From positions 3,409-47,679 of the forward strand of contig JAIXKN010000079.1 of assembly GCA_026932425.1 (NCBI GenBank): 44,271 nt of DNA, written 5' to 3'. Source of the DNA: Burkholderiales bacterium (GTDB lineage: Bacteria; Pseudomonadota; Gammaproteobacteria; Burkholderiales; Burkholderiaceae_C). Positions 1 through 44,271 of this stretch are shown here, piece by piece. The position numbers were made by a program, and so were the translations under genes. The notes below the pieces were generated by a model that did no database searches, had not been told where the DNA came from, and saw only the letters and a program-made list of their open reading frames with translations. Each line of letters starts with the position of its first letter. Positions within the stretch are counted from its first letter, which is position 1.

Positions 1-424
1 CGAACTTGCCGATCGCCATGTACATCACGCAAGGCCAGAAGGGCATGCGCAGCCAGCCCGCCACCGCGCACAGCGGATCGCCCACCAGCGGCAGCCAGCT
101 CAGCAGGCAGGCCTTGGGCCCGAGGCGCTCGAGCCACTGCAGCGCGCGACGGTGCACCGGCTTGTGCTGCACCAGTCGCTCGTAGGCGCGTTCGGCTCCG
201 AGCCCCATCCACCAGGAGATCGCACCGCCCAGCGTGTTGCCCGCGGTGGCGACCAGCATCGCCGGCCAGAACAGCCCGGGGTCGAGCTTGACGAGACCGA
301 ACACCGCCGGCTCGCTGCCCAGCGGCAACAAGGTGGCCGACACCAGGCTGACGACGAAGACCGTGGAGAGTCCGTACTGCGGCAGCGCCAGGGCGGCGAG
401 CAGCGAATGCAGCCATGCCTCCAT
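1..424 (-). CDS. YqaA-family (DedA-like) inner-membrane protein, C-terminus cut off by window edge
   Basis: The reverse strand reads from an ATG at 424-422 without a stop to base 1, giving 141 residues that begin MEAWLHSLLAALALPQYG. Visible features are a hydrophobic N-terminal segment, a small-residue stretch SATLLPLGSEPAVFG, the segment TAGNTLGGAISWWMG and the pattern LSWLPLVGDPLCAVAGWLR. The G-x-x-x-G and P-L-x-G-D-P patterns are typical of the YqaA/SNARE-associated (DedA superfamily) membrane proteins. These are usually 140-200 residues, so most of the protein is present. It is divergent from dusB with about 110 bases between, where both promoters must lie. The family is implicated in membrane lipid or proton-motive-force homeostasis, but the substrate here is not known. 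Confidence 0.8.
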   Translation of the reverse strand, partial: MEAWLHSLLAALALPQYGLSTVFVVSLVSATLLPLGSEPAVFGLVKLDPGLFWPAMLVATAGNTLGGAISWWMGLGAERAYERLVQHKPVHRRALQWLERLGPKACLLSWLPLVGDPLCAVAGWLRMPFWPCVMYMAIGKF

Positions 425-536
425 CGAGGCCGATTATCCGGGGCGGCGAACCGCGGCGGCAGGTGGCACGCTCGCCGGCCCCCCGAACCCGGTGGCTATA
501 CTCCTGCCTCCTTTTGAGGCAGTCCCCTCCCCGCGC

Positions 537-1574
537 ATGAAGATCGGCCCGCACGTGCTGCCGAATGCCCTGCTCGTCGCCCCGATGGCCGGGGTGACCG
601 ACCGGCCGTTCCGGCAGCTCTGCCGCCGCCTGGGTGCCGGATACGCGCTCAGCGAGATGGTGACGAGCCGGCGCGACCTCCAGCAGTCGCGCAAGACCTC
701 GCGGCGCACCGATCACCGCGGTGAGCCCGGGCCGGTGGCGGTACAGATCGTCGGAGTGGATCCGAGCGAGATGGCCGATGCCGCGCGCCACAACATCGAC
801 CGCGGCGCAGAGATCATCGACATCAACATGGGCTGCCCGGCGAAGAAGGTCTGCAGCGCCTGGGCGGGCTCGGCGCTGATGCGCAACGAGCCGCTGGCGC
901 TGGCGATCGTCGAGGCGGTGGTTGCCGCCTGCGCGCCGCACGGCGTGCCGGTGACGCTGAAGATGCGCACCGGCTGGAGCGAGCGCGAACGCAACGCGCT
1001 GCAGCTCGCACGGGCAGCCGAATCCGCAGGCGTTGCCGCGCTCACGATCCATGGCCGCACGCGCGAGCAGGGCTACAAGGGAGCGGCCGAGTACGACACG
1101 GTGGCAGCGGTCAAGGCCGCGGTCTCGATCCCGGTGGTGGCCAACGGCGACATCGATTCGCCGCACAAGGCGCGCGCGGTGCTCCGGCGCACCGGGGCCG
1201 ATGCGCTGATGATCGGGCGTGCCGCGCAGGGCAGGCCCTGGATCTTCCGCGAGATCGCGCACTACCTGGCCACCGGCGACGAGGCGCCCGCGCCGGCGAC
1301 CGCCGAAGTCGCCCAATGGCTGCACGAACACCTGCTGGACCACTATGCGCTCTACGGCGAGGACAGCGGCGTGCGCAGCGCGCGCAAGCACATCGGCTGC
1401 GCGGTGCGGGCGCTGCCCGGTGGCGAGGCGTTCCGCGCCGTGATGAACACGCTGACGGACGCCGACGCGCAGCTGCGCGCGCTGCTGGGCTTCTTCGACG
1501 AGCTCGCGTCGCGGCACCCGCGGCTGCCCCGGCAGGACGCGGCCAACGACGCGCAGGCGCTGCAGTGCGCGTGA
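537..1574 (+). CDS. dusB: tRNA-dihydrouridine synthase DusB
   Basis: This 345-residue flavoenzyme reduces uridine to dihydrouridine in tRNA using FMN and NADPH. The chosen ATG gives MKIGPHVLPNALLVAPMAGVTD, where VAPMAGVTD is the FMN-binding start of the Dus TIM barrel; an upstream in-frame extension is non-conserved. Further signatures are INMGCPAKKVC, whose cysteine is the expected general acid near residue 100, TLKMRTGW, TIHGRTREQGY, VVANGDIDS and ALMIGRAAQGRPWIF. The length matches DusB. Its TGA overlaps the GTG start of fis (GTGA). That is the classic dusB-fis operon, which explains the lack of a separate fis promoter. The assignment to DusB rather than DusA or DusC rests on the motif set and on the fis neighbour. 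Confidence 0.95.
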   Translation: MKIGPHVLPNALLVAPMAGVTDRPFRQLCRRLGAGYALSEMVTSRRDLQQSRKTSRRTDHRGEPGPVAVQIVGVDPSEMADAARHNIDRGAEIIDINMGCPAKKVCSAWAGSALMRNEPLALAIVEAVVAACAPHGVPVTLKMRTGWSERERNALQLARAAESAGVAALTIHGRTREQGYKGAAEYDTVAAVKAAVSIPVVANGDIDSPHKARAVLRRTGADALMIGRAAQGRPWIFREIAHYLATGDEAPAPATAEVAQWLHEHLLDHYALYGEDSGVRSARKHIGCAVRALPGGEAFRAVMNTLTDADAQLRALLGFFDELASRHPRLPRQDAANDAQALQCA

Positions 1575-1807
1575 AGGCCCGGTCGATCGACGAGAGCGTG
1601 CGCGTCGCGCTCGAGCAGTATTTCGACGACCTGCGCGGAACCGACCCGCACGGGGTGCACGAGATGATCATCCAGGCCGTCGAGCGGCCCTTGCTGGACT
1701 TCGTGATGAAGCGCGCCGAAGGCAACCAGAGCAAGGCCGCCGAATGGCTCGGCATCAACCGCAACACGCTGCGCCGCAAGCTGCTGGACCACAAGCTGCT
1801 GCCCTGA
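1571..1807 (+). CDS. fis: Fis-family nucleoid-associated DNA-binding protein
   Basis: The 78-residue product ends in the typical Fis helix-turn-helix: EGNQSKAAEWLGINRNTLRR followed by KLLDHKLLP. Fis bends DNA and regulates rRNA, tRNA and growth-phase genes. I chose the GTG at 1571, which overlaps the dusB stop by four bases; a second in-frame GTG lies two codons upstream at 1565 and cannot be excluded. The length agrees with betaproteobacterial Fis (about 77-79) and is shorter than the 98 residues of E. coli Fis. Translation is probably coupled to dusB. A 66-base gap then separates it from purH on the same strand, so one transcript may cover all three. Confidence 0.92.
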   Translation: MKARSIDESVRVALEQYFDDLRGTDPHGVHEMIIQAVERPLLDFVMKRAEGNQSKAAEWLGINRNTLRRKLLDHKLLP

Positions 1808-1873
1808 GCCTGCCTGCATCCTCACTCGCTGCCTCGTCCGGGTGCAGCACCAATTTTCATCATCACCGCTGCC

Positions 1874-3460
1874 ATGGCCGAACTCACCGCCCTCATCTCC
1901 GTTTCCGACAAGGCCGGCGTGGTCGATTTCGCACGTGAGCTGCATCGGCTGGGCGTGCGGCTCCTCTCGACCGGGGGCACGGCGCGGCTGCTGATGGACG
2001 CGGGTCTGCCGGTGACCGAGGTCGCCGAGCTCACCGGCTTTCCGGAGATGCTCGACGGCCGCGTGAAGACGCTGCACCCGCGCATCCACGCCGGCCTGCT
2101 CGCGCGGCGCGAGCTGCCGGCGCACATAGCCGCGCTGCGCGAGCACGACATCGGGACGATCGACCTGCTCGTCGTCAACCTCTACCCCTTCGCGCAGGCC
2201 ACGGCGCGCGCCGACTGCACGCTCGAGGAGGCGATCGAGAACATCGACATCGGCGGCCCGGCGATGCTGCGTGCCGCCGCGAAGAACTGGCCCGACGTCA
2301 CGGTGCTCATCGACCCGGAGGACTACCCACGCGTGCTCGCCGAGATCGAGGCCGGCGGCGTCGGCCGCAACACGCGCTTCGCCCTGGCGCGCAAGGTCTA
2401 CGCGCATACCGCCGCGTACGACGGCATGGTCAGCAACTACCTCGGCTCGCTGCTGGCCGGGGCCGAGGACAAGGTCGGTGCAGTGCCCGCGCGCGAGCCT
2501 TTCCCGGCGGTCTACAACCTGCAGCTCGTGAAGACGCAGGACATGCGCTACGGCGAGAACCCGCACCAGGCCGCCGCCTTCTACCGCGAGGGACGCCCCG
2601 GCGCGGGGTTGCTGGCCGGCTGGACGCAGCTTCAGGGCAAGGAGCTCAGCTACAACAACATCGCCGATGCCGACGCCGCCTGGGAGTGCGTGCGCAGCTT
2701 CGAAGACCTGCCGGCCTGCGTCATCGTCAAGCACGCCAATCCCTGCGGCGTCGCCGTCGGCGCAACGCTGGTCGAGGCTTACCACAAGGCCTGGCAGACC
2801 GACCCGACCTCGGCCTACGGCGGCATCGTCGCGCTCAACCGGCCGCTGGACGAGGAGACGGCGCGGCGCATCGGCGAGAACAAGCAGTTCGTCGAGGTGC
2901 TGATCGCGCCGTCGATCTCGCCCGAGGCGCGCGCGATCTTCGCCGCCAAGCAGAACGTGCGCCTGCTCGAGGTGCCGCTGGGCGCGGCGGTCAACGGGAT
3001 GGACTTCAAGCGCGTCGGCGGCGGCATGCTGCTGCAGACGCCGGACGTGAAGAACGTGGGCCACGCCGAGCTGCGCGTGGTGACGAAGAAGGCGCCGACC
3101 GAGGCCCAGCTGGCCGACCTGCTCTTCGCCTGGAAGGTGGCCAAGTTCGTGAAGAGCAACGCGATCGTCTTCTGCGGCGGCGGCATGACGCTGGGCGTGG
3201 GCGCCGGGCAGATGAGCCGCATCGACAGCGCGCGCATTGCGCGCATCAAGGCCGGCAACGCCGGCCTGTCGCTGCAGGGCTCGGCGGTGGCCAGCGACGC
3301 CTTCTTCCCGTTCCGCGACGGCCTGGACGTCGTCGTCGACGAAGGCGCGGCCTGCGTGATCCAGCCCGGCGGCTCGATGCGCGACGACGAGGTCATCGCC
3401 GCGGCCGACGAGCGCGGCATCGCGATGGTCTTCACCGGCACACGGCACTTCCGACACTGA
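1874..3460 (+). CDS. purH: Bifunctional AICAR formyltransferase / IMP cyclohydrolase PurH
   Basis: The 528-residue protein carries out the last two steps of de novo purine synthesis: formylation of AICAR with 10-formyl-THF and closure to IMP. The N-terminal cyclohydrolase (MGS-like) domain of about 200 residues starts [18 protein letters not shown] and contains [10 protein letters not shown] and [13 protein letters not shown]. The C-terminal transformylase domain contains [11 protein letters not shown], the catalytic KHANPCG segment, [10 protein letters not shown] and FFPFRDGLD. The length is as expected. The order fis-purH is conserved in Burkholderiales. The usual next gene, ruvC, starts 4.4 kb further on, after an inserted-looking block. 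The ATG at 1874 has no strong Shine-Dalgarno sequence. Confidence 0.97.
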
Positions 3461-3571
3461 TCATCCCCTCGGGCATCTCCTCGGGGCAGCGCCTCCCTGC
3501 GGCGGTGTCGTGTTGCCGTTTCTTGACGCGACGCAACTTGAACCGACGGACTCATCACGATTTGTTTCTAG

Positions 3572-3596
3572 AATGCAAATTCTTCTCATTTGCGTT
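3572..3596 (+). promoter_or_regulatory. Fur-like palindromic operator upstream of the TonB receptor
   Basis: Nine-base arms AATGCAAAT and ATTTGCGTT, one mismatch in nine pairs, flank TCTTCTC. The stretch is AT-rich in a GC-rich surrounding and ends 11 bases before the receptor ATG. The composition and the TCTCATTTGC half resemble Fur boxes found in front of siderophore and heme receptors of betaproteobacteria. A TAGAAT -10-like hexamer (3569-3574) overlaps its left edge, so a bound repressor would block transcription. Assignment to Fur rather than another metal regulator (Zur) is inference. Confidence 0.6.
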
Positions 3597-3607
3597 TGAA
3601 GGAACTG

Positions 3608-5686
3608 ATGAACAAGAACGCAAGGCCGTGCGCGGCACGACGCCCTCGCCTCACGAGGCTTGATCTGATGGTCGGCTTGGCGCTGCCTGCGCTGGCTGCC
3701 GGACCCGCGTTCGCTCAGGATGGCGCAGCGCCGCAGACCGTGGTGATCAGTGCCAAGGGCTATGAGGCGACAGACGTGGATACGCCGATATCGCTCACCG
3801 TGCTCGAACGCGAAGCGCTCTTTCGCAGCGGTGCGCTGAACCCGGGCGAGGCGCTTCGTGGGCAGCCCGGCCTCTCGGTCATGATCGACAGCGCGCAGGG
3901 CCTGAACCCGGTCATCCGCGGGCTGAAGAAGGAAAGCGTGGTGCTGCTCGTCGACGGCATGCGGCTGAACTCGGCGCAGCCGCAGGGCGCGGTAGCTTCC
4001 TTTATGTCGCTCGGCCTGGCCGAGCGGCTCGAAGTCGTCAAGGGGCCGGCGTCGGTGCTCTACGGCACCGGTGCGCTCGGCGGCGTCGTCAACGTGCTGC
4101 TGCCGCAGGCTCGCTTCGACTCCGACCTCACGCTGCGCGCGAGCCTGGGCGGCGAGAGCGCCAACGAGGCCTTGCGCGGCGCGGCGGTGATGAATCTGAG
4201 TCAGGGCGACCACGGCCTCATGCTCGGCTTGGCCGGCGCCCGCGTGCACGACTACGAGTCGCCGCAGGGCCGCGTCGATCACACCGGCTTCGACAGCGGA
4301 TCGGCGATCGCCCAGTACCGCATGCGCATCGACCCGCGCCAGCAGTTGCGCGCGTCCTACCAGCGCCATCGCGACGACGATGTCTGGTATCCAGGATCGA
4401 TCAAGCCGCTGCCCAATCCCGCGCTGGGTACCTCCATCATTCACTCGCCCCGGCAGGAGCGCGAGCTCGCCGAGATCGGCTACAGCCGCGCCGGCAGCGA
4501 CAAGCTGCCGCTGAACGTCGACCTGCGCCTGTACCGGCAGGCGATGTCGCGCACGATCTGGTCACGCGCGCTCCAACTCGAGCGCGAGACGGCACAGACC
4601 ACGGTCGAGTTCGAAACCTGGGGCATCGACGCTAAGGCCGACTGGCTCGTTCATCCGCAGCATCTTCTGGCCATGGGCGTGAGCGCCTGGCGCATGGAGG
4701 CCTCCCCGGAGCGCTTGCTGACCAACCCGACACCGCTATCGCCGCTGGTGCGCAACGACCCGTTCGCCGACGGCCGCCTCGAGGCGCTTGGCGCCTTCGT
4801 CCAGGACGACATGAAGTTCGGTAAGCTCGGCGTCCTCGCCGCGCTGCGGCTGGACCACGTCGCCGGCCGCGCGGCTTCGATGGGCAACGGTTCCGTCACG
4901 CAAGGGCTTTCGCGCAGCGACAACACCGCATCCTGGAGCCTGGGTGCGATCTACGAGGTGACGCCGCTGCTGCGCCCCTACGCCAGCCTCGCGCGCGCCT
5001 TCCGCGCCGGCGAGATGCGCGAGCGCTTCGAAGCCTCGCCGCGCGGAGATGGTCATTTCTATCTCGGCAACCCGCAGATCGCACCCGAGAAGGCGACGCA
5101 GCTCGAGCTGGGGGTGAAGGGCGCCGACGCCAGCCTGTCCTGGTCCGCAGCGGTGTTTCACAACCGCATCAGCGACTACATCACCGGCCAGCCCACGGGA
5201 ACGGTCCAGAACGGCCTGCCGGTGAAGGCCACCGTCAACCTCGGTCGGGTCGAGATCAATGGCTTCGAAGCGCAGGCTCGCTGGCGTGTGGCGTCCGCGC
5301 AGTGGCTGAACGCCGGGCTGTCGTCGCTGCGCGGCAAGAACAAGGATCTCGACGAGCCTTTGTTCCAGATGCCCGCCGACGAGCTCTCGCTTGGCTGGGA
5401 CGGGGAAATCGCGCCCGGCTGGAGCGCCGACGCCACGCTCCGTTTCGTTCGCCGCCAGAACCGCGTCGCCACCCGCTTCTCGCTTGGCAGCGAGAACGCC
5501 ACGCCCGGCTTCGCGACCGCCGACTTCGGCTTGAACTGGCGCTTCGCGCGCGACCAGCAACTTCGCCTGGCGGTCAGAAACCTCGCCGACAAAACCTATC
5601 ACGAGCACCTCACCGAAGGTCTTTCCGGCCAGGAAATCCCGGCCGCAGGCCGTAGCATCCTCGTCGGCTGGCAGGGAAAATTTTGA
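3608..5686 (+). CDS. TonB-dependent outer-membrane receptor, probably iron/heme or other metal
   Basis: The 692-residue product has a signal peptide (positive start, then LMVGLALPALAAGPAFAQ). A TonB-box-like TVVISAKGYE follows, then a plug domain with LNPVIRGLKKESVVLLVDGMR and VVKGPASVLYGTGALGGVVN, and a beta-barrel ending in the aromatic LVGWQGKF. Near residues 460-490 FRAGEMRERFE and GDGHFYLGNPQIAPEKA are arranged like the FRAP and NPNL boxes of heme receptors, with a histidine between them; copper and zinc receptors look similar, so the ligand is open. I chose ATG 3608 (AAGGA four bases upstream) over the TTG at 3590. A Fur-like palindrome precedes it. No TonB/ExbBD or ABC importer is nearby, so it is a stand-alone receptor gene sitting between purH and ruvC. 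Confidence 0.85.
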   Translation: MNKNARPCAARRPRLTRLDLMVGLALPALAAGPAFAQDGAAPQTVVISAKGYEATDVDTPISLTVLEREALFRSGALNPGEALRGQPGLSVMIDSAQGLNPVIRGLKKESVVLLVDGMRLNSAQPQGAVASFMSLGLAERLEVVKGPASVLYGTGALGGVVNVLLPQARFDSDLTLRASLGGESANEALRGAAVMNLSQGDHGLMLGLAGARVHDYESPQGRVDHTGFDSGSAIAQYRMRIDPRQQLRASYQRHRDDDVWYPGSIKPLPNPALGTSIIHSPRQERELAEIGYSRAGSDKLPLNVDLRLYRQAMSRTIWSRALQLERETAQTTVEFETWGIDAKADWLVHPQHLLAMGVSAWRMEASPERLLTNPTPLSPLVRNDPFADGRLEALGAFVQDDMKFGKLGVLAALRLDHVAGRAASMGNGSVTQGLSRSDNTASWSLGAIYEVTPLLRPYASLARAFRAGEMRERFEASPRGDGHFYLGNPQIAPEKATQLELGVKGADASLSWSAAVFHNRISDYITGQPTGTVQNGLPVKATVNLGRVEINGFEAQARWRVASAQWLNAGLSSLRGKNKDLDEPLFQMPADELSLGWDGEIAPGWSADATLRFVRRQNRVATRFSLGSENATPGFATADFGLNWRFARDQQLRLAVRNLADKTYHEHLTEGLSGQEIPAAGRSILVGWQGKF

Positions 5687-5730
5687 TCCGATGACGGGCA
5701 CCAGTCGGCGCCGGGGCGGCTCAGAAAGCT

Positions 5731-5775
5731 TTACGCGATCACGCGTAAGCCTCATGCATCTTGGTAGGCGTACCA
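5731..5775. promoter_or_regulatory. Two adjacent inverted repeats upstream of the thiolase
   Basis: The first repeat is TTACGCG-ATCA-CGCGTAA (5731-5748), a perfect 7-base pair of arms. The second is TGGTA-GGCG-TACCA (5762-5775), with perfect 5-base arms. Both lie 57-101 bases before the thiolase start in the 145-base gap after the receptor gene. They look like operator sites for a dimeric regulator such as a TetR or GntR type, but no regulator gene is adjacent and the identity is unknown. Confidence 0.4.
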
Positions 5776-5831
5776 TGCCGGGGAGCGCCGGCGACAGACC
5801 GGTGTTGTTTTTCGTTCACTGGAGGTAGATG

Positions 5832-7016
5832 ATGAGCAAGCGTGACGTGGTGGTCTTGAGTGCAGTGCGTTCGGCGATCGGCAGCTACGGCGGTTCGCTG
5901 GCGGACATGGAGCCGGCCGATCTCGCCGGCACGGTGATGAAGGCGGCGGTCGAGCGCTCGGGCGTTGACCCCAAAGTGATCAACTACGTGACGGTGGGCA
6001 ACTGCATCCCGACCGAGAGCCGCTACCCCTACGTCGCGCGCGTGGCCAGCATCCAGGCCGGGCTGCCGATGGACAGCGTGGCGATGGCCGTCAACCGCCT
6101 GTGCTCCTCGGGCCTGCAGGGCATCGTGACGACGGCGCAGAACATCCTGCTCGGCGACTGCGACTACGGCGTCGGCGGCGGCGTCGAGGTGATGAGCCGC
6201 GGCGCCTACCTCTCGACCGCGATGCGCAACGGCGCGCGCATGGGCGACACGAAGATGATCGACGCGATGGTCGCAGCGCTGACCGACCCCTTTGGCGTCG
6301 GCCACATGGGCATCACCGCCGAGAACCTGGCGACCAAGTGGAACATCACCCGCGAGCAGCAGGACGCGCTGGCCGTCGAGTCGCAGAAGCGCGCCGCCGC
6401 GGCGATCGCCGAGGGCCGCTTCAAGAGCCAGATCGTGCCGATCGTCAAGCAGACGAAGAAGGGCGAGGTGGTCTTCGACACCGACGAGTATGTCAAGGCC
6501 AACACGACGATGGAGTCGCTGGCCAAGCTGCGTCCGGCGTTCAAGAAGGACGGCACGGTGACCGCCGGCAACGCCTCGGGCATCAACGACGGCGCGGCCT
6601 TCTTCGTGCTCGGTGACGCCGAGACGGCGGCCAAGGCCGGCCACAAGGCGATCGCCCGCCTGGTCAGCTACGCGGTGGCCGGCGTGCCCAACGACGTCAT
6701 GGGCGAAGGCCCGATCCCGGCGTCCAAGCTGGCGCTGAAGAAGGCCGGCATGAGCATCGGCCAGATGGACGTGGTCGAGAGCAACGAGGCCTTCGCGGCG
6801 CAGGCGATCGCCGTCTCGCGCGGCCTGGAGCTCGACCCGGTCAAGACCAACCCCAACGGCGGCGCGATCGCGCTGGGCCACCCGATCGGCTGCTCGGGCG
6901 CCTTCATCGCGACCAAGGCGATCTACGAACTGCACCGCACCGGCGGCCGCTACGCGCTGGTGACGATGTGCATCGGCGGCGGTCAGGGCATCGCGGCGAT
7001 CTTCGAGCGGGTGTAA
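5832..7016 (+). CDS. Acetyl-CoA C-acyltransferase (thiolase), BktB/PhaA-like
   Basis: The 394-residue thiolase starts MSKRDVVVLSAVRSAIGSYG. The nucleophilic cysteine is in NRLCSSGLQ (about Cys91). The catalytic base histidine is in LGHPIGCSG (about His350), and the second cysteine is in TMCIGGGQG (about Cys380), so the triad is complete. The C-terminal GRYALVTMCIGGGQGIAAIF closely resembles Cupriavidus BktB as I recall it. That enzyme condenses acetyl-CoA with acetyl- or propionyl-CoA for PHA synthesis and also works in reverse for beta-oxidation. ATG 5832 sits six bases after GGAGGT and is preferred over ATG 5829. A strong hairpin terminator follows, so the gene is probably monocistronic. 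No phaB or phaC is in the window, so its pathway role is undecided. Confidence 0.9.
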   Translation: MSKRDVVVLSAVRSAIGSYGGSLADMEPADLAGTVMKAAVERSGVDPKVINYVTVGNCIPTESRYPYVARVASIQAGLPMDSVAMAVNRLCSSGLQGIVTTAQNILLGDCDYGVGGGVEVMSRGAYLSTAMRNGARMGDTKMIDAMVAALTDPFGVGHMGITAENLATKWNITREQQDALAVESQKRAAAAIAEGRFKSQIVPIVKQTKKGEVVFDTDEYVKANTTMESLAKLRPAFKKDGTVTAGNASGINDGAAFFVLGDAETAAKAGHKAIARLVSYAVAGVPNDVMGEGPIPASKLALKKAGMSIGQMDVVESNEAFAAQAIAVSRGLELDPVKTNPNGGAIALGHPIGCSGAFIATKAIYELHRTGGRYALVTMCIGGGQGIAAIFERV

Positions 7017-7045
7017 AGCGGCGTCTCTTCGCTGATCGCTGAAGG

Positions 7046-7071
7046 AGGGCGGCCTGCGGGCCGCCCTTTTC
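7046..7071 (+). terminator. Rho-independent terminator after the thiolase
   Basis: Perfect 9-base arms AGGGCGGCC (7046-7054) and GGCCGCCCT (7059-7067) surround a TGCG loop and are followed by TTT. The hairpin lies 30 bases after the thiolase stop. The opposite strand also gives a hairpin with a short A/T flank, and it could serve the converging hepT-mntA transcript. Confidence 0.85.
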
Positions 7072-7166
7072 GTTGGTCGGCGCAGGCCGGTCACGACATC
7101 GCCCTTCGCTGGCCGAGCAACTCCGCCGGCACGAATGCGAACCAGCGGGCGGGAGACCCGAACAGA

Positions 7167-7508
7167 CTATCCGTCACCGTCCTCCGCAAGCATGGCGCGC
7201 ACGCTGGCCTCCAACGGACCGAGATGCTGCTCGACGACACGGGCGACCGTCGCGGCATCGATCGTTCCGAGATAGTTGTGAACAAGGATGTTGCGAAACC
7301 CGCTGATCTCTCGCCAGGGGATCTGCGGGTGCCCGGACTTCAGTCCATCAGGCAGCAACTGCGTGGCCTCCGACAGCGTCTGCAGGTTGCGCAGCGTGGC
7401 GTCATACAGCACTTCATCCTCGACAATGCTTCCGCGCGATTCGATGCGCCGGATCCTCGCCACCGCGTCGAGGATGTGCCGGGCATAAGGCTGCCAAGGC
7501 TTGTTCAC
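7167..7508 (-). CDS. HepT-like HEPN-domain toxin of an MNT-HEPN pair
   Basis: The 113-residue alpha-helical HEPN protein (DUF86 family) carries the RX4HXY signature as RNILVHNY at residues 72-79, the catalytic or modified site of HepT ribonuclease toxins. Its start ATG overlaps the stop of the upstream nucleotidyltransferase gene (ATGA), the standard arrangement for this family. In characterised pairs the MNT partner adds AMP to the tyrosine of this motif and so neutralises the toxin; Tyr79 is the expected target here. The pair lies on the minus strand between plus-strand genes and shares an intergenic region with ruvC. Confidence 0.88.
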   Translation of the reverse strand: MNKPWQPYARHILDAVARIRRIESRGSIVEDEVLYDATLRNLQTLSEATQLLPDGLKSGHPQIPWREISGFRNILVHNYLGTIDAATVARVVEQHLGPLEASVRAMLAEDGDG

Positions 7509-7795
7509 AGCTCCACGGCCTCTTCGAGAACCCGGCCGCGGATATGCCGGCTGAGCTCGTGTTCGGGCACGACGTCCACCGCACGGACGAACAATTTCGC
7601 CAATTCTTCGGCAAGCGGCATGCGTTGGGCGAACAAGTCGTAGCCCGCGGGGAAGTCGACCAGGAAATCGATGTCGCTGTCCGGCGTCTCATCGCCGCGC
7701 GCCACGGAGCCGAATACACGGATGCGCCGCGCACCGTAGCGACGGCCAAGGGCGGCGACTTCGTGTCGTCGCGCACGCAGTTCCTCGAGCAGCAT
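7505..7795 (-). CDS. MntA-like minimal nucleotidyltransferase antitoxin
   Basis: The 96-residue protein has the GSX10DXD nucleotidyltransferase signature: Gly29-Ser30 in VFGSVARG and Asp41/Asp43 in SDIDFLVD. In known MntA-HepT systems it acts as the antitoxin by AMPylating HepT. I chose the ATG at 7795-7793 (MLLEELRARRHEVAALG). The frame stays open upstream to 7927 but would then run into ruvC, and that part has no family resemblance. The 94 bases between it and ruvC must hold both divergent promoters; no obvious operator is visible. Confidence 0.86.
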   Translation of the reverse strand: MLLEELRARRHEVAALGRRYGARRIRVFGSVARGDETPDSDIDFLVDFPAGYDLFAQRMPLAEELAKLFVRAVDVVPEHELSRHIRGRVLEEAVEL

Positions 7796-7889
7796 GCGAT
7801 GATCGTAGCCTGCCCTCGGGGCATGCCGCAACGCGCGCAAGCCGTATGCTCCGACATGCCCCCTCGATCGCCGAACGCCGCCCCCGCCC

Positions 7890-8438
7890 ATGCTCATCCT
7901 CGGCATCGATCCCGGCCTGCAGCGCACCGGCTTCGGTGTCGTCGAGGCCGTCGGGCAGCGGCTGTCCTACGTCGCCAGCGGCACCATCGCCACCGCCGAG
8001 GCGCCGCGCGGTGACCTGCCGCAGCGGCTGAAGATCATCTTCGAGGGCGTGCGCGAGGTCGTGCGCCGCTACGAGCCGCAGTGCGCGGCGGTGGAGATCG
8101 TCTTCGTCAACGTCAACCCGCAGAGCACGCTGCTGCTCGGGCAGGCGCGCGGCGCGGCGCTGGCCGCGCTCGTCGCGGCCGGCCTGCCGGTGGCCGAATA
8201 CACCGCGCTGCAGATGAAGAAGGCCGTGGTCGGACACGGCCTGGCCAACAAGAACCAGGTGCAGGAGATGGTGCGCCGCCTGCTCGCCCTGTCCACGCCG
8301 CCGGGCCGCGATGCGGCGGACGCTCTGGGCCTGGCGATCTCGCACGCGCATGCCGGCGCCTCGTTCGCGGCGCTGGCCGCGGCCGCGCCCTTGCAGCGGC
8401 GCCAGCACGCGCAGTACCGCAAGGGCCGCACCTACTGA
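7890..8438 (+). CDS. ruvC: Crossover junction endodeoxyribonuclease RuvC
   Basis: This 182-residue resolvase of Holliday junctions starts [19 protein letters not shown]. Asp7 is the first acidic metal ligand. Further acidic ligands are in [14 protein letters not shown], and the last is in [32 protein letters not shown] is also characteristic. The length is normal (about 173-185). RuvC usually works with RuvAB branch migration motors. In many Burkholderiales ruvAB lie just downstream, but here the next gene is a dienelactone hydrolase and no ruvAB is in the window. Confidence 0.97.
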
Positions 8439-8461
8439 ACACCCGCCCACGGAGGACTCCG

Positions 8462-9160
8462 ATGAACGCACCCGTCCGCACGCAATGGCTGACGATCGCC
8501 CCCGGCTTCGACGCCTACCTGGCCTTGCCCCCGGCCGACCGCGGCCCGGGGCTCGTGCTCTTCCAGGAGATCTTCGGCGTCAACCCGCACATCCGCGCGG
8601 TCGCCGAGCAGTACGCGGCCGACGGCTTCGTCGTGCTGGCCCCCGACGTCTTCTGGCGCCAGGCGCCGCGCGTCGAGCTCGGCTACGAAGACGCCGACCG
8701 TCGGCGCGGGATGGCGCTGGCCAGCGCCTGCAAGCTGGACGATCTGCTTGCCGACATCGCCAGCACCGTCGCCGCGCTGCGCGCGCGACCGGAGGTCGGC
8801 ACGGCCAAGGTCGGCGCGCTCGGCTACTGCATGGGCGGGCGCCTGGCCTGGCTCGCCGCGGCGACGACCGACATCGACGCGGCCGTGCCCTTCTACGGCG
8901 GCGGCATCCACACGATGCTGGACCGCGCGGCGAGCATCCGCTGCCCGCTGCAGTTCCACTACGCCGGGCGCGATGCGCACATTCCGCTTTCGGCGGTCGA
9001 GCAGGTGCGTGAGGCGCTCGTGGGCAAGCCGGCCGAGCTGCATGTGTACCCCGGCGCCGAGCACGGCTTCAACTGCTGGTCGCGCGATTCCTACCACGCC
9101 GCCAGCGCGGCGCTCGCGCACGGCCGCGCGACGGCGTTCCTCGCGCAGCAGCTCTTCTGA
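8462..9160 (+). CDS. Dienelactone hydrolase family protein
   Basis: The 232-residue alpha/beta hydrolase has the full set of dienelactone hydrolase residues. These are the partner glutamate in LFQEIFGVN (about Glu36), the nucleophile cysteine in GYCMGGRLAW (about Cys123), an aspartate in YAGRDAHIP and a histidine in GAEHGFNCW. Characterised relatives hydrolyse dienelactone to maleylacetate in chloroaromatic breakdown, but many chromosomal members have no known substrate. The ATG is six bases after GGAGG and 23 bases after ruvC, so it is likely co-transcribed with ruvC. No other catabolic genes are nearby, so the substrate cannot be named. Confidence 0.9.
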   Translation: MNAPVRTQWLTIAPGFDAYLALPPADRGPGLVLFQEIFGVNPHIRAVAEQYAADGFVVLAPDVFWRQAPRVELGYEDADRRRGMALASACKLDDLLADIASTVAALRARPEVGTAKVGALGYCMGGRLAWLAAATTDIDAAVPFYGGGIHTMLDRAASIRCPLQFHYAGRDAHIPLSAVEQVREALVGKPAELHVYPGAEHGFNCWSRDSYHAASAALAHGRATAFLAQQLF

Positions 9161-9166
9161 GGCCGC

Positions 9167-10360
9167 TTACGGCACGCGCCTGAGCTCGGTGCTGCCCGGC
9201 GGCTGATAGTAGGGATCGTTGGTGCTGCTGAAGCTGCCGTCGCGGTGCTGCAGCACACGGTTGCCGCCGTGGATGCTGCTTTGCACCGGGTTGCCGCTCG
9301 TGTCCCGGTAGGTGTTGTATTCGCCGATGCCTTCGAGCGTGCGGCGGTGCATGCGGTCGTTCGTCGCCTGCGTGTTGGCGTAGGTCTGCGCCTGGATGGC
9401 CGAGAGCTCGCGCTGCGTCTGCGCGCGGATCGCGGCGCGGTCGGCGGCTCCCTGCGCGTTGATGCGCGCCATCTCGCGCGCGTGCCACTGGTCGATCTGC
9501 CGGCGCTGATGGCTCGAATACCGCTGCTCGGCGCTCATCCCGCTGTCGCGCATCAGCGCGAGCCACTGTGCGTTGGGCTTCATCGACGCTGCGATACGCG
9601 CGCCAAGCTCCGCATCGGGCGGCCCGCCCAAGCGTCGCTGCGCGTAGACGACGCCCGCATTGCCCATCACCGAAGACTGGACCGCGGAGAAGCTGACGCT
9701 GGTCCAGAAGCGCTCCTGCATCTCGCCGCCCGGCGCGGCGTAGGCGACCAGCAGCTCGCCGACCTCGATGCGCCGCTGCATGCCCGCAGGCAGCGGCGCG
9801 GCCTGCGCCTCGGCCTGCGCCGCCAGATCGGGCCGCTCGCGATAGTCGAGCACGCGCGCGCCGGCGCGGCGCTGCTGCACCACGGCCATGAGGAAGTCGC
9901 GCGCCGAGGCCAGCGGCAGCACCGGACACGGATTCATCTGCACGCTGCGGCCCTGCAGCTGCCAGGTGAACGGATGCATGACCTCGAAGGCCTCGCTGCC
10001 ATCGGGTGCGGCAGCCGTCCAGGCGATACGCAGGTGGTTGCCGACGCAAGGGTCGCTGCGCTCCCAGCTCACGCCGCCCTGCACCTGCCAGCCGGCCGGA
10101 ATCTCCAGCGTGGCCGCGTTCATCGCTTGACCGAAACCCTGGAGGTCGACGATGGCGACTTCCTGGCTTCCTCCGCCGACCGCCTTATGCAGCGTGGCCG
10201 ACAGGCCGCCGGGTTGCGGCGATGGTGAGGTCCGCTCCGCCTGCGCCTCGGGCACCGGGGCGACGTCGATCTCGTCCTCGTCGGTCGCACGATCGCAGGC
10301 CGCGAGGGCAAGCGCCGCGAGGCTTGCACCCAGGAGATGGCGAAGGCAGCGTGTGGTCAT
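9167..10360 (-). CDS. Putative secreted lipoprotein of unknown function (397 aa)
   Basis: The start MTTRCLRHLLGASLAALALAAC is a type II signal peptide with lipobox LALAAC, so the mature protein should be lipidated at the cysteine. An acidic low-complexity stretch follows, then a globular part with paired cysteines (SDPCVGNHLRI, NPCPVLPLAS). Next is an Arg/Gln/Ala-rich predicted helix of about 60 residues (SSHQRRQIDQWHAREMARIN onward). The tail YNTYRDTSGNPVQ with QHRDGSFSSTNDPYYQPPG may form beta hairpins. I do not recognise the family. I chose the ATG at 10360 over upstream in-frame starts because only it gives a clean signal peptide. It converges on the dienelactone hydrolase gene with 6 bases between. 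Confidence 0.75.
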   Translation of the reverse strand: MTTRCLRHLLGASLAALALAACDRATDEDEIDVAPVPEAQAERTSPSPQPGGLSATLHKAVGGGSQEVAIVDLQGFGQAMNAATLEIPAGWQVQGGVSWERSDPCVGNHLRIAWTAAAPDGSEAFEVMHPFTWQLQGRSVQMNPCPVLPLASARDFLMAVVQQRRAGARVLDYRERPDLAAQAEAQAAPLPAGMQRRIEVGELLVAYAAPGGEMQERFWTSVSFSAVQSSVMGNAGVVYAQRRLGGPPDAELGARIAASMKPNAQWLALMRDSGMSAEQRYSSHQRRQIDQWHAREMARINAQGAADRAAIRAQTQRELSAIQAQTYANTQATNDRMHRRTLEGIGEYNTYRDTSGNPVQSSIHGGNRVLQHRDGSFSSTNDPYYQPPGSTELRRVP

Positions 10361-10501
10361 GGCGAAGCCCTGTTGGTGAGCATGCATGCAGCATGCTAGG
10401 TCTGCCCAGGCGAGACGGCAACGCCCGAAGGCGGGGGCCCGGCGCAAGCGCCGCGCACGCCGCACAGTGCGCGCGAAGCGCAGGCCGTGACGACGCTGCC
10501 G

Positions 10502-10542
10502 CAGGCTCCGGCGCCGGCTCTACCCGGAGCCTGAGCCGGCGC
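10502..10542. repeat. Two interlocked inverted repeats downstream of the small membrane protein gene
   Basis: Pair A is CAGGCTCCGG (10502-10511) with CCGGAGCCTG (10524-10533). Pair B is GCGCCGGCTC (10511-10520) with GAGCCGGCGC (10533-10542). Both are perfect over ten bases, and their arms alternate and share end bases, so hairpins A and B exclude each other. The element starts 5 bases after the stop of the minus-strand 61-codon gene. It may end the lpxC-side transcript, but no T-run follows. Confidence 0.6.
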
Positions 10543-10547
10543 GAGCT

Positions 10548-10733
10548 CTACAGCATCAAGGCCAGCCGCTCGAGGATCAGCACCGCGAAGAAGGCGAAGG
10601 CGGCCAGCAGTGCCCACTTCATGATGAGCGCGCCGCGGCGGCGCCAGATGGCCTCGCGCGTGCCGATGTACATCGCAAAGCAGAGCACGGCGGCCAGCAT
10701 CAGCAGGCCGAAGACGAGGCGGGCGATGAACAT
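10548..10733 (-). CDS. Small two-TM membrane protein, hypothetical (61 aa)
   Basis: The product has two hydrophobic segments, ARLVFGLLMLAAVLCFAMYIG (from about residue 4) and MKWALLAAFAFFAVLILERLA (from about 38). A positively charged loop REAIWRRRG lies between them, suggesting a hairpin inserted in the inner membrane. It lies 33 bases downstream of lpxC on the same strand and is probably co-transcribed with it. The regular charge and hydrophobic pattern supports a real gene despite its size and weak ribosome binding site. The function is unknown. Confidence 0.6.
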   Translation of the reverse strand: MFIARLVFGLLMLAAVLCFAMYIGTREAIWRRRGALIMKWALLAAFAFFAVLILERLALML

Positions 10734-10766
10734 CTGGGCAGGCGGAGGCTGGGGTCGCGGGGCGGC

Positions 10767-11702
10767 TCACCACGCGGGCGCGAGGTCGGCCAGGCCCCGC
10801 GGCGCATCGGCTGCACGCTCGAAGCTGACGATCTCGTAGGCGCTCGCGTCGGCCAGCAGCGCGCGCAGCAGCCGGTTGTTGAGCGCGTGCCCGCCCTTGA
10901 AGGCGGTGTAGGCGCCGATCAGCGGCTTGCCGGCGACGTGCATGTCACCCATCGCATCGAGGATCTTGTGCTTGACGAACTCGTCGTCGTAGCGCAGCCC
11001 ATCGGCGTTGAGCACGCGGTAGTCGTCGACGACGATGACGTTGTCCATGCTGCCGCCAAGACCCAGGCCCCGCGCGCGCATCATCTCGACGTCGCGCGTG
11101 AAGCCGAAGGTGCGCGCGCGCGCGATGTCGCGCTTGTACTGGCCGGAACTGAAGTCGAACTCGACGCGCTGGCCGGTGGCGTCCAGCGCCGGGTGGTGGA
11201 ACTCGATCTCGAACGCAAGCTTGTAGCCGTCGAAGGGCGCAAGGCGCGCCCATTTCAGCGTCGGCCCCTCGCCCTCGCGCACCTCGACCGTCTTCTTCAC
11301 GCGCAGGAAGCGCTTGGGCGCATTTTGCAGTTCGATACCCGCACTCTGCAGCAGGAAGACGAAGCTGGCCGCGCTGCCGTCGAGGATCGGCACCTCGTCG
11401 GCGGTGATGTCGACGTAGAGGTTGTCGATGCCCAGGCCCGCGCAGGCCGAGAGCAGGTGCTCGATGGTCTGCACCTTGGGGCCGCCGGGATCGTCGACGC
11501 GACTGATCGTCGTCGCCATGCGGGTGTCGCTGACCGCCTCGGGCGTGACCGGGATCTCGACCGGCCGCGGCAGGTCGATGCGGCGAAAGACGATGCCGGT
11601 GTCCGGCGGCGCCGGCCGCAGCGTCAGCTCGACCTTCTGGCCGCTGTGCACGCCGACCCCGACGGCACGGGTGAGCGTCTTCAGACTGCGTTGGGGAACC
11701 AT
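10767..11702 (-). CDS. lpxC: UDP-3-O-acyl-N-acetylglucosamine deacetylase LpxC
   Basis: This 311-residue zinc deacetylase catalyses the committed step of lipid A synthesis. It starts [20 protein letters not shown]; the open frame extends 32 codons upstream but that part is not conserved. The zinc site is complete: [11 protein letters not shown] with His82, and [15 protein letters not shown] with the second histidine and the aspartate. The late histidine is in [21 protein letters not shown] is also typical. The length is normal (about 305). In most Proteobacteria lpxC follows ftsZ directly; here it keeps the dcw strand but lies 9.4 kb beyond ftsZ, with unrelated genes between. Confidence 0.96.
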
Positions 11703-11841
11703 ACTGATAGGGGATTGTCCCAGATCACCATCCTTGCCGCACCGCAGCGGCACCGACGGTGCCTGAACGACCGGGGTTCGAACCTGAGCCCTTGACATGC
11801 GCTACGCTGCTGTCCTCCGGTGACAAGCGTTGGACCAGCCG

Positions 11842-12552
11842 ATGACGAGAGGACGCACTCCCGAGACCGGCGCCGCTGGGGGCCGCAGCGTCGCCGTCGC
11901 CGGCGCGACCGGACTCGTCGGGCGCGCCCTGGTGACGCGGCTTTGCGCTGATCCCGCCGTGGCGCAGGTGCATGCGCTCGCGCGGCGGCCTCTGGACCTG
12001 AAGCACCGCAAGCTGCGGATGCACGTGGTCGATTTCGCTGCGCTCCTGCCCTTGCCGGCGCTGGACGAGGTCTACCTCGCACTCGGGACGACGATCAAGG
12101 ACGCGGGCAGCCAGGAGCGGTTTCGCGCGATCGACTTCGACGCCAATCTGGCGGTGGCACGCGCGGCGCTCGCCGCCGGCGCGACGCGTGCGGGACTGGT
12201 GAGCGCCGTCGGCGCGAGCGCCCGTTCGCCGGTGTTCTACAGTCGCGTCAAGGGCGAGCTCGAGGAGGCGCTGGCAGCGCTGCCCTTCGAGACGCTGGTG
12301 ATTGCGCGACCGTCGGCCCTGCGCGGTGACCGCGCGGCACTGGGCCAACCGGTGCGGCCCGGGGAAATCCGCTGGACGCAACTGGACGCACTGCTGCGGC
12401 CGCTGATCCCCGCCCGGCTGCGCGCGATCGACGCCGAGGACGTCGCGGCGGCGCTGGTGCGGCGCGTGCCGCTGACACACGGGCGCGAACTGCTGAGTTC
12501 GGAGTCGATGCAGGACACGGGCCGCGCAGCGACGGCCCAGGCAATGCGCTGA
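11842..12552 (+). CDS. NAD(P)-binding SDR/epimerase-like protein
   Basis: The 236-residue Rossmann protein has the dinucleotide-binding motif VAVAGATGLVGRAL at the N-terminus. YLALGTTIKDAG and VSAVGASARS follow, then YSRVKGELEEAL, a Y-x-x-x-K catalytic pair. This set resembles the atypical SDR group of HTATIP2/TIP30-like oxidoreductases. The substrate is unknown. ATG 11842 was chosen; an in-frame TTG at 11830 is possible, and no strong ribosome binding site is seen for either. It is divergent from lpxC with 139 bases between and has no obvious operon partner. Confidence 0.8.
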   Translation: MTRGRTPETGAAGGRSVAVAGATGLVGRALVTRLCADPAVAQVHALARRPLDLKHRKLRMHVVDFAALLPLPALDEVYLALGTTIKDAGSQERFRAIDFDANLAVARAALAAGATRAGLVSAVGASARSPVFYSRVKGELEEALAALPFETLVIARPSALRGDRAALGQPVRPGEIRWTQLDALLRPLIPARLRAIDAEDVAAALVRRVPLTHGRELLSSESMQDTGRAATAQAMR

Positions 12553-12588
12553 GCGCGCTGCCGGCACGCTCCGACGCCGCGAAACGGG

Positions 12589-13272
12589 TCAGCCCTCACG
12601 GCCCTGCAGCACGAGCTCGATCCGGCGCCCGATGCGGTTGGCCTCGGCAATGTCGCCGGCATCGCGCGCGCGGCGCTGCTGCACCGCGAGCCAGGCCAGG
12701 AGCGGCCGGCGCCAGCCCTGCTCCGACGCCGTGTCGACCGCCAGCGCGATGGCCGCCGGAGCGGCCTGTCCGGCCTGCAGCCAGAGCGACGCAGCGAGCA
12801 GGCGCGCGAGCGGGTCGCCGGTCTTCTGCAGTGCCGCGAGCTGTTCGGCCTCGGTTCGGGGCGGCACGGCCAGCGCCTGCTGCGCCGGCGGCAGCAGGCC
12901 GCGCTGGTCCGGTTCCATACGTCCGCGCAGGTATGCCGCGTAGGCCAGCTCGGGCGGGCCGGCATCCAGCCGCAGGCGCGCGAAGCCTTCACAGGCGCCG
13001 AACTGCAGGCTTGCCGTCCATGCCGCGCAGCGCAGCAGCTCGACGCGCGCCGCAAGATCGGGCCGGCCGGTGCTCGCGACCTCGGCGCGCGCGCGCTGGT
13101 ACTCGTTCGTCGCGACCCGGTCGTTGCCTTGCAGCAGCGCCTGCTGCATGCGCTGCAGCGCCGAGCCGGCATTGATCTGCCAGTCGGGTGTGGGGGTTCC
13201 CGCGCAGCCGCCAAGCCACGCGGACAGCGCGAGAACGGCGGCGATCAGGGCATGGGGACGCGCAGGCTTCAT
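12589..13272 (-). CDS. Lipoprotein co-encoded with MCE/permease genes
   Basis: The 227-residue product has a lipoprotein signal peptide ending LSAWLGGC and a mature part rich in helices of TPR-like spacing, e.g. ALQRMQQALLQGNDRVATNE. Its ATG overlaps the stop of the MlaD-like gene (ATGA), so the two are translationally coupled. By position it is the outer-membrane or periplasmic accessory of an MCE lipid transport system, analogous in role to PqiC. I see no clear PqiC sequence signature, so this role is inferred from context. Confidence 0.75.
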   Translation of the reverse strand: MKPARPHALIAAVLALSAWLGGCAGTPTPDWQINAGSALQRMQQALLQGNDRVATNEYQRARAEVASTGRPDLAARVELLRCAAWTASLQFGACEGFARLRLDAGPPELAYAAYLRGRMEPDQRGLLPPAQQALAVPPRTEAEQLAALQKTGDPLARLLAASLWLQAGQAAPAAIALAVDTASEQGWRRPLLAWLAVQQRRARDAGDIAEANRIGRRIELVLQGREG

Positions 13273-14279
13273 GGCAGCTTCAGCTCCGGTTCGCGCTTGA
13301 ACGGCCAGCGGCGGTTCAGCTCGTTGACCAATTGCTCGACCTTGCGCAGGCTGGCGTCGACCTCCGCGCGCAAGGCGCCTAGGTCGGCGCTGGCCACGCG
13401 CGCCTGCTCGGCCACCGCCTGTGCGTCGGAGAGCAGCCCGTCGACCTTCTTCAGACTGGTGCGCGCATCGGAGAGCAGCGCATCGAGCTGGCGCGCAGCC
13501 TGCTTCGCGTCGGCCGCAAGGCCCCGGTCGCCGAGCAGCCGCTCGTCGGCGCGGGCGATCACGCTGTCGGTACGCTGCGCGAGCGCGTCCAGCCGCGCCA
13601 GCAGCTGCTGCGTGCGCGCCAGCGTCGCGGCGACCTGCGGCGCGTCGTCGCCGAGCAGCGCGCCGATCGCCCCGCGCTTGCCCGCCATCTGCGCGTCCAG
13701 CCGGGCGCTGGTGCGCTGAAGGTTGCCAAGCGTCGCGGCGAGCGCCGAATCGGGCGCCGTCAGCCGGCCGAGGTTGGCCAGCAGGTCGCGCGCCGCGCTC
13801 ATCATCTGCGGGATCTCGGCGGTGGCATCGCCGGCCAGGACACGGCGCTCGGCCCCGTCGGGCAGTGCCGGATCGCTCAGGACACCGCTGTAGGCCTTGA
13901 TCGTCGTGGCGCCGACCAGGCCGCGGGACATCGTGAAGACGCTCGACGTGCGCAACCAGTGCGCGTCCTTGCGCGGCACGTCGACGAGAATGCGCACGCT
14001 GCCGTCCTGCGCAAGCTCGATGCGCCGCACGCGCCCGATGGGGAAGCCCGAGAAGGTCATGTCCATGCCCACGCTGACCCCCTCGCTGTCGTTGGCGAGC
14101 AGCACCAGGCGCTGGGTGGGCTCGAAGCTGCCGCGGGCGTAGAGCACATAGAGCACCGAAGCGAGCACGAGCGCGATCAGCAGCACGAGCAGCACGCCGG
14201 CGCGGCGCTCGAGCGCGGGGTCCACCGCTGCGACGGCCGGTGAAGGCTCGCCGGTCCGATCCGGGCGCGGTTCGCTCAC
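13269..14279 (-). CDS. MlaD/MCE-domain substrate-binding protein of a lipid ABC transporter
   Basis: The 336-residue product has a short cytosolic N-terminus, one TM helix (GVLLVLLIALVLASVLYVLY) and an MCE domain. The domain contains VLLANDSEGVSVGMDMTFSG, the conserved PIGRVRRIELAQDG and SRGLVGATTIKAYSG. A long helical C-terminal region rich in Ala, Leu, Asp and Gln (about residues 165-320) follows, as in MCE proteins whose helices form a hydrophobic tunnel. MCE proteins carry phospholipids between the membranes. The start is GTG (14279), 4 bases after the permease gene. One MCE domain implies an MlaD-like rather than PqiB-like protein. Confidence 0.87.
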   Translation of the reverse strand: MSEPRPDRTGEPSPAVAAVDPALERRAGVLLVLLIALVLASVLYVLYARGSFEPTQRLVLLANDSEGVSVGMDMTFSGFPIGRVRRIELAQDGSVRILVDVPRKDAHWLRTSSVFTMSRGLVGATTIKAYSGVLSDPALPDGAERRVLAGDATAEIPQMMSAARDLLANLGRLTAPDSALAATLGNLQRTSARLDAQMAGKRGAIGALLGDDAPQVAATLARTQQLLARLDALAQRTDSVIARADERLLGDRGLAADAKQAARQLDALLSDARTSLKKVDGLLSDAQAVAEQARVASADLGALRAEVDASLRKVEQLVNELNRRWPFKREPELKLP

Positions 14280-14283
14280 GCGC

Positions 14284-15075
14284 TCACCTCAGGTAGTTGC
14301 CCGCCAGCGCGACGATCTCGATCGCGAGCACGAGGACGAAGAGGCGCATCGCGCCGCGAGCCTGCTGCTCACCCGCTTCGCGCATCGAGGCCTGTACCGC
14401 CGACGCGATCGGTACCACCGAGACCGCAAGCGCCAGCGCCGCGGTCTTGAGCACGAACACGAGCGAAATCACCGGATCGAACACCTGCCCGACGAGCCGC
14501 GTGAAACGCCCGAAGGCAAACGGCGTGAAGCCGTACGCGAGCACATAGGCGAGCACGAGCGCAAGCAGCGAGCTCACCGCCGCCAGCAGCAGCACGCCGA
14601 AGCCGCCGGCCAGCACCCGCGGCACCATGTGCTCGCGCAGCCAGCGCTCGTCGAGCACCAGGGACCCGCGGGCCAGCGCATCGACGCGCAGGCAGGCGAG
14701 TTCCGCAGCCATCGGCATCGTCACGCGCAGGGCCACGGTCATCGCCGCCGACAAGGGGATGAGTTCGAGCACGAGCACGCGCACCAGTAGGCCCAGCGCG
14801 TACTGCGACAGCCCATAGCTCTCGGCGGTGACGAGCACGATGCGGATCACAACCAGACCGACGATCGACGCCAGCAGCGTGAACCAGGGCAGCAGCGGCA
14901 GCGCCGCGCGAACCATCTGCGCCGCCAGCGGGGCCCGCCAGGGTGCGCGATAGCTGCTTGGCGCGAGCGCGAGCGTCAGGGCCAGCGCGCCCAGGTGAAC
15001 CACATGCCAGGTGGACCGGCTGCTTCGGCGCAGCGTCCGGAGCAGGTCGCGCAGCGGCAGGGGTTCGGCGTGCAT
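14284..15075 (-). CDS. MlaE-family ABC lipid transporter permease
   Basis: The 263-residue integral membrane protein has about five hydrophobic segments. LELIPLSAAMTVALRV followed by MPMAAELACLRVDA corresponds to the conserved coupling region of MlaE permeases, and MVPRVLAGGFGVLLLAAVSS is the second family block. The start was placed at ATG 15075 (MHAEPLPLRDLL), which gives normal length; the frame is open to 15132 but that would nearly reach the divergent cyclase gene. It heads the permease-MlaD-lipoprotein operon. An MlaF-type ATPase would be expected next to it and is absent. Confidence 0.85.
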   Translation of the reverse strand: MHAEPLPLRDLLRTLRRSSRSTWHVVHLGALALTLALAPSSYRAPWRAPLAAQMVRAALPLLPWFTLLASIVGLVVIRIVLVTAESYGLSQYALGLLVRVLVLELIPLSAAMTVALRVTMPMAAELACLRVDALARGSLVLDERWLREHMVPRVLAGGFGVLLLAAVSSLLALVLAYVLAYGFTPFAFGRFTRLVGQVFDPVISLVFVLKTAALALAVSVVPIASAVQASMREAGEQQARGAMRLFVLVLAIEIVALAGNYLR

Positions 15076-15170
15076 GAACTCATGATAGGTCCGCCAAGCT
15101 ATCGCAATGCCCGCATGCTCGTCCACAATCATCGCCGCGCCAGGCCTTGGTGCGCGTCGTCGAAGCCCGG

Positions 15171-17816
15171 ATGTCCGCCCCCGCCGTCACCGCGACCTTC
15201 GTCTTTACCGACATCGAAGGCAGCACCCGTCTCTGGGAACGCGAGCCCGAGGCGATGCAGCGTGCGCTGGCGCGCCACGACGCCGTCTGTCGCGACGCGG
15301 TCTGCACCTGGCGCGGGCAGCTCGTGAAGACCACCGGCGACGGCATCCACGCCGTCTTTGCCGACCCGCTGGATGCCTTGCGCGCGATGCAGGCGCTGCA
15401 GGGCGAGCTCGCGCGCACGAGCGTGCGCGGGGCCGCGCTCAAGGTGCGCTGCGGCATGCACCTGGGCAGCGCCGAAGAGCGCGATGGCGACTACTACGGC
15501 CCGACGCTCAACCGCGCCGCGCGCATCATGGCAGCCGCACATGGGGGGCAGATCCTGCTGTCCCAGGCGGTGGCGGACGCCGTGCGCGATCGGCTGCCGC
15601 CGCCGTTCGCGCTGCTGGACCTGGGCGCGGCGAGGTTGCGCGACCTCGACGATCCCGAGCATCTGCATCAGCTGCTGCACCCGTCGCTGCGCACGCAGTT
15701 CCCGGCGTTGCGCGCGCTGGCCCGGGTGCCGAGCAACCTGCCGCAGGCGCTCAACAGCTTCATCGGCCGCGAACGCGAGCTCCACGAAGCGCGCGAGCTG
15801 CTGCAGCACACGCGGCTGCTCACGTTGCTGGGCATGGGAGGCATGGGCAAGTCGCGGCTGTCGCTGGAGCTGGCGGCGACGCTGCTCGACGAGTATCCGG
15901 ATGGTGTCTGGCTCGTCGAACTGGCGCCACTGGCCGAACCGGCCCGCGTGCCGCAAGCATTGGCAAGCGTCCTCGGCTTGCGGGCCGAGCCGGGCCGCAG
16001 CATCACCGAGACGCTGCTGGACTGGGTGCGTGAACGCAGACTGCTCGTCATCCTCGACAACTGCGAACATCTGCTGAACGCATGCGCGGAACTCGCCAAG
16101 CAGTTGCTCCAGGCCGGTGCCGGTGTTCGGCTGCTGGCCAGCAGCCGGGACACGCTCAAGATCGCCGGCGAGACGGTCTATCCGGTGCCGACGCTGTCGG
16201 CGCCCACGCGCGAGGAGCTCGACGCCCGACCGACGCCGCGGGAGCTTCTGCGTCACGCGGCGGTACGCCTCTTCGTCGACCGCGCGCGCGCGGTGCAACC
16301 CGCCTTCGACCTGGACGCCGGAAACGTCGACGCGGTGGCGGCGATCTCGCAGGCGCTGGATGGCATCCCGCTGGCACTGGAACTGGCCGCTGCACGCGTA
16401 CGCACGCTGTCGATCCAAGCGATCGCCGCCCGGCTGGCGGACCGCTTCCGACTGCTGAAGACCGACGACCAGACGGTGCTGCCGCGTCAGCGCACCCTGC
16501 GCGCGCTGATCGACTGGAGCCACGAGCTGTTGAGCGACCCCGAGCGGGTGCTGTTCGCGCGTCTGGCGGTGTTCGCCGGCGGCTGGACGCTCGAAGCGGC
16601 CGAAGCCGTCACCGCCGGGGACGGCCTGGACGAAGCCGACGTGATGGACCTGCTTGCGCGCCTGGTCGAGAAATCCCTGGTGACGATGGCCGCCGACGGT
16701 ACGCGCTACGCGATGCTGGAAACCGTTCGCGCCTACGCTGCCGAAAAGCTCGCTGCCAGCGGGCAGGAAGCCTCCACCCGTCGGCGGCATGCGCTGCATT
16801 TCCTGCAGTTCGCCGAGCAGACGCCACGGAAACTCTCGGGGCCGGAGCAGGCGCATTGGTTGCAATGCCTGGACGCCGAACGGGAGAACCTGCTCGCCGC
16901 CCACCGGACCTGCGGCCGCGATCCGGCCTGCCTGGACTCGGGGCTGGAACTCGTCTTCGTCCTCAAGGCCTATTGGCGCATGTCCGGTCTGCTCGAACTC
17001 GGGCACCGCGTCACCACCGAAGCGCTGGCGCACATCGACCCCGCGGAGCGCAGCTTCCGCCGCTGCCGCGTCCTCTGCGACGCGGGACAGCTCAGCTGCT
17101 TTCTCGGTCGACACGAAGAGGCACGAACCTATCTGGAAGAGAGCCGCGCCATCGCCGGCGAACTCGGCGATGCCGGACGCCTTGCCGCCGTGATGCAGCC
17201 GCTGGGCATGGTCTATGTGGCACTCGGTGACCAGGCTGCGGCACAGTCGCTCTACGAAGCGACGCTGGCACTGGCCGGCCGACAGGCCGATCGTCATCTG
17301 GCGATGGTCACCAGCAATTCGCTCGCGCAGCTGCACCGGGCCAGAGGCGAGCTGCTGCAGGCGGAAAAGCTCTACCTGGACGTGATCACCTACGCGCGCG
17401 AAATGGGCGATCAGGAGAGCATCGCGATCGGGCTGCTCAATCTCGCGATGGTCACGATCACCCGCAACGAACTGCAGTCGGCCAAGCCGATGCTCGGCGA
17501 AGTCGCCCAGATCGCCGCGGCCGTCGGCTCGCGTCCGGTGGCGCAGAGCCTGCTCGAGGTGTGCAGCGGCCTTGCCGCGGCGCTGGGCGAGGCCCGCTTG
17601 GCAGCGTGGCTCTTCGGCGCTGCCGAGGCATCGGCAGCACGGTACGGCATCAGTCGCGACGCCGGCGACGAGGCATTTCTGCTGCCGCTCGTGGAGCGCG
17701 CACGAAACCAGCTGACTACTGAGGACTTCATCGCCGCCGAGGCCGGGGGCCGAAAAGCCGATACGGCAGAGATCGAAAGCGTCTGGAAACGTTTGGTGCA
17801 AGCACCAACACAGTGA
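15171..17816 (+). CDS. Class III nucleotide cyclase fused to STAND/NB-ARC ATPase and TPR repeats
   Basis: The 881-residue cytosolic signalling protein has three parts. Residues 1-170 are a class III cyclase with every key residue: metal ligands Asp14 (FTDIEGST) and Asp57 (KTTGDGIH), base-selecting Lys53 and Asp107 (DYYGPTLN), and transition-state Asn114 and Arg118. Residues 195-480 are a STAND ATPase with Walker A GMGGMGKS (221-228), Walker B LLVILDN (291-297), LLASSRD and the GIPLALELAAAR block. The rest is helical TPR-like repeat to the end. Mycobacterial Rv0386/Rv1358-type proteins share this layout but end in a LuxR helix-turn-helix, which is missing here. Probably ligand or protein sensing by the repeats controls cAMP synthesis through ATP-dependent oligomerisation. 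ATG 15171 is preferred over TTG 15147. Confidence 0.9.
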   Translation: MSAPAVTATFVFTDIEGSTRLWEREPEAMQRALARHDAVCRDAVCTWRGQLVKTTGDGIHAVFADPLDALRAMQALQGELARTSVRGAALKVRCGMHLGSAEERDGDYYGPTLNRAARIMAAAHGGQILLSQAVADAVRDRLPPPFALLDLGAARLRDLDDPEHLHQLLHPSLRTQFPALRALARVPSNLPQALNSFIGRERELHEARELLQHTRLLTLLGMGGMGKSRLSLELAATLLDEYPDGVWLVELAPLAEPARVPQALASVLGLRAEPGRSITETLLDWVRERRLLVILDNCEHLLNACAELAKQLLQAGAGVRLLASSRDTLKIAGETVYPVPTLSAPTREELDARPTPRELLRHAAVRLFVDRARAVQPAFDLDAGNVDAVAAISQALDGIPLALELAAARVRTLSIQAIAARLADRFRLLKTDDQTVLPRQRTLRALIDWSHELLSDPERVLFARLAVFAGGWTLEAAEAVTAGDGLDEADVMDLLARLVEKSLVTMAADGTRYAMLETVRAYAAEKLAASGQEASTRRRHALHFLQFAEQTPRKLSGPEQAHWLQCLDAERENLLAAHRTCGRDPACLDSGLELVFVLKAYWRMSGLLELGHRVTTEALAHIDPAERSFRRCRVLCDAGQLSCFLGRHEEARTYLEESRAIAGELGDAGRLAAVMQPLGMVYVALGDQAAAQSLYEATLALAGRQADRHLAMVTSNSLAQLHRARGELLQAEKLYLDVITYAREMGDQESIAIGLLNLAMVTITRNELQSAKPMLGEVAQIAAAVGSRPVAQSLLEVCSGLAAALGEARLAAWLFGAAEASAARYGISRDAGDEAFLLPLVERARNQLTTEDFIAAEAGGRKADTAEIESVWKRLVQAPTQ

Positions 17817-17828
17817 CAGAGGCTCGGT

Positions 17829-18269
17829 TCAGCGGATGTTCGTTATCTGCGGATCCAGCGGCTTCAACGGCTTGCCATCGCGCAGCACATTCACGGTGTA
17901 TTTGAATGTTCCGGGCCGGCTGTTGCGGTAGACGCACTGGAACTGACGGCTTTCGAGCAGCGGCTTGCAGTCGACGACTTCCTTTTGCTCGCGGCTGATC
18001 AGTCTGCCTCCGGGCCGATCGAGCTCACCGTCGATCACGATGCCATTTCTGGCAAAACTGTATCCCTTCCCCGGCAGCTGCCAGTTGATGACAACCGAGC
18101 CCAGCTTTGGATCGAAACGCAGCGGGTCGGGGCTCACCGCCTCGACGGTGTCGCCATTCACCTTCACCACGGGCCACGCATTGCGCATTTGATTGTGGTA
18201 CGCCTCGTGGCTCGCACAAGCGCCCAGCAGCAGCAACACGGCAACAGCGGGGACCAGTCTTCGCTTCAT
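17829..18269 (-). CDS. Small lipoprotein, hypothetical (146 aa)
   Basis: The start MKRRLVPAVAVLLLLGACAS is a lipoprotein signal peptide (lipobox LLGAC). The mature part has alternating hydrophobic and polar stretches suggesting a beta-sandwich (SVVINWQLPGKGYSFARNG, GTFKYTVNVLRDGKPLKP) and a possible disulfide pair (VVDCKPLL, FQCVYRN). I do not recognise a named family. It is convergent with the cyclase-STAND gene, 12 bases apart. A purine-rich ribosome binding site (AAGGAGG) lies directly upstream of the ATG. Confidence 0.75.
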   Translation of the reverse strand: MKRRLVPAVAVLLLLGACASHEAYHNQMRNAWPVVKVNGDTVEAVSPDPLRFDPKLGSVVINWQLPGKGYSFARNGIVIDGELDRPGGRLISREQKEVVDCKPLLESRQFQCVYRNSRPGTFKYTVNVLRDGKPLKPLDPQITNIR

Positions 18270-18379
18270 ACGCCCTCCTTCGACTTACGTGGCACCGGGA
18301 TGATGCACGACAGCCCGGGGGCATACAACATCTCGATGATCGATGCGGCGCGCCCCGAGACGTGACCCGCTTCCGCGCG

Positions 18380-19522
18380 TCAAGCGGCGTAGGCAGCACG
18401 CTCGAAGGCGTCGTAGACGGTCATGACCGGAGGTTCGACGAAAGGAAGGGTCTGTGTCATCAGCACAGCCGCGAGATCCGACGACAGATCGAACCAGTAA
18501 TGCGTGTTGAGCACTCCGGCCCAGCCTTGCGAGCCTGCCCGACGGCGTCCTGGAATGTCTTCCTCGTTGCGCATGAAGCCCAGGCTATGCGTGACGCGAG
18601 TGCCCGGGAAGGGGTCAAAATCGGCGGTCACCTGAGGCATCGCCGTCACCATCTTCTGCAGCCGTAGGGGCCCGAGGTGATTCGCGAGCATGCGCTCGAC
18701 GCCAGCTTCGCTCAGAACACGAGCGCCGTCGAGCGTGCCGCGATTGAGGAAAAGGCGGAGGAAGCGCAGATAATCCTGCGGCGTCGAGTACAAGGCATGC
18801 CCCATGCCGTAGAACTCTGGGCCGGACGGCGGTGCGAGATCGAAATCGACGAAGGCGCCGTCAGGTCCCCGCGCCTTCACGCCGGCCAAGCGCGGCGCCA
18901 TGTGTGCGCGAACCTCGACGTCGGTGTCAGCCAGACCGAGGGGGCCGAAGAGGTGCTGCCTCAGGAAGGCGTCGATGCGCTGCCCGCTGACCTTTTCGAC
19001 GACCCGGCCCAGCCAGTCAATCGAGATACCGTAACCCCAGCGCGTGCCCGGGTCGCTCATCAGCGGGTAGTTCATCGAGTCGAGGGTGCCGGCAAGGATC
19101 GAAGGCCGGCCGGCACGCGTCAGGTATTCGGCCATCTGCGGGCACCAGAACTCGTACTCGAGCCCCGAGGTATGCGTCGCGAGCTGGCGCACCGTGGCCT
19201 TGCCACGCGGCGCTCGCAGCCGAGGTTTTTCACCATCCCAACCCTCGAGAACCTGCAGTCGCGCAAACTCTGGCAGCAGCGATTCGACCGGCGCCTCAAG
19301 GTCGAGTTCGCCGCGGTCGACGAGGATCATCGCCGCGGTCGAACCCACCGCCTTGGTCATCGAGAAAATACGGAACACGGTGTCCGGCGCCGCCGGCCGA
19401 CCAGGGGCTGCTTCTCCGGCGGCACCCTGGAAGCGGACGCCGGCTGCGCTGGCTGTCATGCCCACGACGAACGGCATTCGACCTGCCGTCACGGCATCAT
19501 CGAGCGTCTGTTGAAGCCCCAT
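18380..19522 (-). CDS. Serine beta-lactamase-fold hydrolase (class C/EstB-like)
   Basis: The 380-residue product has the SxxK motif FSMTKA (serine nucleophile near residue 50) and a YxN-equivalent tyrosine in RWGYGISIDWLG. The family block TVRQLATHTSGLEYEF is also present, and RRAGSQGWAGVLNTHYWFD lies near the C-terminus in place of KTG. This is the pattern of EstB-type esterases and class C-like serine hydrolases rather than true resistance beta-lactamases. There is no signal peptide, so it is probably cytosolic. ATG 19522 follows GGGAG by seven bases and is preferred over ATG 19537. It is divergent from the GST gene. The substrate is unknown. Confidence 0.85.
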   Translation of the reverse strand: MGLQQTLDDAVTAGRMPFVVGMTASAAGVRFQGAAGEAAPGRPAAPDTVFRIFSMTKAVGSTAAMILVDRGELDLEAPVESLLPEFARLQVLEGWDGEKPRLRAPRGKATVRQLATHTSGLEYEFWCPQMAEYLTRAGRPSILAGTLDSMNYPLMSDPGTRWGYGISIDWLGRVVEKVSGQRIDAFLRQHLFGPLGLADTDVEVRAHMAPRLAGVKARGPDGAFVDFDLAPPSGPEFYGMGHALYSTPQDYLRFLRLFLNRGTLDGARVLSEAGVERMLANHLGPLRLQKMVTAMPQVTADFDPFPGTRVTHSLGFMRNEEDIPGRRRAGSQGWAGVLNTHYWFDLSSDLAAVLMTQTLPFVEPPVMTVYDAFERAAYAA

Positions 19523-19643
19523 CGCGCACACTCCCATATTCCCGGTTGAGGAACCAGTATCCGAACACGGTCCGGTGGCCGCAATCGGGAAAGCGCCAAT
19601 CCTGCTGCGGGTCGTCCGGCCCGCCACGAATCGAGGTAGCTCC

Positions 19644-20276
19644 ATGATCACCTTCTACGACTGCGCCACCGCCCCCAGCCCGCGTCGGACGCGCATCCTG
19701 CTGGCCGAAAAGGGCATCCCGCACGAGACCGTGCATGTCGACCTGCGCAAGGGGGAGCAACTGGGCGAGGCCTTCCGGCGCCTGAACCCGCAGTGCACGG
19801 TGCCGGTGCTGTGCACCGACGATGGGCTCGTGCTCACCGACAACGCCGGCATCACCGCCTGGGCCGAAGCCGCCTATCCCGACCCGCCGCTGCTCGGGGT
19901 CACACCGGCGGAGAAGGCCGAGATCGCGAGCTGGAACTGGCGCTGCGAGTTCGAGGGGCTGATGGCCGTGGCCGACGCGATGCGCAACAGCTCGCCGGCG
20001 ATGGCCGGCCGTGCACTCACCGGCCCGGTCAACTACGAGCAGATCCCGGCGCTGGCCGAGCGCAGCCTCATGCGGCTGCGCCAGTTCTTCACCGATCTGA
20101 ACGCCCGCCTGGAGGGCCGCCAGCACGTCGCGACGGACCGCTTCAGCGTTGCCGACATCACGGCCGTCGTTGCCGTGGACTTCGCGCGCATCGTCAAGGT
20201 CAAGCCCGGTGACGAGCACCCTCATCTGCTGCGCTGGCGCGAGTCGATGGGCCGCCGCCCCTCGATCGCTTCCTGA
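19644..20276 (+). CDS. Glutathione S-transferase family protein
   Basis: The 210-residue product has an N-terminal thioredoxin-like domain (MITFYDCATAPSPRRTRILL), the cis-proline motif CTVPVLCTDDG and the glutathione-contacting DNAGITAW in place of ES. A helical C-terminal domain follows, with the capping motif FSVADITAVVAVDFA. The family conjugates glutathione to electrophiles or acts in redox and stress roles. The N-terminal Ser/Cys region suggests a bacterial beta or Nu-like class; the exact class is uncertain. GAGGTAGCTCC precedes the ATG. The intergenic repeat begins 2 bases after its stop. Confidence 0.9.
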   Translation: MITFYDCATAPSPRRTRILLAEKGIPHETVHVDLRKGEQLGEAFRRLNPQCTVPVLCTDDGLVLTDNAGITAWAEAAYPDPPLLGVTPAEKAEIASWNWRCEFEGLMAVADAMRNSSPAMAGRALTGPVNYEQIPALAERSLMRLRQFFTDLNARLEGRQHVATDRFSVADITAVVAVDFARIVKVKPGDEHPHLLRWRESMGRRPSIAS

Positions 20277-20278
20277 GT

Positions 20279-20434
20279 GCCCCCAGGGCCGGGCTGCGCC
20301 CAGCCCGCCCCCGTGGGGTTCAAGCAAAGCGGCAGAGCCACATTTGCTCGAGAGCGCCCCCAGGGCCGGGCTACACCCAATCCGCCCCCCTTGGGGGGTG
20401 AGGCAAAGTGGCAGAGCCACATTCGCTTGAGAGC
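20279..20434. repeat. Two-copy imperfect tandem repeat (about 78 bp units) between GST and DedA genes
   Basis: Unit 1 is 20279-20355 and unit 2 is 20356-20434. Both start GCCCCCAGGGCCGGGCT, contain CCGCCCCC then TGGGG, then GCAAAG-GGCAGAGCCACATT, and end GCTYGAGAGC. Differences are scattered single bases plus a 2-base length change. The C-run and G-run within each unit can pair, so each could form a hairpin. It looks like a genomic intergenic repeat (REP/BIME-like) rather than coding sequence. It fills most of the 186 bases between the genes. Confidence 0.8.
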
Positions 20435-20462
20435 CCTGCAGCGACGAAAGAGCAAAACCCCG

Positions 20463-21038
20463 ATGTGGAGCGAACTGCTTCAGACGCACGGCTACTGGCT
20501 GCTGGCGCTGGGCTGCCTGCTCGAGGGCGAGACGGTGCTGGTGCTGGCAGGCTTTGCCGCGCACCGTGGCCTGCTCGATCCGGCGGCGGTGGTCGCGATC
20601 GCCGCGGCGAGCGGTTTCGCCGGCGACGAGACCTTCTTCTGGCTCGGCCGTCGCCACGGCAAGGCGCTGCTGGCACGCTGGCCCTCGATCGCAGGCCAGT
20701 CGGGCCGGGTGCTCGCGCTCGTCGAACGCTGGCACGAACCGGTGATCATCGGCATCCGCTTCGCCTACGGGCTGCGCGTGGCCGGTCCGATGCTGATCGG
20801 TACGTCGGGGATCCCGGCCTGGCGCTTCGCGCTCTTCAACGCCGTCGGCGCGCTGCTCTGGGCTTGCGCGGTCGGCGCGATCGGCTGGATCTTCGGCGCC
20901 ACCGCCGAGGCGATGCTCGGCCGGCTGCAGCACGTCGAAGGCCGGCTCTTCCTCGGCCTGCTGCTGCTGGCCCTGCTGGTGGCGCTGCTGCGCCACGTGG
21001 CGGCGCGACGCAGGAGCTCGAGCCGCGGCGCGCGGTGA
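20463..21038 (+). CDS. DedA-family inner-membrane protein
   Basis: The 191-residue product has several TM segments. It shows the DedA family features LEGETVLVLAGFAAHRG (the conserved acidic residue after the first helix), FAGDETFFWLGRRHG and the F-x-x-G/R block IIGIRFAYGLRVAGPMLIGT with its conserved arginines. DedA proteins are polyprenyl-phosphate or phospholipid transport and homeostasis factors of the inner membrane. ATG 20463 directly follows the intergenic repeat, and no clear ribosome binding site is seen. It converges on ftsZ across a hairpin. A second, YqaA-like member is at the left edge of the window. Confidence 0.9.
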   Translation: MWSELLQTHGYWLLALGCLLEGETVLVLAGFAAHRGLLDPAAVVAIAAASGFAGDETFFWLGRRHGKALLARWPSIAGQSGRVLALVERWHEPVIIGIRFAYGLRVAGPMLIGTSGIPAWRFALFNAVGALLWACAVGAIGWIFGATAEAMLGRLQHVEGRLFLGLLLLALLVALLRHVAARRRSSSRGAR

Positions 21039-21066
21039 TCACCCCGCCGACTCGCGACAACGGCAA

Positions 21067-21084
21067 GGGCGCCCGCAGGCGCCC
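21067..21084. terminator. Hairpin between convergent DedA and ftsZ genes
   Basis: GGGCGCC (21067-21073) pairs perfectly with GGCGCCC (21078-21084) around CGCA. It lies between two converging genes. T-tracts are weak on both sides (TCGTG on plus, TTG on minus), so its efficiency as a bidirectional terminator is uncertain. Confidence 0.5.
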
Positions 21085-21119
21085 TCGTGATCGCCAACAA
21101 GAAAACCGGAGCGGATGGG

Positions 21120-22334
21120 TCAGTCCGCCTGCTTGCGCAGGAAGGCCGGGATCTCGATCTCGTCCATGCCGTTGGACGACAGCGCCTCCACGCGCGCCGC
21201 GGCTTGGTTGCGCGGGTAGCGCCACACGCTCGGCGTGTTCAGCCCGGCGTAGTCCCCGGCACCACCCTGCCCCGCGGCCACCGGCTGGTTGAGGATCGGC
21301 AGGTTGTCGGTGCCCGTGCGCAGCGCCGGCGCGGCGGGTTGCACGACGTTCAGCGTGGGTGGGCGACTTTCGGCCCTCCGCGCGCTGGACAGGCCGGTGG
21401 CGATCACGGTCACGCGCAGCTGGTCGCCCAGGCTCTCGTCGTAGGCGGTGCCGTAGATCACGTGCGCGTCCTCGGCCGCGTAGCGGCGGATGGTGTTCAT
21501 CGCGTTGCGGCTCTCGGAGAGCTTGAAGCTGTTCTTCGCCGCGGCGATCAGCACGAGCACGCCGCGTGCGCCGGAGAGGTCGATGCCCTCGAGCAGCGGG
21601 CAGGCCACTGCGGCCTCGGCCGCCTTGGTCGCACGGTCCGGGCCGCCGGCCGTCGCAGTGCCCATCATCGCCTTGCCGGGCTCGCTCATCACCGTCTTCA
21701 CGTCCTCGAAGTCGACGTTGACGAGGCCGGGGATGTGGATGATGTCGCTGATGCCGCCGACCGCGTTCTTCAGCACGTCGTTGGCGTGCGAGAAGGCTTC
21801 CTCCTGCGTGACGTCGTCGCCCAGCACCTCGAGCAGCTTCTCGTTGAGCACGACGATCAGGCTGTCGACATTGGCCTCGAGCTCGACGACGCCCTCGTCG
21901 GCCTGCTTGCCGCGGCGCTTGCCCTCGAACTCGAAGGGCTTGGTGACGACGCCGACGGTGAGGATGCCCATCTCCTTGGCCACGCGCGCGATCACCGGTG
22001 CCGCCCCGGTGCCCGTGCCGCCGCCCATGCCGGCGGTGATGAAGAGCATGTGTGCGCCGCTGATGACCTCGCGGATGCGGTCGATCGCGTCCTCGGCGGC
22101 GCCGCGCGCGACCTCGGGCTTGGAACCCGCGCCCAGGCCCGAAGTGCCCAGCTGCACCAGGCTGCCCGCGTTGCTGCGATGCAGCGCCTGCGCGTCGGTG
22201 TTGGCGCAGATGAAGTCCACGGCCTGCACGCCCTGGGCGATCATGTGCTCGACCGCGTTGCCGCCGCCGCCACCGACACCGATCACCTTGATCAGCGTGC
22301 CACGGTCAAATTCCTCGATCATTTCGATAGGCAT
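21120..22334 (-). CDS. ftsZ: Cell division GTPase FtsZ
   Basis: The 404-residue tubulin homologue forms the Z-ring at mid-cell. It has the GTP-binding IKVIGVGGGGGNAVEHM, the tubulin signature GGGTGTG (residues 104-110) and the T7-loop NVDFEDVKTVM. The variable linker is rich in Ala, Pro and Arg. The C-terminal peptide DEIEIPAFLRKQ binds FtsA and ZipA. The ATG at 22334 follows AAGGAGG by six bases; the frame opens 20 codons further up but that part is not conserved. It is the last gene of the dcw cluster, and the usual downstream lpxC is not adjacent. Confidence 0.98.
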   Translation of the reverse strand: MPIEMIEEFDRGTLIKVIGVGGGGGNAVEHMIAQGVQAVDFICANTDAQALHRSNAGSLVQLGTSGLGAGSKPEVARGAAEDAIDRIREVISGAHMLFITAGMGGGTGTGAAPVIARVAKEMGILTVGVVTKPFEFEGKRRGKQADEGVVELEANVDSLIVVLNEKLLEVLGDDVTQEEAFSHANDVLKNAVGGISDIIHIPGLVNVDFEDVKTVMSEPGKAMMGTATAGGPDRATKAAEAAVACPLLEGIDLSGARGVLVLIAAAKNSFKLSESRNAMNTIRRYAAEDAHVIYGTAYDESLGDQLRVTVIATGLSSARRAESRPPTLNVVQPAAPALRTGTDNLPILNQPVAAGQGGAGDYAGLNTPSVWRYPRNQAAARVEALSSNGMDEIEIPAFLRKQAD

Positions 22335-22419
22335 GTGAACCTCCTTCGGGTCGTTTGCAGTTGCCAAAAAAGAACCGTTGCTTGCGTCGTTCATGAGGCT
22401 TCGAAGCTGAGCCTCTTCG

Positions 22420-23652
22420 TCAAAAAGTCCCCAGGAACCAGTCCTTCGCGCGGCCCAGCAGCGAGGACATCGAGCCGGCCTGGGTGGCCGCCTTGTGGCC
22501 CCGAACCCGCGCCATGCGCGCCTCCTCGAGCAGCCCCATGACCGTGGCCGCGCGCGGACTGGCGACCATGTCCGAGAGGGCGCCGGCGTAGATCGGCAGG
22601 CCCTTGCGCACGGGCTTGAGGAAGATGTCCTCGCCGAGCTCGACCATGCCGGGCATCACCGCGCTGCCGCCGCAGATGACGATGCCGCTGGAGAGCAGCT
22701 CCTCGTAGCCGCTCTCGCGGATGACCTGGTGCACGAGCGAGAAGACCTCCTCCACGCGCGGCTCGATCACCCCCGCCAGCGCCTGCCGGCTGAGCAGGCG
22801 CGGCGAGCGGTCGCCCAGGCCCGGGACCTCGAGCTCCTGCGCCGGGTCGGCCAGCAGCTGCTTGGCCACGCCGTGCTCGATCTTGATCTCCTCGGCGTCC
22901 TTGGTCGGCGTGCGCAGCGCCATCGCGATGTCGCTGGTGATCAGGTCGCCGGCGATCGGGATCACCGCGGTGTGACGCACGCTGCCCTCGGTGTAGATCT
23001 GCACGTCGGTCGTGCCGGCGCCGATGTCGACCACCGCCACGCCGAGCTGCTTCTCGTCCTCGGTCAGCACCGACGCGGCGCTGGCGCTGGGATTGAGCAC
23101 CAGGCGCTCGACCTCCAGCCCGCAGCGGCGCACGCACTTGAGGATGTTCTCGGCCGCGCTCTGCGCGCCGGTGACGATGTGCACCCGCACCTCGAGGCGG
23201 CTGCCGCTCATGCCGATCGGCTCCTTGACCTCGTGCCCGTCGATCACGAACTCCTGCGGCTCGACCAGCAGCAGGCGTTGGTCGCCCGGGACGTTGATCG
23301 CCTTGGCGGTCTCGACGACCCGCGTCACGTCCACCGGCGTGACCTCGCGGTTGTCGCGCACGATCACCATGCCCGTGGAGTTCTGGCCGCGGATGTGACT
23401 GCCGGTGATGCCGGTGTAGACGCGGTCGATCTTGCAGGCGGCCATCATCTCGGCCTCCTTGAGCGCCTGCTGGATGCTCTGCACCGTGGCTTCGATGTTG
23501 ACGACGACGCCGCGCTTGAGGCCGTGCGCCTGTGCGACGCCGAGGCCGGCCACGCGCAGCTCGCCGCCGGGCAGCGCCTCGGCGGCCACCACCATCACCT
23601 TGGCGGTGCCGATGTCCAGGCCGAAAACGAGGTCCTTGTGTTCTCTGGGCAT
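22420..23652 (-). CDS. ftsA: Cell division protein FtsA
   Basis: The 410-residue actin-like ATPase tethers FtsZ to the membrane and recruits later divisome proteins. Seen are LVFGLDIGTAKVMVV (phosphate 1), the SHS2-containing insertion with YTGITGSHIRGQNS, VVDIGAGTTDVQIYTEGSV (phosphate 2) and GIVICGGSAVMPGMVELGE (adenosine). The amphipathic C-terminal helix for membrane binding is LLGRAKDWFLGTF. The length is normal. It begins 12 bases after ftsQ and ends 85 bases before the ftsZ start; this gap carries the ftsZ ribosome binding site. Confidence 0.98.
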   Translation of the reverse strand: MPREHKDLVFGLDIGTAKVMVVAAEALPGGELRVAGLGVAQAHGLKRGVVVNIEATVQSIQQALKEAEMMAACKIDRVYTGITGSHIRGQNSTGMVIVRDNREVTPVDVTRVVETAKAINVPGDQRLLLVEPQEFVIDGHEVKEPIGMSGSRLEVRVHIVTGAQSAAENILKCVRRCGLEVERLVLNPSASAASVLTEDEKQLGVAVVDIGAGTTDVQIYTEGSVRHTAVIPIAGDLITSDIAMALRTPTKDAEEIKIEHGVAKQLLADPAQELEVPGLGDRSPRLLSRQALAGVIEPRVEEVFSLVHQVIRESGYEELLSSGIVICGGSAVMPGMVELGEDIFLKPVRKGLPIYAGALSDMVASPRAATVMGLLEEARMARVRGHKAATQAGSMSSLLGRAKDWFLGTF

Positions 23653-23664
23653 GGCGTTTGCTCT

Positions 23665-24489
23665 TCAGGGTGTGCGCCTGGGCCCGGCAGGCGCAGAGTC
23701 GGTGGTGGCAATCCCGCGCAGGCGCACCGCGTAACCGCCGGTGTGACGCAGGTCGGCGTATTCCAGCGGCGCATCGAGGCGCGCCGTGACCTGGGCGAGC
23801 GTGCCGACGAAGCGCTGCGCACGCAGGAGCAGCTCGTCCTCGCTGCCGCGGCCGAGCTCCAGCCGCGCGCCGCTGTCCAGCAGCACGCGCCAACTGCCGC
23901 GCGCCGAAAGCTGCAGCTGCTGGACCTGCATCTCCAGCGTGCCCAGGAGCGGCCGCAGGCGCCGGACCATCGACAGCAGCGCCGGCGCACTGCCCTCGGG
24001 CCCGCCGAGGGTCGGCAGCGACTCGTCCTCGACGTCGCCGACGTTGGCGCTGAAGACCTCGCCCTGTTCGTTGACGAGGCGGTCGTCGCGCTCGTCGTCC
24101 AGCCAGAGCGCGGCGGCACGGTGCTCCTCGATCGTCACGACGAGGCGATCCGGCCAGACGCGGCGCACGCTGGCGCGACGCACCCAGGGCACGGCCTCGA
24201 AGGCATCGCGCACCGCCGGCAGGTCGACACCGAAGAAGCTGTCGGCCAGCCGCGGCGCGACCCGGCTGCGCAGCGCCTGCGCATGCACGCGCTGCAGCTC
24301 GCCCTCGACGCGCACGCTGTGGATCCGGAACATCGGCGAACGCGACAGCCACAGCGCCAGCGCCGCCATCGCAGCGAGAACCGCAAGCCCGTAGATCGCG
24401 CTGGCCACCGCCTGCGTCAGCCGCACATCGGGCGGCAGCACCACCGGCGGCGGCGGGGTGGGCTTGCGCGTCATCCGCTTGCCGGTCAT
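23665..24489 (-). CDS. ftsQ: Cell division protein FtsQ
   Basis: The 274-residue bitopic divisome protein has a proline-rich cytosolic start ([20 protein letters not shown]) and a TM helix around residues 30-50. The POTRA domain follows (FRIHSVRVEGELQRVHA, LRSRVAPRLADSFFGVDL), then the beta domain with VWPDRLVVTIEEHRAAALW and LVNEQGEVFSANV. It links FtsA/FtsZ-side proteins to FtsB-FtsL. Its ATG shares one base with the ddlB stop (TGATG), so the start is fixed by coupling. Confidence 0.95.
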   Translation of the reverse strand: MTGKRMTRKPTPPPPVVLPPDVRLTQAVASAIYGLAVLAAMAALALWLSRSPMFRIHSVRVEGELQRVHAQALRSRVAPRLADSFFGVDLPAVRDAFEAVPWVRRASVRRVWPDRLVVTIEEHRAAALWLDDERDDRLVNEQGEVFSANVGDVEDESLPTLGGPEGSAPALLSMVRRLRPLLGTLEMQVQQLQLSARGSWRVLLDSGARLELGRGSEDELLLRAQRFVGTLAQVTARLDAPLEYADLRHTGGYAVRLRGIATTDSAPAGPRRTP

Positions 24490-25472
24490 CACGCCGCGGT
24501 CTCCCTGGCGCTGTCCAGTGTCGCCGCAGCCAGGATCTCCAGGCACAGCTGCGGATAGGAGATGCCCGCGGCCTTGGCCGACATCGGCACCAGCGAGTGC
24601 CCCGTCATGCCCGGGCTCGTATTCATCTCGAGCAGGTAGATGCGACGGTCGCGCTCGCGCAGCATCAGATCGGCCCGGCCCCAGCCGCGGCAGCCGAGCG
24701 TGCGATAGGCGGCCAGCGTCAGACGCTGCACCTCGGCCTCCTCGGCGGGCGGCAGGCCGCTCGGGACGCGATAGGCCACCTCGTCGGTGAAGTACTTGTT
24801 CTGGTAGTCGTACTGGCCCGCGGGCGCGTCGATGCGCACCACCGGCAGCGCGCGCGCCGTCGCGCCCTGCCCGAGCACCGGGCAGGTGAGCTCGATGCCC
24901 TCGATGAAGGCCTCGCACAGCACGTCGGGGTCGTAGCGGCCGGCCAGCGCCACGGCGTCCTGCATCTGCGAATAGCCCATGACCTTGGTGACGCCGATCG
25001 AGGAGCCCTCGCGCGGGGGCTTGACGATCAGCGGCAGGCCCAGTTCGTCGGGCACCGCCATCAGCCGCTCGCGCGGCGCGTCGTCGGCGGCGAACCAGCG
25101 CCACGGCGGCGTCGGCAGGCCTTCGGCTTTCCAGACGCGCTTGGTCATCACCTTGTCCATGGCGATCGCGCTGGCCATCACGCCGCTGCCGGTGTAGGGG
25201 ATGCGCAGCAGCTCGAGCGCGCCCTGCACCGTGCCGTCCTCGCCGTGGCGGCCGTGCAGCGCGATGAAGGCGCGCGCGAAGCCGCGCGCCTTCAGCTCGG
25301 CCAGCGGCTGCGCCGCCGGGTCGAAGGCCTGCGCGGCAACGCCCAGGCCGCGCAAGGCCTCGAGCACGCCCGCGCCGGACATCAGCGAGACCTCGCGCTC
25401 GGCGCTGTCGCCGCCCATCAGCACGGCCGTCAGGCCCAGCGCGGCGACATCGATGCGTACGCGGTCGTTCAT
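24489..25472 (-). CDS. ddlB: D-alanine-D-alanine ligase
   Basis: The 327-residue ATP-grasp ligase makes the D-Ala-D-Ala dipeptide used by MurF. It has [16 protein letters not shown] at the start, [14 protein letters not shown], the ATP-binding [23 protein letters not shown] of the omega loop and [14 protein letters not shown] with Mg2+ ligands near the end. Its ATG overlaps the murC stop by four bases (ATGA). A Tyr, not a Phe, lies in the omega-loop position, as expected for D-Ala rather than D-lactate specificity. Confidence 0.97.
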
Positions 25473-26911
25473 GCGGCAGCCCCTTGCGTGCGTCCCGGGT
25501 TCGAGGTGGCGGCAGCCCCCGCTGCCGGGGCCAGCGCCTGCAGCGCGGCGCAGATGCGGCCGATCGAGCCTGCGCCCATCGTCAGCAGCACGTCGCCGCC
25601 GCGCAGCCACGCGGCCAGCGCCGCCGGCAGGTCGTCGAGACGCGGCACGCACTGCACCGCGCCGCCCCGCGCCGCCAGCGCCTGGGCAAGCGCCGCCGCG
25701 TCGGCGCCGGCGATCGGCGCCTCGCCCGCGGCGTAGACCTCGGTCAGCCAGACGGCGTCGGCCTGCGCCAGCACCTGCACGAAGTCGGCGAAGCAGTCGC
25801 GCGTGCGCGTGTAGCGGTGTGGCTGGAAGGCGAGCACGAGGCGCCGCCCGGGGAAGGCGCCGCGCGCGGCGGCGATCACCGCGGCGATCTCCACCGGATG
25901 GTGGCCGTAGTCGTCGATCAGCGTGCACGCGCCGCCGTCGGCGCACACCCACTGCCCATGCGCCTGGAAGCGCCGGCCGACGCCGGCAAAGCCCGCCAGC
26001 GCGCGCTGCACGGCGGCGTCGGGCAGGCCGAGCTCGCCGGCCACGGCGATCGCGGCAAGCGCGTTTCGCACGTTGTGCGCGCCGGAGAGGCCAAGCGTCA
26101 CCGGCAGCGGCGCGCCGCCGCGCCGCTCGGCGACGAAGCGCATGCCGCCGCCGGGCAGCGCCTGCAGGTCGCGCGCGCGCAGGTCAGCGCCCTCGTTCAG
26201 GCCGTAGCGCACGAGCGGGCGCTCGATGCGCGGCAGGATCGCCTGCACGCCCGCGTCGTCGCTGCACACCACGGCCGCGCCGTAGAAGGGCAGGCGGTGC
26301 AGGAAGTCGACGAAGGCCGCGTGCAGCCGCGGCAGGCTGTGGCCGTAGGTGTCCATGTGGTCGGCGTCGATGTTGGTGAGCACCGCCAGCACCGGCAGCA
26401 GGTGCAGGAAGGAGGCGTCGCTCTCGTCGGCCTCGACGACGATGAACTCCCCCTGCCCGAGCCGGCTGTTGCTGCCCGTGCGCGCGAGCGTGCCGCCGAT
26501 CACGAAGCTCGGGTCGATGCCCGCGGCGCTCAGCACCTCGGTGACGAGCGAGCTCGTCGTCGTCTTGCCATGGGTGCCGGCGATCGCGATGCCCTGCTGA
26601 CGGCGCATCAGCTCGGCGAGCATCTGTGCGCGGTGCACGATCGGCAGGCCCAGTGCGCGAGCGGCGACCAGCTCCGGGTTGTCGGGCGCGACCGCGGTCG
26701 AGACCACCAGCGCCTGCGCACCCGCGATGTTCGCCGCGTCGTGACCGATCGCCACGCGCAGCCCCCGGTTCTGCAGACGAGCGGTCGCGGCGCTGGCGAC
26801 GAGATCGCTGCCGCTGACGGTGTAGCCTTGCGCGTGCAGCATCTCGGCGATGCCGCTCATGCCGGCGCCGCCGATGCCGGTGAAGTGGATGTGGCGCAGC
26901 GCGTGCCTCAT
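25469..26911 (-). CDS. murC: UDP-N-acetylmuramate-L-alanine ligase MurC
   Basis: The 480-residue cytosolic Mur ligase adds L-Ala to UDP-MurNAc. It has the Rossmann start [18 protein letters not shown], the P-loop GTHGKTTT (residues 112-119), [20 protein letters not shown]-type [13 protein letters not shown] and the third-domain motifs [10 protein letters not shown] and [10 protein letters not shown]. The length is normal. The ATG overlaps the murG stop (ATGA). Genes upstream and downstream form one coupled operon. Confidence 0.98.
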
Positions 26912-28002
26912 GCCTGCGCCCCCGGTCGGCGTGTCTTCACCACTGCCTCGATCAGGTCGGCAACGCGCGCCGCGGCCTGCGGACGCGCCAATGCGCGCGC
27001 CTTGCACGCCATCGTCATCAGCCGCTGCCGCGTCAGCGATCGCAGCTCGCTGGCCAGTCGCTCGGCCGTCAGCTCGCCCTGCGGCAGGTGGATCGCCGCG
27101 TCGTTGGCCGCCATCCAGGCCGCGTTGTCGCGCTGGTGGCTCGTCGTCGAGACGACCAGCGGCACGAGGATCGCCGGCACGCCGGCCGCGCAGAGCTCGC
27201 TCACCGTGATCGCGCCGGCGCGGCAGATCATCAGGTCGGTGAGCGCAAGCCGCGCCGCCATGTCGTCGATGAAGGGCAGCACCTCGGCGTCGATGCCGGC
27301 CTGCCGGTAGGCGGCGGCAACCGCGGCGTGATGCGCGGCGCCCGTCTGATGCGTGAGCAGCGGCCGCTCCTGCGGCGCAAGCAGCGCGATGGCCTGCGGC
27401 AGCGTGTCGTTGAGCACCTTGGCGCCGAGGCTGCCGCCGACCACCAGCACGCGCAGCCGCCCCTGCCGCTGCGCAAGCCGCGTCTCGGGCGCTTCGACGG
27501 CCTCGATCTCGGCGCGCACCGGGTTGCCGGTGACGACCGCGTTGCGCGTCTGCTGCGCCGCCGCTCCGGGGAAGCCGAAGGCGATGCGCTCGGCCAGCGG
27601 CAGCAGCCATTTGTTCGACAGCAGCAGCGCGGCGTCGGAATTGACGAGCACGAGCGGCTTGCCCAGCGCCGCAGCCATCAGCCCGCCGGGGAAGCAGACG
27701 TAGCCGCCCATGCCGAGCACCGCGTCGGCGGCGCGCCGGCGCAGGATCCTGCGGCATTCCCAGAACGCCTTCTGCAGCCGCAGGCCGCCGGTGAACCAGC
27801 CCCACAAGCCCTTGCCGCGCAGGCCCGAGAAGCCGATCGCGTCGAGCTCGATCCCGGCCTTGGGCACGAGCGCGTTCTCCATCCCCTGCGTCGTGCCGAG
27901 CCAGCTCAGCGTCCAGCCGCGCGCGGCCATCTCGCGCGCGACGGCCAGCCCCGGGATGATGTGCCCGCCGGTGCCCGCGGCCATGATGACGAGGTGGCTC
28001 AC
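26908..28002 (-). CDS. murG: Lipid II synthase: UDP-GlcNAc transferase MurG
   Basis: The 364-residue peripheral GT-B glycosyltransferase transfers GlcNAc to lipid I on the inner face of the membrane. It has the N-terminal [17 protein letters not shown], the second loop [24 protein letters not shown] and the donor-site [20 protein letters not shown] with [15 protein letters not shown]. The ATG is at 28002. A 58-base gap separates it from ftsW, the longest break in this part of the cluster; no promoter is evident in it. Confidence 0.97.
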
Positions 28003-28060
28003 CGGACGATCCTCCGCGCTGCGCGCTTCGGGATGAGCGCTTGGGAGCGGCCCGGCGCGC

Positions 28061-29350
28061 TCATGCGCGCCCCCCGCGCATCAGCGCCCGGTTCTCTCGA
28101 TCCACGCGCACGGCGAGGGCCAGCGCGACGAGGTTCATCAGGATCGCCGAGCCGCCGTAGCTCATCAGCGGAAGCGTCAGCCCCTTGGTCGGGAGCACGC
28201 CGAGGTTCACGCCCATGTTGATGAAGGCCTGCGCACCGATCCAGATGCCGATGCCCTGCACCATCAGGCCGGCGAAGACGCGGTCGAGCGCGATCGCCTG
28301 GCGACCGATCACGAACAGCCGCCGCGTCAGCCAGAAGAAGAGCACGATCACCGTGGCCACGCCGACGAAGCCGAGTTCCTCGCCGATCACCGCGAGCAGG
28401 AAATCGGTGTGCGCCTCGGGCAGGTAATGCAGCTTCTCGACGCTCGCCCCCAGGCCCTGGCCGAAGAGCTCGCCGCGGCCGATCGCGATCAGGCTGTGCG
28501 TGAGCTGGTAGGCCTTGCCCTGGACGTACTTCGGGTCCCAGGGGTCGAGGTAGGCGAGGATGCGCTCGCGGCGCAGGTCGTCGAAGGCGATGATGAGCGC
28601 GAAGGTCGCGACGACGACCGCGGCGATCAGGAAGAACATGCGCGCGTTGACACCGCCGAGGAAGAGGATGCCCATCGCGATCGCGGCGATCACGATGAAG
28701 GCGCCCATGTCGGGCTGACGCAGCAGCAGCAGCCCGACGAAGGCCACCGCGACGACCATCGGCCAGACCGCCTGGAAGAAGTTCTCCTTCACGTCGGGTT
28801 TGCGCACGATGTCCATCTTGCGCACCATGTAGCCGGCGGCGTACATCGCGATCGCGAGCTTGGCGAACTCCGAGGGCTGGAAGTTCATGAACCCGAGCGG
28901 AATCCAGCGACGCGAGAAGTTCACGACCTTGCCGATGCCCGGGATCAGCACCAGCACCAGCAGCGCGAGCGCGACGACGAAGGCCTTGTTCGCGTGACGC
29001 TCCCAGAAGCTGATCGGAAACTGCACGACCGCCAGCGCGCAGGCCAGGCCGATGACGATCGACAGCAGGTGGCGCGAGAGGAAGAAGGTCGGCGCGTAGC
29101 GCGCGAACTTCGGGTTGTCGGGCAGCGCGATCGACGCCGAATAGACCATCACGAGGCCGAAGACGACGAGCGCGAGCACGACCAGCACGAGCGCCTGATC
29201 GAAATCCGCAAGCCGCGCGGGCCGCAGGCTCGAGAGCTGACGGCCGTCGCGCACGGGCAGATGGCCGACGCGCTCGCGGCGCGCCTGCAGACGCTCCCGC
29301 AGCGCCTGCAGGCGCGGGAGGCGCGCAGCGCCCTGGCTTGCGGCGCTCAC
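28061..29350 (-). CDS. ftsW: Peptidoglycan glycosyltransferase FtsW (SEDS)
   Basis: This 429-residue SEDS glycosyltransferase polymerises septal lipid II together with FtsI. A cytosolic N-terminal extension of about 45 residues precedes the first helix ([20 protein letters not shown]). About ten TM segments follow, with the family blocks [32 protein letters not shown], the extracellular-loop [20 protein letters not shown] and [18 protein letters not shown] (putative catalytic Asp), and [14 protein letters not shown] 29350 overlaps the murD stop (GTGA), and no ATG is near, so a GTG start is likely. Confidence 0.95.
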
Positions 29351-30975
29351 AGCACCTCCCCCCGCTCGGCGGCGAGCTCGCGCACCGCGTCGGCGAAGAC
29401 CTCGGCCCGGTGCGCGTAGTTGCGGAACATGTCCAGGCTCGCGCAGGCCGGGCTCAGCAGCACCGCGTCGCCGGCGTGCGCCTGGGCGAAGCACCAGGCG
29501 ACCGCTTCGGGCAGCGTCGCATGCCGCGCCATCGGGACGCTGCTGGCAGCGATCGCCTCGCCGATCGCCTCACCGATCGCCTCGGCATCGCGCCCGATCA
29601 GGGCGACCGCTCGCGCGTAGCGCACGAGCGGCGTGACCAGCGGCGAGAAATCCTGCCCCTTGCCCTCGCCGCCCAGGATCAGCACGAGCCGCCCGGGCGC
29701 ATGATCGGCGCCCAGGCCTTCGAGCGCGGCGACGGTGGCACCGACGTTGGTGCCCTTGCTGTCGTCGTAAACGGCCACGCCGCCGAGATCGGCAAGCCAC
29801 TGCACCCGGTGCGGCTCGCCCGCGTATTCACGCAGCCCGTGCAGCATCGGCGCAAGCGCGCATCCGATCGCGGTGGCCAGCGCCAGCGCGGCCATCGCGT
29901 TGGCGGCGTTGTGGCGCCCGCGCAGGCGCAGCGCATCGGCAGGCATCAGTCGCTGCAGGTGGATCTCCTGCGACTCGTCCCTGCGCTTCTTCGAGGCCTC
30001 CTCGGCCGGCAGCGCGCGCACGAGCCAGGCCATGTCGTTCTCGACGACGAGGCCGAAGTCGCCGGGCCGCTCGGGCGCCGAGAGCCCGAAGCCGACGACC
30101 TGTCGCTGCACGGGTGCGGGCTTGCCGCGCCCGCTTCGCGCGGGCGCCACGGATGCGGGCACCAGGGCCTGCACGCGCGCGTCGTCGCGGTTGACGACCA
30201 TCGTCGCCTGCCCGCCGAAGATCCTGGCCTTGGCCGCGACGTAGGCGTCCATGCCGCCGTGCCAGTCGAGATGGTCCTGCGTGATGTTGAGGATCGCGGC
30301 AGCACTCGGCTCGAAAGCCTGCGCATCGGCGAGCTGGAAGCTCGAGAGCTCGAGCACCCAGACTTCGGGCCACTCGGCGCGCGGCGCCTGCAGCGCCTCG
30401 GCGAGGCGGTCGAGCATCGTCGGCATGATGTTGCCGGCCACCGCGACGCGGCGCCCCGCGCGCGCAACCAGGAGGCCGGTGAGCGCGGTCGTCGTCGTCT
30501 TGCCGTTGGTGCCCGTGATCGCCAGCACCCGGGGCGCGTAGCCGGGCGCGGCCGTCGCGGGGGCCTGGCCCGGGCCGTCGTCCGCAGCGGCGGCGGCTGC
30601 CGCTGCTGCGGCATCCTCGGCTGCCGTGCGCGCCTTCAGGTCGGCCAGCGCCTGCATGAAGAGGTCGAGCTCGGCCATCACCGCGATGCCGCTCGCGCGC
30701 GCAGCCTGCAGCAGTGGCGCGATGCGCGCATCGTGCGGCGGCAGGCCCGGGCTCTTGAGGACGAGCCTGACGCCCTCGGGAACGGCGCTGCCCAGCTCGC
30801 CGGAGAAAAGGCGCACCTGCGGCAGCTCGGCGCGCAGCTCGGCCGCGTGCGGCGGCTGCTCGCGCGAATCCCAGACCTGCACCTGTGCGCCGTGCCGCGC
30901 GCACCAGCGCGCCATCGCCAGCCCCGATTCACCGAGGCCGAGCACGAGGACGGAGCAGTCGCGCAGGAAGTCCAT
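29347..30975 (-). CDS. murD: UDP-MurNAc-L-alanine-D-glutamate ligase MurD, with expanded linkers
   Basis: The 542-residue ligase adds D-Glu. Seen are [17 protein letters not shown], the P-loop GTNGKTTT (about residues 155-162), [26 protein letters not shown] and [12 protein letters not shown]. It is about 100 residues longer than E. coli MurD. One insertion lies just before the P-loop and contains ten consecutive alanines (near residue 122). Another precedes LRGRHN. A GEAI repeat lies near residue 475. All core motifs are intact, so the enzyme should be active. ATG 30975 (GAGGG four bases before) is preferred over GTG 30978. It lies 7 bases after mraY. Confidence 0.96.
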
Positions 30976-30982
30976 CACGCCC

Positions 30983-32164
30983 TCACCGCAGCTTCAGGCT
31001 CGCCAGCCCGATCAGGCACAGCAGCATCGTGATGATCCAGAAGCGCACGACGACCTGCGTCTCGGTCCAGCCCTTCTTCTCGAAATGGTGGTGCAGCGGC
31101 GCCATCAGGAAGATGCGCCGGCCCTCGCCGTACTTGCGGCGCGTGTACTTGAACCAGCCGACCTGGATCATCACCGACAGCGCCTCGGCGACGAAGACGC
31201 CGCCCATGATGCCGAGCACGATCTCCTGCCGCGTGATCACCGCGATCGTCCCGAGCGCGCCGCCGAGCGCGAGCGCGCCGACGTCGCCCATGAAGACCTG
31301 CGCCGGGTTGGCGTTGAACCAGAGGAAGGCCAGTCCCGCACCGGCCATCGCGGCACAGAACACGAGCAGCTCGCCCGCGCCCGGGATGTGCGGGAACAGG
31401 AGGTAGCGCGAGTAGTCGGCGCGGCCGACGATGTAGGCGAAGACGCCGAGCGCCGAGCCGACCATCACCACCGGCATGATCGCCAGGCCGTCCAGCCCGT
31501 CGGTGAAGTTGACCGCGTTGCTCGCGCCGACGATGACGAACCACGACAGTGCGATGAAGCCCAGCACGCCGAGCGGGTAACTGACGCTCTTGAAGAAGGG
31601 CACGAGCAGGTCGGCGCGCGGCGGCAGCTCGGTCGAGAAACCGCTGCCGACCCAGCGCAGGAAGAGCTCGAGCACGCGCACGTTGCTCGTCTCGGCGACG
31701 CTGAAGGCGAGATAGACCGCGGCGATGAGGCCGATCAGGCTCTGCCAGAAGAACTTCTCGCGGCTGCGCATGCCCTCGGGGTCCTTGTTGACGACCTTGC
31801 GCCAGTCGTCGACCCAGCCGATCGCGCCGAAGCCGAAGGTCACGAGCATCACGACCCAGACGAAGCGGTTGCCCCAGTCGAACCAGAGGATCGTCGAGAC
31901 GCCGATGCCGATCAGCACCAGCACGCCGCCCATCGTCGGCGTGTTGCGCTTGCCCAGGTGCGCCTGCACGCCGTACTCGCGGATCGGCTGGCCGATCTTC
32001 ATCTCGGTGAGGCGGCGGATCACCCAGGGCCCGAAGGCCAGGCCGATCAGCAGCGCCGTCATCGCCGCCAGCACCGAGCGGAAGGTCAGGTACTGGATCA
32101 CGCGCAGGAAGCCCAGGTGCTCCGGATAGAGCGACATCAGGTATTGCGAGAGGCTAAGCAGCAT
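30983..32164 (-). CDS. mraY: Phospho-MurNAc-pentapeptide transferase MraY
   Basis: The 393-residue polytopic enzyme transfers phospho-MurNAc-pentapeptide to undecaprenyl phosphate, forming lipid I. It has about ten TM segments. The catalytic blocks are [28 protein letters not shown] (adjacent Asp pair), [30 protein letters not shown] and [14 protein letters not shown] 32164 ([14 protein letters not shown]) overlaps the end of murF by 11 bases. The length is slightly above E. coli MraY (360), as usual in Burkholderiales. Confidence 0.98.
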
Positions 32165-33644
32165 GCGCGTCCCCTCCATCCTGCCCTGGCGTCGCGCGGG
32201 CAGCCAGGCCCGAAGTGGGCGCGGCCACCGATCCGATCGCCGACCCGGACGCCTGCACCAGGGCCTGCACGACGCGCTCCATCCGCATCGAGCGCGAGCC
32301 CTTGACGAGGATCGACGCCGCTTCCGGCACCCCGGCCGGAAGCGCGGCGAGCAGCTCGTCGATCGAATCGAAGTGGCGGCCCCCACACTCGCGCGCCGCG
32401 TGCACGCTCTGCGCCCCGAAGGTCCAGACCGCCTCGATGCCGCGCGCCCTGGCGTGGCGTCCGACCTCGGCGTGGAACTGCGGCCCTTCGGCGCCGACCT
32501 CGGCCATGTCGCCGAGCAGCAGCCAGTGTGGCGCCGGCAGGCCGGCCAGCAGGTCGATCGCCGCCAGCACCGAATCGGGGTTGGCGTTGTAGCTGTCGTC
32601 GACGAGCTGCAGCGCCCGCCCCTGCCGCTGCAGCGCGATCACGCGGCTGCGTCCGGCCACCGGCGAGAAGGCCGCAAGCCCGCGTGCGATCGCCTCGTGC
32701 GGCACGCCCAGCGCCAGCGCGCAGGCGGCCGCGGCGAGCGCATTCCTCGCGTTGTGCACGCCGGCAGCGGCGACCCGGGTCTCGATGCGCGCGTCGTCGG
32801 TCTCGATCACGAGCCGCCAGACGCCACTGACGCCATCGTGCCAGTGCGCCCGGCCGCGCACCTCGGCCGCGGAGATCGACGATGCGTCGGCATCGGCGGC
32901 CAGCGCGAAGCACAGGGTGCGCCGTGCACCGGCCAGCCGGCGCCAGAGCGCGGTGCCGGGGTCGTCGAGCGGAAAGACGGCGACGCCCTCGGCGCCAAGC
33001 GCCTCGATCACGCTGCCGTTCTCGCGCGCGACCGCGTCCAGGCCCAGCAGGAACTCCTGATGCTCGCGCTGCGTGTTGTTGACGAGCGCGACGTCGGGCG
33101 CCACCCAGCGCGCGAGGGTCGCGATCTCGCCCTCGTGGTTGGTGCCGAGCTCGAGCACGCCCACGCGGTGCGCGGGCAGGTCGCGCAGGCGCAGCAGCGT
33201 CAGCGGCACGCCGATGTGGTTGTTGAGGTTGCCCTTCGTTGCCAGCGCGTCGGGGCCCAGCCAGGCGCGCAGGATCGCGGCGATCATCTGCGTCACCGTC
33301 GTCTTGCCGTTGCTGCCGGTGACCGCGACCAGCCGCGCCGCACGGTGCCGCCGCCGCCACGCCGCCGCGAGCTGCCGCAGCGCCGCGAGCGCGTCGGCCA
33401 CCTGCAGGCCGGGCAGGCCGCTGGCCGCGACCCCACGCTCGGCCAGCACCGCGGCTGCGCCGGCGGCGCGCGCCTGCGGCAGGAAGTCGTGGCCGTCGAA
33501 GCGCTCGCCGCGCAGCGCGACGAAGAGATCGCCCGGCTCGAGCGTGCGCGTGTCCGTGTGCACGCGCTCGACGCGCGTGGCGCCGTCGCCGACGAGCGTG
33601 CCGGCTCCGTCCAGCAGCGCCAGCGCCTCGTGCAGCGTCATCAT
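32154..33644 (-). CDS. murF: UDP-MurNAc-tripeptide-D-Ala-D-Ala ligase MurF
   Basis: The 496-residue ligase completes the UDP-MurNAc-pentapeptide by adding D-Ala-D-Ala. Seen are [20 protein letters not shown], the P-loop TGSNGKTT (109-116), [36 protein letters not shown] and [14 protein letters not shown] start codons at 33644 overlap the murE stop (ATGA). The protein is somewhat longer than E. coli MurF (452) because of extra residues in the C-terminal half and tail. Confidence 0.97.
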
Positions 33645-35230
33645 CGCGCCGCCTCCCCGCAGCGTCGCTGCAGCGCGGCGAGCGCAACCTGCGCATCGTC
33701 GAAGGGACGCCGGATCCCCGCGATCTCCTGCGTCGTCTCGTGGCCCTTGCCGGCCAGGAGCACGACGTCGGCGGCAGCGGCGCGCGCGATCGCATCGGCG
33801 ATCGCCTCGGCGCGGTCGACGATCACCGCCGGCGCGCGGTGCGCCCCGACCCCGTGCATGCCCGCGAGGATCTGCGCCAGGATCTCGGCGGGCACCTCGT
33901 TGCGCGGGTTGTCGCTCGTCAGCACGACCTCGTCGGCCAGGCGCTCGGCGATCGCACCCATCAGCGGGCGCTTGCTCGCATCACGGTTGCCGCCGCAGCC
34001 GAAGACGCACCACAGGCGCCCGCCGCGCGCGTCGGCCAGCGGCCGCAGCGCCTGCAGCACCTGCTCGAGCGCATCGGGCGTGTGCGCGTAGTCGACGAGC
34101 ACCGCCGGTTCGGCCGCTGCGCCGCCGGCCACCCGCTGCAGACGCCCGGGCACGGCCGGCAGGCGCGGCAGCACCGCGGCGATCTGCCGCAGCGGCAGCC
34201 CCAGCGCGCGCAGCGCGGCCGTCACCACGAGCAGGTTGCTCGCGTTGTAGTCGCCGACCAGCGGGCTTGCGACCTCGGCACTCCGATCATCGACGGCCTG
34301 CGCATCGGTTCCCTTGTCAGCGCGCGTGCCACCGGTTGGGTTCCCGGCCGCAACTGTTGCCTGCTCGTCGATTTCGAACGCCAGCCCGGCGTCGGTGTGG
34401 CGCAGCCCGCGCGCCGAAAGCCGCGCCGGGCGGTGCAGCGAGACCGTCCACAGGGCGAGCCCAAGGGCGCGGGCGCGTCCCTGCAGTTCGTCGGCCAGGA
34501 GCGCTCCCTGCGGGTCGTCGACGTTGATCACCGCGGCGCGCAGGCCGGGCCAGTCGAAGAGCATGCGCTTGGCGGTCCAGTAGGCGTCCATGTCGCCGTG
34601 GTAGTCGAGGTGGTCGCGCGTGAAGTTCGTGAACGCCGCCACCGCGATGCGCGTGCCGGCCAGGCGCTGCTCGGCCAGCCCTATCGACGAGGCCTCGATC
34701 GCGCAGGCGCGCAGGCCGCTGGCGACGAAGCCGGCCAGCGCGGCCTGCAGGCCGAGCGCATCGGGTGTCGTCAGGCCGGCGTCGGCAAGCACCGTGCCGG
34801 CCTCGCCGATGCCCAGGGTGCCGACGATGCCGGCGCGCCGCCCGAGCAGCGCCAGCGCGTGCGCGGCAAACCAGGCGCTCGAGGTCTTGCCGTTGGTGCC
34901 GGTGAACGCGAGCACATCCAGCCGCGCGCTCGGGTCGCCGTGAAACGCCGAGGCGATCGGCCCGGCGGCGGCCTTGAGCCCGGCGAGTGCCGCGATGCGC
35001 GCGTCGGTCCAGGCGTAGGCCCGCACGCCCTCGGCCTCGACGAGGCAGGCCGCCGCGCCCGCGGCCAGCGCCTGCTGCACATGGCGTCTGCCGTCGCCGC
35101 CATGGCCCGGCCAGGCGAGGAAAGCGTCGCCCGCGCGCAGGCGGCGGCTGTCGGCACACAGGCCGGTGCAGCCATGCCCCGCGATGAAATGCAGTGCAGC
35201 GGAAGGGGAATCGAGCCGCAGCAGCGCCAT
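33641..35230 (-). CDS. murE: UDP-MurNAc-dipeptide-2,6-diaminopimelate ligase MurE
   Basis: This 529-residue ligase adds the third residue of the stem peptide. Seen are CADSRRLRAGDAFLAWPG, the P-loop TGTNGKTSS (from 110), EASSIGLAEQRL, NFTRDHLDYHGDMDAYW, VDYAHTPDALEQ, FGCGGNRDASKRPLMG and TSDNPRNEVP. The DNPR motif selects meso-diaminopimelate, so the wall is of the usual Gram-negative type. The ATG shares a base with the ftsI stop (TGATG). An insertion of about 20 residues (around ATVAAGNPTGGTRADKGT) lies in the middle domain and looks like a loop. Confidence 0.97.
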   Translation of the reverse strand: MALLRLDSPSAALHFIAGHGCTGLCADSRRLRAGDAFLAWPGHGGDGRRHVQQALAAGAAACLVEAEGVRAYAWTDARIAALAGLKAAAGPIASAFHGDPSARLDVLAFTGTNGKTSSAWFAAHALALLGRRAGIVGTLGIGEAGTVLADAGLTTPDALGLQAALAGFVASGLRACAIEASSIGLAEQRLAGTRIAVAAFTNFTRDHLDYHGDMDAYWTAKRMLFDWPGLRAAVINVDDPQGALLADELQGRARALGLALWTVSLHRPARLSARGLRHTDAGLAFEIDEQATVAAGNPTGGTRADKGTDAQAVDDRSAEVASPLVGDYNASNLLVVTAALRALGLPLRQIAAVLPRLPAVPGRLQRVAGGAAAEPAVLVDYAHTPDALEQVLQALRPLADARGGRLWCVFGCGGNRDASKRPLMGAIAERLADEVVLTSDNPRNEVPAEILAQILAGMHGVGAHRAPAVIVDRAEAIADAIARAAAADVVLLAGKGHETTQEIAGIRRPFDDAQVALAALQRRCGEAAR

Positions 35231-37002
35231 CAGAAGCTCTCCGGCTCGGCGGGCTCGGTCTGCGTGACGTAGCCCGGCTTCACCTCGAGGTCCGGCTGCA
35301 CGCCCAGCATGCGCAGCGTCTGCTGCACGACCTGGCTGAAGACGGGAGCGGCGACCTCGCCGCCGTAATAGACGCCGGTGGGCTCGTCGACCATCACCGC
35401 GACGACGATGCGCGGATCGGTCACCGGCGCAACGCCGACGAACCAGGCGCGATAGCGGTTCGTGTAGCCCTTGCCCTCCTGCTTGCGCGCGGTGCCGGTC
35501 TTGCCGCCGACGCTGTAGCCGACGGTCTGCGCCTTCGGCGCGGTGCCGCCGGGCCCCGCGGCCATGCGCAGCATCTCGCGCACCGCGCGTGCCGTTGACT
35601 GCGAGACCACGCGCTGGCCCTGCGTCGCCGCCTGGCGGCGCAGCAGCGTGATCGGGACGAGTTCACCGTCGTGCGCGAACACGGTGTAGGCATGCGCGAG
35701 CTGGAGCAGGCTCGTCGACAGGCCGTAGCCGTAGCTCATCGTCGCCTGCTCGATCGGGCGCCAGCTCTTGTAGGGGCGCAAGCGGCCGGTGACTGCGCCG
35801 GGGAAGTCGATCTGCGGCTTCTGCCCGAAACCGACCTGCGAATAGAGCTCCCACATCTCGCGCGGCTGCATCTGCATCGCCAGCTTCACGGTGCCGACGT
35901 TGCTCGACTTCTGCACCACCTGCGCGACCGTGAGCACGCCGTTGGCGTGCGCGTCGCTGATCGTCCGCCCGCTCACGACGATGCGGCCGGGCGCGGTCTG
36001 GATCGGCGTGTCCGGCCTCACCATCTTCTTCTCGAGCGCCAGCGCGATCACGAAGGGCTTCATCGTCGAGCCCGGCTCGAAGACGTCGGTCAGCGCCCGG
36101 TTGCGCAGCTTGGCCCCGCTCATGCTCTGCCGCTGCGCCGGGTCGTAGCCGGGATAGTTGGCCAGCGCCAGCACCTCGCCGCTGCGCGCATCGAGCACGA
36201 CGGCGCTGCCGGCCTTGGCGCGATGCGCGACGACCGCCTCGCGCACACGCTGGTAGGCGAAGAACTGCACCTTGGAGTCGATCGAGAGCTGGACGTCGCG
36301 GCCGTCGGTGGGCTCGACCGCGTCGCCGATGTCCTCGACCACGCGTCCCAGACGATCGCGGACCACCGTGCGCGACCCCGCGACGCCGCGCAGCGTGCCG
36401 TCGAAGCGCAGCTCGATGCCTTCCTGCCCGGCCTCCTCGATGTTCGTGAAGCCGACGACATGCGCCGCCGCTTCGCCTTCGGGGTAGCTGCGTTTGTATT
36501 CGCGCTGCTCGTAGACGCCCTTGATGCCCAGCGCCTTCACCGCGTCCCAGATCGGCTCGTCGACCTGGCGCGCGAGCCAGACGAAGTTGCGCGAGCGCGA
36601 AAGCCGCTCCTCGAGCTCGGCCGGCTTGAGACGCAGCAGCCGTGCCAGCTCCCGGCGCTGCCGGGCATCGGCATCGAAGTCCTTGGGGATCGCCCAGACC
36701 GAGGGCGTGGCCACGCTGCTGGCGAGCACCACGCCGTTGCGGTCGAGCACGCGGCCGCGGCTGGCCTGGACCTGCAGCGTGTGCGTGAAGCGCTTCTCGC
36801 CCTCCTTCTGGTAGAAGTCGGTGCCGATGAGCTGGATGTAGACCGCGCGCCCGATCAGCCCGATGAAGGCCAGACCCACGAGCGCGACGATGAAGCGCGA
36901 ACGCCAGGGCGGCGTCTTGCTCGCCAGCAGCGGGCTCGTGGCGTAGTCCAGGCTGCGGACACCGCCGGTGCCGTTGCGCGCTCGCGCCCTGGGCCGCGTC
37001 AT
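35230..37002 (-). CDS. ftsI: Septal peptidoglycan transpeptidase FtsI (PBP3)
   Basis: The 590-residue bitopic class B PBP cross-links septal peptidoglycan. It has a cytosolic start, a TM helix near 37-58 and the pedestal domain with SRGRVLDRNGVVLASS. The transpeptidase domain carries all three motifs: STMK (312-315), SSN (366-368) and KTGT (501-504). It works with FtsW and with FtsQ/L/B. Both ends overlap neighbours: the ATG lies in the ftsL stop (ATGA) and its stop in the murE start. Confidence 0.98.
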   Translation of the reverse strand: MTRPRARARNGTGGVRSLDYATSPLLASKTPPWRSRFIVALVGLAFIGLIGRAVYIQLIGTDFYQKEGEKRFTHTLQVQASRGRVLDRNGVVLASSVATPSVWAIPKDFDADARQRRELARLLRLKPAELEERLSRSRNFVWLARQVDEPIWDAVKALGIKGVYEQREYKRSYPEGEAAAHVVGFTNIEEAGQEGIELRFDGTLRGVAGSRTVVRDRLGRVVEDIGDAVEPTDGRDVQLSIDSKVQFFAYQRVREAVVAHRAKAGSAVVLDARSGEVLALANYPGYDPAQRQSMSGAKLRNRALTDVFEPGSTMKPFVIALALEKKMVRPDTPIQTAPGRIVVSGRTISDAHANGVLTVAQVVQKSSNVGTVKLAMQMQPREMWELYSQVGFGQKPQIDFPGAVTGRLRPYKSWRPIEQATMSYGYGLSTSLLQLAHAYTVFAHDGELVPITLLRRQAATQGQRVVSQSTARAVREMLRMAAGPGGTAPKAQTVGYSVGGKTGTARKQEGKGYTNRYRAWFVGVAPVTDPRIVVAVMVDEPTGVYYGGEVAAPVFSQVVQQTLRMLGVQPDLEVKPGYVTQTEPAEPESF

Positions 37003-37310
37003 CGCACGCCCTCCGCACCCGAAGCCGGCGCCTGCGCGGCCGCTTCGACGACGTACTGCGTCACCGCCGGGGTCGGCGCGCGCATGCGCAGGCGCTCGCT
37101 GGCCACCTTCTGCACGCGCAGCAGCGTGGCCTGCGCCTGGCGCTCGGCATCCAGCCGCCGTGCCTCGGCGTCGAGCTGGCGTGCCTGCACCTGCGCCCGG
37201 TCCAGCAGCGTGAACAGCCGCCGCGCCTCGTAGGAGACGTTGACGAGGTAGAGCGCCGAGCCGATGAGCCCGACCAGCAGCAGCAGCGCCAGGGTCTTGC
37301 TCCCGAGCAT
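36999..37310 (-). CDS. ftsL: Cell division protein FtsL
   Basis: The 103-residue bitopic protein has one TM helix (LALLLLVGLIGSALYLVNVS) followed by a periplasmic coiled coil rich in Arg, Gln, Leu and Ala (YEARRLFTLLDRAQVQARQL). LRVQKVASERLRMRAPTP matches the conserved end of FtsL. It binds FtsB and FtsQ. Sequence conservation is low in the family; the assignment also rests on its place between rsmH and ftsI. The ATG shares a base with the rsmH stop. Confidence 0.93.
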   Translation of the reverse strand: MLGSKTLALLLLVGLIGSALYLVNVSYEARRLFTLLDRAQVQARQLDAEARRLDAERQAQATLLRVQKVASERLRMRAPTPAVTQYVVEAAAQAPASGAEGVR

Positions 37311-38245
37311 CAGGCCGCCTCCGTGCGCTCGGCCACGCGCATCACGGCCGAGCGCGCCCGCGGGTTGGCGCGCAGCTCCTCGGCGCCGGGGCGGATGCGC
37401 CCCAGTGCCTCGAGTCGCAGCGGCCGCTGCGGCGCGAACGGCACGCGGCGGTCGACCTCGTCGCGGCTCTCGCGCGCGATGAAGCGCTTGACGATGCGGT
37501 CCTCGAGCGAATGGAAGCTGATCACGACCAGCCGCCCGCCCGGCACCAGGAGTGCCAGCGCCGCGTTCAGCCCCTGCTCGAGCGCCTCGAGCTCGGCGTT
37601 GACATGAATCCGAAGGCCCTGAAACGTGCGCGTTGCAGGGTCCTGGCCCGGCTCGCGGGTCTTGACGACGCCAGCCACGAGTGCGGCCAGCTCCCCGGTG
37701 CTTCGAACGGGAGACCCGCTCTCGCGGCGAGCAACAAGCGCACGCGCAATCTTCCGAGCAAACCGTTCTTCGCCATGGTTCTCCAGCACCCAGGTGATGT
37801 CGCGCTCGTCGGCGCGTGCAAGAAAGTCCGCGGCGGTCTCGCCGCGGGTCGGATCCATGCGCATGTCCAGCGGCGCGTCGAAGCGGAAGCTGAAACCGCG
37901 CTCGGCGGTGTCGATCTGCGGGCTGCTCACGCCCAGGTCGAGCAGCACGCCGCTGACCTGCCGCACGCCGCGCGCGGCGAGCTCCCCCTGCATGTCGGCA
38001 TAGCTCGCGTGCACGATCACGAAACGCGGGTCGACGATCTCCGCGGCCGCGGCCACCGCCTCGGGGTCGCGGTCGAAGGCGTAGAGCCGGCCCGCGGGCG
38101 AGAGGCGCCCGAGGACCGCGCGCGCATGCCCGCCGCGGCCGAAGGTCCCATCGACGTAGATGCCGCCGGGCTGCGTCACGAGCGCCTCGACGGCCTCGGC
38201 GAGCAGCACGGTCTGGTGCAGGCCCGTGCCCATCGCGCCGCTCAC
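37310..38245 (-). CDS. rsmH: 16S rRNA (cytosine(1402)-N(4))-methyltransferase RsmH
   Basis: The 311-residue SAM-dependent enzyme methylates C1402 in the ribosomal P site. Seen are [13 protein letters not shown], the SAM loop [46 protein letters not shown] and [16 protein letters not shown]. The start is GTG 38245, overlapping the mraZ stop (GTGA); ATG 38233, four codons on, is an alternative. Oddly, about 200 bases inside the gene (37595-37785) use many A/T-ending codons such as CTT, GTT, GCT, TCT, ATT and TTT, unlike the flanks, while the protein stays conserved. Confidence 0.96.
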
Positions 38246-38679
38246 CGGATGACGGCCTTCTGCAGCGTTTCGGGGCGCTCGCCGGCCAGCATGCGCGCCT
38301 CGCGCTCATCGTAGCGGGCGCTGTCCCAGAGCTCGAAGTAGGCGCCCACGCCCATGAACTTGACCTCGCGCTCGAAACCGGCCCACTTGCGCAGCTCCGG
38401 AGGGATGTGCACGCGCGAGGAGCCGTCGAGCTCGACGTCGGTCGCCGAGCCGACGAAGAGCCGCCGCCAGCCGTCCATCTCGAGCGGCCAGGCGCGCATG
38501 TCGGCCTCGAACTGCTCCCACACCGGCACCGGGTACAGCGACAGGCAGCCATCCGGCGACTTGGCGACCACCATCTGTCCGGCCACCGATTCCTTGAGCG
38601 CGGCCGCGAACTTCGAAGGCACGGTCACCCGCCCCTTCTCGTCCACCTTGACCACCGGTCCGCCGCGATAGCCCGCCAC
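38242..38679 (-). CDS. mraZ: Transcriptional regulator MraZ
   Basis: The 145-residue product contains two SpoVT/AbrB-type DNA-binding halves: [20 protein letters not shown] and [19 protein letters not shown], each with the D-x-x-x-R type turn. MraZ represses its own dcw operon by binding direct repeats. The frame is open to a GTG at 38709, but I place the start at GTG 38679. There the protein lines up with the M-x-R-G start of the family, GGGGAG lies about nine bases upstream, and the predicted transcription start (about 38701) would lie downstream of the 38709 codon. The stop overlaps the rsmH start. Confidence 0.9.
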
Positions 38680-38709
38680 TCTCTGCCACTCCCCGCCACG
38701 AAACTGCAC
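38671..38709 (-). promoter_or_regulatory. Probable MraZ operator: four GTG-led repeats at 10-base spacing
   Basis: Read on the minus strand: GTGCAGTTTC, GTGGCGGGGA, GTGGCAGAGA, GTGGCGGGCT, with the GTGs starting at exactly 38709, 38699, 38689 and 38679. Known MraZ sites are three or more TGGG-type direct repeats at 10-base period, one turn of helix, in front of mraZ. The last three copies match well; the first keeps only GTG. The last copy contains the proposed mraZ start codon, and the middle ones contain its ribosome binding site. Confidence 0.75.
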
Positions 38710-38737
38710 TTTACCCGAAGAATTCGCGCTCGGTCAA
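38708..38737 (-). promoter_or_regulatory. Sigma-70-type promoter of the dcw cluster
   Basis: On the minus strand TTGACC (38737-38732) and TAAAGT (38713-38708) are separated by 18 bases. Transcription would start near 38701, inside the MraZ repeats, so MraZ binding would block it. The AT-rich run TTCTTTTTTTCCAC just upstream could act as an UP-like element. The rest of the 240 bases up to the plus-strand dehydrogenase gene shows no gene or further clear site. Confidence 0.65.
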
Positions 38738-38948
38738 CGCCGCCCTGTGGAAAAAAAGAAGAGGAATCAATCACTTAGAGCCGGATTTCGAAGTCGAATC
38801 TGTGCATTAGTTGTTCAAAAACAAGCGCTTGAAGACGGGAGCGAAAGTGCTACCTGAAGAAATCCGGACCTTCCAGACCTCGGTCCGGAGCTCACGGTCC
38901 AGCGCCTGGGGCCCAGCGTCGCCCACCTAGAATGCGCAGCCTGTCTGC

Positions 38949-39986
38949 ATGAACGCGCCGGGAGCGGCATTGAGCGAGGATCTGGAACGCCTGGCGGCGC
39001 TGTACCGCACGATGGTGCGGATCCGCTGCTTCGAGAATGCGGCCGAAGCCGCGAGCCAGGGCGGCGTGAGCGCCTTCGGCGAGGCGGCGCACGGCCGGGC
39101 GCAGGTTCGCGGCCCGCTGCACCTCTCGACCGGGCAGGAGGCGGTGGCGGCCGGCGTCTGCGCACACCTGCGGCGCGAGGACTACCTGACGTCGACGCAT
39201 CGCGGCCACGGCCACACCCTGGCCAAGGGCGCCAATCCGGCGCGGATGATGGCCGAGCTCTTCGGCAAGGCCAGCGGCTTCAACGGTGGCAAGGGCGGAT
39301 CGATGCACATCGCCGACTTCTCGGTCGGCATGCTGGGCGCCAACGGCGTCGTCGCCGCCGGGCTGCCGATCGCCGTCGGCGCCGCACACGCACTGAAGCT
39401 GCAGCGCCGGGATGCGATCACCGCCTGCTTCTTCGGCGACGGCGCGATCAACCGCGGCCCCTTCCTCGAGGCGCTGAACTGGGCCCGCGTGCACGAGCTC
39501 CCGGTGCTCTTCGTCTGCGAGGACAACCGCTGGAGCGCAACGACCGCCAGCGGCCCGATGATCGCGGGCCTGGGCGCCGGTGCACGCGCCGCGGCGCTGG
39601 ACATCGGCTCGCTCGAGGTCGACGGCAACGACGTGCTCGCCGTCCATGCCGCGGCCGGCCGCCTGGTCGATGAAGTGCGCAGCGGCGGCGGGCCGCGGCT
39701 GCTGCACGCCCGCACCTACCGCGTCAAGGGCCATGTCTCGGTCGACCCGGCGACCTACCGCGATCCCGCGGAACTGGCGGCAGCGCTGCTGACCGATCCG
39801 ATCGCCCGCGCGCGCGCCGCCTATCTCGCGCTCCCGGCTGCCGAGCAAGGGACGCTCGACGCGATCGACGCGGCCGCCACTGCCGAGATCGAGGCCGCCC
39901 TCGCCGCCGCCGAGGCGGCGCCCTGGCCCGATCCGGCCAGCGCCTACACCGACGTGCAGGACACCGGCGCGGGGGTCTGGCGATGA
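38949..39986 (+). CDS. Thiamine-diphosphate 2-oxo acid/acetoin dehydrogenase E1, alpha subunit
   Basis: The 345-residue product has the ThDP motif from GDG (163-165, in FFGDGAINRGPF) to Asn193 (VCEDNRW). HLSTGQEAVAAGV, STHRGHGHTLAKG and GKGGSMHIADF are shared with acetoin dehydrogenase (AcoA) and PDH E1-alpha. About 20 residues (around 36-55) are inserted before the GPLHLSTGQEA block compared with typical members. The stop overlaps the beta-subunit ATG (ATGA). No E2 or E3 gene is in the window, so the natural substrate (pyruvate, acetoin or a branched 2-oxo acid) cannot be fixed. The ribosome binding site is weak. Confidence 0.88.
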   Translation: MNAPGAALSEDLERLAALYRTMVRIRCFENAAEAASQGGVSAFGEAAHGRAQVRGPLHLSTGQEAVAAGVCAHLRREDYLTSTHRGHGHTLAKGANPARMMAELFGKASGFNGGKGGSMHIADFSVGMLGANGVVAAGLPIAVGAAHALKLQRRDAITACFFGDGAINRGPFLEALNWARVHELPVLFVCEDNRWSATTASGPMIAGLGAGARAAALDIGSLEVDGNDVLAVHAAAGRLVDEVRSGGGPRLLHARTYRVKGHVSVDPATYRDPAELAAALLTDPIARARAAYLALPAAEQGTLDAIDAAATAEIEAALAAAEAAPWPDPASAYTDVQDTGAGVWR

Positions 39987-40936
39987 GGATGAGCTATGCC
40001 GAGGCGGCAGCCGCTGCGCTCGCGCTCGAGATGCAGGCGCGTCCCGAGATCGTCGTGCTCGGCGAGGACGTCGGGCGCGGCGGCATCTTCGGCCAGTACA
40101 AGGGACTGCAGCAGCGCTTTAGCGCCGAGCGCGTGATCGACACGCCGATCAGCGAGGCCGCGATCCTCGGCGCGGGCGTGGGCATGGCGCTGGCCGGGCT
40201 GCGCCCGGTGGTCGAGATGCGCGTCGTCGACTTCGCGCTCTGCGGCATGGACGAGCTCGTCAACCAGGCGGCGAAGAACCGCTTCATGTTCGGCGGCCAG
40301 GGCCGCGTGCCGATGGTCGTGCGCATGCCCATCGGCATCTGGGACGCGTCGGCGGCGCAGCACTCGCAGAGCCTCGAAGCCTGGTTCGCGCACCTGCCCG
40401 GCGTCGTCGTCGTCGCTCCCTCGACGCCGCAGGACAACAGCGCGCTGCTGCGCGCGGCACTGGCCTGCGGCGACCCGGTCGTCTACCTCGAGCACAAGAC
40501 GCTGTGGGGAACGAGCGGCGAAGTCGATCCCGACGAGGTCGCGACCCTGGGCCGCGCACGCCTGCGCCGCAGCGGGAAGGACCTGACGCTGGTGAGCTGG
40601 AGCCGCCAGCTGCTGGCCTGCGAGGAGGCCTGCGAGGCGCTGGCCGCCGAAGGCATCGCGGTCGAACTGATCGATCTGGCCACGCTCTGGCCCTGGGACC
40701 GCGACGCGGTGCTGGCTTCCTGCGCGCGCACCGGTGCGCTGCTCGTCGTGCACGAGGCGGTGCAGGTTGCGGGCTTCGGCGCCGAGATCGCCGCCACCGT
40801 CGCCGAGGCGCTGGGCTGCAAGGTCCGGCGCCTGGGCGCGCCGCGCATCCCGGTCGGCTATTCGCCGGTGCTCGAGGCGCAGTCGCGCATCGGCGCGGCC
40901 GACATCGTCGCCGCGGCGCGCATGCTGCTGCGGTGA
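39983..40936 (+). CDS. Thiamine-diphosphate 2-oxo acid/acetoin dehydrogenase E1, beta subunit
   Basis: The 317-residue product starts MRMSYAEAAAAALALEMQ. It has the family blocks VVLGEDVGRGGIFGQYKGL, ERVIDTPISEAAILGAGVGM and NQAAKNRFMFGGQ. The C-terminal transketolase-like domain has TLVSWSRQLLACEEA, IDLATLWPWDRDAVL and VVHEAVQVAGFGAEIAATV. It forms the alpha2beta2 E1 with the upstream gene. Start and stop overlaps show coupling. A TRAP transporter subunit gene follows after 34 bases and may share the transcript, hinting at uptake of a carboxylate feeding this enzyme. Confidence 0.9.
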   Translation: MRMSYAEAAAAALALEMQARPEIVVLGEDVGRGGIFGQYKGLQQRFSAERVIDTPISEAAILGAGVGMALAGLRPVVEMRVVDFALCGMDELVNQAAKNRFMFGGQGRVPMVVRMPIGIWDASAAQHSQSLEAWFAHLPGVVVVAPSTPQDNSALLRAALACGDPVVYLEHKTLWGTSGEVDPDEVATLGRARLRRSGKDLTLVSWSRQLLACEEACEALAAEGIAVELIDLATLWPWDRDAVLASCARTGALLVVHEAVQVAGFGAEIAATVAEALGCKVRRLGAPRIPVGYSPVLEAQSRIGAADIVAAARMLLR

Positions 40937-40970
40937 GCACGGACGACCGACACGACCTCTCGAGCACCGC

Positions 40971-41552
40971 ATGTCCGCATCGCCGCACGAGCCCGATCCC
41001 GATCGCACGCCGCCGGCCGACCCCGCGGCGGCCGAGGCCAAGCCGCGCGTGCCGCTGGCCATCGAGGACTGGCTCACCGTGGTCGTGATGGCGCTGCTGG
41101 CGCTGATCACCTTCGCCAATGTGCTGGTGCGCTACTTCAGCAGCCAGTCCTTCGCCTGGACCGAGGAGGTCTCGATCTTCCTGATGATCGTGCTCGCGCT
41201 GGTCGCCGGTTCGGCGGCGGTGGCGCGCAACCGCCACATCCGCATCGAGTTCTTCGCCGACGCCGGCCCCGCGCGGCGGCGCCGACGCCTCGCGCGCTTC
41301 GCCTCGGCGATGACCGCCCTGCTCTTCCTGCTGCTGGCGTTCCTGAGCATGCGCATGGTCTACGACGACATCCGCTTCGAGGAGACTTCGCCGGGCATCG
41401 GCGTGCCGCAGTGGTGGTACTCGATCTGGCTGCCGGTGTTCGCGCTCGCGATCGCCGGCCGCGCGATCGGACTCTTCATCCGGCAGGGGCGCGAATTAGT
41501 AAGTGACGGAACCCATCACGACAGCGAGCGCGATCCATCACCCGGCGCCTGA
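40971..41552 (+). CDS. TRAP transporter small permease (DctQ-like), lacking its partner genes
   Basis: The 193-residue product has about four TM segments: LTVVVMALLALITFANVLVR, EEVSIFLMIVLALVAGSAAV, FASAMTALLFLLLAFLSM and WYSIWLPVFALAIAGRAIG. It also has the typical QSFAWTEEVSIF and NRHIRIEFF blocks. DctQ normally pairs with the large permease DctM and the binding protein DctP, and none is present. After RQGRELVS the tail is a polar 15 residues. An overlapping GTG-started frame at 41503 reads VTEPITTASAI, which could be the first codons of a lost dctM. The toxin-antitoxin island begins directly after. The truncation point is inference. Confidence 0.85.
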   Translation: MSASPHEPDPDRTPPADPAAAEAKPRVPLAIEDWLTVVVMALLALITFANVLVRYFSSQSFAWTEEVSIFLMIVLALVAGSAAVARNRHIRIEFFADAGPARRRRRLARFASAMTALLFLLLAFLSMRMVYDDIRFEETSPGIGVPQWWYSIWLPVFALAIAGRAIGLFIRQGRELVSDGTHHDSERDPSPGA

Positions 41553-41608
41553 GCCCGGAGCCCGAGGTACGCAAGAGGCTGGTTGTTCTCGCTGCGGGCG
41601 CGTCTCTC

Positions 41609-41671
41609 TTGTACATCCCTCTTGTACATCCCTCTTGTACGTCGATCTTGTACGGCACAATGACGTACAAT
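41609..41671 (+). promoter_or_regulatory. 13-base TTGTAC iterons: probable autoregulatory operator of the TacA-TacT module
   Basis: TTGTAC occurs at 41609, 41622, 41635 and 41648, exactly 13 bases apart; the first two units, TCTTGTACATCCC, are identical. An inverted copy GTACAA is at 41665-41670 and is part of a TACAAT -10-like hexamer (41666-41671). The array ends 25 bases before the antitoxin ATG. Ribbon-helix-helix antitoxins repress their operons by binding such repeated half-sites. Confidence 0.65.
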
Positions 41672-41696
41672 TACGCCTCCTCCACGGAGGGATGCC

Positions 41697-41987
41697 ATGG
41701 CCCCATCCGAGACCACCCGCACCGCCCGCGTCGAAGCGCGCATCGCGCCCGACGCGCTCGCCGTCGTCCGTCGCGCCGCGGAGTTGCAGGGCCGCAGCAT
41801 CAGTGACTTCGTCGTCGCCGCCGCCCTCAAGGATGCACAGCGCACCATCGAAGATGCGCAGATCATCCGGCTCAGCGTCGAGGATCAGCAGCGCTTCGCC
41901 GCGCTGTTGATCGATCCGCCTCCCCTGGCGGCTGCGATGAAGCGCGCGCTGAAGGCCAGGCAAAGCCTGATCGCCGACGTCAAGTGA
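41697..41987 (+). CDS. DUF1778/TacA-like ribbon-helix-helix antitoxin
   Basis: The 96-residue product has an N-terminal ribbon-helix-helix (TTRTARVEARIAPDALAVVR, RRAAELQGRSISDFVVAAAL). The C-terminal neutralising tail contains IIRLSVEDQQRFAALLIDPP, the DUF1778 signature. It should bind the downstream acetyltransferase and repress the operon through the iterons. GGAGGG precedes the ATG by about eight bases. The TGA overlaps the toxin GTG (GTGA), fixing both coding ends. Confidence 0.92.
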   Translation: MAPSETTRTARVEARIAPDALAVVRRAAELQGRSISDFVVAAALKDAQRTIEDAQIIRLSVEDQQRFAALLIDPPPLAAAMKRALKARQSLIADVK

Positions 41988-42496
41988 CCGCGCCGTTTCG
42001 CCTGGAGCCCCTGGGGCCCAGCCACGAACGGGGCGGATTCTCCTGCGGCGTCGAGGTGCTGGATCAGTACCTCGCCACACGCGCCGGCCAGGACGTTCGG
42101 CGCCGCGTCAGCGCCTGTTATGTCGCCGTCGAAGTCAGCTCCGGCAAGCTGGCAGGCTTCTACACCCTGGCTGCCGCGAGCGTGCCGCTGGTCGAATTGC
42201 CGTCGGATGTGAGCAAGCGCCTCCCACGCTATCCCGCGGTCCCGGTGGCCCGGCTCGGCCGCTTGGCCATCGCCAACGCGTTCCAGGGGAAGGGACTCGG
42301 CGGCGCCCTGCTCGCCGATGCCGCCCTGTGCGCTGCCCGGTCGGAGCTTGCAGTCTTCGCACTGGTCGTCGACGCCAAGGACGAAGAGGCAGGCGCCTTC
42401 TACCGCCATCACGGTTTCGAGCCCATCGGCGGCAATGAGCGGAAGTTGTTCCTCGCGCTCGAGCGGTTCACCCGGACGGCCGAGGGGTCCGTCTGA
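41984..42496 (+). CDS. TacT-like GNAT acetyltransferase toxin
   Basis: The 170-residue GNAT protein has the acetyl-CoA loop in VARLGRLAIANAFQGKGLGG and the tyrosine-containing FYRHHGFEPI near the C-terminus. FSCGVEVLDQYLATRAGQD is the typical N-terminal block of TacT toxins. These toxins acetylate the amino group of charged tRNA and stop translation. The gene starts at GTG 41984, overlapping the antitoxin stop by four bases. All motifs are intact, so the module is probably functional. Confidence 0.92.
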   Translation: MTAPFRLEPLGPSHERGGFSCGVEVLDQYLATRAGQDVRRRVSACYVAVEVSSGKLAGFYTLAAASVPLVELPSDVSKRLPRYPAVPVARLGRLAIANAFQGKGLGGALLADAALCAARSELAVFALVVDAKDEEAGAFYRHHGFEPIGGNERKLFLALERFTRTAEGSV

Positions 42497-42522
42497 ACCG
42501 CGTGCGCAGGGCCAAAACGTCT

Positions 42523-42538
42523 TAGCGTCATGATGCTA
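42523..42538. promoter_or_regulatory. Palindromic operator candidate of the RelB-RelE-like module
   Basis: TAGCGTCATGATGCTA is palindromic in seven of eight pairs. It lies 34 bases before the GTG start of the antitoxin gene, in the 76-base gap after the acetyltransferase toxin gene. This is a typical place for an antitoxin-bound operator. No clear promoter hexamers were identified. Confidence 0.5.
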
Positions 42539-42572
42539 GGATGCCTTCGTCGCCCACCCTCGGAGATCCACC

Positions 42573-42809
42573 GTGGCCGCCGCCGACGTCGTCCGCTCCA
42601 CCGTCTATCTGCTGCCCGAGCTGCACCAGGCCTTGCGCCTGAAGGCCGCGCAAAGCCAGCGCAGCATGTCCGACATCGTCAACGAAGCCCTGCGCCAGGC
42701 GCTGCGTGAGGACGAGGAGGACCTGGCTGCCGTGCGTTCGCGCGCGAAGGAGCGGGCTCTCAGCTACGAGGATTTCCTAAGCAAGCTCAAGGCCGATGGC
42801 ACGCTTTGA
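42573..42809 (+). CDS. CopG/RelB-like antitoxin
   Basis: The 78-residue product has a ribbon-helix-helix part (VRSTVYLLPELHQALRLKAA, QSQRSMSDIVNEALRQALRE) and an acidic tail ending SYEDFLSKLKADGTL, suited to wrapping a RelE-type toxin. The start is GTG 42573 with GGAG eight bases upstream. It overlaps the toxin gene by 14 bases, a normal layout for type II modules. Confidence 0.88.
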   Translation: MAAADVVRSTVYLLPELHQALRLKAAQSQRSMSDIVNEALRQALREDEEDLAAVRSRAKERALSYEDFLSKLKADGTL

Positions 42810-43059
42810 GCTGCGCGTTCGGCCCTCGGTCGCCAAGGACCTTCGCGGCGTTCCGAAGGCGGACGTGAAGCGAATCCTGCGCCGCATCGAGGGTCTGCGC
42901 GAGGATCCGCGCGGCCCGGGCTGCGAGAAGTTGAGCGCCGCCGGGCTGTACCGGGCGCGCCAGGGCGCTGATCGGATCATCTACAAGATACACGATGAAT
43001 GCGTCATGGTCGAGGTGGTACGCGTCGGGCATCGAGGAGAGGCCTGGCGTCGCGGCTGA
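42796..43059 (+). CDS. RelE/ParE-family toxin
   Basis: The 87-residue product has the RelE fold pattern: start MARFELRVRPSVAKDLRGVP, middle GCEKLSAAGLYRARQGADRI and the C-terminal VRVGHRGEAWRR, which matches the VGHRxxVYR end of RelE toxins. The residues Arg and His there are the usual mRNA-cutting ones, so RelE-like ribosome-dependent mRNA cleavage is the likely activity. It is followed at once by degraded gene fragments. Confidence 0.9.
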   Translation: MARFELRVRPSVAKDLRGVPKADVKRILRRIEGLREDPRGPGCEKLSAAGLYRARQGADRIIYKIHDECVMVEVVRVGHRGEAWRRG

Positions 43060-43068
43060 AGCCAGCCA

Positions 43069-43248
43069 GACGCGGTGGCCAAGGGCCATACCAAAGCCAC
43101 CCAGTGGCTGCCGGGCGTCAACGCGCTGGGCAGCTACGGCCGCGGGGCTTTCGCCGAGTTCCGCTCGGCGCATGAGCTGGGAGCCGACTTGGACGCCCTG
43201 CCGAAGGCGCACGCGCTGACATCCTCCGGGATATCATCCAGCGCATGA
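43069..43248 (+). pseudogene. C-terminal remnant of a type III restriction (Res) subunit
   Basis: The plus-strand frame starting at 43069 reads DAVAKGHTKATQWLPGVN, then ALGSYGRGAFAEFRSAHELG, to a TGA at 43246-43248. The W-x-P-x-V-N-x-x-G-x-x-G-R-x-A-F-x-E pattern is the characteristic C-terminal end of type III restriction enzyme helicase-nuclease subunits. Only about 55 residues remain of a protein normally near 900. There is no start codon with a ribosome binding site, no upstream homology (relE ends 9 bases before), and no methyltransferase gene. The expected Trp after G-R is Gly. Confidence 0.65.
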
Positions 43249-43337
43249 TCCGGGTCGTGCTGGATACCGATGTGATCGTGGCCGCGCTGCGCAGCCCAGG
43301 CGGCGCAGCTACCGAGTTGCTGCGCCGGGTGCCATGA
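43245..43337 (+). pseudogene. Truncated PIN-domain toxin (N-terminal 30 residues)
   Basis: MIRVVLDTDVIVAALRSPGG followed by AATELLRRVP and a TGA matches the first strand and helix of the VapC-like PIN family of COG1569 type. The first acidic catalytic residue is present (Asp in LDTDV, usually LDTN), but the rest of the about 140-residue domain is missing. The ATG overlaps the stop of the restriction remnant (ATGA). The fragment ends 7 bases before the convergent helicase-type gene, so the break was probably made by the event that brought that gene in. Confidence 0.7.
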
Positions 43338-43344
43338 CTACGAA

Positions 43345-44241
43345 CTACTGGACGGTCGCGTCGACAGGTCTGTTGATTCCTTGAATGACGAAGGCCTGAG
43401 GCGTCCTGCCAGGCACGCGCAGGACCACGGTCTCCCCGACCGTCGCGCCGATAAGCTCAGACCCGAGAGGGGTCGTCGCTGCAACCAAGCCCAGGTCCAG
43501 GTTGGTCTGCCCGGCGGTGATACGAACACGAAGTGGCTTGTCGAGAGCTTCTTCCCGCGCGTAGGTAACAAGGTCCCCGATTTCAACTTCGCGTTCGTCT
43601 TCGTCGTCAGCGAAGACGAGGTCTTCGGGACGCTCATCGTCATCGAGATCTTCCGCCACAGGCGGAGAATCCATAGCGGGCTCCTGGGGCGCTTCCACCA
43701 TCAGATACTCGTCGGTAATCGGCTGCTGCTTCAGTTCATCCAGGAACTTCAGCAGGCGCTCGGTCTCATGGAGCGGATTCCGGAACCAGTCTGTTGACCA
43801 CACACGCCAGATTCGGTTCTTCCAGCCAAGGCTTTCCAGGATTTCCTGGCGGATTCGGTCTCGGTCGCGCACCGAGACGCCCGAGTGGTACGAAGCACCG
43901 TCGCACTCGACGGCAGCCAGATATCCAGACTTGTGCACCGGATGCTTGACGCCGATGTCAATGCGGAATCCGGCAACTCCGAGTTGCGGCTCAACCTCGT
44001 AGCCTCGGGCGCGAAGGACGTCCATGACAGCAATCTCGAAGTCGCTGTCCGGCGGCAGGCTCGTCTCCCGCTCGACCGGAAGCACACCGCTGCGGGCGTA
44101 CTCCAGGTAGTTTCGGAGCGCGCGGGTGCCCTCGGGGGTCTTGGCGTCGACCACAATGTCTCCGGGCTGCATGGAGCTGAATACAGCGACCGACTTGCGC
44201 GACCGGGTGAACAGGACTACAGGGACTTCCCACTGAGTCAA
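43345..44241 (-). CDS. C-terminal part of a helicase-type defence protein: MTES_1575/Vsr-like nuclease fused to GreA/GreB C-terminal-like domain
   Basis: The frame is open for 298 residues from a TTG at 44241. A TGA at 44265-44263 closes it upstream, so only poor starts exist. Residues 10-52 (FTRSRKSVAVFSSMQPGDIV, then EGTRALRNYLEYARSG) match the segment that follows the helicase core in DUF4011/DUF3320-type proteins. Residues 66-170 are a PD-(D/E)XK nuclease with Glu69, Asp95 (GFRIDIGV) and Glu112/Asp114 (AVECDGASYH). After an acidic linker (196-218), residues 219-292 match the FKBP-like C-terminal domain of GreA: IGDLVTYA, AATTPLGSELIGATVGETVV. The coiled coil of Gre factors is absent. Either a broken helicase or a stand-alone nuclease-Gre protein. 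Confidence 0.65.
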   Translation of the reverse strand: MTQWEVPVVLFTRSRKSVAVFSSMQPGDIVVDAKTPEGTRALRNYLEYARSGVLPVERETSLPPDSDFEIAVMDVLRARGYEVEPQLGVAGFRIDIGVKHPVHKSGYLAAVECDGASYHSGVSVRDRDRIRQEILESLGWKNRIWRVWSTDWFRNPLHETERLLKFLDELKQQPITDEYLMVEAPQEPAMDSPPVAEDLDDDERPEDLVFADDEDEREVEIGDLVTYAREEALDKPLRVRITAGQTNLDLGLVAATTPLGSELIGATVGETVVLRVPGRTPQAFVIQGINRPVDATVQ

Positions 44242-44271
44242 CAGATGGAGTGGTTTTCCTGATCAGCGGTA

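Follow-up and report, generated by a model that had tools for sequence, protein, structure and literature searches.

The window, that is, the whole stretch of 44,271 nucleotides analysed here from a Burkholderiales bacterium, closes on the reverse strand with the 3′ part of a gene (43345..44217; 290 codons and a stop) that is best described as a DUF4011/SF1-helicase/MTES_1575 gene of the Hhe type, whose tail is a GreA/GreB C-terminal domain. The initial annotation had delimited this feature as an open frame from 43345 to 44262. Such a frame does exist, and its 305-residue translation runs from 44262 to 43348 on the reverse strand, but the gene itself accounts only for 43345–44217; the initial 15 residues of this frame derive from a mobile element. 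As had been read from the letters, translation and Pfam placed four parts in this one frame, namely a post-helicase segment, an MTES_1575 restriction-endonuclease-like domain (43741..44040, reverse strand; residues 75–174 of the 305-residue frame; PF18741), an acidic linker (43603..43695, reverse strand) and a GreA/GreB C-terminal globular domain (43387..43596, reverse strand; residues 223–292; PF01272). The absence of the Gre-type coiled coil had also been noted, and it was borne out: within the 290 gene residues, neither Pfam nor a structure model revealed a GreA/GreB-type N-terminal coiled coil with an acidic tip. In the place where GreA or GreB would carry it, the tail is preceded by the acidic linker, which was modelled with low confidence (pLDDT below 50 at model residues 175–205).

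Several small genes surround this gene end. Next to it are two toxin-antitoxin-like pairs, one consisting of a TacA1-like protein and a GNAT acetyltransferase (window 41697–42496) and the other of a ribbon-helix-helix protein scoring just below the cut-off and a ParE-like toxin (42573–43059). On the forward strand, a short frame at 43257–43340, which is closed by a stop codon, resembles on visual inspection the beginning of a PIN-domain protein; a 26-residue piece of this frame gave no match in Pfam.

The last nucleotide of the window, 44271, is also the end of its contig (C99). In its final 54 bases (44218..44271, reverse strand) it shows full identity with one end of an element of 1504 bases. 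Contig C35 carries three copies of this element, whose transposase belongs to the IS110 family (Pfam: Transposase_20, 3.9e-26; DEDD_Tnp_IS110, 4.4e-14). The initial annotation had pointed to a TGA at 44265–44263 in place of the expected helicase region. This TGA is indeed present, but it belongs to the IS110 element and not to the gene, which rules out a nonsense change in the gene. The proposal to read the next 5 kb of the contig for the helicase part could not be followed, as the contig ends at 44271 and the helicase part is found on contig C11. The latter contig ends in 53–54 bases of the opposite end of the element, directly after an open frame encoding DUF4011 (PF13195, 6.7e-32), AAA_11 (PF13086, 7.9e-16) and AAA_12 (PF13087, 6.6e-7). 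Furthermore, the two parts follow each other along the Hhe profile NF042953 (length 1797), where the C11 part matches positions 1–1523 and the window part positions 1524–1691. The simplest reading is that the helicase and nuclease halves are one gene split by one copy of the element, at which the assembly (84% complete, 110 contigs) was broken; that a single copy fills the gap between C11 and C99 we infer from the element ends at both break points. The helicase part would thus be missing from the window owing to an insertion sequence and a contig break, and the window's copy of the gene is probably split and silent rather than working.

The three copies of the element on C35 (locus 109000–118000) occupy positions 1690–3193, 4117–5620 and 7111–8614 of that locus. 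Judged by eye, and by what we take to be the attC core motif, two of the three are located inside sites resembling integron attC sites. The IS1111 group targets attC, according to a title cited in PMC11187229. The element copy that we place in the defence gene would represent a different kind of target from these attC-like sites. On contig C11, an ADP-ribosylglycohydrolase-like gene (4.2e-53; 3548–5080 of locus L027) is situated beside the start of the split gene.

The nuclease domain was readily identified. In the 305-residue frame, MTES_1575 (PF18741) scored 116.5 bits against a cut-off of 38.2 (E 5.9e-34), in line with the PD-(D/E)XK nuclease of MTES_1575 type that had been proposed. The E...D...ExD residues named at the outset were also found to be kept in relatives: in an alignment of 75 related C-termini, E68, D94, E111 and D113 (numbered by the first row) were present in 72, 74, 75 and 75 rows, respectively, where E111 and D113 (as well as H118) are wholly or partly fixed by the motif used to pick the rows and E68 and D94 are not. 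The fold agreed with this assignment, since Foldseek matched the nuclease part of the model to PDB entries 3hrl and 3r3p, the latter being the homing endonuclease I-Bth0305I, with E values of 0.010–0.040 and target TM scores of 0.76–0.78. Two of the aligned genes from different genomes, L088 and L091, share the position of an in-frame stop within the nuclease domain, in both cases at 1920 and after WSTD.

The Gre-type tail is a weaker match in sequence. The GreA_GreB C-terminal family (PF01272) scored 27.0 bits against a cut-off of 26.9 when the whole frame was scanned (E 4.5e-6), and 30.8 bits when the tail was scanned alone (E 2.9e-7). Among seven tails scanned singly, four remained below the 26.9-bit cut-off (L015, 18.6; L016, 22.3; L067, 25.2; L101, 22.3), and the identity of five other tails to that of the window was 27–35%. 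A search of the PDB sequences with the single window protein returned one match alone, to an unrelated protein at E 1.3. When a profile of six tails was used for the same search, GreA (1grj, E 0.0047), Gfh1 (0.014) and Rnk (0.044) ranked first, and unrelated proteins appeared from E 0.074 on. The best-kept stretches among the six tails were E.GD.V.Y at the start of the tail and PL. The PL pair is not specially conserved, as E.GD.V.Y is kept equally well or better; counted along the six-tail profile alignment, it corresponds to P125–I126 of GreA, within the segment S124–G132.

In the model, which was built on 14 aligned relatives (mean pLDDT 75.5, pTM 0.51), the tail blocks at residues 211–280 reached pLDDT values of 87–90, and the last ten residues 61. 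The 13 best fold matches in the PDB were all chains of GreA, GreB, Gfh1 or Rnk (Foldseek E 1.3e-5 to 2.4e-3; target TM 0.38–0.51), with an rmsd of 2.5–4.6 over 70–85 aligned columns and of 14–17.5 over longer alignments, the latter range being attributed to the flexible linker. These were followed by one more Gre chain and by Toxoplasma mitoribosomal proteins (target TM 0.20; E from 2.4e-3), after which came 3hrl and 3r3p. We also considered whether the match to GreA merely reflects the composition of the acidic stretch. This was ruled out, because the match is located beyond the acidic residues, is found again in relatives and agrees with the fold. Both the nuclease domain and the Gre-type domain are therefore real, and the initial assignment of the tail to the GreA/GreB type holds. 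In fold, and weakly in sequence, the tail resembles GreA/GreB, Rnk and Gfh1, from which it differs by having no coiled coil and by its position behind a helicase-nuclease. One relative (L103, 3473–4849) continues past its Gre domain into an additional C-terminal extension, which weakly matches DUF4357 and RAMA. Of the 75 aligned C-termini, 20 weakly match the Pfam RAP domain (best 2.3e-5).

Taken with its C11 part, the gene has the features by which Hhe is recognised, all of which Hhe carries in one chain (NF042953, PDLC02194): the DUF4011 N-terminal domain and the UPF1-like SF1 helicase (AAA_11/AAA_12) are encoded on C11, and the MTES_1575/Vsr-type nuclease in the window. It differs from Hhe in that its score lies below the curated cut-off and in that the profile match ends ahead of the Gre tail. 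Scored apart, the C11 and window parts reached 1107.8 and 245.6 bits, respectively, where the NCBIfam equivalog cut-off for Hhe is 2000, and the unbroken relatives L015 (1356.3 bits) and L016 (1397.1 bits) were likewise below it. The second-best NCBIfam match over the same stretch was the ProA anti-phage protein (NF058533), with 899, 1087 and 1095 bits beside 1108, 1356 and 1397 for Hhe; these values are below the ProA cut-off of 1500, and the tail is left uncovered. With PADLOC, the candidate system PDC-S37 (PDLC05009) was the best match of both gene parts (C11 part, 984.5 bits, with Hhe at 726; window part, 221.9 bits). For the window, L015 and L016, the PDC-S37 match ends at position 1356–1364 of 1550, and in all three the Hhe, ProA and PDC-S37 matches stop before the Gre tail.

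Hhe has been placed among the UPF1-like SF1 helicases of defence systems (SF1_Upf1; PMC10925250), and Gao Hhe is listed among anti-phage systems (PMC13249269), as stated in the parts of these papers on which we draw. DUF4011 genes are not accessory defence genes in every case, since one of them belongs to the core genes of Pseudomonas aeruginosa, where it borders a defence hotspot (PMC10250203). The defence role suggested in the initial annotation is favoured by the Hhe and PDC-S37 profiles and by defence-type neighbours of relatives, but is weakened by scores below the curated NCBIfam cut-offs. Our best reading is that the gene is a variant of the Hhe helicase-nuclease with a putative RNA-polymerase docking module.

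The genome-wide count of the domain pair that had been recommended demonstrated that the pair recurs: 9 of the 75 related C-termini match GreA_GreB and 38 match DUF3320 (E 0.01). The fraction of 9 in 75 is not a natural frequency, because loci were available for the best matches to queries that themselves contain the tail, namely the best 30 of 48 in the phylum survey, 10 of 16 in the class survey, 9 of 9 among relatives of genome G474 and 12 of 29 in another class. Before counting, L032–L036 were removed for lack of the motif and L072 as a duplicate; L037 had not been included at all. Four rows (L041, L088, L091 and L092) are cut or stop short. Of these, L088 entered the count as a row without a tail, even though the match in its genome continues over the tail behind a stop. 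The identity of the nine Gre rows was inferred for seven from single scans, in none of which DUF3320 was found, and for the others from the six-tail profile, whose seeds are six of the nine.

The tail was also traced in several surveys of genomes, which overlap in the genomes covered. Of 61 relatives, 9 matched at 1e-5, and the tail was reached at the window's own place alone. The same was true across the phylum, where 46 of 398 genomes matched at 1e-20, at 48 places, and only the window's own match extended past position 223 of 301. Within the class, 14 of 369 genomes matched at 1e-20, at 16 places, and the tail was reached in G474 and G494 as well; 76 relatives of G474 (7 with a match, at 9 places) added G807. 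In another class, 28 of 385 genomes matched, at 29 places. Five of these places (in G917, G885, G1030, G991 and G859) reached at least position 276 of 293, G1030 with a stop inside and G991 and G859 as judged by the extent of the match. The tail was observed in 2 of 12 related loci on contigs of genomes and in 1 of 4 on viral contigs (L067). Searched alone against 72,556 plasmid records, it had no match at 0.01; the whole piece matched 384 plasmid records, one of which covers at least 80% of the query. A search of 50,697 phage records gave a single match, which was confined to the nuclease side. The source genome is not the sole carrier of the fusion, since unbroken relatives with the same tail exist in other bacteria.

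To place the tail on the history of the gene, the label "Gre" was mapped on a 73-row tree that was built without the tail and without L056 and L094. The label needed five changes, at least four of which are forced by well-supported branches, and none of 500 label shuffles was as low. Five changes were also needed when L041, L088, L091 and L092 were left uncounted, and four when L025 was left uncounted too. Six Gre rows, including the window, group with L025, which has a long branch, to make up a set of seven, and the other three form a group of seven with L039, L041, L084 and L088. In a 71-row tree, from which L025 and L090 were also removed, forcing the nine Gre rows together cost 95.9 log units (p-AU 7.7e-55). 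The nine Gre-tailed rows are thus not one clade. This means either that the tail was acquired on several occasions or that it was acquired early, possibly in one old event, and has since disappeared from several lineages.

As had been suggested, we also surveyed the neighbours of the fusion in other genomes. A defence-type gene was found near five of the seven scanned Gre-tailed loci (L016, L067, L099, L100 and L101), a count made over Gre-tailed loci only. L016 is flanked by an AAA_15 ATPase and an OLD-like TOPRIM protein, and L067 by a GmrSD protein, HsdM, Methylase_S and a type I restriction subunit. Upstream of L099 (G474) are the BREX genes for PglZ and BrxL, with a calcineurin-like phosphoesterase gene between, and downstream are genes for a helix-turn-helix protein and a dynamin-like protein. 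The neighbours of L100 (G807), a WYL regulator and a GmrSD protein, are much like those of L067, and the two look like versions of one locus. MkoA is encoded about 4.5 kb away from L101 (G494). L015 neighbours a WYL regulator and a PDDEXK_1 protein. L102 (G917) lies next to a serine recombinase, and no defence gene was found there when one neighbour was compared with PADLOC and one with Pfam. The neighbours of L103 (G885) appeared by eye to be housekeeping-like.

Together, these observations suggest a single-protein anti-phage helicase-nuclease of the Hhe kind in which a Gre-factor globular domain serves as C-terminal accessory domain. As the initial annotation had suggested in proposing a nuclease brought to RNA polymerase, this domain may, in the unbroken relatives, dock the enzyme on the rim helices of the polymerase's secondary channel, so that helicase and nuclease would act on nucleic acid under transcription. 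The substrate would above all be phage DNA, or possibly polymerase that is stalled on phage DNA or altered by the phage. In the genome of the window, the IS110-family insertion between helicase and nuclease would have put the gene out of use. In the sections of PMC7527559 cited here, Gre globular domains are reported to bind the β′ rim helices, and that of GreA to stay outside the secondary channel. The GreA variants S124L and L130P, altered in the segment with which the tail's PL aligns, kept 9% and 8% of the antipause activity, respectively; S121P weakened binding to the polymerase, and S124L preserved it (PMC7527559). According to the same source, both GreA domains seem to be required for specific polymerase binding, which makes docking by the tail alone less likely; it is our guess that the helicase supplies a second contact. 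We rank docking ahead of the alternatives in which the tail is a sensor or the enzyme resembles HelD, and we estimate the probability of a Hhe-kind helicase-nuclease docking on the polymerase via its Gre domain at about one half.

Conceivably, the Gre domain is a bait instead, which mimics Gre factors, binds phage proteins that attack Gre or the secondary channel, and thereby switches on the helicase-nuclease. The C-terminal modules vary on one body (DUF3320 on 38 of 75, GreA_GreB on 9 of 75), as a changing sensor would, but a docking domain would be swapped likewise. A preprint, in the part cited here, ties GreA to DRT3 immunity, as loss of greA removes the defence, and ST61 of phage T1, a trigger of DRT3, is predicted to resemble GreA and Spt4/5 (PMC13174585). 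We consider such a bait rather unlikely. The tail could also be a generic module for protein contact or folding that has no role at the polymerase. The low identity of the tails and the four single scans below the Pfam cut-off are what one would expect of such a module, and the apparent need of GreA for both of its domains (PMC7527559) points the same way. On the other hand, the best fold matches were Gre-family or Rnk chains throughout, and the tail recurs in rows outside one clade; for these reasons we judge the generic module to be unlikely.

HelD, which is an SF1-type enzyme, offers a further model. By analogy, the SF1 motor would attach to the secondary channel and clear stalled polymerase from the DNA, and the nuclease would destroy the material thus exposed, serving the resolution of conflicts more than defence. 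The abstract of PMC7749165 describes how a Gre-like coiled coil of the HelD NTPase enters the secondary channel and displaces nucleic acid, and, like HelD, the gene of the window combines an NTPase motor of this superfamily with a Gre-like element. However, HelD works by its coiled coil, which is absent here, where the Gre-like element is a globular domain, and the abstract names no nuclease. In addition, several relatives have defence-type neighbours, and a related protein is present in few genomes (for example, 14 of 369 at 1e-20). We therefore regard the HelD-like alternative as improbable.

No paper on a fusion of a Gre domain with a Hhe-type enzyme was found in the open-licence literature, a scope that leaves out most subscription journals, and the portions of the defence literature cited here contained no account of how Hhe-type helicases work. 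A Gre domain that recurs on these helicases would suggest a concrete site of action for them. It would also fit the requirement for GreA in DRT3 immunity (PMC13174585), which hints that the transcription machinery is a place where defence systems sense phage. Tentatively, and with more doubt than for docking itself, one may think of a transcription-coupled branch of anti-phage defence, which arose in more than one lineage and in which Hhe-type enzymes ride on the polymerase, or are called to it, and destroy the DNA that it reads or on which it is stalled.
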